From an uncultured Campylobacterales bacterium (lineage in GTDB: Bacteria > Campylobacterota > Campylobacteria > Campylobacterales > Arcobacteraceae): a DNA stretch of 64,000 bases. The stretch lies in the NCBI GenBank assembly GCA_938084175.1, contig CALKDR010000044.1, forward strand, positions 1 through 64,000. The letters are read 5' to 3'. Of the stretch, positions 1 through 64,000 are shown one piece after another. The first letter of the stretch is position 1; each line of letters opens with the position of its first letter. The translations under genes and the position numbers were made by a program. Below the pieces are notes generated by a model. The model was given only the letters and a program-made list of their open reading frames with translations. It was not told the DNA's origin and did no database searches.

Positions 1-960
1 GTTGTATCTGCTGATACATTATCATCAGTAAAAGAAAAGGGTATGTTAACTTGTGGTGTTTCAACTGGTATTGCTGGTTTCTCTGCTACTGATTCTAGTG
101 GAACTTGGAAAGGTTTAGATGTTGATATGTGTAAAGCTGTTGCATCTGCTGTTTTAGGTGATGCTTCAAAAGTTAAATATATTCCATTAACTGCAAAAGA
201 AAGATTTACTGCTTTACAAAGTGGTGAAATTGACTTCTTATCAAGAGCTACAACTTGGACAGCTACTAGAGATACATCTCTTGGTTTAAACTTTGCTGGT
301 GTAAATTACTATGATGGTCAAGGTTTTTTAGTTTCTGAGAAAATTGGTGTTGATTCAGCTTTAGAACTTGATGGTGCAACTGTTTGTATTCAAGCAGGTA
401 CTACTAGTGAATTAAACTTAACTGATTACTTCAAAGCTAAAAAAATGACTTATAAACCTATTACTTATGATACATCAGGACAAACTATTGAAGGATTTAA
501 ATCTGGACGTTGTGATGTTGTAACTTCTGATGCTTCTCAATTATATGGTTTAGTATTAAAAGTAAAAGATCCATCTTCTGTAAAAGTACTTCCTGAAATT
601 ATTTCTAAAGAGCCTTTAGGACCAGTAGTTAGACAAGGTGATGATAAATGGTTTAATATCGTTAAATGGTCACATATTGCAATGTTAAATGCTGAAGAAA
701 TGGGTGTAACAAAAGCAAATGTTGATTCTATGTTAACTTCAAAAAATCCTGGAATTAAAAGATTATTAGGTGTTTCTGGTGAAGCTGGTAAAAACTTAGG
801 ATTAGACGCTAAATGGTCATACAATATTATTAAAAATGTTGGTAACTACGGTGAATCATTCGCTAATAATGTTGGTAAGAACTCTCCACTTAAAATTGAT
901 AGAGGCTTAAACAACCTTTGGACTAATGGTGGTTTACAATATGGAGCTCCAATTAGATAG
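1..960 (+). CDS. Amino-acid ABC transporter substrate-binding protein (AapJ-like, 5' truncated by window edge)
   Basis: Reading frame is open from base 1 (VVSADTLSSVKEKGMLTCGVSTGIAGFS...). SBP_bac_3-like text (GLDVDMCKAVASAVLGD..KVKYIPLTAKERFTALQSGEIDFLSR), followed by two permeases and an ATPase. Confidence 0.9.
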   Translation, partial: VVSADTLSSVKEKGMLTCGVSTGIAGFSATDSSGTWKGLDVDMCKAVASAVLGDASKVKYIPLTAKERFTALQSGEIDFLSRATTWTATRDTSLGLNFAGVNYYDGQGFLVSEKIGVDSALELDGATVCIQAGTTSELNLTDYFKAKKMTYKPITYDTSGQTIEGFKSGRCDVVTSDASQLYGLVLKVKDPSSVKVLPEIISKEPLGPVVRQGDDKWFNIVKWSHIAMLNAEEMGVTKANVDSMLTSKNPGIKRLLGVSGEAGKNLGLDAKWSYNIIKNVGNYGESFANNVGKNSPLKIDRGLNNLWTNGGLQYGAPIR

Positions 961-996
961 TCAAATATTTATTTAATATTATAAACATCTAATTAA

Positions 997-1026
997 AAAA
1001 AAGGGGAATTAAAATTCCCCTTTTTT
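997..1026 (+). terminator. Intercistronic hairpin (AAAAAAGGGGAATT/AATTCCCCTTTTTT), probable attenuator or partial terminator after the SBP gene
   Basis: Perfect inverted repeat with U-tract, 18 nt before the permease start codon. Confidence 0.75.
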
Positions 1027-1043
1027 AATTACAAGGTAAAAAA

Positions 1044-2228
1044 ATGAAAAAACACAAAAAAGCTCCCCAAAAACAAGTCGCATTTTATAACAATCCTGAA
1101 AATAGAGCGATAATCTATCAAGTACTAGCTTTAGGGCTAATCTTTTTATTATCATATTTTGTTATAAATAATATGTTCACAAATATTGAAAAACGTGGGA
1201 TTAATACAGGATTCGATTTTTTAAGTAGCGAAGCTGGCTTTGGAATCTTACAATCACTTGTTGCATATGATGAATCAGATACACATGGAAAAGTATTTAT
1301 TGTAGGATTATTAAATACAGTTTTAGTTTCTGTTATTGGTATTATATTTGCATCAATTATTGGACTTCTAGTTGGTATTGGACGATTATCAAAAAACTTT
1401 ATGGTTTCTAAACTATCTTTAATATACATAGAAACTTTTAGAAATATTCCAATTTTACTACAAATTCTATTCTGGTACAATGTTGTATTAGCTTCACTTC
1501 CTAGTCCTAGACAAAGTATCTCTTTTTTTGATTCTATTTTCTTTAACAATAGAGGTCTATATATTCCAAGGCCAATATTAGAAAGTGGATTTACTGCTGT
1601 AATAATTGCATTTATAATTGCAATTGCATCCGTAATATATTTAAAAAAGTGGTCTACTAAAAGACATAATGAAACAGGAGAAGAATTTCCCTTATTCTTT
1701 ACATCAATTGCAATCTTAATTGGAGCACCTACTTTAGTATTTTTACTAAGTGGAAGTCCTGCAAGTTTAGAAATTGCAGCTCTTAAAGGCTTTAACTTTA
1801 AAGGTGGTTGGACTTTAATCCCAGAACTTCTAGCACTAGCTTTCGCACTTAGTATCTATACAGCTACATATATTGCTGAAGCAGTACGTGCTGGTATTGA
1901 AGCTGTTCCAAAAGGTCAAAAAGAAGCCGCAGCTGCTTTAGGATTAAAAGACAGTACTATTTTAAAAAAAGTTGTATTACCTCAAGCACTTAGAGTTATT
2001 ATTCCACCAGTTATTAATCAATATCTTAACTTATTAAAGAACTCATCACTTGCAACTGCAATTGGGTATCCTGAATTAGTTACGGTGTTCTCAGGAACAT
2101 CACTAAATCAAGTTGGTCAAGCAATAGAAATTATTCTAATGACAATGGCTGTATATTTAACTATAAGTATTATTATTTCAGTATTCATGAATTATGTAAA
2201 TTCAAGAATGCAAATAAAGGAGAGATAA
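1044..2228 (+). CDS. Amino-acid ABC transporter permease (AapQ-like)
   Basis: 394 aa, HisM-type EAA signature (YIAEAVRAGIEAVPKGQKEAAAALGL). Confidence 0.88.
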   Translation: MKKHKKAPQKQVAFYNNPENRAIIYQVLALGLIFLLSYFVINNMFTNIEKRGINTGFDFLSSEAGFGILQSLVAYDESDTHGKVFIVGLLNTVLVSVIGIIFASIIGLLVGIGRLSKNFMVSKLSLIYIETFRNIPILLQILFWYNVVLASLPSPRQSISFFDSIFFNNRGLYIPRPILESGFTAVIIAFIIAIASVIYLKKWSTKRHNETGEEFPLFFTSIAILIGAPTLVFLLSGSPASLEIAALKGFNFKGGWTLIPELLALAFALSIYTATYIAEAVRAGIEAVPKGQKEAAAALGLKDSTILKKVVLPQALRVIIPPVINQYLNLLKNSSLATAIGYPELVTVFSGTSLNQVGQAIEIILMTMAVYLTISIIISVFMNYVNSRMQIKER

Positions 2229-2229
2229 G

Positions 2230-3309
2230 ATGGCAATTTATGAAAAGCTAGAAACAAGACCTGCTCCTGAAGGAACAAAAGGATTTAGTGTGTGGATTCG
2301 TGAGAATCTTTTTTCTTCAGTAATTTCTTCAATCTTAACAATTATCTCTTTTTATCTTATTTTTAAGATTGTTCCTCCATTATTAGATTGGATGATATTT
2401 GATGCTACATGGAGTGGTACAAAAGAAGAAATAACAGGTGAAGGTGCTAGATGGATTTTTATTATTGAAAAATTCAATTTATTCATGTATGGGTTTTATC
2501 CAGAAGAATTATATTGGAGACCAAACCTTATTTTAGTTCTTTTTATTGCATCAATTGTTGCATTTAGAAAGATTATGCATACAAAAGTACGTATTGCAAT
2601 TTTATTTATTTTTCCAATTGTTGCTTTTATATTATTACATGGTGGATTAGGGCTTGAAGTTGTTCCTACATCGCAATGGGGAGGATTACTTTTAACAATT
2701 GTAGTTGCTTCAGTTGGTATTATTGCTTCATTTCCAATAGGAATTATGTTTGCATTAGGAAGACAATCTAATATGCCAATTATTAAAACTATCTCTGTTT
2801 TATATATTGAGTTTATTAGAGGTGTTCCTTTAATTACATTATTATTTTTAGCCTCTGTAATATTACCTTTATTCTTTCCTGAAGGAATGGATTTTGATAA
2901 ATTATTAAGAGCATTAATTGGTATTACTTTATTCCAAGCTGCATATATTGCAGAAGTTATAAGAGGTGGATTACAAGCTATTCCAAAAGGTCAATATGAA
3001 GCTGCTGATGCTATGGGCTTAAACTATTGGCAATCAATGGGATTAATTATTCTTCCACAAGCTTTAAAAATATCAATTCCAAATCTTGTTGGTTCATTTA
3101 TTTCATTATTTAAAGATACAACTCTAATCTTAATCATTGGATTATTTGATGTTCTTGCAATGGTAACATTAACAAATAATGATACAAGTTGGTTAGGATT
3201 TGAAACAGAAGGTTATGTTTTCGTAACAATGATTTATTGGGTTATTTGTTTTAGTATGTCTAGATATGCTAAATCAATTGAAGATAAATTTAATACAAAT
3301 CACAAATAG
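2230..3309 (+). CDS. Amino-acid ABC transporter permease (AapM-like)
   Basis: 359 aa, [26 protein letters not shown]; same operon. Confidence 0.88.
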
Positions 3310-3329
3310 TAAAGAGAGTAGGAAAAATT

Positions 3330-4082
3330 ATGAGTACAAGCACAAACGAATATATGATAGAAATGATTGATGTTAATAAATGGTATGGAGATTTTCACGT
3401 ACTTAAAAATATTAATCTAAGAATTAAAAAAGGTGAGAGAGTAGTTATTTGTGGACCATCAGGTTCTGGTAAATCTACTACTATTAGATGTATGAATAGG
3501 CTAGAACCTTTCCAAGAAGGTCAAATTATGATAAAGGATTTAGAATTAACAGAAGATGTTAAAAGAATTAGAGAAGTGCGAACTCATGTTGGAATGGTAT
3601 TTCAACACTTTAATCTTTTTCCTCATCTTTCAATTTTAGAAAACCTTATTCTTGCACCTACTTGGGTTGGTAAAAAACCTAGAAAAGAAGCTATAAAAAC
3701 TGCAATGCACTACTTAGAGCGAGTAAAAATTGCAGACCAAGCTGATAAGTACCCAAATCAGCTTTCAGGTGGACAACAACAACGTGTGGCAATTGCTAGA
3801 TGTTTATGTTCAAACCCTGATATTATGCTATTTGATGAACCAACAGCAGCCTTAGATCCTGAAATGATTGGTGAAGTTTTAGATGTAATGACTGAATTAG
3901 CAAACGATGGAATTACAATGGTTTGTGTAACGCATGAAATGGGATTTGCAAAAAAAGTTGCAGATAGAGTAATTTTTATGGATGCAGGTCAAATTGTTGA
4001 AGAAAACGAACCAAATGAGTTCTTTGACAATCCACAATCTGATAGATTAAAAATGTTCTTAGAACAAATTTTAGACCACTAA
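3330..4082 (+). CDS. Amino-acid ABC transporter ATP-binding protein (AapP-like)
   Basis: Walker [10 protein letters not shown], signature LSGGQQQR, Walker [14 protein letters not shown]. Confidence 0.93.
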
Positions 4083-4114
4083 AAATTATATTAACGAATA
4101 CTCAAAACTCAGGT

Positions 4115-4216
4115 ATGATTGAAATGCATGCTATGATTACTGAGATCTTACAAACAAATCAAAAAGCTCAAGAAATGTCAAGTATTTCAAGCATTCTTGG
4201 GCAACACCTAGTTTAG
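4115..4216 (+). other. Short unexplained ORF or gene remnant (33 aa: MIEMHAMITEILQTNQKAQEMSSISSILGQHLV)
   Basis: Open frame without a convincing RBS; reads like a protein C-terminus. The frame extends upstream as ILTNTQNSG. Confidence 0.3.
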
Positions 4217-4255
4217 ATAGGGTTGAAGATTATACAAGTTTTACTTGTAACCTTT

Positions 4256-4882
4256 TTAGCTCAATGCTAACCAAACTCCAATACCCATCATCATAGTTCC
4301 CGCAACTTTATTTACGAGTCTTACATTTGAACTATTTTGCAATAATTTTCGTAAAGTTTTACCTCCACTTGCATAAATAACCAAACAAGAAAATTCTAGC
4401 AGTAATATCATAACTATTAAAACAATTAATTGTGAAGTCATAGGTAAAGAATCATCTATAAAAGGAGGAAGTAGTGCTATAAAAAATGCCCAACCTTTTG
4501 GATTTGCAATTGCAGTTACAAAACCTTGAATTGCTAAGCTTTTCTTTGAAATATTATAATTACATTCATCTAAATTAATTGCCATTTTCCCACGTGAAAG
4601 CCACATTTGAATTCCAAGATAAATTAAGTATGCACCACCTCCATATTTGAGGATTAAGAAAATTGTAGGGTATTTAAGCATAATAGTAGCAACACCAATA
4701 ACAGAAGAAGTAGCAACTAAACTAACTCCAATTAACTCTCCATACATCATATAAAATGTTTTTTTTAAACCAATACTCATACCCATACTAAGTGAGAGTG
4801 TCATACACATTCCAGGTGTGATAGAAACAACAAAAAAAGTAGGAATAAATACAGCTAAGAGTGTTAAGTTTATAAAATCCAA
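4256..4882 (-). CDS. LysE/RhtB family amino-acid exporter
   Basis: 208 aa, N-terminal TPGMCMTLSLSMGMSIGLKKTF and NPKGWAFFIALLPPFID motifs. Confidence 0.88.
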   Translation of the reverse strand: MDFINLTLLAVFIPTFFVVSITPGMCMTLSLSMGMSIGLKKTFYMMYGELIGVSLVATSSVIGVATIMLKYPTIFLILKYGGGAYLIYLGIQMWLSRGKMAINLDECNYNISKKSLAIQGFVTAIANPKGWAFFIALLPPFIDDSLPMTSQLIVLIVMILLLEFSCLVIYASGGKTLRKLLQNSSNVRLVNKVAGTMMMGIGVWLALS

Positions 4883-4930
4883 GATAATCCTTTAATAAAA
4901 AAGGATTATACTAAAATAACAGTAAACATA

Positions 4931-5824
4931 CTAATCAATCATTTCAAAAGCTTCTTTAATATCCGTAGTTTTTTTAGCAGCAATTAAAAACATAGCAGCA
5001 TTTAACTTAGCTAATTTTTCTAACTCATCACTTGGATTTTTTGTCATATTCAGTGATTCTTCTTTATTTATAACTGTTGCAGATTTTTTATAATTAATTC
5101 CAAAATATTCAGGATCAATTAAATGCTCAGATATATTTCCATCATTATTTAGCCAATATTTACACTTAGAAAAAATCTCAGGTGTTCCTTCATTTCCTTT
5201 AACTATTACTAAATGATCATAGTTTCTACCAAATAATTCATTATATTTTACAACATATGGTTTATGAAAGGCTGCATTTATCGCATATTTTGAGTTACCT
5301 GGATTTAGTAGTTTTTCAACAGTATTAAAAGCAGTTCTTAGTCCTAAAATATTTCTAATTTTTGTTAAATCACTCAATTTTTTAAAATAATCTGCTCTAT
5401 CAAAATAATGAATATTATCATCAAGTTTTATATTTGCATTTAACTCTTTTAGAGTTAAACCTTTCTTTGCAGGTTGTAATTCATCGCCACTAATTACTAA
5501 ATTTAAATCAAATTTTTTTAAATATTTTGCAACTAAGGGCAAGATATATGGATTATCAGCTTTTCCATCAAAGGGATAACCTAATTCAATTGAATTTTCA
5601 ACTGTTGTTCTTTTAATGTATTTATCACAAACATCAAATGTAGTTTTTAATTCTTCTATAGTTTCAAGCCTAACTCTCCAACCTAATAAAAACGCTGCAA
5701 TTTGCTCAGAATGAACTTTTTGATTTAAAATACATTCAATTACATCTATCATTTCTTCTTTTTTTAATTCTCTATTAGATTTTGGACCAGTTCCAACTGC
5801 TCTAATATACTCATGAAAAGCCAT
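4931..5824 (-). CDS. TrpD/YbiB-like (anthranilate phosphoribosyltransferase superfamily) protein
   Basis: N-terminal helical domain SNRELKKEEMIDVIECILNQKVHSEQIAAFLLGWRVRLETIEEL plus later ILGLRTAFNTVEKLLNP. Confidence 0.75.
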   Translation of the reverse strand: MAFHEYIRAVGTGPKSNRELKKEEMIDVIECILNQKVHSEQIAAFLLGWRVRLETIEELKTTFDVCDKYIKRTTVENSIELGYPFDGKADNPYILPLVAKYLKKFDLNLVISGDELQPAKKGLTLKELNANIKLDDNIHYFDRADYFKKLSDLTKIRNILGLRTAFNTVEKLLNPGNSKYAINAAFHKPYVVKYNELFGRNYDHLVIVKGNEGTPEIFSKCKYWLNNDGNISEHLIDPEYFGINYKKSATVINKEESLNMTKNPSDELEKLAKLNAAMFLIAAKKTTDIKEAFEMID

Positions 5825-5883
5825 AGCTATCCCCTATTCTCTTAATATAGGACAAATTTTATCTTAATTTAAACTTAATTCAC

Positions 5884-5897
5884 TTGATTCTAGTCAA
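5884..5897. promoter_or_regulatory. FNR/CRP-family box (TTGAT-TCTA-GTCAA) upstream of napA
   Basis: One mismatch from TTGAT-N4-ATCAA; centre is 34.5 nt upstream of the last base of a TATACT -10-like hexamer (5920-5925). Confidence 0.6.
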
Positions 5898-5959
5898 TTA
5901 AATATTGAATACTAAGTGTTATACTTCCCAAGTATAATAACTTGATTAAAGGAGAAAGA

Positions 5960-8782
5960 ATGTCATTATCAAGAAGAGATTTTCTTAAAAGCTCAGCAGC
6001 AGCTTCAGCAGCAGCAGCGATTGGTATGAATGTACCAAGTGAATTAGCAGCCAAAGCAACTGCAGCCGAAGGTGGTTGGAGATGGGATAAAGCAGCTTGT
6101 CGTTTCTGTGGAACTGGATGTGGAATTATGCTTGCTACTAAAGGTGGTAAGATTGTTGCAGTTAAAGGTGATCCTGCAGCGCCTGTAAACAGAGGGCTTA
6201 ACTGTATTAAAGGTTACTTCAATGCAAAAATTATGTATGGTGCAGATAGATTAAAGCAACCATTATTAAGAGTAGATGCAAAAGGTAACTTTGATAAAAA
6301 AGGTAACTTTGCACCAGTTTCTTGGGAAAGAGCTTTCGATGAGATGGAAGTTAACATCAAAAAAGCACTTAAAGCTAGCGGACCTGAAGGTGTTGGTGTA
6401 TTTGCATCTGGACAGTATACTGTTATGGAAGGTTATGCTGCTCAAAAGATGATGAAAGGTGGATTTAGATCAAATGCAATTGATCCAAATGCTAGACACT
6501 GTATGGCATCTGCTGTTGTAGGTTTCTACCAAACTTTCGGAATTGATGAACCAAGTGGTTGTTATGATGATATTGAGCTTACTGATACTATTGTATCTTG
6601 GGGTTCTAATATGGCAGAAATGCATCCTATTTTATGGTCAAGAGTAACTGATAGAAAATTATCTGATCCTGATAAAGTTAAAGTAATTAATATTTCAACT
6701 TATAGACATAGAACTTCTGATTTAGCTGATAGTGAAATTATCTTTACTCCTAATACAGATTTAGCTTTATGGAATTATATTGCTAGAGAAATCGTTTATA
6801 ATGCTCCTGAATCTATTGATTGGGACTTTGTTAAAGAACACATCGTATTTGCAGCATCTCCTGTTAACATGGGTTATGGAATGAGAAGAGCTGGCGAAAA
6901 ATCAATTGTTGATGGTAAATATTCTAAATTAGAAATGGAAACTATTGATAAAGAAATGGTAAAAGTTGTTTCTGAAACTGAAGCTCCTGCATTAGCTCCT
7001 TACGGATATAAAGCTGGTGATAAAATGGAAAATAAACCAGCTGGACTTAAACACTGGGAAATTTCTTTTGAAGAGTATAAAAAATTCTTAGACCCATATA
7101 CATTAGATTACGTTGCAAAAATTTCAAAAGGAAATCCTGATGAAGATATCAACGAATTTAAAGCTAAATTACAAGAATTAGCAAACCTTTATATTGAAAA
7201 AAATAGAAAAGTTGTATCTTTCTGGACAATGGGAATGAATCAACATACAAGAGGAACTTGGGTTAATACATTAGCATACAACGTTCACTTCTTATTAAAT
7301 AAACAAGCTAAACCAGGTTCTGGTGCATTCTCATTAACAGGTCAACCATCTGCTTGTGGAACTGCAAGAGAAGTTGGAACTTTCTGTCACAGATTACCTG
7401 CTGATATGATGGTAGCAAATCCTAAACATAGAGCAATTACAGAAAAAGCATGGCAAGTTCCAGCTGGTACATTAAACCCTGTTGGAAATCAACATATTAT
7501 GAAAATCCATAGAGATATTGAAGATGGTGTTGTTAAATTTGCATGGGTAAATGTTTGTAATCCTTACCAAGATACAGCATCTGCTACGCATTGGATTAAA
7601 GCAGCAAGAGAAATGGATAACTTTATTGTAACTTCTGATGGATACCCTGGTATTTCTGCAAAAGTTTCTGACCTTATCTTACCATCTGCTATGATTTATG
7701 AAAAATGGGGAGCTTATGGAAATGCTGAAAGAAGAACTCAACATTGGAGACAACAAGTATTACCAATAGGTGATTCTATGTCTGATACATGGCAATGGGT
7801 TGAACTTTCTAAAAGATTTACAGTTAAAGACGTATGGGGTGAACAACCATTAAGAGGTAAAAATAAAGACGGAAGTTCTAAAAAACTACCAGATGTTATT
7901 GCAGCTGCAAAAGCTATGGGATACACTGAAGATACAACAATGTATGAAATTCTTTTTGCAAATGAAAAAGCTAAATCTTATAAAATTGATTTAAAAGATC
8001 CAATTCAAGCAGGTTATGATAACTCTGAAGCACTTGGTGATTCAAGAAATGTTGTTGGTTCTGATGGTAAAGTATTTGATGGTTACGGATTCTTTATTCA
8101 AAAATACTTATTTGAAGAATATGCAGACTTCGGACGTGGACATGCTCACGATTTAGCTGATTTTGATACTTACCACAAAGTAAGAGGACTTAAATGGCCA
8201 GTTGTAGATGGTAAAGAAACTCAATGGAGATTCAATACTAAATATGACCCTTATGCTAAAAAATATGGAAAACCAGGAACTGATTTTGCATTTTATGGAA
8301 CATTAGCAAAAGCATTATCACAAGGTGATTTATTAGGTGTTAAAGATAAAGCTAAAAAATCATTAAAAAATAAAGCTAAAATTTTCGCTCGTCCTTACAT
8401 GGATCCTCCAGAAGTTCCAGATGAAACTTACCCAGTATGGCTAAGTACAGGTAGAGTTTTAGAACACTGGCATTCAGGAACTATGACTATGAGAGTACCT
8501 GAACTTTATAGAGCAGTACCAGAAGCATTATGTTACATGCACCCAGAAGATGCTAAAAAATACGGTGTTAAACAAGGTGGTTTAGCATGGGTTGAATCTA
8601 GACGTGGAAAAGTTAAAGCTAGAGTTGAGACAAGAGGAAGAAATAGACCTTCAAAAGGTTTAGTATTTGTACCATGGTTTGATGAAAAAGTTTTCATTAA
8701 CAAAGTATGTGCAGATTATACGTGTCCACAGTCAAAACAAACTGACTTTAAAAAATGTGCAGTAAAAATTTATAAAGCATAA
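5960..8782 (+). CDS. napA: Periplasmic nitrate reductase, catalytic subunit (start moved to ATG 5960)
   Basis: Tat motif [18 protein letters not shown] 4Fe-4S motif, molybdopterin oxidoreductase text; followed by napGHBFLD. RBS AAAGGAGAAAG before 5960. Confidence 0.97.
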
Positions 8783-8800
8783 AGATAAAAAGAGTCAAAA

Positions 8801-9604
8801 ATGAATACTAGTAAAAAAAGTCCTATTAGTGATAGAAGAAGATTTTTCTTAAATATGGCAAGAGCTGCGGGTCTTGCAATTTTAGGAGGTCTTACTTGGA
8901 GTGCCTATGTTAGTGAAGTTACAGCTTCAAAGTTAATATTAAGACCTCCTGGTGCTCTTCCTGAGAAGGACTTTTTAGCAACATGTATTAAATGCGGTAT
9001 GTGTGTAGAAGCATGTCCTTTTGATACATTAAAACTTGCACGTCCAGGTGATAATAAACCTATTGGTACTCCATTTTTCCAGCCAAGAGATATACCTTGT
9101 TATATGTGTCCAGATATTCCTTGTGTTCCTGTATGTCCTACAGATGCACTTGATATTTTTTCTGTTCAAAATGACAAGAAAGAGCTGGATATAAACAAAG
9201 CTGATATGGGTGTTGCAGTTATTGATGATAATTCTTGTATTGCTTTTTGGGGAATTCAATGTGATGCTTGTTATAGAGCTTGTCCACTTTTAGGGGAAGC
9301 TATTAGCATTGAGTACACAAAGAATGAAAGAACAGGTAAACACGCATTTATGAAACCAATCGTTCACGCGGACGTATGTACTGGTTGTGGATTATGTGAG
9401 CAAGCTTGTGTAACTGATAAAGCAGCAATTTTTGTACTTCCTAGAGAGGTAGCCCAAGGAAAAGCGGGTGATTATTATATCAAAGGCTGGGAAAAAGGTG
9501 ACGAAAAAAGACTTGAAAATGCAACAAGTAAAGAAACTAAAACTGAAATAAGTAAAGACTCTGCACTTGATTCTTTAAATAGTTCAATGGAGGATTTATA
9601 CTAA
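8801..9604 (+). CDS. napG: Ferredoxin-type protein NapG
   Basis: Tat-like DRRRFFLNMARAAG and four CxxCxxCxxxCP-type clusters. Confidence 0.95.
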   Translation: MNTSKKSPISDRRRFFLNMARAAGLAILGGLTWSAYVSEVTASKLILRPPGALPEKDFLATCIKCGMCVEACPFDTLKLARPGDNKPIGTPFFQPRDIPCYMCPDIPCVPVCPTDALDIFSVQNDKKELDINKADMGVAVIDDNSCIAFWGIQCDACYRACPLLGEAISIEYTKNERTGKHAFMKPIVHADVCTGCGLCEQACVTDKAAIFVLPREVAQGKAGDYYIKGWEKGDEKRLENATSKETKTEISKDSALDSLNSSMEDLY

Positions 9605-10434
9605 TGAAAACACTATTGAATAAATATAGATTCTTAATAGCTAGAAGAATCACACAAGTTTTAATTATGGTTTTATATGTAATTGCAAATGTATATGGAA
9701 TAAATTTTTTAACAGGAAATTTATCTTCATCATTATTAGCAGGAATTATTCCTCTTAGTGATCCATATGCTGTAGTACAAATGTTTGCAGCAGGTGCTGT
9801 AATATCAATTGATATTATAGTAGGTGCTTTAATCATTACAATATTTTATATGACTATTGGTGGTCGTGCATTTTGTTCTTGGGTTTGTCCTGTAAATATG
9901 ATTACAGATTTAGCAAACTATTTACGAAGAAAACTTGGATTTAATCAAATCCAAAAAAAACAACCAGCATCAAGAAACACAAGATATTGGGTACTTGTAA
10001 TTAGTTTAGTTATTTCATTTTTTATGGGAGTAGCTGCATTTGAGTTTATTTCACCAATTTCAATGGTTCATAGAGGAATTATATTTGGCTTAGGTTTTGG
10101 TTGGGCTGCAATACTAGTAATATTTCTTTTTGATTTATTTGTTTTAAAAAATGGCTGGTGTGGACATATTTGCCCTCTTGGTGGAGCGTATTCATTAATA
10201 GGTAAATATAGTTTTATTAGAGTTCATCATAATGCACCAAATTGTACAGCTTGTATGAAATGTAAAGAAGTTTGTCCTGAAGTACAAGTACTTCATATGG
10301 TTACAAAAACTTCAATTCCCGTTTTAAGTGGGGAATGTACAAATTGTGGAAGATGTATTGAAGTGTGTGATGATGATGCACTTAATTTTTCAATTAAGAA
10401 TTTAAAAAAAGGAAAAGACAATGAAGTTAGGTAA
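9604..10434 (+). CDS. napH: Quinol dehydrogenase membrane component NapH
   Basis: Membrane helices, CSWVCPVN and CGHICPLGG motifs, C-terminal ferredoxin clusters. Confidence 0.95.
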   Translation: MKTLLNKYRFLIARRITQVLIMVLYVIANVYGINFLTGNLSSSLLAGIIPLSDPYAVVQMFAAGAVISIDIIVGALIITIFYMTIGGRAFCSWVCPVNMITDLANYLRRKLGFNQIQKKQPASRNTRYWVLVISLVISFFMGVAAFEFISPISMVHRGIIFGLGFGWAAILVIFLFDLFVLKNGWCGHICPLGGAYSLIGKYSFIRVHHNAPNCTACMKCKEVCPEVQVLHMVTKTSIPVLSGECTNCGRCIEVCDDDALNFSIKNLKKGKDNEVR

Positions 10435-11023
10435 ATTAACTTTGGCAATTGCAACAGTAGCAACTTTATATGCTACTACTATGAGTGCTGCAGAAAAGAC
10501 TGTTAGTGAAGAATCTTTAGGTTTAAGAAAAACAACTATTTATAATGAGAAAGATACAACAGCTGATAAAGTAATGTATGGAACAGATTCAGCAGGTGCT
10601 TCTAAGAAAATTAAAAGAGCATTTCAAGATGCACCACCTATGATTCCTCATGATGTAGAAGGGATGTTACCAATTACTATTGATAATAACCAATGTACAA
10701 TGTGTCATGAACCAGCAGTTGCTCAATCTATGGGAGCTACTCCGATTCCAAAGTCTCACTTTATGGACTTTAGACCAAAACATAATTTTGATGGTAAAAC
10801 ATTTACAAAATCTATTGATAATATGAAAAATGAAGTTTCAGTTAAGCCAATAGAACAATTAGCAGGTGCAAGATTCAATTGTACTCAATGTCATGCACCT
10901 CAAACAACAGGTAAATTAGCTGTTGAGAATGATTTCAAAGCAGCATTTACTAAAAAAGATGGTGAGTTTAAATCAAGTTGGGATGAAGTAATCCTAGATG
11001 ATTTAGATACATTAAAAAAATAA
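10421..11023 (+). CDS. napB: Periplasmic nitrate reductase diheme cytochrome subunit
   Basis: Signal peptide, two CxxCH motifs (CTMCH, CTQCH), in nap operon. Confidence 0.94.
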   Translation: MKLGKLTLAIATVATLYATTMSAAEKTVSEESLGLRKTTIYNEKDTTADKVMYGTDSAGASKKIKRAFQDAPPMIPHDVEGMLPITIDNNQCTMCHEPAVAQSMGATPIPKSHFMDFRPKHNFDGKTFTKSIDNMKNEVSVKPIEQLAGARFNCTQCHAPQTTGKLAVENDFKAAFTKKDGEFKSSWDEVILDDLDTLKK

Positions 11024-11031
11024 GTTAGAAT

Positions 11032-11508
11032 ATGGAAAGAAGAGAGCTTTTTAGCTCTCTTGCTTCTTCTTTTAAACCCAAAGAAAAGCAAGAGATTATT
11101 ATAAGACCGCCTTACTATAAAGACGAAGAAATTTTTTTGACAAACTGCATAGAGTGTGATGGGATATGTAGTACAGTTTGTGAAGAAAATATTATCATTA
11201 TAAAAGATGATAAAACACCAATAATTGATTTTTCATTAAATGGGTGTACTTATTGTGATGAATGTGCAATAGCATGTCCTAATGAAGTTTTAAAGCTTGA
11301 AGATAAAAGGAATATAAATGCTAAAATGCAAATAGATATAAGTACATGTTTAGCATGGAATGACACAATGTGTTTTTCTTGTAAAGACCCATGTTTTGAT
11401 GATGCTATTGATTTCCTAGGTATGTTTAGACCTGAAATAAATGATAGTTGTACATCTTGTGGCTTTTGTATAAAAGTTTGTCCAACACAAGCTATTAAAA
11501 TAATCTAA
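11032..11508 (+). CDS. napF: Ferredoxin-type protein NapF
   Basis: Small 4Fe-4S protein with clusters CTYCDECAIACP and CTSCGFCIKVCP. Confidence 0.88.
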   Translation: MERRELFSSLASSFKPKEKQEIIIRPPYYKDEEIFLTNCIECDGICSTVCEENIIIIKDDKTPIIDFSLNGCTYCDECAIACPNEVLKLEDKRNINAKMQIDISTCLAWNDTMCFSCKDPCFDDAIDFLGMFRPEINDSCTSCGFCIKVCPTQAIKII

Positions 11509-11519
11509 AAAGGAAAAAC

Positions 11520-12476
11520 ATGACTTTTCTAAAACCTATAATTTTTGTAAGTTTATTTATTTATGCTTTAAATGCAAAAGATATAAACCCAAATTATACT
11601 TACTTAGCAAGTGGTGGAGTTACGGATATAGTTTTAAAAGAAAACAAACTATATGTTGCAACAAAATCATCTAAAGTAGATATTTTTAATACAAAAACAA
11701 AAGAAAAAACAAATTCAATTACCTTGCCTAAAATAAAAGATTTTATGGGTGATGAAATAGATGCAAAAATCTATAGTGTTGATGTTTTAAATGATTCTGT
11801 ATTAATACTTTCACAAGGAAGTAAAGGTGGAAGAGCTATTAATATTTATAAAAACTCAAAACTTAAAGAGATAATTTCTGCAAAAGAAAAAATGTATATA
11901 GCTCGAGCAAAATTTATATCAGAAGATAAAATACTATTTGCTCTTTTGTCAAATGAATTATATTTATATGATTTAAAAACAAATAAAAAAATATATGATG
12001 TGCAATTATCTCAATCAAAATTTTCACACTTTGCTATAAATGAAAATAAAAAAGAAGTTGTCGTAGCAGATGAAAGTGGTATTTTAAAATTAGTAAATAT
12101 TGCTAGTTCTGAATTAATAAAAGAGTTTACAAAACAAAACCTTGATAATGTGTTTCAAGTAGATATAAAAAACAACATAATTTTAACAGCAGGACAAGAT
12201 AGACGTGCAGCTGTTTATAATATAAAAGCAAATACTGCTTATCATAAAAACACATCTTTTTTAATATATAGCGCAGGTCTAAGTCCTAGTGGTAAAATCG
12301 CAGCAGTTGCTAGTAATGAAGAGAATGAAGTAAAAGTTTTCAACACAGATACTAAACGTGATATGCATATATTAAAAGGCAATAATACAACTTTAACAAA
12401 TATTGTATTTATAAATGAAAAAGAAGTTTTTGTTTCAAGTGATGATGAAAGAATAAATTATTATAAAATTGATTAG
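11520..12476 (+). CDS. napL: NapL-like WD40/beta-propeller nitrate reductase accessory protein
   Basis: Signal peptide, repeat-rich protein; position between napF and napD as in other Campylobacterota. Confidence 0.82.
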   Translation: MTFLKPIIFVSLFIYALNAKDINPNYTYLASGGVTDIVLKENKLYVATKSSKVDIFNTKTKEKTNSITLPKIKDFMGDEIDAKIYSVDVLNDSVLILSQGSKGGRAINIYKNSKLKEIISAKEKMYIARAKFISEDKILFALLSNELYLYDLKTNKKIYDVQLSQSKFSHFAINENKKEVVVADESGILKLVNIASSELIKEFTKQNLDNVFQVDIKNNIILTAGQDRRAAVYNIKANTAYHKNTSFLIYSAGLSPSGKIAAVASNEENEVKVFNTDTKRDMHILKGNNTTLTNIVFINEKEVFVSSDDERINYYKID

Positions 12477-12507
12477 AAGTAATTGATTAAAACTAAAGGA
12501 TTATAAA

Positions 12508-12894
12508 ATGAATGTATCAAGTATCGTAGTATCAACATTACCAAAATATCTAGATGAAGTAGTAGAATCTTTAAAAAACTGTGATGTGTGTGATTATCAT
12601 ATGCATGATGAATTAGGAAGAATTATTATTACTATTGAAGGTGCTGGAGTTGAAGAAGAGTTAAAAAAGCTAAAAGTTATTGAGCATATTCCTCATGTAG
12701 CATCAGCTGATATGCAAATGGCATATAGCGAAGATGAATTAAGTGCGCATATGGAAGTTTTAGATAATGCAGATTTAGTTCCTAAAGTTTTAAATGATAA
12801 AGATGTAAATCCAAAAGATATCGTTTATAATGGAGATTTGAAGAAAAAAGATTTAGAAGGTTTTGCAAGAACATTTGACAACACAGGAAAGTAA
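12508..12894 (+). CDS. napD: NapD-family chaperone
   Basis: MNVSSIVVSTLPKYLDEVVESLKNCDVCDYHMHDELGRIIITIEG; ferredoxin-fold chaperone, end of nap operon. Confidence 0.9.
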   Translation: MNVSSIVVSTLPKYLDEVVESLKNCDVCDYHMHDELGRIIITIEGAGVEEELKKLKVIEHIPHVASADMQMAYSEDELSAHMEVLDNADLVPKVLNDKDVNPKDIVYNGDLKKKDLEGFARTFDNTGK

Positions 12895-12896
12895 TC

Positions 12897-13352
12897 ATGG
12901 AATATAATTCAAGTAATTTTTTATTAGAAACAATTGTACCAAGTGAAGAGTTAATTGTTTCTAGAACAGATTTAAAAGGTGTTATTACATATGTTAATGA
13001 AACATTTGCCAAAATCTCAGGATATGATGCAGATGAGTTAATTGGTCAAGCTCATAGTATTGTAAGACATCCAGATATGCCAAAAGTAATTTTCCAAGAT
13101 TTGTGGAATGAGCTAGAAACTAAAGGTAAATGGTCTGGATATGTGAAAAATTTACGTAAAGACCAAGGATATTATTGGGTTTATGCAGAAGTTTCTGGTG
13201 TTTATAAAGATAATAAACTAGTAGAATATAAATCAATTAGAACACCTATAAGTTTTGAAAAGAAAGTTGAATATCAAGTTAAATATGATCAACTGAAATT
13301 AACTTCAGGTGAATTAATTCGTCATGTAAGTTATAGTGCTTATAAGAAATAA
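12897..13352 (+). CDS. Single-PAS-domain (Aer-like) sensor protein
   Basis: RTDLKGVITYVNETFAKISGYDADELIGQAHSIVRHPDMPKVIFQDLW is typical PAS of Aer type. Confidence 0.88.
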   Translation: MEYNSSNFLLETIVPSEELIVSRTDLKGVITYVNETFAKISGYDADELIGQAHSIVRHPDMPKVIFQDLWNELETKGKWSGYVKNLRKDQGYYWVYAEVSGVYKDNKLVEYKSIRTPISFEKKVEYQVKYDQLKLTSGELIRHVSYSAYKK

Positions 13353-13390
13353 TTTACAAATATTTCACAAAAATATAGTAAGCTTTGTTT

Positions 13391-13738
13391 ATGAAAAAAA
13401 TATTTATAACATTAGCTTTACTATTAACTACAATAATTCAAGTAAAAGCCTACCCTACAAAAATTAAAGCTGCATATGCAATTGGTATTTTTCATAATAA
13501 TGGAAATGGTGAGAATATTCAGCATAAAATAGAAACAAAAGATAACTATAATGGAACTTGTTACTCTAAAATAGTAGTTTTTTCAAATGCAGGAAACTTT
13601 ATTTCAAATGTAAAAATAGGAAACTCAATAGGCACTTTAATAAAATCTACTCCTATTTATAATAAACTAAAAGTCAATACAAGATTTTTCAAGATAAAAC
13701 TTCTTTTATATAAATGTCGCTATAAATTATTTTTTTAA
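13391..13738 (+). CDS. Hypothetical secreted small protein
   Basis: ORF with N-terminal signal-peptide-like MKKIFITLALLLTTIIQVKA; no family recognised; C-terminus basic and hydrophobic, may be a frameshifted tail. Confidence 0.45.
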   Translation: MKKIFITLALLLTTIIQVKAYPTKIKAAYAIGIFHNNGNGENIQHKIETKDNYNGTCYSKIVVFSNAGNFISNVKIGNSIGTLIKSTPIYNKLKVNTRFFKIKLLLYKCRYKLFF

Positions 13739-13988
13739 CAAATTTCAAAGAAAAAATACAAACATAGCATTAAAATAGCATTTTTATGTTATACTACACG
13801 AAATAGAAGTTTTATCTATTATCTCTCCTTAGTAAAAAAATAACGTAGCTGTAAATTTTTTTAAGATAAGACTTCTCTTTATTTCTCATGACTATAAAAA
13901 ATCGAAATCTTTATAACGTTGAAGTGATTTTATTTTTGAATATAGCTTATTACTTTTTTAAACAAATATAATCTAGACGCATGAACAT

Positions 13989-14020
13989 AAAAAAGGGAAG
14001 CTAAATAGCTTCCCTTTTTT
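13989..14020. terminator. Bidirectional intrinsic terminator
   Basis: AAAAAAGGGAAGCTA-aa-TAGCTTCCCTTTTTT, perfect 15-bp arms. Confidence 0.85.
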
Positions 14021-16278
14021 TATGTCAAATTTTTAGGCAAATTAATTAAAAATAAAGCTCCAGTATAAGATTTATCATTATAGATAAACTTTTCATTTTT
14101 AACTTCAATCATCCCGTGCATTCCATTAACAACTAGATTATATGTCATATGTAATCCAATTCCAGTACCTTTAGATTTATGTTTTGTTGTAAAATATGGT
14201 TCAAACACTTTTTGTATTACATCTGTATTTATACCGCCTGCATTATCCTGAATTTTAATAGTAATGTTTTCATTTTCAATAAAAGCACTTATTAAAATTA
14301 GTCTGTCTTTTTCATTATTTTGAATTAATGCATCTTTAGCATTATTAAATATATTCATAAAACATTGTATAAGTTCATTTGGATAAGTGAACACATTTAT
14401 GTCTGCTGCTACATCTAAGACTAGCTTAATATTATTATTTACAATAGAACTCTTTACTAAACTTAGGAAACTATCAATATTATCTTTTAAATTAAATATG
14501 ACTCTTTTTCTATCACCTTTAATAAAATTCTTAAAGTCATCAATAGTCTTAGATAAATATTGAGCATTATTATTTATATCAGTAGATGTCTCTTCAAAGA
14601 TTTTGTCATTAAGCAAGTCATATTTTTTTTGCATCAACATGCCCGTAGCTCCAGCAGAAATAATGGATAAAGGCTGTCTCCACTGATGTGCTATATTTCA
14701 TATCATTTCACCCATTGAAGCCATTTTTTCAGATTTAAAAAGTTTTTCTTGAATTTCTAAATTCTTTTTTACTTCTTCTTTTATCTTAGACTCTAAAGTG
14801 TTATTTAATTTTTGTAAATCTTTTGTTTTATTATCAACAGCAATTTGTAAATTTTTATTAGCTTTTTTTAAAGAGTATTGTATATATATAAATAGTAGAA
14901 TTAAAAATGTAACTGCTATTAGTATTCTCCAAAGAAGTGAATAATCAATGGCTTTTTCATATTTGATTGATATCCAAGTATTTAGTATTTCTTGTTCTTT
15001 TTTTGTATCTATACTTTTTATAACCTTCTCAAGAATATTAAGTAAATTAATATCATCATTTCTTACAGCAATCCCAAGAGCCCATATTTTATCTAGTTTC
15101 CCAGTAATCTTTAATTCACCTTTTGTTATTCCAACTTTCTTATTTTTTATTGCTTCAATATTATCAATAAAAGGAACATCAAGTTTTGTTGCTAAAACAA
15201 TTGGTATTTTTAAATATTCACTAGTAAAATTAAAATATTTTTTTCTAGAAGGTGTTTCCATAGCTAAAGAAAAATATCACATTTTCTATTTATAGCATTT
15301 TGAAGAGATTCATCCCAAGTTTTAGTTTTCAAAATATTAAAGTCTATACCTAAAGTTTTACTAAATATTTTATAATAATCGGCTGTGATACCTATATGAT
15401 TACCTCTATCATCAAATTTTTCAAAAGGCATCCAATTGGGATCTATACACATTGTTATTTCTTGTTTTTCTTTTAAATATTTTTTTTCAACACTTGTTAG
15501 ATTTACATCTTTTATTTTTGATTTATTAAAAGCTTTTGTCTTTGCTGCAAACCATTTACTTACAAGAGTTTCTTTTTCAACTCTTGTAATTTTATTTATT
15601 TACCCCAATTCGTAAATCTTCATTTCTTATAATAGAAGGGTCTAGATCTTCAATTATTTCAATGTTAGAATAAGCCATTTTTTTTATATATTTTTGCCCA
15701 CTAATAATATTATTAAAAGCTGCATCAATTTTTCCATGAGCAAGAGCTTTAATTTTATCTTGAGAATTTTCGAACTCTACGAGTTCAAAAAGCTTTAAAT
15801 TATTTATTTTGTCATAATAGTAAATATTCTTTGTATAACCAACTTTTTTTCCTTCTAAAGAAGTAAAATCAGTGTAAGTATCAAACTGGTTTTCACTTGT
15901 AAAAAGTACGGTAGGAATTTCATAATATGCTTTGGAGAAGTTTGTATACTCTTCCCTACTTTTACTGTAAGAAATCACATCTATTAAGTCAATTTGAGAA
16001 TTTTTAAACTTTTCTAATGTATTAGTCCAATTATCCATTTCAATTTCAATTTTTAATCCATCTTTTTTAACAATCAAATCTAAATAATCAAAAGAAAAAC
16101 CTTTTGCTTTTCCATTTTCTTCAAAAGAAAAGGGATAATAATCTATAATCATCCCTATTTTTAAAGTATTTGTTAATATATATTCTTTTTCAATATCTGT
16201 AAATTCATTATTTATTTTGTGGGAGGCTGATAAGTTACATATAAGAATAACTAATAGTATTAATCTTTTCATTTCCAT
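14020..16278 (-). pseudogene. Disrupted sensor histidine kinase with tandem SBP_bac_3 periplasmic domains
   Basis: Four consecutive minus-strand ORFs (15592-16278, 15264-15452, 14698-15261, 14020-14640) form one protein: two SBP_bac_3 domains, TM, coiled coil, H-box (MASMGEMI*NIAHQWRQPLS) and HATPase (GTGIGLHMTYNLV). Broken by two frameshifts and one TGA. Confidence 0.9.
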
Positions 16279-16318
16279 CCTTGATTAATATTAATATAAA
16301 TCAAATTATATCAATTCA

Positions 16319-17005
16319 CTACTTAACAAAATCTAGTAAGAAATTATAAGATTGATTAATAGATGCAAACTTATCTTTGTCACTACCTGTATAAACATCT
16401 GGATGGTATTTTTTAGCCATTAATCTATATTGTTTTTTTATTAAAGATCTTGTTAAATCTTCTTTATCAATATTTGTATCAAAAAGATTTTCAATGTGTT
16501 TTGTAAGAACATCGCCTTTAGAATAATTACCCGCACCAAATTGTTTTTCAAACTCTTCTTTTTCTTTTTGCTTATTAATTTGATTTATAATGAATAAATA
16601 AAATACATTATTTAAAAGTAAAATAGCAATAAAAGCTAATGAAAAAAGAAAAGAAAAAACTATCCAGTTTGCTATAAAAATAAATATAGCAAAAGTATTA
16701 ACTTTTTTTAATATTTTAACAGGAGTATCTTTTGTTATTAACATTCCTGGATTAAAGTATCTTATTATTATTACTATATGAACAAATAATAATATATAAA
16801 TAGCTGTATTAATTGAATATTCATCTATTCTAAAGTCATAATATAATGTGTAAAGCATAGGAAATGAAGTAAAAATAAAGATTGAATGTAATTTATTAGA
16901 AAAGTTATCCATTCTTTTATTTGGATGTCTATTCTTTTTAATAAAGATTTTCTTTAATATTAAAAAGATTATTGAGAAAAATATTGTGATTGTTTTTTTG
17001 ATCAT
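16319..17005 (-). CDS. Membrane protein with C-terminal J domain
   Basis: Several hydrophobic segments then LTRSLIKKQYRLMAKKYHPDVYTGSDKDKFASINQSYNFLLD (HPD motif). Confidence 0.82.
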   Translation of the reverse strand: MIKKTITIFFSIIFLILKKIFIKKNRHPNKRMDNFSNKLHSIFIFTSFPMLYTLYYDFRIDEYSINTAIYILLFVHIVIIIRYFNPGMLITKDTPVKILKKVNTFAIFIFIANWIVFSFLFSLAFIAILLLNNVFYLFIINQINKQKEKEEFEKQFGAGNYSKGDVLTKHIENLFDTNIDKEDLTRSLIKKQYRLMAKKYHPDVYTGSDKDKFASINQSYNFLLDFVK

Positions 17006-17096
17006 TTTATCTGGTTTCTTTATAAGTAATTTGTATTTTCATTGATAGATTAAAAAGTAAGAATAGACAGATAAAATATATTATCTGCCTTGTATT

Positions 17097-18341
17097 TTAC
17101 ATATACTTTTTAAGAACCTCGGGAATACTAACGCTTCCATCTTCGTTTTGGTAATTTTCCATAATTGCAACTAATGTTCTACCAACTGCTAAAGATGATC
17201 CATTTAAAGTATGAGTTAAAATATTTTTCTTGCCATCTTTATATCTGATTTTTGCACGTCTAGATTGAAATTCTTTTGTATTTGAAATTGAAGAAATTTC
17301 TCTATATTTATTTTGTCCAGGTAGCCAAACTTCTAAGTCAATTGTTGTAGCTGCAGAAAAACCTAAATCACCAGTACAAAGTTGTACTTTTTGGTGTGAT
17401 AATCCTAATGAAGTTAATAAATCACTTGCACAAGAAACCATATTTTCAAATACTTCTTCACTTTGAGAAGGTTTTGTAATAGCAACCATTTCAACTTTAT
17501 CAAATTGATGTTGTCTAATAAGACCTCTTGTATCTCGTCCAGCACTTCCAGCTTCTTTTCTAAAACATGGAGTATATGAAGTCATTAACATTGGAAGTTC
17601 ATCTGCAGGAATAATTTCATCATTATAAAGGTTAGTTAAAACTACCTCAGCAGTTGGAATTAAATACAAATCCTCACCATCAATTTTAAATAGATCATCT
17701 TCAAACTTTGGAAGTTGACCTGTTCCTTGAAGTGTGTTTGTATTTGCTAAGAAAGGAACATACCATTCTTCAAATCCTCTTTTAGCATTAAAATCAAGCA
17801 TATAATTTATAAGTGCTCTCTCCATTTTTGCAGCCTGCCCTCGCATTGCTACAAATCTAGATTTTGCTAATTTAACACCTCTTGGAAAGTCTAAAGAACC
17901 ATCAATTTCACCTAAGTCCCAGTGTTCTTTTGGAGTGAAAGTAAATTCAGGTTTTTCACCAATAGTTGTAAGTACTATATTTTCATTCTCATCAGCACCA
18001 TTAGGCACGCAATCATCAGGCATATTTGGAACACCTAAAATAATAGCTGTAAGCTCTTCTTCTAATACTCTAACTTCATCTTCTAATACTTGTTTGCTGT
18101 TTTTAAGTTCATTGATATTAGCTTGTAAAGGTGCTATATCTAGCCCTTCTTTTTTATATCTTCCGAATTCTTTTGATAGTTTATTTTGCTTAGCTGTAAC
18201 ATCTTCCATATCTTGTCTTTTAAGCTTTGCATTTTCTGAGATAGATTTTAAATTGTCTAAAATTTCTTCTGAAACACCCTTTCTTTTTAAGGCATTTGCA
18301 ACATTATCAAAATCTTTTTGTAGTAGTTTTATATCAATCAT
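17097..18341 (-). CDS. serS: Seryl-tRNA synthetase
   Basis: 414 aa; class II motifs [32 protein letters not shown] and [19 protein letters not shown]. Confidence 0.97.
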
Positions 18342-18415
18342 CTTTTCTCTTTGTATTTGTATTTTTGTGAATTATATCTAAAAATTGCTACAAAGAGATT
18401 AGATGTAAAAAAGTA

Positions 18416-18622
18416 TTATCCGTTCATATCCATTTTAATTAATACAACACCATCTTCAAATGAAGTTTTGAATCTATGTTTATGACAAAAATCCTCATTC
18501 ATAATTATAACCATTTCATTTGCTTTTGCTAACGCTTCATCAATATCTTTGCACTCAGTTACCATTTGTAAATCTGAATTTTTTACACATCCACATGCTC
18601 TATCTATTTTTATTGTTGCCAT
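18416..18622 (-). CDS. Conserved hypothetical small protein
   Basis: 68 aa ORF with good upstream RBS (AAGGAAATTTATAATGG); in line with serS. Confidence 0.65.
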   Translation of the reverse strand: MATIKIDRACGCVKNSDLQMVTECKDIDEALAKANEMVIIMNEDFCHKHRFKTSFEDGVVLIKMDMNG

Positions 18623-18874
18623 TATAAATTTCCTTAATTTTTTGCGAATTGTAGCATAAAGATATTTTAATTATCTTTTATAGAACTCATACCTATGCTT
18701 TTAGATAATACAAACTCAAAACTTTTGAATTATTTAAGTAAAGAAGCTTATGATTAGGTTACGTGTATAGTTACTTCTATTCATTCTATTCCTTTATGCA
18801 CTATAATCTAATATAAACCTTAGTTATTTTGAGCAAGTTTAGATATAATACAAAAAAATATAAGGAAATTAATT

Positions 18875-19840
18875 TTGAGAATTTTATCAGGTATTCAACC
18901 ATCAGGAACAATTCATATAGGAAACTATTTTGGAATGGTAAAAAAGATGATTGAATCTCAAAATGACGGAGATTTATTCGCATTTATTGCATCTTATCAT
19001 GCATTAACATCAGTAAAAGACAAGGCTTTTTTAGAACAAAATACTTTTGAAGCAGCAGTTAACTTTCTTGCACTTGGAATGGATCCTGAAAAATCAACAT
19101 TTTGGGTACAACATCACGTAAAAGAGGTCTTAGAACTTTACTGGATATTATCAAATAATACATCAATGGGACTACTTGAACGTGCTCATTCATATAAAGA
19201 TAAAACAGCAAAAGGAATTAGTGCAAATCATGGATTATTTTCATATCCTGTATTAATGGCTGCTGATATTTTATTATTTGATTCAAATATTGTGCCTGTA
19301 GGAAAAGACCAAATTCAACACGTTGAAATGACAAGAGATATAGCAACATCAATTAATCATACATATAAACAAGAACTTTTTGTATTACCAGAGTCAAAAG
19401 TAGATAAAATAGTTGCAACAGTTCCCGGAACTGATGGTGCTAAAATGTCTAAATCTTATGGCAATACAATTGATATGTTTAATACTAAAAAGAAAATCAA
19501 AAAACAAGTAATGGGAATTGTTACAGATTCAAAAGAACTTGATGATGTTAAACAATGGCAAGATTGTAATGTTTATAAATTAAGCGAATTATTTATGAAT
19601 GAAGGTGAATTAAAAGATTTACAAAAAAGATACGAAACACCAGGTGAAGGTTATGGACATTTTAAACTTACTTTACTTGATAAAATAAATGAGCATTTTG
19701 CACCTTATGAAGAAAAAAGGGCACATTTATTAGAAAATCCTAAAGAAGTACATGAAATACTAGCTTTCGGAGCTGCTAAGGCTTCTAAAATTGCACAAGA
19801 AAAAATGAGAGTTATTAGAGATGCAGTTGGTCTAATTTAA
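18875..19840 (+). CDS. trpS: Tryptophanyl-tRNA synthetase (TTG start)
   Basis: MRILSGIQPSGTIHIGNYFG (HIGN) and KMSKS motifs. Confidence 0.97.
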   Translation: MRILSGIQPSGTIHIGNYFGMVKKMIESQNDGDLFAFIASYHALTSVKDKAFLEQNTFEAAVNFLALGMDPEKSTFWVQHHVKEVLELYWILSNNTSMGLLERAHSYKDKTAKGISANHGLFSYPVLMAADILLFDSNIVPVGKDQIQHVEMTRDIATSINHTYKQELFVLPESKVDKIVATVPGTDGAKMSKSYGNTIDMFNTKKKIKKQVMGIVTDSKELDDVKQWQDCNVYKLSELFMNEGELKDLQKRYETPGEGYGHFKLTLLDKINEHFAPYEEKRAHLLENPKEVHEILAFGAAKASKIAQEKMRVIRDAVGLI

Positions 19841-19851
19841 TTAGACATACA

Positions 19852-19880
19852 AATATAAAAGAGATTTTCTCTTTTATATT
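19852..19880. terminator. Bidirectional hairpin terminator between trpS and the convergent gene
   Basis: AATATAAAAGAG / CTCTTTTATATT, perfect 12-bp arms. Confidence 0.7.
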
Positions 19881-19886
19881 AAGTAT

Positions 19887-20492
19887 TTAGTTAAGTTCTT
19901 TTACTGTTATAACACTTGAAATGTTTTTAGAAATATCTTCAACTCTTTGTTGCCAAACTTTTCCAAACTCAATTTTTTCTTCATAACTAGCTTCACCTTT
20001 AACACATTTTTGCATCAATCCTTGCATTGAAGGGTCAAACTGTATTGAACTAGCATTATAAAATACATCAACACTTTTTTTAGTATCAACTCTTGTAAAT
20101 CTAGCACTAGCTTCTTTTATATCTTGCTCAAATTTTAATAAATAGTTTCTATCAAAATTTCCAGCTATTCCTTTGAAACCATTATTTGTACAAGCTCCTG
20201 TAATATTCATAATTACATTTCCAATCGCACCTGCAACTGCTTCACTTTGACGCTCTTTAAAGCTAACTTCGATTTCTCCACGCTTTGCATTTGTATTTGG
20301 ATATAAAGCTTTTAAAGCTTCACTAGTCATAAGATATGCACCTAAAACAGTTGGACAAGAATGCCCTGCACTTTTAACTATTTCTAAATATGAAATTTCA
20401 TATATTCCATTTTCAAATGCACCTAAAAATGAAGATAATTCATCTTGTACTTTAATTGTTTCAATTGTCTCATAAAATTTTGGGTAAGTCAT
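19887..20492 (-). CDS. FmdE-like conserved hypothetical protein
   Basis: SAGHSCPTVLGAYLMTSEALKALYP resembles the HGHxCPG..G region of FmdE-family proteins. Confidence 0.55.
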   Translation of the reverse strand: MTYPKFYETIETIKVQDELSSFLGAFENGIYEISYLEIVKSAGHSCPTVLGAYLMTSEALKALYPNTNAKRGEIEVSFKERQSEAVAGAIGNVIMNITGACTNNGFKGIAGNFDRNYLLKFEQDIKEASARFTRVDTKKSVDVFYNASSIQFDPSMQGLMQKCVKGEASYEEKIEFGKVWQQRVEDISKNISSVITVKELN

Positions 20493-20539
20493 ATTTTCTA
20501 CCTTGTATTAGATTTAACACAAAGTATAAATATTTTGTG

Positions 20540-21238
20540 TTAGTTAGTTTTTTTACAAATAAAGATTAATTTATCAGCTTCATCATTACTATGTAAATTA
20601 AACTCTTGAATTGTTTGAATTTCAAAATTGCATTTTTTTAGTAATTTACTTAAAAATTCTTTTGAGTGATATTGTTGTATTATTGAATCACTTTCTTTAG
20701 TATATAAACCATCTTTATTTTTTTCAAAAAGAGTAATATCTGTTTGAAGTTTTTCATCTTCAAAGATTGCATCAATTCCAATAAATCTATCATCACTATC
20801 TATTGTAATACAACCTTGTGCGATATTATCAAATCCAAAGTGCGAGTTTACATCAAATATAAAGTATCCGCCTTGATTTAAAACAAGGTTTGTTTCTTGT
20901 ATAAACTGCTCTAAATTTTGACTTGGTATATAATTTAACACATCAAAAATAGCACTTGCACAATCAAACTTTTCTTTTACATCTGCTAAAGGAATTGCTT
21001 TTGCATTTAAATCCTTAGCCTCACAAACTTTTATTTGTTCAAGGCTTAAATCAATACCAAAAGCAGTTTTTTTATTAATTTTTAGATTATCTAGAAAATA
21101 TCCTTGACCACATCCAATATCAATAATATTATCAAGTTCATTCATCATTACAAATGTCATAAACTCTTTGTGTAAAGTATAAACCTCATCTTCAAAATCT
21201 AAGAAAGGCTCTACTTTTGAATATAGTTCTAAACCCAT
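20540..21238 (-). CDS. Class I SAM-dependent methyltransferase
   Basis: IDIGCGQGYFLDNL motif I; FDCASAIFDVLNYI. Confidence 0.85.
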   Translation of the reverse strand: MGLELYSKVEPFLDFEDEVYTLHKEFMTFVMMNELDNIIDIGCGQGYFLDNLKINKKTAFGIDLSLEQIKVCEAKDLNAKAIPLADVKEKFDCASAIFDVLNYIPSQNLEQFIQETNLVLNQGGYFIFDVNSHFGFDNIAQGCITIDSDDRFIGIDAIFEDEKLQTDITLFEKNKDGLYTKESDSIIQQYHSKEFLSKLLKKCNFEIQTIQEFNLHSNDEADKLIFICKKTN

Positions 21239-21849
21239 TATAGTTGTGCTTCTATCTTTTCTTTTAAGTCTAAAATTAAATCTTTTTTAGCATAAAATGA
21301 GTTTTTATTTGCAATTAAATGTGCGCTACTTTCCATAATAGTAGGACCAACTTCAAGACCGTTTTGTTTCATTGTTTCACCAGTTTCAACAATATCAACA
21401 ATACAATCACAAAGATTAACTAAAGGAGCTAATTCAATAGAACCATATAATTTGATGATTTCAACAGCCATAGCTTTTTCTTCAAAGTATTTTTTTGCAA
21501 TTACTTCATGTTTTGTAGCAACTGTAATTGTACTTTTACTAAGATCTAGTTGTTCACCTTTTCTTAGACCAAAAGCAACTTTACATTTTCCTAACTCTAA
21601 ATCAAGTAATTTGATTAAGTCATATTCTTTTTCTTCTAAAACATCAAGTCCAACAACACCTAAATCAGCAGCACCATGCATTACATATGTAGGAACATCT
21701 TGATTTCTTACATTTAAAAATCTAAACCCAGCTTTTTCTAGTATTAATTTTCTATCTTCAAAAACAAATTTTTCACCAAATGCGGCTTCAAATTTTTCTA
21801 GTGTTTCTTTAGCAATTCTTCCCTTAGGCAATGCAATTGTTAGCATCAA
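21238..21849 (-). CDS. hisG: ATP phosphoribosyltransferase, short form
   Basis: MLTIALPKGRIAKETLEKF..DVPTYVMHGAADLGVVGLDVLEE..DIVETGETMKQNGLEV. Confidence 0.95.
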   Translation of the reverse strand: MMLTIALPKGRIAKETLEKFEAAFGEKFVFEDRKLILEKAGFRFLNVRNQDVPTYVMHGAADLGVVGLDVLEEKEYDLIKLLDLELGKCKVAFGLRKGEQLDLSKSTITVATKHEVIAKKYFEEKAMAVEIIKLYGSIELAPLVNLCDCIVDIVETGETMKQNGLEVGPTIMESSAHLIANKNSFYAKKDLILDLKEKIEAQL

Positions 21850-22459
21850 TAATCCTTTTCATATTTTCAAATATTAAATCTTTTTTGTATACACTATTTT
21901 CAAAATAAGTGCTTAAAACTAAACCATCTCCGCCTGTAAATATAATATTCTTATTTTTAGCAAGCTCTTTAATGGGTAAAATGATTGATTTCATCATAGC
22001 ATATTGTATGGCGTCAATCGTGCGAAGCGGTATTTTATCTAAATTTATTTCTTTTTCAAAATCAAATTTTAGTTTTTTAGAAATTTTAGGATATGTTTTT
22101 AAAAATGCCCTAAATCCAGGCAAAATAAATCCACCTTTGTGTACACCTTTTTTCATAATATCAACTGTAATTGCAGAACCTGCATCTACAATTACAGCAT
22201 CTTTAAAAAAAACACAAGCAAGTGCTCTATCTATTCCTAAACCTACATATTTAGTTTTGAATTCTAAGATTCCATCAATATTTTTTGCATGAGGATTTTT
22301 TTCTAAAAGTTTTTTTGTAGCTTTTTCATTTACAGATACAAAATAGATATCTTTTTTAAAAGAAGGTACTTCGCCTTTTATACTGTATTTTTTATGCTTA
22401 CCTTTGATTAAAAAATCAAAAGTAGTATTTCCAATATCACATAAAATCAATATAAACAC
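21824..22459 (-). CDS. coaX: Type III pantothenate kinase
   Basis: LILCDIGNTTFDF, VGLGIDRALA, VIVDAGSAITVDIM, GGFILPGF motifs. Confidence 0.9.
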   Translation of the reverse strand: MFILILCDIGNTTFDFLIKGKHKKYSIKGEVPSFKKDIYFVSVNEKATKKLLEKNPHAKNIDGILEFKTKYVGLGIDRALACVFFKDAVIVDAGSAITVDIMKKGVHKGGFILPGFRAFLKTYPKISKKLKFDFEKEINLDKIPLRTIDAIQYAMMKSIILPIKELAKNKNIIFTGGDGLVLSTYFENSVYKKDLIFENMKRIIDANNCIA

Positions 22460-22769
22460 TCCACTTATTCTCTTTTAAATATGCCTTTGCTTTTGAACAT
22501 AATGGACTTGAGATTAGTAATACTTTTTTCTTAAAATTATGGTCTAGATGAGTTGATAAAATATCATTTAAAGCCATTAATTCATCTGCATTTTTTCTTA
22601 AAAATCTGCTTTTTGCATCAATGATAAATATTGAATAAAACTCTTTTTTTATTGATGTTGCATGATAAATACCAATTTTCTTTCGAGAGCCTAACTCTTT
22701 TGGTGTAATTTGGTCAATTTGTTTAAATATAATATCTTTATTTGTAAAATAGTTTGTTAATTCTTTCAC
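22437..22769 (-). CDS. Conserved hypothetical protein
   Basis: 110-aa ORF overlapping coaX start; operon-like. Confidence 0.65.
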   Translation of the reverse strand: MKELTNYFTNKDIIFKQIDQITPKELGSRKKIGIYHATSIKKEFYSIFIIDAKSRFLRKNADELMALNDILSTHLDHNFKKKVLLISSPLCSKAKAYLKENKWSVYIDFM

Positions 22770-22804
22770 TTAAAACCTTTTTTAAATTAAAAGATTATAG
22801 CTAA

Positions 22805-22933
22805 TTAAATCTTACTATCCTTTCTTGATCTTTTTTTATAAGCTTTTGAAGCTAAGGTATAGCCACCAAATACAAAGAGTAAATCTAAAGATTTGTCAAT
22901 ATTTAGTATTCCTATAAAAGTTCTCACTAACAT
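22805..22933 (-). CDS. Small ORF (42 aa, MLVRTFIGILNIDKSLDLLFVFGGYTLASKAYKKRSRKDSKI)
   Basis: Not in the supplied ORF track. Strong RBS (AAGGAGTTGTATG), hydrophobic core, basic tail. Confidence 0.5.
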   Translation of the reverse strand: MLVRTFIGILNIDKSLDLLFVFGGYTLASKAYKKRSRKDSKI

Positions 22934-23041
22934 ACAACTCCTTGTTAAGCAAAAACATAAATAATTTAAACTCTAGATTATTTATATAAATAATCTTTAT
23001 ATTAGCATATAATTTTGATATAATTCAAAAAATTAATACAA

Positions 23042-23824
23042 ATGAAAAGAATGCAAGAAATAACTTACGAAGAACAAACTAAAATCACACGTGCCATTAT
23101 AAAATCAGCCGTACTCATGCTAGAGTTTGGTGCTGAAAGTATTTTAATAGAACAAACAGCTCAAAGGCTTGGTGCTGCACTTGGAGTTGATTCAGTTCAA
23201 ATGTCATTAATACCTGCTGCTATTGTTTTAACAACACTATACAAAAACCAATCAGTTACAACTACAAGAAGTGTTCACCATAAACCCATTAATATGTCAA
23301 TTGTTTGTGATATACAAACAATGGTTATTGAAGTAGAACGATTTAAACACCCTTCTGAGTTTGTAAATACAACGATAAAACACATTAAACCTAATCTTTA
23401 TAATCGCTGGTTGCTTGTCTTTATGGTAGGTCTTGCTTGTGCATCATTTGCTATTTTGCAAGATGGTGATATGAGTGCATTCTTTATTACTTTTATAGTT
23501 GCTAGTATTGCTATGTTTATAAGGCAAGAATTAAATAAAAAAAGATTTATGATGATAATAACTTTTGGGACAACAGCATTTATTGCAACAATTTTAGCAA
23601 GTCTTATTATGATACTTGCACCAACAGCTAGTCCTAACGTTGTTTTTGCATCTAGTGTTTTATTATTAGTACCAGGTGTTCCTTTTATAAACTCTTTTTT
23701 AGATTCATTCAAGGGATATTTGAGCATGGGTTGGGGAAGATGGCTTCAAGCTTCAATACTTACAGTTGCCTCTTCAATGGGTATAGTTTTAGCAATGTCT
23801 GTTTTAAATATAAAAGGTTGGTAG
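23042..23824 (+). CDS. Threonine/serine exporter N-terminal component (ThrE/DUF1212-like)
   Basis: LMLEFGAESILIEQTAQRLGAALGVDSVQMSLIPAAIVLT; C-terminal TM helices with LVPGVPFINSFLD. Confidence 0.87.
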   Translation: MKRMQEITYEEQTKITRAIIKSAVLMLEFGAESILIEQTAQRLGAALGVDSVQMSLIPAAIVLTTLYKNQSVTTTRSVHHKPINMSIVCDIQTMVIEVERFKHPSEFVNTTIKHIKPNLYNRWLLVFMVGLACASFAILQDGDMSAFFITFIVASIAMFIRQELNKKRFMMIITFGTTAFIATILASLIMILAPTASPNVVFASSVLLLVPGVPFINSFLDSFKGYLSMGWGRWLQASILTVASSMGIVLAMSVLNIKGW

Positions 23825-23825
23825 C

Positions 23826-24296
23826 ATGATTACAATTATTTTAAATATCTTATTAAAATCTGTTTTCGCAAGTGTTGCTTCTACTGGTTTTGCCATGCTT
23901 TTTAATGTTCCAAGATCAACACTAAAGTTTTGTGCCTTAGGTGGTGCAATTACTTATATTATTAGAAATGCTTCAATGCAAATGGGATTATCTATTGAGT
24001 TATCAACATTTATAGCAGCTACATGTATTGGAATTATTACATTAAAGTGGTCAAAGAAGTTTTTTATTCCAAGACCTGTTTATTCAGTTGCATCTATTAT
24101 TCCAATGATTCCAGGAACTTATGCTTTTACTGCGATGATCTCTTTGGTTGATATGAATACTCATGGTATTACGCCTGAATTAATCACTCTTTTTATAGAA
24201 AATGCCTTAAAAGCATTATCAATTTTAGGTGCTATTACTTTTGGATTAGCACTTACTTCTTTGTATTATATGAGGTTAAATAGACCTGTAGTATAA
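23826..24296 (+). CDS. Threonine/serine exporter C-terminal component (DUF3815-like)
   Basis: Four-TM small protein with IPMIPGTYAFTAM; adjacent to the N-terminal component. Confidence 0.85.
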   Translation: MITIILNILLKSVFASVASTGFAMLFNVPRSTLKFCALGGAITYIIRNASMQMGLSIELSTFIAATCIGIITLKWSKKFFIPRPVYSVASIIPMIPGTYAFTAMISLVDMNTHGITPELITLFIENALKALSILGAITFGLALTSLYYMRLNRPVV

Positions 24297-24324
24297 ATAA
24301 GAGAGAAGATTCTCTCTTATTTAT
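24294..24324. terminator. Bidirectional terminator between thrE-like and putA genes
   Basis: ATAAATAAGAGAGA-agat-TCTCTCTTATTTAT. Confidence 0.7.
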
Positions 24325-27300
24325 TAAGCTAAATCTCTAGCACCAATATTTCCATATCTATGGAAAGAGTGTGAGATTGATTGTTCGATAAAGTAGTTTA
24401 AAAGCTCTAATCTACCTTCCATCATTGGTTTTTGTCTAACTATAAAAGTTAATGTTTGAGCAGATTTTTTAAATACTATATCTGATACTTTTGCAATATC
24501 TGAATAAATTACTCTATCAAAGTTATGCATTGATTTAATCATTTCTTCATCTGTTTGAGAAATTAAAGCATCTCTTGGACCAAATAACTCTTTTGAATTT
24601 TCTAAGAAAGATTCAACTAATTTATTTTCAGAAATAGAAACTTTAAATCTAACACCTGAAACTTTTGCTGCTAAAATTCTACAAACTGCTTCAAAAATTG
24701 TATCATCTCTTGACACTCTAATTAGTACATTATCTAAAGGAAGATATCTAAAGTGATTGTCTTCACCTCTAATTTTTGCATAATCTTTTTCTTGTGAAAA
24801 TTCACTATCGTAATTTGAATAGTAAGATTGTAATGCAATAGACAGTTTTTCAAAATCTTCTTTGTTGTTTTGTGTCTTAACACAATTATCAATAAATTTA
24901 GTCAATTCTGTTTTGTATATCTTAGATGATTTTGGATCATTTGTCTCTTTTATATCAACAAACTGAGTTATATAGTTATAAAAACCTGCTTTTCTTCCTG
25001 CTCCAATTGCTGATTTACCCATACCACCAAAAGGCTGTCTTAAAACTATAGCTCCTGTCGTTCCTCTATTTACATAAAGGTTACCAGCTTTTAAGTTTTC
25101 TTTCCAGTATTCTACTTCTCTTTCATCTAATGACTCAATTCCAGAAGTTAATCCGTATCCAGTTGCATTTACAATTTTTACCGCATGCTCTAAGCTACTA
25201 GCTTTTATAACAGCTAAAACAGGTCCAAATAATTCATTCATATGAATGAAACTTCCCTCTTCAACTCCCCATTTAATAGCAGGTTTTAACATATAAGGGT
25301 TGTTATCTACATATGAAGGTTTTAAAGCCCAAGTTTCATTACCCTCAAGCACATCTAATGCACGTTCTAGGTTACCACTTACTTTATTAGCTAGTGTTCC
25401 AATTCTGTTTTTAAAATCCCAAATCGAACCTACATTCATAGAAGATGCTGTATCAATTAATGCTTTTTTAAATGAAGTATCATTATAAACCTCATCTTCT
25501 AAAATTAAAAGTGAAGTAGCTGAGCATTTTTGACCTGAGTTTCCAAAAGCACTTTGGCATACATTTTTAACAGCTTGTTCTCTATCTGCCATATTCGTAA
25601 CAATAGTTGCATCTTTTCCACCAGTTTCTGCTGATAAGAATAAATCATTTCTTGTTTCAAGCATAGTAGAAGCTGTATCTTCGCCACCTGTTAAAATTAA
25701 AAAGTCAACATCTTTATTTGGTATTAAATGCTCACCTGCAAGCGCACCTGGACAAGGAAGGAATTGTAAAGTATTTTTCGAAATTCCAGCATCCCAAAAA
25801 CACTTACACATTTCATAAGCACATAAAGCTGCTACTGAAGCTGGTTTTATAATTACAGTATTACCAGCTGCAAGTGCAGAAGCTACTCCACCTGTTGGAA
25901 TTGCTATTGGGAAATTCCAAGGAGGAACAACAACGCCTACACCTTTTGCATTTACTTCTAAATTTTCATAAGAATCAAAATGTCTTACTGCATGTGAATA
26001 AAATTCAATAAAATCAATAGCCTCAGATACTTCTACATCAGTTTCTGTAAATACCTTACCAACCTCAGCAGCAGCGACTCCTATTAAATCATCTCTTCTT
26101 TCTCGTATTTTAATTGCAGCTTTTTTTAAAGCTACATGTCTTTGTGCATGAGTTAAATCTCTCCATCCATCAACATCAGCACGTGCTACTGCAACAGCCT
26201 TATCAATATCTTCTTTATTTGCAAGTGCAAATTTTCCTGCTAATACATTATCTTGTAATTGCGATTTATCAATAGCATCATAAATTTTTCGCTCACCAAT
26301 TAAATCAACTCCACCCACAACAACAGGAGCAATTTCGTGAACACTATTAGCTGTGTGTTTCCATTTTTTAACAATATTAGCAGCCCACTCGTGATTTTTT
26401 TCTAAGATAAAATCAGTATCAGCTTCTGCATGGTATGAGTTTGTATCAAAAGAAGAGTTTGAAAAGTTATCCCATTTTTCTTCTAATCTATTTTGAGTTC
26501 TCTTTGAACCCACAAAAGATGTTTTTTCAACTTCAAAAGATTCTCTAAATAAATTCTCTTGCATTTTCCAATCTTTTGAACCAACTGTTAATCCAAATGA
26601 ATATCGTATAAAGTTATTTGGACCTGTATTTTCATCAAGTCTTCTTACTAAATAAGCAATTGCATTTGTAAACTGCTCTTTTGATGCAGTTGGTGCATAT
26701 AAAATCACTTCTTTTGAAATCTCTTTAATAGCAAGTCTTGCAGATTCGCTCATACCTTCTAGCATTTCTAAAGTATGAAACTGGCTTGTAGCATTTTGTT
26801 GTGCCGTAACTGTAGCAAATGCTAATTCAAATAAATTATGTGAAGCAGTTCCTATGTGCATATAAGGAGCATTTTCCTTATCTAACGCATATCTTACCAT
26901 TCTTTTATAGTTTGAATCAGTGTCGCACTTTTCTACATAAGTAACCATTTCCCAATGCTTTTGAGAAGCTTCTGTTTCTTCCATTTCCATATTAGCACCC
27001 TTAACAAGTCTAAACTTGATAGGACTTCCACCATTTTGAACTCTTTGTTTTGCCCAATTACATAAGTCTTGTTGCCAAAGGAATGAATCTGGTAAATAAG
27101 CTTGTAATACAATTCCAGCATAAAGGTTTTTAAATTGTGGTTTTTCTAAAGCCTTTTTGAATACTTCAACAGTAATTGCTAAATCTCTATACTCTTCCAT
27201 ATCAAGATTTATAAACTTATCTCTTTTTTCTCCAGCTTTTGTTACATACTTATTTTTTTGTGCTGCATCATAAATTTTTGTAAGTTTTTCAACTAGAATC

Positions 27301-27893
27301 TCAACCACATTATCAAAGTTCAAAGGATTTATTTGTGAGAAAATAGTAGATATTTTAATAGAAATATAGTCAACATTAGGATTTTCTAATGCCTTTATAT
27401 ATTTTTCCATTCGCTCAAGAGCTTCTTGCTCACCAAGTACAACTTCACCAATAAGGTTGATATTTACTCTAGTTCCTTCTTCTTTTCTTTTTTTAAGATG
27501 GGCATTAAAGATTTCTTCTTCACCTTTAATTACGACAGTATTTGTATCTTCTCTAATTTGATTTACAAATAAAGGAACAGAAATACTTGGTAAGTACTTA
27601 CCTATATTTTGAAATAAATATAAAAGTGTTTTATCTTTTGTTGTAAAAAAATGTGCCATACCATGTTTTTCAAGTAAAAAACATATTTGATCTGCAATTC
27701 TAGCATTAGACTTGGCTCTAAAGCATTGATCCATAAGCTCAATTAAAAGCGCTTTATCTTTTGGTTGTTCAAGCATTTTATTCATTTTTATATAAAATTC
27801 TCTATCCCAGTCACTAACAAGTTGTGTAGCTCTATTTTGCCATTTACTAGCAAGGTTTACAGCTAAATCTATAAGTTCTTGTTCTTTTTTCAT
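24324..27893 (-). CDS. putA: Bifunctional proline dehydrogenase / L-glutamate gamma-semialdehyde dehydrogenase
   Basis: 1189 aa; PRODH text (KFRLVKGANMEMEE) then ALDH (GVGVVVPPWNFPIAIPTGGVASALAAGNTVIIKPAS; AFGNSGQKCSATSLLILE). Confidence 0.95.
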   Translation of the reverse strand: MKKEQELIDLAVNLASKWQNRATQLVSDWDREFYIKMNKMLEQPKDKALLIELMDQCFRAKSNARIADQICFLLEKHGMAHFFTTKDKTLLYLFQNIGKYLPSISVPLFVNQIREDTNTVVIKGEEEIFNAHLKKRKEEGTRVNINLIGEVVLGEQEALERMEKYIKALENPNVDYISIKISTIFSQINPLNFDNVVEILVEKLTKIYDAAQKNKYVTKAGEKRDKFINLDMEEYRDLAITVEVFKKALEKPQFKNLYAGIVLQAYLPDSFLWQQDLCNWAKQRVQNGGSPIKFRLVKGANMEMEETEASQKHWEMVTYVEKCDTDSNYKRMVRYALDKENAPYMHIGTASHNLFELAFATVTAQQNATSQFHTLEMLEGMSESARLAIKEISKEVILYAPTASKEQFTNAIAYLVRRLDENTGPNNFIRYSFGLTVGSKDWKMQENLFRESFEVEKTSFVGSKRTQNRLEEKWDNFSNSSFDTNSYHAEADTDFILEKNHEWAANIVKKWKHTANSVHEIAPVVVGGVDLIGERKIYDAIDKSQLQDNVLAGKFALANKEDIDKAVAVARADVDGWRDLTHAQRHVALKKAAIKIRERRDDLIGVAAAEVGKVFTETDVEVSEAIDFIEFYSHAVRHFDSYENLEVNAKGVGVVVPPWNFPIAIPTGGVASALAAGNTVIIKPASVAALCAYEMCKCFWDAGISKNTLQFLPCPGALAGEHLIPNKDVDFLILTGGEDTASTMLETRNDLFLSAETGGKDATIVTNMADREQAVKNVCQSAFGNSGQKCSATSLLILEDEVYNDTSFKKALIDTASSMNVGSIWDFKNRIGTLANKVSGNLERALDVLEGNETWALKPSYVDNNPYMLKPAIKWGVEEGSFIHMNELFGPVLAVIKASSLEHAVKIVNATGYGLTSGIESLDEREVEYWKENLKAGNLYVNRGTTGAIVLRQPFGGMGKSAIGAGRKAGFYNYITQFVDIKETNDPKSSKIYKTELTKFIDNCVKTQNNKEDFEKLSIALQSYYSNYDSEFSQEKDYAKIRGEDNHFRYLPLDNVLIRVSRDDTIFEAVCRILAAKVSGVRFKVSISENKLVESFLENSKELFGPRDALISQTDEEMIKSMHNFDRVIYSDIAKVSDIVFKKSAQTLTFIVRQKPMMEGRLELLNYFIEQSISHSFHRYGNIGARDLA

Positions 27894-27965
27894 TTTTAAT
27901 CCTTAAAATTTATTGTTTTTTAAATGAATTTTAAGTAGTTTATAGCGCATGCTTTTAATGTGCAA

Positions 27966-27997
27966 AAGAGGGCAGTTCCGGCAAGTTCGTCCCTCTT
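27966..27997 (-). terminator. GC-rich hairpin between ABC operon and putA (possible terminator or structured RNA)
   Basis: Minus strand AAGAGGG-ACGAACTTGCCGGAACTG-CCCTCTT followed by TT. Confidence 0.45.
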
Positions 27998-28092
27998 ACT
28001 ACTTTAAATCTTTCTTAATTTTTAAAAATAATTATTCTGGCCTTTATGCAAATCTTGCACCTTTGATTTAGTTCTTCTTTTATGTCTCATTA

Positions 28093-28818
28093 TTAATGTA
28101 ATACCTTGCTTAAGAATTGTTGTGTTCTTTCTTTTTTAGGATTTTCAATTACCTCTTCTGGTGTTCCAATTTCTTCAATTACACCTTTATGAAAAAATGC
28201 AACTTTATCAGAAACTTCTCTTGCAAATGCAATTTCATGTGTAACTGTAATCATCGTCATTCCATCATCTCTTAAAAGTCTTAAAGTATCAAGTACTTCT
28301 CCAACTAATTCAGGATCAAGTGCTGATGTAACTTCATCAAAAAGCATATACTCAGGCTTCATAGCTAATGCTCTTGCAATTGCTAATCTTTGTTGCTGAC
28401 CTCCTGACATTCTTGTAGGATACATATCAAACTTATCTCCAAGTCCTACATGAATTAGCTCTTTTTTTGCAATTTCCATTGCTTCTTCTTTACTTTGTTT
28501 TAATACAATTTGAGGAGCAAGTGCAGCATTTTCTAAAACAGTTAAATGAGGAAAAGAGTTCCATTGTTGAAAAACCATTCCTAGTTTTTGTCTTAAAATA
28601 TCTTGATTTGTTTCTTTTGCATGAACATCAACATCATCAACAAGAATCTTACCTTTTTGAATTTTTTCAATTGCGTTAATACAATATAATAAAGTAGATT
28701 TTCCACTACCACTACCACCAATTACACTAACAACTTCACCTTTATTAACATCTAAGTCAATACCTTTTAAAACTTCTAAATCACCAAACGATTTGTGTAC
28801 ACCTCTAATTTGAATCAT
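28093..28818 (-). CDS. Amino-acid ABC transporter ATP-binding protein
   Basis: GGSGSGKST, MSGGQQQRLAIARAL, YMLFDEVTSALDP. Confidence 0.93.
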   Translation of the reverse strand: MIQIRGVHKSFGDLEVLKGIDLDVNKGEVVSVIGGSGSGKSTLLYCINAIEKIQKGKILVDDVDVHAKETNQDILRQKLGMVFQQWNSFPHLTVLENAALAPQIVLKQSKEEAMEIAKKELIHVGLGDKFDMYPTRMSGGQQQRLAIARALAMKPEYMLFDEVTSALDPELVGEVLDTLRLLRDDGMTMITVTHEIAFAREVSDKVAFFHKGVIEEIGTPEEVIENPKKERTQQFLSKVLH

Positions 28819-29465
28819 AATGCCATTTTCCTTTCAAGTCTTTTTCCATATAACGATAATGGATATGAAATAATAAAGTAAAAAATTCCAACTCCAATAA
28901 GTATCTCTAAGGGTTGTTGTGACCTTGAGATGAGTTGTTCTGAAGTTCTTAATAACTCCATATATCCAATAACTGAAACTAAAGCTGAATCTTTAATCAC
29001 AGAAAGTGCTACTCCAATCCATGAAGGCAATACTGCTCTTAATCCAATAGGAGTTCTTACATATCTAACAGTTTGCCAATAAGTCATACCTAAAGACCTT
29101 GCAGCTGTTCTCATTGATTGATGAACACTTTCAAAACCTGCTCTAAATACTTCTGTCATAAAAGCCATTGTATATAAAGATAAAACAATAGAACCAGCTA
29201 CAAAAGGATTAAGAGGATAACCCATAACACCCATGAATGTAGTAAACAACACAAGTTGAATAATCAAAGGAACAGATCTTAAAATATCTACAAAACCACC
29301 TAAAATAAAGTTTCCTAATTTTCCACTCTCAGCTCTTGCAAAACCAACAATTAAACCTAAAATACTTCCAATTACAATAGCAACTACTGAAATATAGATA
29401 GTATTTAAAATACCTTCTAAAATAAAACCTGCATCATTCCATGATAAGGGAGTAAATAATGACAT
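28815..29465 (-). CDS. Amino-acid ABC transporter permease
   Basis: HisM-type permease; FMTEVFRAGFESVHQSMRTAARSLGM. Confidence 0.9.
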   Translation of the reverse strand: MSLFTPLSWNDAGFILEGILNTIYISVVAIVIGSILGLIVGFARAESGKLGNFILGGFVDILRSVPLIIQLVLFTTFMGVMGYPLNPFVAGSIVLSLYTMAFMTEVFRAGFESVHQSMRTAARSLGMTYWQTVRYVRTPIGLRAVLPSWIGVALSVIKDSALVSVIGYMELLRTSEQLISRSQQPLEILIGVGIFYFIISYPLSLYGKRLERKMAL

Positions 29466-30130
29466 TATATATCTCCTTTAAATAATTTTTTTGAAACTAA
29501 GTTAGCTACGAATAAAACTAACTTTGTAATTATAAAATAGATGATTGCAGCTGCAATAAAGAATTCTAATGTTCTAAAAGATAAAGATTGTAATCTTTGT
29601 GTCTCTCCAGCTAACTCACTCATACCAACTAAAATACCTAATGAACTCATAAGAATAGACCAAACAAATTGATTAGTCATTGGGTGATGAATTTTCCTAA
29701 ACATTTGAGGTAAAATCACATATCTATATACTTGAAATTGGTTCATTCCTAATGATTTAGATGCACTGTACTGAGTTTTAGGAATAGATTGAAATCCTCC
29801 TCTAAAAGTTTCAGCTAAGTAACCAGCGTTTATAAAAACCAAAGCAGAAAATACTGCAAAATAAGGACTTAAATGAATACCAAATGCTCCTAAACCAAAA
29901 TACGCCATATATATTTGAAACAATGCTGGTGTATTTCTTGCAATCTCAATCCATGTATTTGAAAAATAAGAAAAAATCTTAAATTCTGACATTTTTCCTA
30001 AAGCTAAAAAAACTGCTATTACAATACCAACTAACATAGACAATACTGATACATGTAAAGTAACAAAAGCACCATCAAGTAGTTGTGGCCATGCATTTAA
30101 TACTACATTCCAATGAAATTCATAATCCAT
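29465..30130 (-). CDS. Amino-acid ABC transporter permease
   Basis: HisM-type permease; YLAETFRGGFQSIPKTQYSASKSLGM. Confidence 0.9.
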   Translation of the reverse strand: MDYEFHWNVVLNAWPQLLDGAFVTLHVSVLSMLVGIVIAVFLALGKMSEFKIFSYFSNTWIEIARNTPALFQIYMAYFGLGAFGIHLSPYFAVFSALVFINAGYLAETFRGGFQSIPKTQYSASKSLGMNQFQVYRYVILPQMFRKIHHPMTNQFVWSILMSSLGILVGMSELAGETQRLQSLSFRTLEFFIAAAIIYFIITKLVLFVANLVSKKLFKGDI

Positions 30131-30165
30131 TTATTCTCTCCTCCTTATTATTTAAATTCTCCAAC

Positions 30166-30184
30166 GAGGCCTAAAAAAGACCTC
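30166..30184 (-). other. Intercistronic hairpin after the SBP gene
   Basis: Minus strand GAGGTC-TTTTTTA-GGCCTC (one U-G wobble); no following U-tract. Confidence 0.45.
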
Positions 30185-30194
30185 TAAGCAAAAC

Positions 30195-31022
30195 TTATTT
30201 GTTGTCTCTTAAAGACTGAATTAACGCCTGAGGAGCAGATGTTCCAAAATGTTTTTTATATGCTGCTTCTAATTTACCATCTCTGATTTGGTGAACTAAA
30301 AATAAGTTTAAGTAGTTGATAAATGCTACTTCACTTCTTTTAGTAATAATACCAACCACGTCGTCATAATTAGGTACAAAAGGACCAGCTACATAATCTT
30401 TAAACTCTTTAGTTTGAAGTTTAGTTGCGATATTAGTATTTGTTGAAATAATTGCATCAACTTTTCCTTGGTATAAACCTAAGTAAGCATCGTTTTCAGA
30501 TTTGAATGATGTATAATTGCTTTTTCCCCAACCTTTTTCTTTTGCATAACTTAAATATTCTGTTTCATAAGTTGTACCAATTGCAGCACCAACTTTAACA
30601 TTTTTTAAATCATCAAAAGTTTTGATTGAAGTACCTTTTTTAGAAATAACTTGGAACTTGAATACGAAATATGGAGTTGTGAAACCAGCTGATTTTGCTC
30701 TTTCTAAAGTATCAGAAGTAGAACCAATTACAACATCTGTTTTACCAGATACTAATGATGGAATTCTATCTGCCCATGTTAAGTTAAGTACATTTGATTT
30801 TACACCTAATGCTTTTGCTAAATCATTACAATAATCAACATCAAAACCTGCTGCTTTATTATCTTTATCAAAATAACCCATTGGTGGGAAATCTAATACA
30901 ACTCCACAATTAAGTTCATTCTTTTTAATAATATCATCTAATTTATCTGCACTAGCACTTGTCATCAAACCTGCAACTGCAACTGTAGCTATTGCCATTG
31001 AAATTTTGTTAAATATTTTCAT
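30195..31022 (-). CDS. Amino-acid ABC transporter substrate-binding protein
   Basis: Signal peptide; LNCGVVLDFPPMGYFDKDNKAAGFDVDYCNDLAKALGV. Confidence 0.92.
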   Translation of the reverse strand: MKIFNKISMAIATVAVAGLMTSASADKLDDIIKKNELNCGVVLDFPPMGYFDKDNKAAGFDVDYCNDLAKALGVKSNVLNLTWADRIPSLVSGKTDVVIGSTSDTLERAKSAGFTTPYFVFKFQVISKKGTSIKTFDDLKNVKVGAAIGTTYETEYLSYAKEKGWGKSNYTSFKSENDAYLGLYQGKVDAIISTNTNIATKLQTKEFKDYVAGPFVPNYDDVVGIITKRSEVAFINYLNLFLVHQIRDGKLEAAYKKHFGTSAPQALIQSLRDNK

Positions 31023-31057
31023 TTTTCTTTCCTTAGTTTTATTTAAATTTTAATTCT

Positions 31058-31717
31058 TTACACAGCGGGTTCTATAATATAACAACCCACACACCATTCA
31101 CCGATATTTTCAATTTTATTGATGTCTCCCCCTTTGAAGCTTGATTTTAAATTTTTGTATGAAGATACTATATTATCAAAAGATTCAATAATTTCTTCTA
31201 ATCTTTTTTCACTTTTTTTTCTTGCTGTATTTGAAATATCTAAATAGAATGCAAATAGTCCATAATCAAGAGTAGAAGCATCAGGATCTTCTCTTTGAAG
31301 TAGTTTACATATTTGTTCTATATCAGCTTTATATTCGCTTTGTGCATTTCTAACGCCGTTTCTAATACTCATAACAACTTTTGAAATTGAATCATTATCA
31401 CTTTTATGTTCAAATCTTTCATCAAGTGTTAAACATATAACATCTTGTGCAATATTATTCTCTTTCATAAAAGATCTAAAAGCATCTCTTTTAGGTAATG
31501 AACATCTAAGAATATCTGCAATAGTAGCATCAATAAAAATCTCTGGTGGGTTTTGAAGTTTTGCAATTTCTTGAGAGACATGAATAGTTAAAAACTTAGG
31601 AGGTCCATACGATAAGAAAAGTTCATCAGCAGTCCAATTAGTATAATTAGTTTTAGCAACAGTAATACCTTTTATTACTGAAGTAACTATCTCATCTTGA
31701 CTAGGAAACTTTGTCAT
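31058..31717 (-). CDS. Uncharacterised 219-aa protein
   Basis: Long ORF whose ATG overlaps the upstream gene stop (TAATG); family not recognised. Confidence 0.75.
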   Translation of the reverse strand: MTKFPSQDEIVTSVIKGITVAKTNYTNWTADELFLSYGPPKFLTIHVSQEIAKLQNPPEIFIDATIADILRCSLPKRDAFRSFMKENNIAQDVICLTLDERFEHKSDNDSISKVVMSIRNGVRNAQSEYKADIEQICKLLQREDPDASTLDYGLFAFYLDISNTARKKSEKRLEEIIESFDNIVSSYKNLKSSFKGGDINKIENIGEWCVGCYIIEPAV

Positions 31718-31950
31718 TATTCTTCACCTAAATAGTTTTCATCAACTTCTTGAATAATACCACTTTCAAAAAGTATGTCTTCAATTAGTTTATTTTTTGA
31801 TATATTTAATGACTTGCTTAATGTTAAAAGTGCAATATCAAGCTTTTTATCAATCTTAATAGTAAGTTGAGAAATTTCTTTCTTATTACCTTTTTTATGA
31901 TTGTTTATTACTTTTTGAATTACAGTTCTTTTGTTTTTTTGCTTTGCCAT
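31717..31950 (-). CDS. Small ribbon-helix-helix-like DNA-binding protein
   Basis: Basic N-terminus then ISQLTIKIDKKLDIALLTLSKSLNISKNKLIEDILFESG, an RHH-type strand-helix-helix pattern. Confidence 0.65.
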   Translation of the reverse strand: MAKQKNKRTVIQKVINNHKKGNKKEISQLTIKIDKKLDIALLTLSKSLNISKNKLIEDILFESGIIQEVDENYLGEE

Positions 31951-31975
31951 TTTCTATATCTTTTATACAAATATT

Positions 31976-32000
31976 TTAGTAGTACAAAAAGTACTACTAA
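31976..32000. promoter_or_regulatory. Perfect inverted repeat TTAGTAGTAC-AAAAA-GTACTACTAA, candidate operator
   Basis: 10-bp arms, 5-nt spacer, about 26 nt upstream of the RHH-like start codon. Confidence 0.6.
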
Positions 32001-32144
32001 TTTTTATATAGTCATTATTTCGAATGTAAACTTATATCAGACTTAAAAAATGTAGCTTATTTGTATAGAAAGTGATGAATTTGAACTAATATCTTAAAAA
32101 GCTACTTTAATGCTATTTTGATGAGACTTTTAAGTAATTTAGCT

Positions 32145-33020
32145 TTATTTTGAAGTTTTTAATTGTTGTATTATAAGACCTAAAATAATAGTAGTTAATC
32201 CAATAACAGTAGATACTAAGATTTTTTCACCAACTAAGAAGTAAATAAAAATTAAAGATATAAAAGGTGATATAAAAATCAAGTTTGCAATTTTTGAAGT
32301 TGATGTTGCTATTTGCATAGCTTTTAACCAAAAAAGAAATGTTATTCCCATTTCAAAAAAACCTACATATGAAGCTGCTAATAAGCCTTTAATATCAGGA
32401 ATAACTAAAGGTTGCGTTAAAAAGAAATAAACTACAACAATAGGTAAGGCTATTACAAAGTTTGAAGATAAGCCAACAATTGGGTCAACTTTTATTTTTG
32501 TATTTATAATCCAGTAACTTGCCCAAATAATTGTTGATAAAAGAGCAAAAAACACACCATCTAAATTTGAAAAAGATAATGAAAAAGGCTCACCTTTAGT
32601 AGCAATTATCAAAACACCAAAATAACAAATTATTCCAGCTAATATGTCATTAATAGTGAGTTTTTGTTTTAAAAATATTACAGATAAAAAAGCTAGCATA
32701 AGTGCCCAAGTATAATTAATAGACTGTGCTTCTTGAGCTGGAAGTAGGTCATATGCTTTAAATAGTATAAGATAGTATAAAAAAGGATTTATACATCCTA
32801 AAATAAATACTAATTTAAAATTTGATTTTATATGTATTTTAACTTCAGATATTTTTTTTTGATAGATAACTATTGAAAAAAGAATTAGTGTAGACATTAT
32901 TGATGCATATAAAACTAATTCACTTGGACTTAAATAGTTTAAAGCAATTTTAAAAGCAGTAGCAACAGTAGACCAACAAAATACTGCAATTAGTGCATAT
33001 TTATAAGCTTGGGCTTGCAC
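32145..33020 (-). CDS. EamA/DMT family transporter
   Basis: 291 aa, about 10 hydrophobic segments, two repeats with EamA-type pattern. Confidence 0.87.
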   Translation of the reverse strand: MQAQAYKYALIAVFCWSTVATAFKIALNYLSPSELVLYASIMSTLILFSIVIYQKKISEVKIHIKSNFKLVFILGCINPFLYYLILFKAYDLLPAQEAQSINYTWALMLAFLSVIFLKQKLTINDILAGIICYFGVLIIATKGEPFSLSFSNLDGVFFALLSTIIWASYWIINTKIKVDPIVGLSSNFVIALPIVVVYFFLTQPLVIPDIKGLLAASYVGFFEMGITFLFWLKAMQIATSTSKIANLIFISPFISLIFIYFLVGEKILVSTVIGLTTIILGLIIQQLKTSK

Positions 33021-33626
33021 TTATGCTTCTTTTGTTTTCTTAATCTTTTTATAATACCAAAACCCAAGAATTACTAAACTAATTAAAATAAAAGCAATTA
33101 TATATCTTAAGTACTCTTTTATAAGCGCTTCATTATCTCCTAGATAATATCCAAGAAGTGTAAGGATAACAACCCAAATAGCAGCACCTAAACTTGTGTA
33201 TAAAGAAAAAGTAAATAAATTCATTCTAGCAAGTCCCGCTGGAAATGAAATATATTGTCGTACAGCTGGAATTAAACGTCCTGAAAAAGTTGAAATATGA
33301 CCATGAGATTTGAAGAACTCTTCCATTTTAGAAATTGTTTCTTCTTTAATAAAGAAATATTTTCCATACTTAACTAAGAATTTTCTTCCAAATTTTACTG
33401 CTAAAAAATAGTTAAATAAAGCACCAGAAAGTGAACCAGCAACTCCACATAATATTGCCATATATATATTCATTTCACCTTTATAAGCTAGGTATCCAGC
33501 AGGAACCATAACAACTTCAGAAGGGAAAGGAAAAAATGAGCTTTCTAGAAACATCATAATAAAAATACCTATATAGCCAAAACTACCAACTGTATCAACT
33601 ACAAAATTTACCATATCATGAAGCAT
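33021..33626 (-). CDS. DedA family membrane protein
   Basis: [22 protein letters not shown] and [21 protein letters not shown] motifs. Confidence 0.92.
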
Positions 33627-33636
33627 ACGATTGCCT

Positions 33637-34158
33637 TTATTTTATTAAGTTTTTCCATTTTAAAATAGAGTTATTTATTAGTTCAAAAATCTTTTTATCA
33701 CTTGCTTGGGTTTCATCAAAATAATCTGATACAATTTTTAATATATAAAAGTCTTTGATATTTTCTTTACAAGTTTCTTTGAAAAATTCTGCTTGTTTGT
33801 CTACAAGTAGTGTTTCTAAATCTTTATCACTTTCTAAAGGTTTTTCAACAGTTGTAACATTAGCAAAATTAAGTCCATTAATAAATCGATTGGTACAAAA
33901 AAGTGTTCCTAATGCAATTGATCCATCACTACAAGAAGCGATACTTAAATCAAAAGCTTTAGAAATTTGATAGTTTTTAAAAATATAATTTAGGGATTCT
34001 AATATTTTTTCTTTACTTATACCAGAAACGATAAGTATCAAATCATCATTAGAATAAATTGTATTTTCTAGTGGATTAGTCAATTTTTCTAAATTAAAAA
34101 AATCAACTATAGGCTGTGCTTCTATAAAAGAAGTAGTGTGAATTAATATTTTTGACAT
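33637..34158 (-). CDS. Nucleoside-phosphorylase-like hypothetical protein
   Basis: [50 protein letters not shown] loosely matches the PNP/futalosine hydrolase fold. Confidence 0.5.
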
Positions 34159-34194
34159 ATTAATTAACTATAGAGCCTAAGCTCTAAAGTTTTA

Positions 34195-34551
34195 CTATCT
34201 TTTTAATTCTTTAATTCTTGCAGCTTTTCCTCTTAATCCTCTTAGGTAATGTAACTTAGCTCTTCTTACTCTACCTCTTCTTAGTACTTCAAAAGATTTA
34301 ATTGAATCTGAGTATAATGGGAAAATTCTTTCAACACCAACAGAGTTAGCTCCGATTTTTCTTACGTTAAATGTTGCAGAAACACCTTCACCGTGTCTAG
34401 CAATTACGATACCTTCGTAAGTCTGAACTCTCTTTTTTTCACCCTCTTTAATTTCAATACCAAGTCTTACAGTATCTCCTGCTCTAAATTGAGGGATCTC
34501 TTTTGACTCTGTTTGTGCAGTTTCGAAACTAGCGATATATCTGTTTTTCAT
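34195..34551 (-). CDS. rplS: 50S ribosomal protein L19
   Basis: [45 protein letters not shown]. Confidence 0.97.
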
Positions 34552-35225
34552 TGTTTTTCCTTATTAGGTCTATAGTATTTTGTCTTACAAATTGACATCT
34601 GGTTTTTTAAGTCGGAAATTTTACTATGATTTCCCTTTAAGAATTCTTTAACCACACTTAAATTTTGGAAAATTTCAGGTTTAGCGAAAGATGGAGCTTC
34701 CAAAAGTTGATTTTCATAACTCTCAACGTCTAAGGATTGGGCATTCCCAAGTACTCCTTCAACATTTCGAGAAATTGCATCACTCATTGTTAAAGATGGT
34801 AATTCTCCACCTGTTAATACAAATTCTCCGACAGAAAATACTTCATTTGCGTATTTTTCTATCACTCTTTCATCAATTCCTTCATATCTACCACTTACAA
34901 AAACAATATTTTTTTTACTACTTAAACGCTTTGCATCATTTTGTTTAAATGCTTTTGCAGCAGCAAGTGGAAAAATAATATAAGCATCTTCGTTTTCTTG
35001 TTTTATTTTATCTAAGCAATCAAATAAAGGCTGGCAAGTCATAAGCATTCCTGCTCCTCCACCTACCATTTGTTTATCAACTTTTAAATGCTTGTTACTT
35101 GTAAAGTCTCTTGGATTATAAAACTCATAAGATATAAAGTTTGAATCAACTGCCCTTTTCAAAATAGAGTCTTGAAAATATGGTTCAATTAAATTTGGGA
35201 AAAGTGTTACAAATGTAAATTTCAA
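34548..35225 (-). CDS. trmD: tRNA (guanine-N1)-methyltransferase
   Basis: [48 protein letters not shown]. Confidence 0.96.
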
Positions 35226-35429
35226 AGTAATACGTACCTTTTTATTAGAATAATACCATATTTATTTTTATTTGTAATTAAGAATTATTCATTTGCACTT
35301 CGCAATAAATTTTATTTAAGGTTATTTGCTAAAAAACACTTAAGTAATAAAATATTAATCTCAAATGAAAATTATGAAGATGAAGACGCATCACATGATA
35401 TTGCCTTTAATCTAATTTCAGTTCTTGTA

Positions 35430-35632
35430 GTAAATAAAAAAATCTTATCTAAAGGTATGCTAACTGGTCCTGTTACTATATTGAATTGGTCATTTGTAAG
35501 AGATGATATAAAAGATTATGAAAATGGACTGTTGATAATTGTGGCTTAAAAACTAGAAAGTGGCCAGAAGTAAAACAGAGTTTAGAGAATATGGTAAAAG
35601 CTGTAAACATTGTTAAAAAAAGAAATTATTAG
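35430..35632 (+). pseudogene. metE: Remnant of cobalamin-independent methionine synthase gene (metE) with internal deletion
   Basis: KGMLTGPVTILNWSFVRDDI followed within about 50 nt, in another frame, by NCGLKTRKWPEVKQSLENMVKAVNIVKK*, the MetE C-terminal segment. Confidence 0.85.
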
Positions 35633-35648
35633 GGCTTTTGGCTCTAAT

Positions 35649-35692
35649 AAAAATATGTTTTATCATAATTAATTATGATGAAACATATTTTT
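35649..35692. repeat. 44-bp near-perfect palindrome (22-bp arms, one mismatch), likely terminator or regulatory site
   Basis: AAAAATATGTTTTATCATAATT / AATTATGATGAAACATATTTTT. Confidence 0.75.
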
Positions 35693-35716
35693 AGATAACA
35701 TCAATAAATAATAAAA

Positions 35717-36937
35717 ATGAGAAAAGAAAAAATGATTACATTAAATGATATAAAAGAAGCAAAAAAAAGATTAGCAAGTACTGTTTTAAATACACCATTA
35801 GTTAAAGCTCCAATTTTAAGTAATGATTTAAAAGCGCAAATATATTTAAAAGAAGATAATTTACAACTAACAGGTAGTTTTAAAATTAGAGGTGCTTTTA
35901 ATAAATTAGCAACTATGGATGATAAGGTAAGAAAAAATGGTGTGGTAGCTGCAAGTGCAGGAAACCATGCTCAAGGTTTGGCTTATGCTGCCAAACATTT
36001 TGATTGTGAAGCAACTATTTTTATGCCAGAATCAACTCCTCTTACAAAAATTTCGGGTGTTAAATCATATGGTGCAAATGTAGTTTTAATAGGTGAAAAC
36101 TTTGATGAAGCATATGCTAAAGCTACTGAATTCGCAAAAGAAAATAAAAAAGAATTTGTTCATCCTTTTGCTGACGATGCAGTAATTGCAGGACAAGGTA
36201 CAATTGCCTTAGAAATTTTAGAGAAAATTGAAGATATGGAACATATTATTGTTCCAATTGGAGGTGGTGGTTTAATTTCAGGAATTGCAATTGCAGCAAA
36301 AGAAATAAACCCTAATATTAAAATTACAGGTGTAGTTGCAAGTGGTGCTAGAGGAATGAAAGAATCATTTGAATCTAGAATGCCAATTGATTCCGTATCT
36401 GTAAAAACAATAGCTGACGGAATTGCTGTAAGAGATGTGACACCAAAACTTCTTGATATTATTTTAGAACATGTTGATCAAATAGTTGAAGTAAGTGATA
36501 ATGAAATTGCTAATGCAATTTTATTTTTATTAGAAAAACATAAACTTGTAGTTGAAGGAGCGGGAGCTGTTGCAACTGCTGCTATTATGCATAAAAAAGT
36601 AGACATTGAAAATGAAAAAGTTTGTTCAATAGTTTGTGGTGGTAATATTGATGTAACTATGCTTTCTTTAATTATTGATAAAGGTTTAGTAAAATCATAT
36701 AGAAAAATGAATCTAATCGTAACACTTATGGATAAAACAGGAGCACTTATGAAATTAACCGATGTTCTTAGACAAAGTGATGCAAATATTGTTCAAATTG
36801 ATTATGATAGAAACTCTGTGAAGCTTGAATTTGGCGAGGCTCATGTAACAATTGCAGTTGAAACAAAAGGTGAAGAGCATCAAAAATTAATTAGGGAAAA
36901 TTTGAAACAAAATGCATATAGATTTAAACAAATTTAA
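35717..36937 (+). CDS. ilvA: Threonine ammonia-lyase (start may be ATG 35732)
   Basis: PLP motif LTGSFKIRGAFNKL; SAGNHAQGLAYAAKHF; C-terminal ACT-like domain. Confidence 0.92.
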   Translation: MRKEKMITLNDIKEAKKRLASTVLNTPLVKAPILSNDLKAQIYLKEDNLQLTGSFKIRGAFNKLATMDDKVRKNGVVAASAGNHAQGLAYAAKHFDCEATIFMPESTPLTKISGVKSYGANVVLIGENFDEAYAKATEFAKENKKEFVHPFADDAVIAGQGTIALEILEKIEDMEHIIVPIGGGGLISGIAIAAKEINPNIKITGVVASGARGMKESFESRMPIDSVSVKTIADGIAVRDVTPKLLDIILEHVDQIVEVSDNEIANAILFLLEKHKLVVEGAGAVATAAIMHKKVDIENEKVCSIVCGGNIDVTMLSLIIDKGLVKSYRKMNLIVTLMDKTGALMKLTDVLRQSDANIVQIDYDRNSVKLEFGEAHVTIAVETKGEEHQKLIRENLKQNAYRFKQI

Positions 36938-37025
36938 ATTAATTTATAATCTTTAGATACTTTTTAGAAAACAAATCATATAATGTCTAAATAATTTAGT
37001 ATTGAGAAATAAAAAAAGGAAGAAA

Positions 37026-37712
37026 ATGGAAGGTAGACTATTTACATTCTTGGGATCAATTGGTGGTCACGGCCAAGAATGGATTATCTTATCACACTTT
37101 GTCCTAGTGGTAGGAATAATATTTTTAATAGCACGATCAGCTACAAAAAGATTACAGTTAGTTCCAACTGGTGCACAAAATGTTATGGAAACATTTATTG
37201 GTGGAATTATTTCAGTAGGTGCTGATACAATGGGTGAAAAAAACGCTAGAACTTATATGCCATTAATCGCATCTTTAGCTTTAGTAATTGTTTGTGCAAA
37301 CTTAATAGGTGTTGTTCCAGGTTTTGAATCACCAACAGCAAATATTAACTTTACTCTGTCTTTAGCACTTATTGTATTTGTATATTACAACTACTTAGGT
37401 ATTAAGAAAAATGGTTTTTTCAATTACTTTAAACATTTTATGGGTCCAATGCCAATATTAGCTCCATTAATGTTCCCAATTGAAATCGTTTCTCATATAT
37501 CAAGAATCGTTTCATTATCGTTCAGACTTTTTGGTGCAATTAGAGGTGATGATATGTTCTTAATGGTATTATTAATGTTAACACCTTGGCTTGTTCCTTT
37601 ATCTGGATTCTTTATGTTAACTGCGTTTGGTGTTTTACAAGCGTTTGTTTTTGCAATATTAACTTATGTTTATATTGCTGGATCAATTATGATGCATGAA
37701 GAAGATCACTAG
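37026..37712 (+). CDS. atpB: F0F1 ATP synthase subunit a (start moved to ATG 37026)
   Basis: SLSFRLFGAIRGDDMFLMVLLML and ILTYVYIAGSI motifs. Confidence 0.95.
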   Translation: MEGRLFTFLGSIGGHGQEWIILSHFVLVVGIIFLIARSATKRLQLVPTGAQNVMETFIGGIISVGADTMGEKNARTYMPLIASLALVIVCANLIGVVPGFESPTANINFTLSLALIVFVYYNYLGIKKNGFFNYFKHFMGPMPILAPLMFPIEIVSHISRIVSLSFRLFGAIRGDDMFLMVLLMLTPWLVPLSGFFMLTAFGVLQAFVFAILTYVYIAGSIMMHEEDH

Positions 37713-37735
37713 AACTTTTAGTTTTCTTAATATTT

Positions 37736-37767
37736 AAAAGGGATGAGTTCGCTCATCCCTTTTTTTA
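37736..37767 (+). terminator. Intrinsic terminator after atpB
   Basis: AAAAGGGATGAG-ttcg-CTCATCCCTTTTTTT. Confidence 0.9.
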
Positions 37768-37809
37768 TGTCTAAAATCTTATTCTATATAAAAGAAAGGA
37801 ATTATTTAA

Positions 37810-38376
37810 ATGAATAAAAAATTGAAATCATATTTAATAAGTGATCCTACTTATTATACAAATAATCCAGAACAATTTGAAAAATACCTAATAAATGTAT
37901 TAGAAAAAAAATCAATTGATATTGCCTGTTTTAGAGATAAGCAATCAGAAAACTTTGAACAATTAGCTAGTATATTTGTAAAAGTTTGTAAAGATTTTAA
38001 TATAGAAAAAATTTTAATAAATACAGATTTAAAACTTGCAGAAAAACTTGGAGCAAATGGTGTTCATCTAAATTCTAAACAATTTAAAAAAATCAAAGAA
38101 GCAAAAGATTTAGGTTTATATGTGATTATATCTTGTCACAATTTACAAGATATAAAAAAAGCTCAAGAATTACAGGTAAATGCAATTACTTATTCACCTA
38201 TATTTAAAACACCAAATAAAGGTGAAGCAAAAGGAATACAAAAATTTGAGGAAGTGCTAAACTTGTTTAAAAATATGAATATAATAGCACTTGGTGGAAT
38301 TATAAATGATAAACAAATAGAACAAATAGCAAAAACAAAAGCTTATGCTTTTGCTTCGATTAGGTATTTTGTTTAA
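37810..38376 (+). CDS. ThiE/TenI-like thiamine phosphate synthase family protein
   Basis: GANGVHLNSKQF; ITYSPIFKTPNKGEAKGIQKFEEV; NIIALGGI. Confidence 0.8.
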   Translation: MNKKLKSYLISDPTYYTNNPEQFEKYLINVLEKKSIDIACFRDKQSENFEQLASIFVKVCKDFNIEKILINTDLKLAEKLGANGVHLNSKQFKKIKEAKDLGLYVIISCHNLQDIKKAQELQVNAITYSPIFKTPNKGEAKGIQKFEEVLNLFKNMNIIALGGIINDKQIEQIAKTKAYAFASIRYFV

Positions 38377-41120
38377 ACCTCATCTATTAAAACTTCGTTT
38401 TCTTTTAAATAAACTAAATAAGAGAAAACATCTTTACTTTTAAATATTTCAGCTATAGCCTTTTTATAATAAGAAACTTGAGAAATATGTTCATCTGATT
38501 TTTCTTTTGTAGTTTTATAATCAAAAATATAATACTTATCATCTTTAAATAAAAGTAAATCAATAATCTTAATTTCTCCATTATAAACTAAAGCCTGTTC
38601 ACTTATGAACTTAGAATCACTTATCAAATTTTTAAAGAATTCATTTTCTAATAAGTTTGATATTCTATTTTTAATATTAATAAAATCAATTTCATCTAGA
38701 TAATTTGAATACCTTGTTCTTACTAAATTTAAGCAATATTCTAAATCTGAAGAGTTAAAACTATTCATCATTTCTAAGCAGAAATGAGTAGCAATACCAA
38801 AATACTTTGAATGTAATCTATTATCATCTAAATCTTTTTCTTTTGATATTTGCTTTTCTTGTTGTCCTAAATCCATTGGCGTATAAATGATTTTTTCACT
38901 CTTTTCATAATTTTTTGATACATTCGTACTTTCAATTATTTGACCACTTTGTAAAGCTTTCATAGATAAGATATCAAATACTGAAGATTTTTCTTTTTTA
39001 AAAATAATCATATTGTTTTTTGCTCTTGTAAGTGCTACATATAAAATATTTATTTCATCTTCCATACTTAAAGCTTTTTCTTTAGCAATTGCTTTGGAGT
39101 ATTGTTCGTTATAATTTTCATAACCTTTTATCTTATAGAATATATTTTTTAATTCAACACTATCATATTCAAAAAGTAGTGAAGATTTATCAGAATTTTT
39201 TCTTTTTATTCTATCAAGTAAAATAACAGTGTTAAACTCCAAACCCTTTGATTTAAAAATTGTAAGTATTTGTAATCCTGATGCTTCACTATTTTCCATT
39301 ACAGCATCTAATTTATCTATTTCATACACAAAATCAACAATATTATTGTAAATAGTACTGCATTCAATAAATTTAACAACATTTTCATCAATAATTTTTA
39401 AAGATGTTGCAATCTCTTTTATAATTTCTTGAATAGACTTTTTATCAACATCAAAATTTATATCTAATTTACTTAAAACTTTTTTTCCAATTAATGCATT
39501 TAAATTCTCTTTGTATATCTCTTTTTTAAAATAAATATATTTAATTGCATTTATTACAGCTTTTACATTTTCTTGATTGATTAATTTTGATGTCATTTCT
39601 GTTGATATTTTTAAAGAAGGGAATTTCTCTTTTAAATAGTTATACATATCTAATACATCAGAATTAGTGTATGTAAGAATTGCAATATCATTTGAATTAA
39701 CACCTTGCTTTATTAAAGATGCAATTTTTGAAGCAACACTTAAAAATTTTTCATCTTCGACTAGCTGTTTATCAACAAGAACTTCAACAAAGCCACCTTT
39801 TCTTATTGATAACTGGTCGTAATATTCATAAGAAGGTAGATTTACAAATAATGAATTTACAAAATTAATTACATTTTCACAAGACCTATAATTTGTATTT
39901 AAAACTTCAACTTCAAGTGATTTATTTGTGTTAGCAACATAATCAAATAACTCTCTTTTACCACCTCTGAATCTATAAATAGACTGTTTAGTGTCACCTA
40001 CATAGAAAAATGTTTTAAACTTAGTTTCATCACCTGATAAGGCTTCTTTTATTAGTGGTTCTAAAATTCTATATTGTAATAATGATGTATCTTGAAACTC
40101 ATCCATTAAAATGTGTGAAAATTGTGAGTCAAGTCTAAAGTATAAAAATTCTTTGTCAATTTTTGAACTTAATAATTCATATACTAAATTTGAAATGTCA
40201 TTAAATTCCAAGTAGTTTTTATTTTTGTTAAATATTAATTTAAAATTTTTAAACATTAAATATAATTCAAAGAGTTTGCTAAGACTATAACCTGCTCTAA
40301 GTTTATAATATAGTCCTATTTCTTCTTTAACACTTAGGAAAAAACTTTCTAAAGTTTCATTTGTGCATTTTTTAAAATATGAATAATCACTTAAGGTCTC
40401 TTTTCCTAACCATGTTTTTGTAAACAAGCCATCAAAGTTTTCAAAATCTACAGCTTTTTTAGCAGAATTACTTGCTATTTCACAATTTAAAATAGCTTCT
40501 TTAATTTTATAAGCACTTAATAGTACTTGTTCTTTTTGAATATTAATTAGTTTTGCATCAATATCTACAATATCTATATTTTCATTTTTTTCTAGTAAGT
40601 TTTTGAATAAGTCAAATATAGAATTAAACTTCTTTTTCTCATATATAGAGAAGTCAATCAATGAGTCAAACTGTTTTGAATCAAGTGATTGTAAAAACTT
40701 CATAGATAAAGATTCAATATCATCTTCTTTAATCTCAAAATCATCAGATATTCCAATATATCCACAAAATTCTCTCAGAATATTATTTATAAACTTATCA
40801 ATAGTAAATATACTCAAGTTTGCATTAGTAAAAGACTTTACTAAAAAATTCTTCTTTCCTAGAATTTCTTGTTTAGAAAGTAATGACTCATTAATAATCG
40901 CATTTAAATATGCTTCATCATCACCTAGGGTTAATAATGTATTATAAATTCTTTCACTCATTTCGTTTGCAGCTTTATTTGTAAAAGTAAGAGTAAGTAT
41001 TTCATTAGGTTTTGCACCTAATAATAAAAGCGTAATATACCTAACGGTAAGTGCGAATGTTTTGCCAGAACCAGCGCTGGCTTTTAGTGCTAAAAATTTT
41101 TTCATAAAAGAATAATACAA
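38373..41120 (-). CDS. UvrD/RecB-like helicase-nuclease (AddA/RecB family)
   Basis: Walker A LKASAGSGKTFALTVRYI; MDEFQDTSLLQYRIL; VGDTKQSIYRFRGG; NILYVALTRAKNNMIIF; C-terminal PD-(D/E)XK-like EIKIIDLLLFKDDKYYIFDYKT. Confidence 0.9.
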   Translation of the reverse strand: MYYSFMKKFLALKASAGSGKTFALTVRYITLLLLGAKPNEILTLTFTNKAANEMSERIYNTLLTLGDDEAYLNAIINESLLSKQEILGKKNFLVKSFTNANLSIFTIDKFINNILREFCGYIGISDDFEIKEDDIESLSMKFLQSLDSKQFDSLIDFSIYEKKKFNSIFDLFKNLLEKNENIDIVDIDAKLINIQKEQVLLSAYKIKEAILNCEIASNSAKKAVDFENFDGLFTKTWLGKETLSDYSYFKKCTNETLESFFLSVKEEIGLYYKLRAGYSLSKLFELYLMFKNFKLIFNKNKNYLEFNDISNLVYELLSSKIDKEFLYFRLDSQFSHILMDEFQDTSLLQYRILEPLIKEALSGDETKFKTFFYVGDTKQSIYRFRGGKRELFDYVANTNKSLEVEVLNTNYRSCENVINFVNSLFVNLPSYEYYDQLSIRKGGFVEVLVDKQLVEDEKFLSVASKIASLIKQGVNSNDIAILTYTNSDVLDMYNYLKEKFPSLKISTEMTSKLINQENVKAVINAIKYIYFKKEIYKENLNALIGKKVLSKLDINFDVDKKSIQEIIKEIATSLKIIDENVVKFIECSTIYNNIVDFVYEIDKLDAVMENSEASGLQILTIFKSKGLEFNTVILLDRIKRKNSDKSSLLFEYDSVELKNIFYKIKGYENYNEQYSKAIAKEKALSMEDEINILYVALTRAKNNMIIFKKEKSSVFDILSMKALQSGQIIESTNVSKNYEKSEKIIYTPMDLGQQEKQISKEKDLDDNRLHSKYFGIATHFCLEMMNSFNSSDLEYCLNLVRTRYSNYLDEIDFINIKNRISNLLENEFFKNLISDSKFISEQALVYNGEIKIIDLLLFKDDKYYIFDYKTTKEKSDEHISQVSYYKKAIAEIFKSKDVFSYLVYLKENEVLIDEV

Positions 41121-41218
41121 CAGTAAAAATTATAATCATATTATTAAAACAAGACTTTTTCTCATTAAGATACATTTAGATATAATCACTATCTTTAAAA
41201 ACATTTACAGGAAATATT

Positions 41219-42124
41219 ATGCAAAAAAAACATCATAAAGTAGAAACTCTACTTGATGCCATTCCTTATATTAAAAAATTTAATAATAAAACTATTGTAA
41301 TAAAATATGGTGGTTCAGCACAAACAAGTCCTGAATTACAAGAAAAATTCGCACAAGACATAGTTCTTTTATCACTTCTTGGAATTAACCCAGTTATAGT
41401 TCATGGTGGGGGAGCTAGAATTTCTGAACTCTTAGAAAAACTTGAAATTAAGTCTGAATTTATTGATGGACATAGAGTGACTTCAAAAGAAACTATGAGA
41501 GTTGTTGAAATGGTACTTTCTGGTGAAATAAATAAAAATATAACATCTTTACTAAATCATCATGGTGCAAAAGCTATTGGTATTTCAGGAAAAGACTCAG
41601 CAATTATAGAAGCAAAGCCAAAAGATGGTGGAAAGTTTGGATACACAGGTGAGATTACTGAGATAAATGCAGATTTAATTAACAACTTAATTAAAGAAGG
41701 ATTTATTCCAGTAATTGCTCCAATTGCGGATTCTGCAGAGCCAAATCATCCAGGATTTAATATTAATGCTGATTTTGCTGCATCAAAAGTTGCAGCTGCA
41801 CTTGGAGCTCAAAAGGTTCTATTTTTAACTGATATTGTAGGCGTTTTAGATAAAGAAGGTAAGTTATTAACTACCTTAGATAAAGAACAAGTTGAAGCTT
41901 ATAAAGCTGATGGAACAATAGCAGGTGGAATGATTCCAAAAGTTGATTCATGTATAGAAACTATTTATGATGGTGTAAATAAGGCACATATAATTGATGG
42001 TAGAGTTGAACATTCAATATTATTAGAGCTATTTACAAAAGATGGAATTGGAACACAATTTTTAAGAAGAGATAATCCTAATAATGGGATTGATATTGAT
42101 AAATTATTAAATGAAGAAGGATAA
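41219..42124 (+). CDS. argB: Acetylglutamate kinase
   Basis: TIVIKYGGSAQ; NPVIVHGGGARISELLEKL; ADFAASKVAAALGAQKVLFLTDI. Confidence 0.96.
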   Translation: MQKKHHKVETLLDAIPYIKKFNNKTIVIKYGGSAQTSPELQEKFAQDIVLLSLLGINPVIVHGGGARISELLEKLEIKSEFIDGHRVTSKETMRVVEMVLSGEINKNITSLLNHHGAKAIGISGKDSAIIEAKPKDGGKFGYTGEITEINADLINNLIKEGFIPVIAPIADSAEPNHPGFNINADFAASKVAAALGAQKVLFLTDIVGVLDKEGKLLTTLDKEQVEAYKADGTIAGGMIPKVDSCIETIYDGVNKAHIIDGRVEHSILLELFTKDGIGTQFLRRDNPNNGIDIDKLLNEEG

Positions 42125-42126
42125 AG

Positions 42127-43608
42127 ATGAATTTTATTGAAACAAGAGGCAATGATGGTATCAAAGCTAAAGAAGTATCATTTAGTGAAGCTATTTTAAG
42201 TCCAAGTGCTTCATTTGGTGGATTATATGTACCTGAAAAGTTACCTACATTCGAAAAAGATTTTTTAGTAAATCATATAAATAAAACATATAAAGAATTA
42301 GCCTATGATGTTTTAAAAGCTTTTGAAATTGATATTGATGAAGATGAAATAAATAAAGCATTAGACCTTTATGATAATTTTGATGATGCGTCAAATCCTT
42401 GTCCTGTAGTAAAAGTAAAAGATGATTTATTTGTGCATGAACAATATCACGGACCAACAAGAGCTTTTAAAGATATGGCATTACAACCTTTTGGTTCAAT
42501 TCTTTCTTCTATTGCACAAAAAAAAGATGAAAACTATTTAATACTTGCTGCAACTTCTGGTGATACAGGACCAGCTGCTTTAAATACTTTTAAAAACAAA
42601 AAGAATATTCAAGTAGCTTGTCTTTATCCTGAAGGTGGAACAAGTGATGTTCAAAGATTACAAATGGTTTGTGAAGATGGGAAAAACTTAAAAGTTATTG
42701 GAATTAAAGGTAATTTTGATGATGCACAATCTGCACTTAAAAAATTACTTGCATCAAAAAGTTTTAAAGAAGAATTACAAAGAGATGGTATTAAACTATC
42801 TGCTGCTAATTCTGTAAACTTTGGTAGAATTATTTTCCAAATAATTTATCATTTTTGGTCATATATCCAATTATTAAAACAAGAAGAAATACAAATGGGT
42901 GAAAAAATCTATTTAGTAGTACCTTCAGGAAACTTTGGAAATGTTTTAGGTGCATTTTATGCAAAAGAAATGGGAGTTCCAATTGAAAAATTCCTTGTAG
43001 CATCAAATGAAAATAATATTTTAACACAATGGATTAACACAGGTGTTTATGACATTAGAGGAAAAGAGTTAAAACTTACTAAATCACCTGCTATGGATAT
43101 TTTAAAATCATCTAATATTGAAAGAGTAATGTACTCGTTATATGGTGCAAAAAGAACAAAAGAATTATTAGATGACTTAAATCAGAATAACATTTTCAAA
43201 ATGAGTAAAGATGAAACACTTAAGCTTCAAAAAGAGTTTTCAGCTGTAGATTCAGATGATGCTTATGGGCAGAAAATAATTAAAGAATTTTTAGATGATG
43301 GGTATTTAATGGATCCTCATACAGCAACTTGTTTAAAAGCATACGAAGATTTAAAAGAAAAAAATCTAAAAACAGTTATTTATTCAACAGCAGAATGGAC
43401 TAAATTTTCACCTACTGTTTTGAATTCATTAAAGCAAAACAACCTAAAATACAGTGATAAAGAAGCATTAGAAGAAATCTCTTCAAAATATGATGCAAAC
43501 TTACCACAAAGTATAAAAGATTTATTTAACTCAAAAATTAATCATGATTCAATCATCAATAAAGATGACATAGAATCACAAATAGTTAAGTTTATTAGAG
43601 AATCATAA
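42127..43608 (+). CDS. thrC: Threonine synthase
   Basis: HGPTRAFKDMALQPFG; AATSGDTGPAALNTF; SVNFGRIIFQIIYHFWSY. Confidence 0.96.
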   Translation: MNFIETRGNDGIKAKEVSFSEAILSPSASFGGLYVPEKLPTFEKDFLVNHINKTYKELAYDVLKAFEIDIDEDEINKALDLYDNFDDASNPCPVVKVKDDLFVHEQYHGPTRAFKDMALQPFGSILSSIAQKKDENYLILAATSGDTGPAALNTFKNKKNIQVACLYPEGGTSDVQRLQMVCEDGKNLKVIGIKGNFDDAQSALKKLLASKSFKEELQRDGIKLSAANSVNFGRIIFQIIYHFWSYIQLLKQEEIQMGEKIYLVVPSGNFGNVLGAFYAKEMGVPIEKFLVASNENNILTQWINTGVYDIRGKELKLTKSPAMDILKSSNIERVMYSLYGAKRTKELLDDLNQNNIFKMSKDETLKLQKEFSAVDSDDAYGQKIIKEFLDDGYLMDPHTATCLKAYEDLKEKNLKTVIYSTAEWTKFSPTVLNSLKQNNLKYSDKEALEEISSKYDANLPQSIKDLFNSKINHDSIINKDDIESQIVKFIRES

Positions 43609-43620
43609 GATTCTCTAATA
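43593..43620 (+). terminator. Hairpin spanning the thrC stop codon
   Basis: TATTAGAGAATC-ATAA-GATTCTCTAATA; perfect 12-bp arms. Confidence 0.6.
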
Positions 43621-43691
43621 ATAAATAAAAACGCACATTATCTTACTTTTTGTGTATATAATTCTCAATAATAGCATTAACATAACATTTC

Positions 43692-43705
43692 GTGACATAA
43701 GTCAA
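43692..43705. promoter_or_regulatory. FNR/CRP-family-like box (GTGAC-ATAA-GTCAA) upstream of petABC
   Basis: Palindromic TGACATAAGTCA; centre is 34.5 nt from the end of TATAAT (43728-43733). Confidence 0.5.
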
Positions 43706-43768
43706 TCTTATTTAAGAAAAAACACAATATAATTAGTGGATTTTAATTCAAAAAAAAGGAAGCCAAAT

Positions 43769-44275
43769 ATGTCTAACGAAACTAATAGACGAGATTTTCT
43801 TGGTTATTCATTTGCTGCAGTTGCTGCAGTAGGTGGTGCCGCGTCACTTGTTGGTATGAAACAAGCATGGGATCCACTTCCAAGTGTTTTAGCTGGAGGT
43901 TTTACAAATGTAGAACTTGGTAGCTTAAAAGCTGGAAATCCCGTAACTGTTGCATGGAGAGGAAAGCCAATTTTCTTATTAAAGAAAACTGCTGCTATGG
44001 GAGAAGCTCCTAGAGATTTAATAATCGGTTCTGACAGATTTACTGTTGCAATTGGTTTATGTACTCACTTAGGGTGTATTCCAGCATGGAAGAAAGATAT
44101 GTGGAAGTGTGCCTGTCACGGTGGAGAATTCAATGCAAACGCAAAGAATACATTTGGACCTCCTCCAAGACCTCTTGATTTACCTCCATTTAGTGTAAAA
44201 GGAACATCTATCGTTTTAGGTGAAGAAGGTCCTGAATACAAAAGAATCGCTGCTACTATGATGGCGAAGGGGTAA
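43769..44275 (+). CDS. petA: Ubiquinol-cytochrome c reductase Rieske iron-sulfur subunit (start moved to ATG 43769)
   Basis: Tat-like NRRDFLGYSFAAVAAVGG; CTHLGC and CACHGG Rieske motifs. Confidence 0.95.
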   Translation: MSNETNRRDFLGYSFAAVAAVGGAASLVGMKQAWDPLPSVLAGGFTNVELGSLKAGNPVTVAWRGKPIFLLKKTAAMGEAPRDLIIGSDRFTVAIGLCTHLGCIPAWKKDMWKCACHGGEFNANAKNTFGPPPRPLDLPPFSVKGTSIVLGEEGPEYKRIAATMMAKG

Positions 44276-44278
44276 TCA

Positions 44279-45529
44279 ATGGCAAAATTTGAAAAAGCTA
44301 ACTCAACTGCTGAGTGGTTAGACCAAAGATTAAATACTACTGGACTTCAAAAAGTTTTAATGACTGAATATTGGGTTCCAAAAGATATTAACTTTTTATG
44401 GGCTATGGGTGTTCTATTAGCAACAACTTTTACTATTTTAATAGTTTCTGGTATTTTCTTAATGATGTACTACAAACCTGATATTAATTTAGCATTTGAT
44501 TCTGTTAACTACACAATTATGCAAGAAGTTGCATTTGGTTGGCTATTTAGACATATGCATGGTGTTGCAGCATCAGTTGTATTCTTAATTATTTATATTC
44601 ATATGTTTACAGGTATCTATTATGGTTCTTATAAACAAGGTAGAGAAATGATTTGGATTTCAGGTATGTTATTATTTGTAACATTCTCAGCTGCTGGATT
44701 CTCTGGATATATGCTTCCATGGGGACAAATGTCTTATTGGGCTGCAATGGTTATTACAAACCTATTTAGTGGAGTACCTATTATTGGACCTGAATTAGTT
44801 GTATGGATTAGAGGAGACTTTAATGTAGCGGATGCTACTTTAACTAGATTCTTTATGTTACATGTATTTCTTTTACCAGTTGCTATTATGGGTATTATTG
44901 GATTACACTTTTATACATTAAGAATTCCTCACGTTAATAACTTAACTTCTGAAGAGTTAGATTTTGATGAAGAAGCTGAAAAATATTTATCAGGAAATAA
45001 AAAAGAGTCAAAAGTTATTCCTTTCTGGCCTGTATTTATTTCTAAAGATTTTGCTGTATTAGGTATTTTCTTAATATTCTATTTTTACTTAGTATTCTTC
45101 CATTATAACTTTGCTATGGATCCAGTTAACTTTGATCCTGCAGATAATATGGTAACACCTGCTCATATTTATCCTGAGTGGTATTTCTTATGGTCATATG
45201 AAGTATTAAGAGGATTCTTCTTTGATATTGCTGGATTTAAAGCATTTGATATTGGATTAATTGCATTCGCATTTGCAAATGGTATTTTCCTTGTATTACC
45301 ATGGTTAGACAGAGATCCTGCAATTTTACCAGCACATAAAAGACCATTATTCTTTATTTGGTTCTGGGTATTAATGGCCGATTTAATTGTATTAACTGTT
45401 TATGGTAAATTACCACCAACAGGTGTAAATGCATGGGTTGGATTCTTCTCAGCTACATTATTTATACTTCTGTTCTTAGTATTACCTATCTTAACAAAAA
45501 TTGACGCTAAGAAAAGGGGATCATTATAA
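44279..45529 (+). CDS. petB: Cytochrome b
   Basis: 416 aa; GWLFRHMHGVAAS, GYMLPWGQMSYWAA, HIYPEWYFLWSYEVLRG. Confidence 0.95.
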   Translation: MAKFEKANSTAEWLDQRLNTTGLQKVLMTEYWVPKDINFLWAMGVLLATTFTILIVSGIFLMMYYKPDINLAFDSVNYTIMQEVAFGWLFRHMHGVAASVVFLIIYIHMFTGIYYGSYKQGREMIWISGMLLFVTFSAAGFSGYMLPWGQMSYWAAMVITNLFSGVPIIGPELVVWIRGDFNVADATLTRFFMLHVFLLPVAIMGIIGLHFYTLRIPHVNNLTSEELDFDEEAEKYLSGNKKESKVIPFWPVFISKDFAVLGIFLIFYFYLVFFHYNFAMDPVNFDPADNMVTPAHIYPEWYFLWSYEVLRGFFFDIAGFKAFDIGLIAFAFANGIFLVLPWLDRDPAILPAHKRPLFFIWFWVLMADLIVLTVYGKLPPTGVNAWVGFFSATLFILLFLVLPILTKIDAKKRGSL

Positions 45530-46413
45530 TGAAAGAATTAAAAGTATTAGCAGTAGTAGTAGCTTTAACGCTTATTACTTACTGGGGAGTTGAGCCATTT
45601 GCTCACTCTCAAATGCATCCACATGTAGATGCAGCTGATTTCAAATTTAAAGATTTGAAAGAAGACGTAGCTGATGTTACTTCTTTAAAAGGAAATGCAA
45701 CAGCTGGTGAAGCACTTGTAACTGCAAACTGTACAGCTTGTCACTCGATCAAAACTAAGGGTTACCCTGAAATTATGGATCATGCAAGTTCTGCAGCAGC
45801 TTATGGTGTAACTCCTCCTGATTTAGGATCTGCTGGAAAATTATATGATGCTTCTTATTTAGCTGCATTTATCAAAAATCCTGCAAAAGCTTCTCAAGTT
45901 GAACATAAATTTGTAGATGGACGAACTCATCCAATGCCAGGTTATGATTGGATGCAGCCACAAGAAATTGCAGATATGGTAGCATATTTACAATCTATTG
46001 CTCCAGAAGAAATGTCAAATAAAGAAGTATTTACAGATGCTTGTCAAAGATGTCACTCTATTAAATACGCAGATATGCAAAAAGGTACAATGGCAGCATT
46101 TACACCTGATGATAATATCAAAGCATATATGGGTAAATTACCACCTGATTTATCTCAACACATTAAATCAAGAGGTCATGAATATTTAGAAACATTTATT
46201 AACAAACCTCAAAAACATCTTGAAGGTACAGCAATGCCAAGAGTAGGACTTAATGAAGAGTCTCAAGCTCAGGTTATTACTTACTTAGAAGAAGTAGGTG
46301 ATTCAAGCAAAAAACAAAGAGAAGAATTAGGACCTAAGTTCTTAATTTATTTAGTAATATTTGCAATATTTGCAATTCTTTGGAAAAAATCTAAATGGAG
46401 AGATGTTCACTAG
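45529..46413 (+). CDS. petC: Diheme cytochrome c subunit of bc1 complex
   Basis: Two heme motifs CTACH and CQRCH; C-terminal TM anchor. Confidence 0.92.
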   Translation: MKELKVLAVVVALTLITYWGVEPFAHSQMHPHVDAADFKFKDLKEDVADVTSLKGNATAGEALVTANCTACHSIKTKGYPEIMDHASSAAAYGVTPPDLGSAGKLYDASYLAAFIKNPAKASQVEHKFVDGRTHPMPGYDWMQPQEIADMVAYLQSIAPEEMSNKEVFTDACQRCHSIKYADMQKGTMAAFTPDDNIKAYMGKLPPDLSQHIKSRGHEYLETFINKPQKHLEGTAMPRVGLNEESQAQVITYLEEVGDSSKKQREELGPKFLIYLVIFAIFAILWKKSKWRDVH

Positions 46414-46434
46414 AACCTCTTTTCATAAGACAAT

Positions 46435-46472
46435 AAAAAAGGCTTAGAAGTTTCACTTCTAAGCCTTTTTTA
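46435..46472 (+). terminator. Intrinsic terminator after petABC
   Basis: AAAAAAGGCTTAGAAG-tttca-CTTCTAAGCCTTTTTT. Confidence 0.9.
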
Positions 46473-46502
46473 ATTCTCTTTTATATATTTAATTAAATAT
46501 GT

Positions 46503-47174
46503 TTATATTAGTATTTTAGCTGCAGCAGAAAGTATTGCAGTTTCACTTCGTAAAATTATATTAGATTTAAAACCTACTATTTTATCTTTATTAAAAGCTA
46601 ATCTTTCGTCTTGAGAAAAACCACCCTCACATCCAATAACTAAAGTTTTAATATCAGTTTTTTTCTCATCTATTGATGTTTTAGAAAAATCTAAAAAATA
46701 TACATCATCATTTTCTTTTAAAACTTCATATAAAGAATTTCTAATTTCTAATTTTATTATATTTGATCTTCCACATTGAGAAGATGAGTTGATTAAAATC
46801 TTTTCTAATTTTTCAAAATTTACTTTAAAATTCTTTTGTGAGAATTCACAATAAACAAAAGTAATTTTATCAAGTCCTAACTCATTTAATGAAGCTAAAT
46901 ACTTTTCAATAGTCTTAGGGTCAACCAAACACCAAATCAAATGAAGATTATTATCATTCTTGATAATCTTTTCTTCATAAGATACTAGTTCAAAACTTGC
47001 ATTTCTTCTATTTATATCATTTAATTTATACAAATAAATGAAATCATCTTTTAGGTTTCTAAAATATATTTCATCATTTATTTTATGTCGTCTTGCTTTT
47101 ATTAAATATTTATATGTGTCATCACTTATTTCTAAGAACTTATCTCCACAATTAATATCAAAAGTAAACTGCAT
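46503..47174 (-). CDS. rsmE: 16S rRNA (uracil1498-N3)-methyltransferase
   Basis: SSSQCGRSNIIKLEI; LVIGCEGGFSQDERLAF; LRSETAILSAAAKI. Confidence 0.9.
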   Translation of the reverse strand: MQFTFDINCGDKFLEISDDTYKYLIKARRHKINDEIYFRNLKDDFIYLYKLNDINRRNASFELVSYEEKIIKNDNNLHLIWCLVDPKTIEKYLASLNELGLDKITFVYCEFSQKNFKVNFEKLEKILINSSSQCGRSNIIKLEIRNSLYEVLKENDDVYFLDFSKTSIDEKKTDIKTLVIGCEGGFSQDERLAFNKDKIVGFKSNIILRSETAILSAAAKILI

Positions 47175-47578
47175 TAAAACACTTTACTTATTAAATAAAC
47201 AGAAATAATTACTGAAATTTCAATAATATATATTTTTTTGGCATATTTATAAAACTCTTCTTGAGCTTTTACATCAGCGAATTTAATAACTCTCATTTTT
47301 TTATATCTTTTTATTTCAATTACTAATAAAAAGATTGAAGCAGGAATCATTAAAAATATTGTAATACTCATAACTTGTGCGTAAAAAGCAACTATTGTTC
47401 CTGTATAAATTACGATTGCATTAGTTAAATGATATAAAGGAGTCATTCCTCTTAATCTTTTTGCTAATTTTATAAAATCTTTTTGTGTTAATACTGAATA
47501 TAGATTAAATAGCATAACTGCTAAAAAAAAGTATATTACATAGACGTGTGTTGTGATTGCACTTTGCATTAGTTCCAT
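47174..47578 (-). CDS. Conserved hypothetical membrane protein
   Basis: 134 aa with about four hydrophobic segments; overlaps rsmE. Confidence 0.7.
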   Translation of the reverse strand: MELMQSAITTHVYVIYFFLAVMLFNLYSVLTQKDFIKLAKRLRGMTPLYHLTNAIVIYTGTIVAFYAQVMSITIFLMIPASIFLLVIEIKRYKKMRVIKFADVKAQEEFYKYAKKIYIIEISVIISVYLISKVF

Positions 47579-47661
47579 TATTGTTTATCTCACTTTTAAA
47601 AATTTTCGCTATTATAGCTAACTTGTCATAAGTTTTTATCTTAATTAAAAAAAGGAATAAA

Positions 47662-48885
47662 ATGGCTATTAGTGTTAATGATGCAATAAGCATTATTTCA
47701 AATATCAAAACAACTTTAAAGTATGAAATTATAGGAATTGAAGATGCACAAAATAGAGTTTGCGCACAGGAAATAATTGCAACAAGTTCTCTACCTAAAT
47801 TTGATAATTCTGCAATGGATGGTTATGCAATAATTTATAATGATAAAAATAATGAATTAGAAGTAATTGATACAATCTTTGCAGGTGATAATAATCACAG
47901 TATATTAAAAGAAAATACATGTATTAAAATAATGACGGGTGCGAGAATTCCTTCAAATACTACAGCTATTATTCCAAAAGAAGATACACAAACATTAGAT
48001 AATAAAAAAATTAAAATCATTGAAAATACAAAAGAACTTCAACACATAAGATTTATTGGTGAAGATATAAAAACAGGTGAAAAACTAATAGATATTGGAG
48101 ATGAACTAAACTTTGCAAAAATTACATTATTAGCAAGTCAGGGAATCTCTTTTATAAAAGTATATAAGAAGCCAAAAATTGTTGTATTTTCAAGTGGTGA
48201 AGAATTAAAACTTCATTATGAAAAGATACAAGACCACCAAATATATAATTCAAATACACCAACTTTTATTGCTCGTGCTAAAGAGCTTGGATGTGATGTT
48301 ACATTTATAGGTCAGGCAAAAGATACAGTTAATGCAATAAAAGAATTAGTAGAAAATTCTTTAGACGCAGATTTAATAGTTACCTCAGGTGGTGTTTCAG
48401 TAGGAGATGCAGATTTTACAAAAGAAGCGTTTAATGAATTAGATTTTCAAACATTGATAGATGGTATAAAAATTAAACCAGGAAAACCTACTATATTTGG
48501 AAAAATTGATAATACTTTTGTACTAAATTTACCAGGTAATCCTTTAGCATCAGCATTAATTTTTGAGTTATTTGGAAAAATACTAATTCAAAAACTTAAT
48601 GGGTCAAAAGAGATAAATCCAAGTTTTATTAATGCAAGAATAGATGAAAATTTCAAAACAAGAAAAGGAAGAATTACTATTATTCCAGGAATGTTTGATG
48701 GAGAATTTTTTAGTATTGCCAAAAAAAGATCGCCAGGAATGGTTTCTATTCTTTCTTCTTGTAATTGCATGATTGTATTAGATGAAGAAGTTGAATATTT
48801 AGCAAAAGATTCAAGTGTAAAAATATTACCAATAAATTGGAAATTCTTTAGTAAAGAAAAAAAGGACTTTTTAACATATGAGTAA
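47662..48885 (+). CDS. moeA: Molybdopterin molybdotransferase
   Basis: LPKFDNSAMDGYAI; KIMTGARIPSNTTAIIPKED; VTSGGVSVGDADFTKE; NLPGNPLASALIFELF. Confidence 0.95.
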   Translation: MAISVNDAISIISNIKTTLKYEIIGIEDAQNRVCAQEIIATSSLPKFDNSAMDGYAIIYNDKNNELEVIDTIFAGDNNHSILKENTCIKIMTGARIPSNTTAIIPKEDTQTLDNKKIKIIENTKELQHIRFIGEDIKTGEKLIDIGDELNFAKITLLASQGISFIKVYKKPKIVVFSSGEELKLHYEKIQDHQIYNSNTPTFIARAKELGCDVTFIGQAKDTVNAIKELVENSLDADLIVTSGGVSVGDADFTKEAFNELDFQTLIDGIKIKPGKPTIFGKIDNTFVLNLPGNPLASALIFELFGKILIQKLNGSKEINPSFINARIDENFKTRKGRITIIPGMFDGEFFSIAKKRSPGMVSILSSCNCMIVLDEEVEYLAKDSSVKILPINWKFFSKEKKDFLTYE

Positions 48886-49558
48886 AAAAATAAACAAAAA
48901 AGCTATATGTATTTTAAGTGGAGGAATGGACTCTACTTTAGCTTCATATATAGCAAAAAAAGATGGTTATGAAATAATTGCGGTTCATTTTAATTATGGA
49001 CAAAGAACCCAAGAAAGAGAATTAAAAGCATTTAGAGATATTTGTAATGATTTAGAAATTTCCAATAAATATGAAATAGATATTCCATTTTTTACACAAA
49101 TTGGAGCATCAGCACTTACAGATGATTCTATTGATGTACCAATTAATGGAGTTGAAAGTGGAGTACCTATTACTTATGTGCCTTTTAGAAATGGTATTTT
49201 TCTTTCAATTACAGCAGCAATTGCTGAAAAAGAAGAAGCTAGTGCTATGTATATTGGTGTTGTTCAAGAAGATAGTTCAGGTTATCCAGATTGCACTGAT
49301 AAATTTATCGCTGATATTACAAAAGCAATTAATCAAGGAACAAAAGAGACTACAAATATTGAAATTAAAACTCCTTTAGTTCATTTAAGTAAACAACAAA
49401 TTGTTCAATATGCAAATGAATTAAATGTTCCTTTGGAGCATACATGGTCATGTTATAAAGAAAGCGATGAAGCTTGTGGTGTTTGTGATTCATGTAGACT
49501 AAGATTAAATGGGTTCAAACTTGCAAATACTAAAGACCCAATCCCCTATAAAGTATAA
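48878..49558 (+). CDS. queC: 7-cyano-7-deazaguanine synthase
   Basis: AICILSGGMDSTLASYIAKK; VPFRNGIFLSITAAIAE; C-terminal Zn motif CGVCDSCRLR. Confidence 0.95.
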   Translation: MSKKINKKAICILSGGMDSTLASYIAKKDGYEIIAVHFNYGQRTQERELKAFRDICNDLEISNKYEIDIPFFTQIGASALTDDSIDVPINGVESGVPITYVPFRNGIFLSITAAIAEKEEASAMYIGVVQEDSSGYPDCTDKFIADITKAINQGTKETTNIEIKTPLVHLSKQQIVQYANELNVPLEHTWSCYKESDEACGVCDSCRLRLNGFKLANTKDPIPYKV

Positions 49559-49560
49559 AA

Positions 49561-50094
49561 ATGCATTGGAAAATATCAAAAGAATTCGATTTTTGCTACG
49601 GACATAGAGTTTGGTCTCAAACTTTAAATACTGAATTTTCATTAGATGGATGTTTAAAGTGTAGACACTTACATGGACATCAAGGAAAAATATTAGTTTA
49701 TTTAGAAGCAGAGCAATTAAAAGATGGAATGGTAACAGATTTTAAACATTTAAATTGGTTTAAAGCCTTTATAGATGATGTTTTAGATCACAAATTTATT
49801 TTAGATATAAATGACCCTTTATTTCAAACTTTAATTCCAAATGTATCAAAAGAGGAATTAATAAGTTTTGAAGAAGATTACTCAATTATAGATTTAAATA
49901 AATTTAAAAATGAAGCTATTCATTTAAAAGAATTATATGAAGGTTATATTATTGTTGATTTTATTCCAACAAGTGAAAATTTATCAGCATGGTTTTTAAA
50001 AATTGTGCAAAAGAAAATGAATAAGTTAAATGTAAAAGTTTCACATATAGAATTTTTAGAAACACCAAAAAGTAAAAGCACATTTTATGCTTGA
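49561..50094 (+). CDS. queD: 6-carboxytetrahydropterin synthase family protein
   Basis: FDFCYGHRVWSQ; CRHLHGHQGKILVYLEA; VTDFKHL. Confidence 0.9.
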   Translation: MHWKISKEFDFCYGHRVWSQTLNTEFSLDGCLKCRHLHGHQGKILVYLEAEQLKDGMVTDFKHLNWFKAFIDDVLDHKFILDINDPLFQTLIPNVSKEELISFEEDYSIIDLNKFKNEAIHLKELYEGYIIVDFIPTSENLSAWFLKIVQKKMNKLNVKVSHIEFLETPKSKSTFYA

Positions 50095-50851
50095 AATAAA
50101 TGAAATCTTTGGACCAACAATTCAAGGTGAAGGAAAACTAGTAGGTACTCCTTCTATATTTATTAGATTTGGAAAATGTAATTTTAATTGTGTAGGTTTT
50201 GATGTTGAATATGAAACACCAAGTGGAATTAAAAAATGTGGTTGTGATTCTTTTTATGCTGTTGATAAAGAGTTTAAAGATTCATGGACAAATTATAAAT
50301 CTTATGAAGAAATTGTAAAAGAAGTTGATGAATTAACAAAACAATCATCTGCTATTTATAAAATGGATATTGTAATAACAGGTGGGGAACCACTTTTATA
50401 TTGGTCTAAAGATGAATTTCAAAAGCTATTAAAATATTATATAAATGAAGGGCATAAAGTAACTATTGAAACTAACGCTTCATTAAATTTAAACTTTACA
50501 CATGATTATCAAAAAGAAATTATCTTTTCAATGAGTGTAAAACTAAGTAATTCACTTGAATCTTTGAAAAAAAGAGTTAATTATGAAACATTAAATAAAA
50601 TATTGTCAAAAACACAAGACTCTTATTTAAAGTTTGTAATAGATACAAAAATATTAGAAGATGCAAAGAATGAAATAAAAACAATATTAGAAAATATTCC
50701 TAAAACACAAGTTTATTTAATGCCTTTAGGCGATACAGCATCTAGTATAAATGAAAATTGCGAGCAAGTAATTCAAATGGCAATTGATTATGGATACATA
50801 TATTGTGATAGATTACATATACGAGTTTGGGATAATAAAAGGGGCGTATAG
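50087..50851 (+). CDS. queE: 7-carboxy-7-deazaguanine synthase
   Basis: EIFGPTIQGEGKLVGTPSIFIRFGKCNFNC; DIVITGGEPLLY; CDRLHIRVWDNKRGV. Confidence 0.93.
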   Translation: MLEINEIFGPTIQGEGKLVGTPSIFIRFGKCNFNCVGFDVEYETPSGIKKCGCDSFYAVDKEFKDSWTNYKSYEEIVKEVDELTKQSSAIYKMDIVITGGEPLLYWSKDEFQKLLKYYINEGHKVTIETNASLNLNFTHDYQKEIIFSMSVKLSNSLESLKKRVNYETLNKILSKTQDSYLKFVIDTKILEDAKNEIKTILENIPKTQVYLMPLGDTASSINENCEQVIQMAIDYGYIYCDRLHIRVWDNKRGV

Positions 50852-50913
50852 ATATAATACGCAATTATTTAAGAAATATCTTATAAGAATGAAATTTTTA
50901 ATAAAGGACGAAT

Positions 50914-51657
50914 ATGAATTTTACAGGTTCAAATGTATTAGTAACAGGCGCTAGTCGTGGTATTGGTGCACAAATTGCTAAAACTTTAGCAGGCTATGGA
51001 TTAAAAGTATGGATTAACTATAGAAGTGGAGCAGAAGCTGCACAAAAGATACAAGAAGAGATTGAAGCTTCAGGTGGAAAAGCTGCTATTATTAAAGCTG
51101 ATGTTACTAATGAAGAAGAGTTTGTAGCTGCTATTAAAACAATAGTTGATGCAGATGGAGAATTATCTTATTTAGTAAATAATGCTGGAATTACAAAAGA
51201 CAAATTAGCTCTTAGAATGAGTGTTGAAGACTTTAATGACGTTATTAGTGCAAACTTAACATCAACATTTATTGGATGTAAAGCTTCTCTAAAATTCATG
51301 GGTAAAAAAAGATTTGGTTCAATTGTAAATATCTCTTCAATTGTTGGAGAAATGGGAAATCCAGGTCAGACAAATTATGCTGCATCTAAAGGTGGAGTTA
51401 ATGCTATGACTAAAGCTTTTGCTAAAGAAGCAGCAGCACGTGGTATTAGATATAATGCAGTTACTCCTGGTTTTATTCAAACTGATATGACTCATGAATT
51501 AAAAGATGAAGTTAAAGCTGAATATGAAAAAAATATTCCTTTATCAAGATTTGGAAATCCTAGTGAAATTGCTGATGCAGTTGCATTTTTATTAAGTGAT
51601 CATTCATCATATATAACAGGTGAAATTTTAAAAGTTAATGGTGGATTATACGTTTAA
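50914..51657 (+). CDS. fabG: 3-oxoacyl-ACP reductase
   Basis: VTGASRGIGAQIAKTL; YAASKGGVNAMTKAFAKE; SSYITGEILKVNGGLYV. Confidence 0.96.
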   Translation: MNFTGSNVLVTGASRGIGAQIAKTLAGYGLKVWINYRSGAEAAQKIQEEIEASGGKAAIIKADVTNEEEFVAAIKTIVDADGELSYLVNNAGITKDKLALRMSVEDFNDVISANLTSTFIGCKASLKFMGKKRFGSIVNISSIVGEMGNPGQTNYAASKGGVNAMTKAFAKEAAARGIRYNAVTPGFIQTDMTHELKDEVKAEYEKNIPLSRFGNPSEIADAVAFLLSDHSSYITGEILKVNGGLYV

Positions 51658-51751
51658 TTAATTTAACGTATTAAATAAATTTTATAACTTAAAAGACTTT
51701 TTAAAAACTTTTTTGTTATAATACTAGACAATTTTATAAAAGGAATTAAAT

Positions 51752-51982
51752 ATGGCATTATTAGAAGATGTAATAGAAGTTGTAGTTGAGCAATTAGATT
51801 GTGATGCGGCAGAAGTTAAAGAAGATTCAAAATTTATTGAAGATTTAGGTGCAGATTCACTAGACGTTGTTGAGTTAGTTATGGCTTTAGAAGAAAAATT
51901 TGATATCGAAATCCCTGATGAAGATGCAGAAGGTATTTTAACAGTATCAGATGCTTTAAAATACATCGAAAATAACGCGTAA
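51752..51982 (+). CDS. acpP: Acyl carrier protein
   Basis: [32 protein letters not shown]. Confidence 0.97.
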
Positions 51983-52107
51983 TTTTAACGCTTAAAACAG
52001 AAAACTAGGAAACTTATTTTCTGTTTTTAAATTTAATTTATTGAGTTTTTTAAAAAAATTGAATAATTTAAATAAAATTAACAATAATATTAACACGGAG
52101 AGATTTC

Positions 52108-53364
52108 ATGAAAAGAGTAGTTATAACAGGGCTAGGAACTATTAATTCAATTGGACATAATGTAGAAGACTCATTTAAAGCAGTAGTAGACGGTGTTTGT
52201 GGTATTGATACAATTTCATTATTTGACATTGAGCAATTTCCTGTAAAAATAGCGGGTGAAGTAAAAAACTTTGATCCATCAACTGTAATGGACAAAAAAG
52301 AAGTTAAAAAAGCTGATAGATTTATTCAATTAGGTATTAAAGCAGCTCATGAAGCAATGATGGATTCAGGATTAGCTGGTGAAGATGGTAAAGTAGCTGC
52401 TGAAGATTCTGAAAGATTTGGTCTTATTTCAGCTTCTGGAATCGGTGGTTTATCAACTATTGAAAAAAACTCTGTAGTATGTGCTAATAGAGGTCCTAAA
52501 AGAATATCTCCATTCTTTATTCCTTCATCATTAGTAAATATGTTAAGTGGATTTATTTCTATTGCACATGGATTAAAAGGCCCTTCTTTATCTCATGTAA
52601 CAGCTTGTGCTGCATCAACTCATGCATTAAATGATGCTGTTAAAACTATTGCATTAAATGGTGCTGATAGAATTTTAGTAGTAGGTGCTGAAAGTGCTAT
52701 TTGTGGAGCTGGAATGGGTGGTTTTGCATCAATGAAAGCATTATCAACAAGAAACGACGACCCTAAAACTGCATCAAGACCATTTGATTTAAATAGAGAT
52801 GGTTTTGTAATGGGTGAAGGTGCAGGTGCACTTGTAGTTGAAACTTTAGATTCAGCACTTGCAAGAAATGCAAAAATATACTGTGAAATAATTGGTTTTG
52901 GTGAATCAGCTGATGCTAACCATATTACAGCACCTGTTATGGATGGACCTTTAAGATCTATGAAAGCTGCTATTGCAATGGCAAGTGCTAACATTGGTGA
53001 AGATATAAAAATTGATTATGTAAATTCTCATGGTACATCAACTCCTGTTGGAGATATGAATGAGTCTAAAGCAATTGTTGAATTATTTGAAGGTGTTGAA
53101 AACTGTCCACCTGTAACTTCTACAAAAGGTCAAATTGGTCATTGTTTAGGAGCAGCAGGTGCTATTGAAGCAATTTTCGCAATTAAGTCATTAAATGAAG
53201 GAATTATTCCTCCAACAATCAATGTAGAGAATCAAGATCCTGAATGTCCTTTAGATTGTGTTCCAAACACTGCTAGAAAAGTAGAATTAACTACAGTTAT
53301 GAGTAATAACTTCGGTTTTGGTGGAACTAACGGCTCTGTAATTTTTAAAAAATATCAAGCTTAA
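52108..53364 (+). CDS. fabF: Beta-ketoacyl-ACP synthase II
   Basis: KRVVITGLGTINSIG; TACAASTHALNDAVKTI; HGTSTPVGDMNE; STKGQIGHCLGAAGAIEAIFAI. Confidence 0.97.
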   Translation: MKRVVITGLGTINSIGHNVEDSFKAVVDGVCGIDTISLFDIEQFPVKIAGEVKNFDPSTVMDKKEVKKADRFIQLGIKAAHEAMMDSGLAGEDGKVAAEDSERFGLISASGIGGLSTIEKNSVVCANRGPKRISPFFIPSSLVNMLSGFISIAHGLKGPSLSHVTACAASTHALNDAVKTIALNGADRILVVGAESAICGAGMGGFASMKALSTRNDDPKTASRPFDLNRDGFVMGEGAGALVVETLDSALARNAKIYCEIIGFGESADANHITAPVMDGPLRSMKAAIAMASANIGEDIKIDYVNSHGTSTPVGDMNESKAIVELFEGVENCPPVTSTKGQIGHCLGAAGAIEAIFAIKSLNEGIIPPTINVENQDPECPLDCVPNTARKVELTTVMSNNFGFGGTNGSVIFKKYQA

Positions 53365-53383
53365 TAAATAATATATAATTTTT

Positions 53384-53417
53384 AAAAAAGAGTTAGTTTA
53401 AACTAACTCTTTTTTTT
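53384..53417 (+). terminator. Terminator between fabF and accA
   Basis: AAAAAGAGTTAGTTT-AAACTAACTCTTTTT palindrome with T-run. Confidence 0.8.
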
Positions 53418-53435
53418 TATCATAAAGGGGAATAC

Positions 53436-54377
53436 TTGGCAACTTACTTAGAATTTGAAGATAAAATAAAAAAGATAGAAGAAGATATCATAGTTGCAAG
53501 AACTAAAGCAGATGAACATGCTGTAGAAATCTTAGAAAAAAAACTTGAAAAAGAAGTTGAAAAAACTTTTAAAAATTTAAGTGATTATCAAAAACTTCAA
53601 TTAGCACGTCATCCAGATCGTCCTTATGCAATGGATTATATTTCAGGTTTACTAACTGACTCTTATGAGATTCATGGTGATAGGCATTATGTTGATGATA
53701 AAGCAATTGTTTGTTACCTTGGATATATTGGTGAGCAAAAAGTTATGGTTATTGGAGAACAAAAAGGACGAGGTACTAAAGATAAGTTACATAGAAACTT
53801 TGGAATGCCTCAACCTGAAGGTTATAGAAAAGCATTAAGAGCTGCTAAAATGGCTGAAAAATTCCAAATTCCTATTCTTATGTTAGTGGACACTCCAGGT
53901 GCATACCCAGGATTGGGTGCAGAAGAGAGAAACCAATCTGAAGCAATTGCAAGAAACCTTTATGAATTTGCTGACCTTACAACTCCAACTGTTTCAGTTG
54001 TAATTGGTGAAGGTGGTTCAGGTGGAGCTTTAGCTATTTCTGTTGCAGATAAATTAGCAATGATGAGATACTCTGTTTATGCTGTAATTTCACCAGAAGG
54101 TTGTTCAGCTATTTTATGGAATGATCCTACAAAAGTTGAAACAGCAGCAAATGCATTAAGAATTACATCTGATAATTTAAAAGAATTAAATTTAGTTGAT
54201 GACGTAATTAATGAGCCGTTAATTGGTGCTCATAGACAAAAAGATGAAGCTATAAGAGCTTTAGGAGAATATTTTATTACAACAGTAAATGAATTAAAAC
54301 TATTAACTCCAGCGCAAAGATACCAAAAGAAATATGAAAAAATTATGGCTTTAGGATCTTTCCAAGAAGCAAAATAA
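53436..54377 (+). CDS. accA: Acetyl-CoA carboxylase carboxyltransferase subunit alpha
   Basis: [63 protein letters not shown]. Confidence 0.97.
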
Positions 54378-54432
54378 ATAAAGTCTAAGTTTTAAATTTG
54401 GCAGTTTTAACTGCCAAGTTTATTTGTAAAAA

Positions 54433-54762
54433 TTATCTAACTAAACGCCCTACTTCTTCTCCACCTAATAAATGAAAATGTAAATGAGCTACTTCTTGTC
54501 CACCATCATTTCCAATATTTGTAATTAATCTATAACCGCTTTTTCTAATATCTAATTTTGAAGCAACTTTATGAATAAATTCTGTCATATTAGCCATAAT
54601 TTTTGGAGGAATTACATCAAAAGAATCATAGTGCTCTTTTGGAATAATTAATACATGAATTTTTCTAGAAGGATTTATATCATTGAATGCTAAAAAATCT
54701 TCATCTTCTAATATAGTTTGATTTGGTATTTCACCCTTTACTATTTTGCAAAATATACACAT
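54433..54762 (-). CDS. HIT family protein
   Basis: CIFCKIVKGEIP; HLHFHLLGG histidine triad. Confidence 0.93.
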   Translation of the reverse strand: MCIFCKIVKGEIPNQTILEDEDFLAFNDINPSRKIHVLIIPKEHYDSFDVIPPKIMANMTEFIHKVASKLDIRKSGYRLITNIGNDGGQEVAHLHFHLLGGEEVGRLVR

Positions 54763-54891
54763 TGTTTTTCCTTGAATTTCATTGTTAAATAATTATAACC
54801 AAACTCTAATAAATCTTTAAGTATAATCGCAAGAATATAGAAATAGAATAATTGAAATATTTAAGAATTATTCATAAAAATAGGAGATATA

Positions 54892-55890
54892 GTGACTCAG
54901 TTGATTGAAAAAATAAACAACGCAAGCTCACTTGAAGAGTTAGAAAACCTTAGAATAGAGACATTAGGGAAAAAAGGTATTTTAACTTTAGAGTTTGCAA
55001 AAATGAAAAGTATTCCAAACGAAGAAAAGAAAGCTTTTGCTCAAAACTTAAATGAACAAAAAGTAAAAGTTACAAATGCAATTGAGGCTAAAAAAGTAGT
55101 TTTAGAAAAAGAAGCATTAAACAAAAAACTAGAAAATGAAAAAATTGATGTAACAAGATTTAATAATGAATTATCTTGTGGTGCTACGCATCCTGTTGTT
55201 GAAACAATGGACAGAATCATCACTTATTTCCAAAACTTAAACTTTGCAGTTGAAGAGGGACCTTTAGTTGAAGATGACTTTCATAACTTTGAAGCACTAA
55301 ACCTACCAAAATATCACCCAGCAAGGGATATGCAAGATACTTTTTATAATAAAGATTACACTCTTCTAAGAACACATACATCTCCTGTTCAAATTAGAAC
55401 AATGTTAAAACAAGACCCAAATACTCCTATTAGAATGATAGCACCTGGTACTGTATTTAGACGTGATTTTGATATTACTCATACTCCAATGTTTCACCAA
55501 ATTGAAGCATTAGTAGTTGATGATGCAGACAAAGTTTCATTTGCAAACTTAAAGCATGTATTAGTTGAATTTTTACAACATATGTTTGGTGATGTTGAAG
55601 TTAGATTTAGACCATCATTTTTCCCATTTACTGAACCATCTGCTGAAGTTGATATTTCATGTGTATTTTGTAAAGGTGAAGGATGTAGAGTTTGTTCACA
55701 TACAGGTTGGCTTGAAGTTTTAGGTTGTGGTGTTGTTGATCAAAACGTATTCACAGCTGTTGGGTATAAAAATAAATCAGGATATGCATTTGGTTTAGGT
55801 GTTGAGAGATTTGCAATGCTTATTCATAATATTGGAGATTTAAGATCACTATTTGAAAGTGATACAAGACTATTAGGACAATTTAGATGA
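54892..55890 (+). CDS. pheS: Phenylalanyl-tRNA synthetase subunit alpha
   Basis: [55 protein letters not shown]. Confidence 0.97.
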
Positions 55891-58205
55891 TTATTACAAG
55901 AACATGGATAGAAGAATTTATTGATATAAAAGAGATCTCTACAGATGATATTTGTAAAACTTTAAACTCTATTGGACTAGAAGTTGATAGTTTAGAACAA
56001 GTTTCAATTGCACCTAAAGTTGTAGTTGGAAAAGTTTTAGAAAAAGTTAAACACCCTGATGCTGATAAATTAAATATTTGTCAAGTAGATGTTGGAGATG
56101 AAACTGTTCAAATTGTTTGTGGTGCTAAAAATGTAGACGCAGGGCAATTTGTACCAGTTGCAAAAGTTGGTTGTAAATTATCAGCTGATTTTAAAATCAA
56201 AAAAGCAAAATTAAGAGGTGTAGAATCAATTGGAATGATTTGTTCTTCTACTGAATTAGGTCTTGCAAAACTAAACGATGGAATCTTAGAATTAGATGAT
56301 TCAATTGGTGAACTTATTATTGGAAAAGAGTTAAGTGAATACAAACTTTTAAACGATGATATTATTGAAATTGAATTAACAGCAAACAGAGGTGACTGCC
56401 TTAGTATAAATGGAGTTGCAAGAGAGTTAAGTGCTTATTACAATATTCCATTAAATACTTTTGAAAAAAAACTTGTAAATAATGAAATAGGAATTTCTCA
56501 AATTTTTGATATTCAAGCTAATAATAATGACTCTTCTTTAATTTTTAAAGCAATTGATTTAAAAGATTACAGCTTAGATTTAATGTCAAAATTAAGAACA
56601 TCAATTATTGGAAAGTATGAAGAGAATAATGATATTAAAAATTCATTAACTTATGCTACACATTGTACAGGTGTACTTTTAAACGCATATTCAAAAAAAC
56701 AAGCAAAAAATGAAAACAATTTAAGTTGCTTTGAAATTAAAAAAGATGAAAACTCTTTTGACACTGTATATGCAAACGAAGAATTAAGTACAATTTGTGT
56801 TGACCATAAAAAAATTGATTCAAGCGATGATACATTTATAATTGAAGCATCATACTTAAATCCTGAAAAACTTTGTATGCAAGTATTTGAAACAAAAATT
56901 ACAACTGGTGATATTTATTATAAATCATCTCGTGGTTCAGAACCAGATATTTCTTATGGAATGGACTATTTAACAACACATTTTTCAAAACATGGAGCAA
57001 CAATTTATAATGGAGATGAGTCATTTGCTGAAGATACTCAAAAATCTACATTAGATGTTCCAATTAATAAAGTAAATGCGATTATTGGTCAAGATATAGC
57101 AAAATCAGAAATTGAAAGAATCTTAAGTTCATTAGGTTTTGAAGTTAAAAATGGTTTAAATGATATTCTTAGTGTAAAAATACCGTTCTTTAGACATGAT
57201 ATTAAAAACATAGCTGATGTAACTGAAGAAATTGTAAGAATTGTAGGTATTGATAATATTCAAGCTAAACCTTTAGCAATTGATGAAGTAAATAGAATTA
57301 ACCATACAACAAATGATTTAATTAAGAAAAATAAGTTAAGAGCAAAAGCTTGTGAAAATGGTTTTAATGAAACATTAACTTATGTTTTCTCTTCAAGAGA
57401 AAGTTTAGAAAAATATTCATTCCCTCTTGTAAAAGAAAATTTAGATGTTTTAAATCCAATAGTAAAAGAATTAAATACATTTAGAACAACAATTGTTTTA
57501 AATTTATTAGAAGCTTGTGCAAACAATTATAAAATTGGTGCAAAATCAACTTCTTTCTTTGAAATTGGTACTATTTTTGATACAAATAGAAATGAATCAA
57601 AAAGAATAACTTTTATTCAAACAGGAGCAGCACAATTAGAAGATGTTACAAATGCAGGGAAACCTGATAATGCTGATTTATTCTCTTTTGCTAAAAAGAT
57701 ATTAAACACTATTGGTAAGTTTGATTTAGAAGCAATGAGTAAAATTGAAAATGATTTTATTCATCCATACCAAAATGCAAATATTATAGTTGATGGGAAA
57801 ATAATTGGGTTTATTTCAAAAGTACATCCAAGTGTTTGTGAAGATTATGATTTATCAGATACTTTTATTGCTGAAATTGATTTTGATTTAATTAAAAATG
57901 ATTTAGTTAAAACTGTTGGATATTCAAAATTCCAAGCATCTAAAAAAGATTTAAGTATTATCGCACCTAAAACTTTAGCATATAAAGAGATTAAAGATGT
58001 GATTAATTCTTTAAATGATACAAATATAAAACAGTATAATTTAATTGATGTTTATAGTGATGAAAACTTAGGCGATAGTGAAAGTTTAACAATCAGATTT
58101 GTTTTACAAAATAATGAAAAAACAATGGAAGAAGAAGATATTACTAATTCAATGAATAATATTTTACAAGCTTTAGAAGCAAAACTATCAATTGGTTTAA
58201 GATAA
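55887..58205 (+). CDS. pheT: Phenylalanyl-tRNA synthetase subunit beta
   Basis: [64 protein letters not shown]. Confidence 0.97.
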
Positions 58206-58238
58206 TAAAATAAGATAATAAAAATAAAAGGCAAAAAA

Positions 58239-59519
58239 GTGGAAAAATTTAATATAAAGAAATTAGACAAAGCATTTAATATTGAAATAGATTCAATAGC
58301 AAGTGATAAATCAATATCTCATAGATGTGCAATGTTTTCACTTTTTTCTGATAAAACTTCTTATATCAAGAACTTTCTAACAGCAGAAGATACTTTAAAT
58401 ACTTTAAGTATTGTAGAACAATTAGGTGCAAGAATAAAACGTGATGGTTCAAGTGTTGAAATTACTCCAACTTCAAAATTAACAGAAGCAAATGATGTTT
58501 TAGATTGTGGTAACTCAGGAACTGCAATGAGACTATTTTGTGGACTATTAGCATCTGTTGATGGCGCTTTTACACTAGTTGGTGATAAATACTTAATGAA
58601 TAGACCAATGAGTAGAGTTGCAAACCCTTTAAGATCTATTGGTGCAAAAATAGATGGAAGAGAGAATGGAAATAAAGCTCCTTTATTTATACGTGGTGTA
58701 AAAGAACTAACTCCATTTACTTATCACTCACCTGTAGATTCAGCACAAGTTAAATCAGCAATGATTTTAGCAGCCCTAAGAGCAACTGGTATCTCTAAAT
58801 ATAAAGAAAATGAATTAACAAGAGATCATACTGAAAGAATGTTAAAAGGTATGGGAGCAAAACTTGACACTGATAAAGATGGATTTATTAATATTCATCC
58901 ACTAGAAGGAAATTTAAAGCCTTTAGATATAACAGTTCCAACAGACCCATCATCTGCATTCTTTTTTGCACTTGCAGCTGCAATTACAAAAGACTCTCGT
59001 GTATTAATCAAAAATGTAACATTAAATCCTACAAGAATTGAAGCATATCATGTTTTAAAAAGAATGGGAGTAACTGTTAATTTCATAGAAAAAGAAAATG
59101 TTTATGAACCAATTGGAGATATTGAAGTAATAAATAATGAGCTAAATGCAGTTGAAGTAAACGAGAATATTTCATGGTTAATTGATGAACTTCCAGCGCT
59201 TTCAATTGCAATGAGTTTAGCAAAAGGAAAATCAAAAGTATCAAATGCAAAAGAATTAAGAGTAAAAGAATCAGATAGAATTTCTGCTGTTGTAAATAAC
59301 TTAAAACTTTGTGGCGTTGATTATATTGAACATGAAGATGGTTATGAGATTAATGGCGGTGAACTTAAAAAAGCTACTATTACATCATGTGGCGATCATA
59401 GAATTGCAATGAGTTTTGCAATTGCAGGATTAAATAGCGATATGGAAATAGAAGATACTCAATGTATTGATACATCATTTCCAAATTTCAAAGAGATTTT
59501 AGACTCTTTATATAAATAA
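58239..59519 (+). CDS. aroA: 3-phosphoshikimate 1-carboxyvinyltransferase
   Basis: [59 protein letters not shown]. Confidence 0.96.
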
Positions 59520-59531
59520 AGGTAATTAGAT

Positions 59532-60368
59532 ATGAAAGTAAAATTAGCTTCAAATTATGGATTTTGTTTTGGTGTAAAAAGAGCTATCAAAATAGCAGAA
59601 GAATACAAAAACTCATCAACAATGGGTCCATTAATTCACAATCAAGATGAAATAAACAGATTACAAAACGATTTTAATGTGGGACTTTACAAAGATTTAA
59701 AAGATGTTAAAGATGATGATACAATTATTATTAGAACTCATGGAATTCCAAAAAATGATTTAAAAAACTTAAAAGCTAAAAAAGCTAAAGTTATAAATGC
59801 AACTTGTCCATTTGTAACAACTCCACAACAAATTGTAAAAAAAATGTCTAAAGAAGAATATTCTATACTAATTTTTGGAGATTCAGATCATCCAGAGGTA
59901 AAAGGTGTTCAATCTTATGGTGAAGATCAAGAAGATGTTCATATTGTATTAGAACCATCAGACCTAGAAAATATAAATTTCAAATATAACAAAATTGCAA
60001 CAGTTGCTCAAACTACAAAAAAGAAAGAAAAATATCTAGAAATTGTAAACTCACTAATCTTAAAAAATAAAGAAGTAAGAGTATTCAATACAATTTGTGA
60101 TGCAACCTTTGAAAACCAGGATGCAGCAAGAGAGTTATCAGATCAAGTTGATGTTATGGTTGTAATTGGAGGTAAGAACTCTTCTAATACAAAACAGCTT
60201 CATTCTATATGTAAAGAGAAATGTGAAGATTCTTATCTAATTGAGAATGAAAAAGAAATCAATAAAGAGTGGTTTAAAAACAAAAAACTTTGTGGTATAA
60301 CAGCGGGTGCTTCGACTCCTGATTGGATTATTCAACAAGTAGTAGATACAATCGAGGCTTGCCATTAA
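59532..60368 (+). CDS. ispH: 4-hydroxy-3-methylbut-2-enyl diphosphate reductase
   Basis: SNYGFCFGVKRAIKIA; IIRTHGIPK; NATCPFVTTPQ; GITAGASTPDWII. Confidence 0.96.
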   Translation: MKVKLASNYGFCFGVKRAIKIAEEYKNSSTMGPLIHNQDEINRLQNDFNVGLYKDLKDVKDDDTIIIRTHGIPKNDLKNLKAKKAKVINATCPFVTTPQQIVKKMSKEEYSILIFGDSDHPEVKGVQSYGEDQEDVHIVLEPSDLENINFKYNKIATVAQTTKKKEKYLEIVNSLILKNKEVRVFNTICDATFENQDAARELSDQVDVMVVIGGKNSSNTKQLHSICKEKCEDSYLIENEKEINKEWFKNKKLCGITAGASTPDWIIQQVVDTIEACH

Positions 60369-60432
60369 ATAATTTAAGTATTCTTTTTGTATAATCGTGC
60401 ATTAAATAAACTGGTTTATATGAAGGAATAAA

Positions 60433-62085
60433 ATGGGTATCGATGATATTGATTTAGGAGAAGATTTTGATTTTGAGCAAATGCTTAACGAATCTTTCGA
60501 GAATGCTGAGAACAACTCTGTAGTAGATGGTGTAATTGTAGAAATTTCTGGTGACAGAGTTTTAGTTGACGTTGGTCAAAAAGTTGAAGGTCAGATTTAT
60601 ATATCTGAAATTACAGTTAATGGCGAAGTAATGTTCAAAGAGGGTGATACAATCCCTGTAATGTTAATGGGAAGTAGAGGGGAAAGACCTAATATTTCAC
60701 ATAAAAAAGTACTTCAAAAATTAAAATTTGATGCATTTGTTAAATTACATGGTGAAGATGTAGAAAATGTAACAATTGAAGGTAAAATCATTTCTGTTAA
60801 ACAAAGAGGTGGATTTATTATAGAAGACGAAGAAGGTTGTGAATACTTCATGCCTATGGCTCAGTCTTACTTAAAAGCAATTGGTGCTGTTGGTAAAAAA
60901 GTTAAAGCGAAAGTTTTAAAAGTAAACGAAGCACAAAGTTCAATTATTGTTTCTAGAAAGAAATTAATTGAAGAAGGTAAAGCAATTAAAGATACTAGAG
61001 TTGCTGCTATCTTAGAAAAAAATGAGCCAGTTAACGGTATCATTAAAAAAATTACTTCTTACGGAATGTTTGTAGATTTAGATGGAATTGACGGTTTAGT
61101 TAATTACAACGAAATTTCTTACAAAGGTCCTGTAAATCCTGCAAATTATTATAACGAAGGTGACGAAGTTACTGTAGTTGTATTATCTTATGATAAAACA
61201 AAACAACACTTATCATTATCAATTAAAGCTGCACTTTCTAACCCTTGGGAAGAAATTAAAGACGAATTAGAAGTTGGTGATACAATTACTGTTACTGTTT
61301 CTAACTTTGAATCTTATGGAGCATTTGTTGATTTAGGAAATGATATTGAAGGTTTATTACATATTTCTGAAATTTCATGGAATAAAAACGTTAAAAACCC
61401 AAAAGAATTATTAACTTTAGGTGAAGAAGTTAACGTTGAAGTAATCGAACTTAATGTTGATGCTAAAAGATTAAGAGTATCTCTTAAAAACTTACAAGAA
61501 AAACCTTTCGCTAAATTTACTAAAGATCACAAAGTTGGTGATATGATTACTGGTAAAATAGCTACATTAACTGACTTTGGTGCATTTGTTACTATTGGTG
61601 ATGTTGATGGATTATTACATAATGAAGAATCTTCTTGGGAAACTAACGCTAAATGTAAAGCAATCTTCAAAAAAGGTGATGAAGTAGAAGTTAAAATCAT
61701 CAAAATTGATAGAGAAAAAGAAAACATTTCATTATCTGTTAAAGAAATTGCTGATTCTCCTGCAAAAAGATTCCAAGAAACTCACAAAATTGGTGATATC
61801 GTTAAAGGAACTGTTAAAGATGCAAAAGATTTCGGTGTTTTCATTAAATTAGAAGACAACTTAGATGGTCTTATCAGAAACGAAGATGTTGAACCTTTAA
61901 TAATTGAAGAAATCAAAGCTGGTGACGAAATTGAAGCTGTTGTTGTAAATATTGATACTAAAAGAAATAGAGTTAGATTATCAGTTAAAAGATTAGAACA
62001 ACAACAAGAACGAGAAGTTCTTAAAGCTGTAAACGATACTTCATCTATGACTTTAGGTGATTTATTAAAAGATCAAATTAAATAA
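60433..62085 (+). CDS. rpsA: 30S ribosomal protein S1
   Basis: Multiple S1 repeats (GMFVDLDGIDGLVNYNEIS; GAFVDLGNDIEGLLHISEISW). Confidence 0.96.
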   Translation: MGIDDIDLGEDFDFEQMLNESFENAENNSVVDGVIVEISGDRVLVDVGQKVEGQIYISEITVNGEVMFKEGDTIPVMLMGSRGERPNISHKKVLQKLKFDAFVKLHGEDVENVTIEGKIISVKQRGGFIIEDEEGCEYFMPMAQSYLKAIGAVGKKVKAKVLKVNEAQSSIIVSRKKLIEEGKAIKDTRVAAILEKNEPVNGIIKKITSYGMFVDLDGIDGLVNYNEISYKGPVNPANYYNEGDEVTVVVLSYDKTKQHLSLSIKAALSNPWEEIKDELEVGDTITVTVSNFESYGAFVDLGNDIEGLLHISEISWNKNVKNPKELLTLGEEVNVEVIELNVDAKRLRVSLKNLQEKPFAKFTKDHKVGDMITGKIATLTDFGAFVTIGDVDGLLHNEESSWETNAKCKAIFKKGDEVEVKIIKIDREKENISLSVKEIADSPAKRFQETHKIGDIVKGTVKDAKDFGVFIKLEDNLDGLIRNEDVEPLIIEEIKAGDEIEAVVVNIDTKRNRVRLSVKRLEQQQEREVLKAVNDTSSMTLGDLLKDQIK

Positions 62086-62105
62086 TATATTAGGATTAAT
62101 TTAAA

Positions 62106-63692
62106 ATGAGTAAACACACAATCGTAGTTTGTGACCATATACATGAAGACGGATTAAATATTTTACAAAATACAGAAGACGTTAATTATGTATATGCAGC
62201 AGATATAGATAAAACTGAACTTTTAAATGTAATTAAAGATGCAGATGTAGCAATAACTAGATCATCAACAAATGTTGATGAGAAGTTTTTAAGTGCAGCT
62301 GTAAATCTTAAAGCTATTATTAGAGCTGGTGTTGGATATGATAATGTTGATATGGAAGGTTGTAGCAAAAGAGGTATTATTGCTATGAACGTTCCTACAG
62401 CAAATACTATTGCAGCAGTAGAATTAACAATGGCTCATATGTTATCTTGTATGAGAAAATTTCCCTATGCGCACAATCAACTTAAAAACGACAGAGTTTG
62501 GAAAAGAGAAGATTGGTATGGTAATGAATTATATGGTAAGAAATTAGGTGTTATTGGTTTTGGTAACATTGGACATAGAGTTGCATTAAGAGCTAAATCA
62601 TTTGAAATGGAAGTAGTAACATACGACCCTTATATTCCTTCAACAAAAGCGACTGATTTAGGTATTAATTATACTAATAATTTTCAAGATATTTTAGACT
62701 GTGATATTATTACAATTCACACTCCAAAAAATGAAGAAACATTAAATATGATTGATGAAGAGCAAATTGCAAAAATGAAAGATGGTGTAGTTTTAATTAA
62801 CTGTGCAAGAGGTGGATTATATAATGAAGATGCATTATATAACAACCTTAAATCTGGAAAAATTGCAATGGGTGGAATTGATGTTTTCATCAAAGAACCT
62901 GCTATTGATCATCCATTATTAGATTTACCAAATGTAACTGTAACTGCTCACTTAGGTGCAAATACAAAAGAATCGCAAAAACAAATTGCTATTCAAGCTG
63001 CTGAAAATGCAATTGAATCAGCACGAGGAATTGCGTATCCAAATGCATTAAATTTACCAATTGATGAAAGTAAAATTCCTTCATTTGTGAAACCATATAT
63101 TGAGTTAACTCAAAAAATGGCTTTCCTTTCTGCTCAAATTGATAAATCAGCGATTAGATCTATTTCAGTTTGCGCTCGTGGTGATATATCAGAATATTTA
63201 GATTCATTAAATACTTTTGCAACTGTTGGAGCATTAACTGTTTCTTCAGGTGATGAAGTAAATTATGTAAATGCTAAGTTCTGGGCTGAAGAAAAAGGAA
63301 TCACTATTGATTCTAATGAATTAGCAAATAACACAAGTGGTTACAGCAATAAAGTTACTGTAAAAATCACTACTGAAAAAGGTACTACTACTATTTCAGG
63401 AACTGTTTTTGATGAAAATGTGCAAAGAATAGTTGAAATAAATGATTTTGTATTTGACATTGAGCCTAAAGGTAAAATGATTATTATGAGAAACAATGAC
63501 ATCCCTGGTGTTATTGGGGAAGTTGGAAAACTTCTTGGTGATAATAATATTAATATCGCAGACTTTAGATTATCAAGAGGAAAAGACGGTGCTTTAGCTG
63601 TTATTCTTGTTGATGAAAAAGTATGTTCTGATACATTAAAAAAACTTAACAACTTAGAAGCAGCTAGATCTGTTTCTTATGCACAAATTTAA
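62106..63692 (+). CDS. serA: D-3-phosphoglycerate dehydrogenase
   Basis: IIRAGVGYDNVDMEGCSKRGI; LGVIGFGNIGHRVA; LINCARGGLYNEDALYNNL; C-terminal ACT domain NNDIPGVIGEVGKLLGDNNINIADF. Confidence 0.96.
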   Translation: MSKHTIVVCDHIHEDGLNILQNTEDVNYVYAADIDKTELLNVIKDADVAITRSSTNVDEKFLSAAVNLKAIIRAGVGYDNVDMEGCSKRGIIAMNVPTANTIAAVELTMAHMLSCMRKFPYAHNQLKNDRVWKREDWYGNELYGKKLGVIGFGNIGHRVALRAKSFEMEVVTYDPYIPSTKATDLGINYTNNFQDILDCDIITIHTPKNEETLNMIDEEQIAKMKDGVVLINCARGGLYNEDALYNNLKSGKIAMGGIDVFIKEPAIDHPLLDLPNVTVTAHLGANTKESQKQIAIQAAENAIESARGIAYPNALNLPIDESKIPSFVKPYIELTQKMAFLSAQIDKSAIRSISVCARGDISEYLDSLNTFATVGALTVSSGDEVNYVNAKFWAEEKGITIDSNELANNTSGYSNKVTVKITTEKGTTTISGTVFDENVQRIVEINDFVFDIEPKGKMIIMRNNDIPGVIGEVGKLLGDNNINIADFRLSRGKDGALAVILVDEKVCSDTLKKLNNLEAARSVSYAQI

Positions 63693-63701
63693 GGAGAACC
63701 T

Positions 63702-64000
63702 ATGGCATTAGGAATGAGTGATTTAAAAAAAGGTATGAAAATTGAAGTGGATGGAATTCCATATAGAATTACTGATTATGCACATGTTAAACCTGGTAAA
63801 GGTGCAGCATTTGTAAGATGTAAAATCAAAAATTTTTTAAACTCAAAAACTATTGAAAAAACTTTTCATGCAGGTGATAAATTTGGAACTCCGGATTTAG
63901 AACAAAAAGTTATGCAATTTTTATATGATGATGGTGAAATGTTACAATTCATGGATTCAAAAACATATGATCAAATTGGTTTAACTTATGCACAAGTTGG
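63702..64000 (+). CDS. efp: Elongation factor P (3' truncated by window end)
   Basis: [69 protein letters not shown]. Confidence 0.94.

Follow-up and report, generated by a model that had tools for sequence, protein, structure and literature searches.

A probable local regulator of proline use in Arcobacteraceae, formed by an RHH-like protein and a degenerate nuclease homologue

Is a gene pair that consists of a small RHH-like regulator and an unassigned partner, and that is preceded by a perfect palindrome, a mobile toxin-antitoxin module or a regulator of the genes beside it? The question is raised by a 64,000-nucleotide stretch of DNA from an uncultured member of the Arcobacteraceae (the window), in which a gene for a 77-aa protein overlaps a gene for a 219-aa protein just ahead of an amino-acid ABC importer. 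An initial annotation took this architecture to resemble a toxin-antitoxin or plasmid-maintenance module, and allowed that the unit might instead be co-transcribed with the importer operon or regulate it. We argue that the pair is in all likelihood a local, autoregulating regulator of proline use, with an RHH repressor, a co-opted pseudonuclease, and proline or a related metabolite as the effector.

The locus and its conserved neighbourhood

Each element of the unit is where it had been described (Table 1): the 77-aa RHH-like gene, the 219-aa gene, the TAATG in which the two open reading frames share one base, and a perfect inverted repeat upstream of the first start codon. The repeat, TTAGTAGTACAAAAAGTACTACTAA, is a 25-nt palindrome (its 10-nt arms are fully complementary), and 25 nt separate it from the ATG of the 77-aa gene. 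The coordinates also bear out a gap of 35 nt between the stop codon of the 219-aa gene and the ATG (31022) of the substrate-binding protein (SBP) gene on the same strand.

Table 1. Features of the locus, with positions in the window.
Feature	Position	Strand	Remarks
Operator (putative), two GTANTAC boxes	31976..32000	.	Boxes 31979-31985 and 31991-31997; centres 12 bp apart; symmetric TTA/TAA flanks
77-aa RHH-type putative DNA-binding protein	31717..31950	-	Invariant EVDEN stretch near the C-terminus
219-aa partner	31058..31717	-	Probable degenerate PD-(D/E)XK-fold protein without catalytic residues
Promoter-like block, conserved (TTAAGTTT...TGAAATAATGA in relatives)	32001..32055	-	Upstream of the operator; promoter activity putative
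SBP, polar-amino-acid ABC importer	30195..31022	-	First target gene in our proposal
ABC importer permease	29465..30130	-	
ABC importer permease	28815..29465	-	Assigned by homology to relatives and by position
ABC importer ATPase	28093..28818	-	
putA, bifunctional proline dehydrogenase / P5C dehydrogenase without N-terminal RHH domain	24324..27893	-	

The two genes are inherited together. A sample of 397 genomes from the phylum contains 33 with a strong match to the 219-aa family, and these 33, with no others, also have a strong match to the 77-aa family (p = 6e-49); the 219-aa partner was never seen without the RHH gene. Their families are the Arcobacteraceae (label f1), a second family (f20), and a third family (f10) with a single genome; the relatives that carry names are Poseidonibacter and other Arcobacteraceae. 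The pair is also associated with putA, which encodes the enzyme for proline oxidation. Of the 60 relatives compared, 17 carry the 219-aa gene together with putA, 39 have neither, and none has the 219-aa gene only (p = 1.5e-11; a truncated nuclease relative in genome G058 was left out of this count). The remaining four have putA but lack the pair, which counts against the link to proline.

Within the genus and the family, the usual order is the pair, a Liv-type importer (a binding protein, two permeases, and two ATPases), and putA, and the second family has this order likewise. In G012 and G023, putA follows immediately after the pair; in G417 the pair is divergent from putA, with the two-box site described below between them. 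The window keeps the pair and putA but has a polar-amino-acid importer, probably for proline or hydroxyproline, where relatives have the Liv-type one; the best match to the Liv binding protein in the window's assembly, which is 85% complete, is only 26% identical. Against the trifunctional profile, PutA aligns only from a point beyond the RHH region, so PutA here does not have an RHH domain. Elsewhere, orthologues of the window's importer (28093-31022) lie near hydroxyproline genes and proline racemase-family genes.

We found no relatives of the 219-aa protein in 72,556 plasmid records or in viral contigs. Conserved synteny with no plasmid or viral match is not the patchy, mobile distribution in variable contexts that marks type II toxin-antitoxin systems, and the fixed chromosomal place of the pair in the genus, the family, and the second family speaks against a toxin-antitoxin or plasmid module.

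The palindrome and further copies of its boxes

Comparison of upstream regions resolves the palindrome into two 7-bp boxes, GTANTAC, that are separated by a 5-nt spacer. The two-box site lies 34-51 nt before the start of the RHH gene (measured at the first base of the site) in 38 of the 39 orthologues. Of these sites, 27 are exact and 11 have one or two mismatches; in the remaining region, from G417, the site is elsewhere. None of 3900 shuffled regions contained an exact two-box match. A search of the 1.74 Mb assembly for GTASTACN5GTASTAC, in which the box centres are limited to G or C, gave a single match, at this locus, against 0 control matches. In each close relative that has the pattern there is about one exact copy, almost always at this locus. 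The repeat thus exceeds what chance would give, and the suggestion that it serves as the unit's own operator is supported.

Alternatively, the palindrome could form a hairpin in the leader RNA (an attenuator) or a transcription terminator, and a scan did score a terminator-like hairpin there. However, the centre base varies independently in each box while GTA, TAC, and the 5-nt spacer do not change, and in 12 of the 27 exact sites the box centres are unable to pair (G/G, C/C, A/A, C/A, or C/T). Because the centres often cannot pair, we read the palindrome as a DNA operator and not as an RNA hairpin. There is also no Rfam match, and we rejected the hairpin and the terminator as the least credible of all the readings considered here.

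RHH regulators use at least two short symmetric subsites at a fixed spacing, and the two GTANTAC boxes have this form: each box is symmetric in itself, as expected if one RHH dimer were to occupy each box. The block upstream of the boxes is conserved among relatives. In a general promoter scan, this block was not above chance, and the scores do not exceed those of shuffles. If the block is a promoter, then the operator would lie at the transcript's start, and this position would favour repression.

Further copies of the site extend the link to proline and hydroxyproline genes. Many genomes of the second family, as well as G417 and G023, have extra exact sites 31-56 bp before putA, and G023 also has a site before a polar-amino-acid importer. 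In G012, a site with a relaxed centre base precedes the gene for D-amino-acid dehydrogenase in a 4-hydroxyproline cluster, and this cluster ends in an importer of the window's type. No second site was found in the Arcobacteraceae that have putA behind the importer. When we searched whole genomes with one mismatch allowed, the sites were at background level, so the extent of the regulon outside of the linked loci is uncertain. (One such site in G011, at 1807714, lies inside an open reading frame and was judged to be due to chance.) Two other exact two-box sites lie elsewhere. In G027, the gene for an AGCS-type amino-acid symporter has a site some 70 bp ahead of it (L129:5107-5125). In G002, a site between gltB and a TRAP transporter (L133:5100-5118) hints at a link to glutamate metabolism.

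G002 and G003 also contain a second, paralogous pair (L028:5480-6360 and L029:13368-14275), whose boxes are GTAATAC/GTATTAC and which also has a changed beta strand (VVQLSIKI). This pair is at the head of an operon that encodes a DDAH-like hydrolase, ornithine cyclodeaminase, arginase, and a transporter and that leads from arginine to proline. With both its boxes and its strand changed, the paralogous pair is a natural test case for the specificity of the boxes.

The two proteins

The 77-aa protein has a pattern, and a pattern of conservation, that fit an RHH domain (strand-helix-helix, about 45 residues), and it has no extra domain. Its match to an Arc-like repressor profile (PHROG 582) is weak (E = 0.0037), and we found no Pfam match and no credible match among PDB sequences. 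Taken with the paired-box operator, the sequence pattern and the weak profile scores suggest that it is an RHH-type (or RHH-like) DNA-binding protein.

The 219-aa protein, which the initial annotation could not assign, has no match to any curated family, whether housekeeping or other, and no credible match above the cut-off to a toxin, antitoxin, or defence profile. It appears instead to be a degenerate PD-(D/E)XK homologue. Profile searches led to a set of ~205-aa proteins from other Campylobacterota that have the PD-(D/E)XK signature GRxDI(V)..(I/V)IEVK(N/H), and the 219-aa family aligns with this GRxD...IEVK family across residues 5-185 of the 219-aa protein (hhalign, 98.6%, E = 1.3e-15; reciprocal search, E = 2.8e-15). 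Two of the ~205-aa nucleases have weak matches to HSDR_N_2, Mrr_cat, or VRR_NUC. Although sequence homology places the 219-aa protein with the PD-(D/E)XK proteins, the catalytic D...(D/E)xK motif is gone. In all 32 aligned members (32/32), GRxD has given way to variable residues and the Glu of ExK to Ser, Thr, or Phe, and the Lys is not conserved; because of these losses, the protein is probably a pseudonuclease at most. The same 32 members share a new segment, (I/L)TLDxR(F)xH...(N)DS, that is invariant or nearly so.

Structure prediction gave confident models of the 219-aa protein (pLDDT of 94.6 for the second AlphaFold model, with all five models similarly confident). In the AF2 model, a helix (42-52) and a strand (59-65) are followed by two inserted helices, two more strands (93-99 and 112-120), a helix (127-140), and a strand (152-162). 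The predicted elements would have the order of the superfamily (helix-strand-strand-strand-helix-strand), yet a Foldseek search of the PDB with the model did not retrieve a superfamily structure and gave only weak methyltransferase- and Alba-like matches. A viral structure library yielded two matches with E < 0.001, both with TM < 0.4, and sequence searches of the PDB found nothing credible. The probable link to nucleases is thus based on sequence profiles and on the order of the predicted elements.

The active-looking relatives match the PADLOC profile for Tin (L103-L107; L113 and L114 by alignment), the exclusion protein of phage P2. Unlike the 219-aa family, these small Campylobacterota proteins keep GRxD...(I/V)IEVK, and unlike the pair, they are found in scattered contexts, with no RHH gene in the four loci examined. 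It is possible that the ~205-aa proteins with the Tin profile are defence nucleases. When used as queries, the nuclease relatives found nothing in plasmid and phage searches. Four of the Tin-profile proteins lie at L103:5870-6487, L104:5102-5716, L105:6153-6773, and L106:6154-6762; by eye, there is a small XRE-like regulator gene beside the one in L105 and an ADP-ribosylglycohydrolase-like neighbour in L103. The copy at L107:6079-6477 (G053) is degraded, and the match runs past several stop codons.

A model for proline-responsive control, and its alternatives

We propose that the 77-aa RHH protein would bind as two dimers, one per GTANTAC box, and that the bound protein would repress its own operon (the RHH gene, the 219-aa gene, the amino-acid importer, and putA). 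Repression is the simplest reading because the boxes are just downstream of the conserved promoter-like block. In relatives, the RHH protein would also repress the separate promoters of putA, the importer, and the hydroxyproline genes. Its co-translated 219-aa partner probably makes contact with it, the EVDEN stretch being a possible site, and would sense proline or a product of proline, so that repression is relieved. The most economical mechanism seems to be one in which an RHH repressor occupies two boxes and a partner protein responds to the ligand. The proposal draws its direct support from the conservation of the pair, its linkage, the architecture and extra copies of the operator, the nuclease homology, and the loss of catalytic residues; DNA binding, repression, contact between the two proteins, the effector, and the role of the partner are what we infer. 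For the more specific idea that a PD-(D/E)XK protein of the Tin-like family was recruited as the amino-acid-sensing partner of a stand-alone RHH repressor, we see about an even chance.

A type II toxin-antitoxin system, with an RHH antitoxin and a nuclease-fold toxin that are autoregulated at the palindrome, would have the same gene order, overlap with translational coupling, and palindromic operator, and the partner's homology to PD-(D/E)XK proteins also fits. But every aligned member has lost GRxD and the Glu of ExK, the locus keeps to a single metabolic operon and is absent from plasmid and viral collections, and copies of the operator precede metabolic genes. We consider this reading very improbable, and we set aside toxin-antitoxin, plasmid-maintenance, and defence functions, for which there was no profile match above the cut-off and no plasmid or viral relative. 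Of the initial interpretation, then, the small RHH-type DNA-binding protein, the coupled partner, and the dedicated operator are supported, and the toxin-antitoxin or plasmid-maintenance role is not; comparative evidence strongly supports the other suggestion, that the unit may be co-transcribed with the adjacent amino-acid operon and regulate it.

A different division of labour is also conceivable: the RHH protein could do both jobs, repressing and sensing the ligand, and its 219-aa partner would then play no part in transcription and have another target, such as PutA or the importer. Some RHH proteins, such as MetJ and NikR, do sense small ligands alone, and the occurrence of the 219-aa partner follows that of putA and not only that of the RHH gene. 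On the other hand, the RHH protein has only 77 residues and no additional domain, the partner always accompanies the RHH gene, and at the arginine/ornithine locus both paralogous genes are kept with no putA directly behind them, so we find this division unlikely. Still less likely is that the pair activates, rather than represses, the same operon. In Caulobacter, PutR activates putA in a proline-dependent manner (PMC6168545), but an operator downstream of a conserved promoter-like block is in a place that is typical of repressors.

We therefore favour a two-protein repressor, and it can be compared with the known ways of controlling put genes. In trifunctional PutA of the E. coli / Salmonella type, the N-terminal RHH domain is the autogenous repressor of put (PMC5293562); as proposed for the pair, an RHH domain controls the put genes with feedback on putA (PMC5293562). 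Here, in contrast, no RHH domain is fused to PutA, which is bifunctional, and the 77-aa RHH protein and its 219-aa partner are separate. In Caulobacter and other Alphaproteobacteria, the Lrp/AsnC-type PutR is, as we propose for the pair, a separate local regulator that is encoded beside a bifunctional putA and that responds to proline (PMC6168545). Unlike the proposed repressor pair, PutR is of another protein family, is a single protein and an activator, and is encoded by a divergently transcribed gene. PruR is an AraC-type regulator, and a single protein instead of an RHH pair. As a dedicated and separate regulator of putA, in Pseudomonas aeruginosa (PMC5879082), it is nevertheless similar to the pair.

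In the open-access papers searched, we found no described put regulator for the Arcobacteraceae or for the second Campylobacterota family. What would be new is a two-protein regulator of proline, hydroxyproline, and arginine use that is made of an RHH protein and a pseudonuclease, as a variant of known put control. The locus is also a caution that an RHH gene with a partner and a palindrome need not mean a toxin-antitoxin system, and it is an apparent case of a nuclease that has turned into a regulatory partner. For the Arcobacteraceae and a second family of Campylobacterota, the proposal offers a regulator, an operator, and a regulon for the use of proline, hydroxyproline, and arginine.
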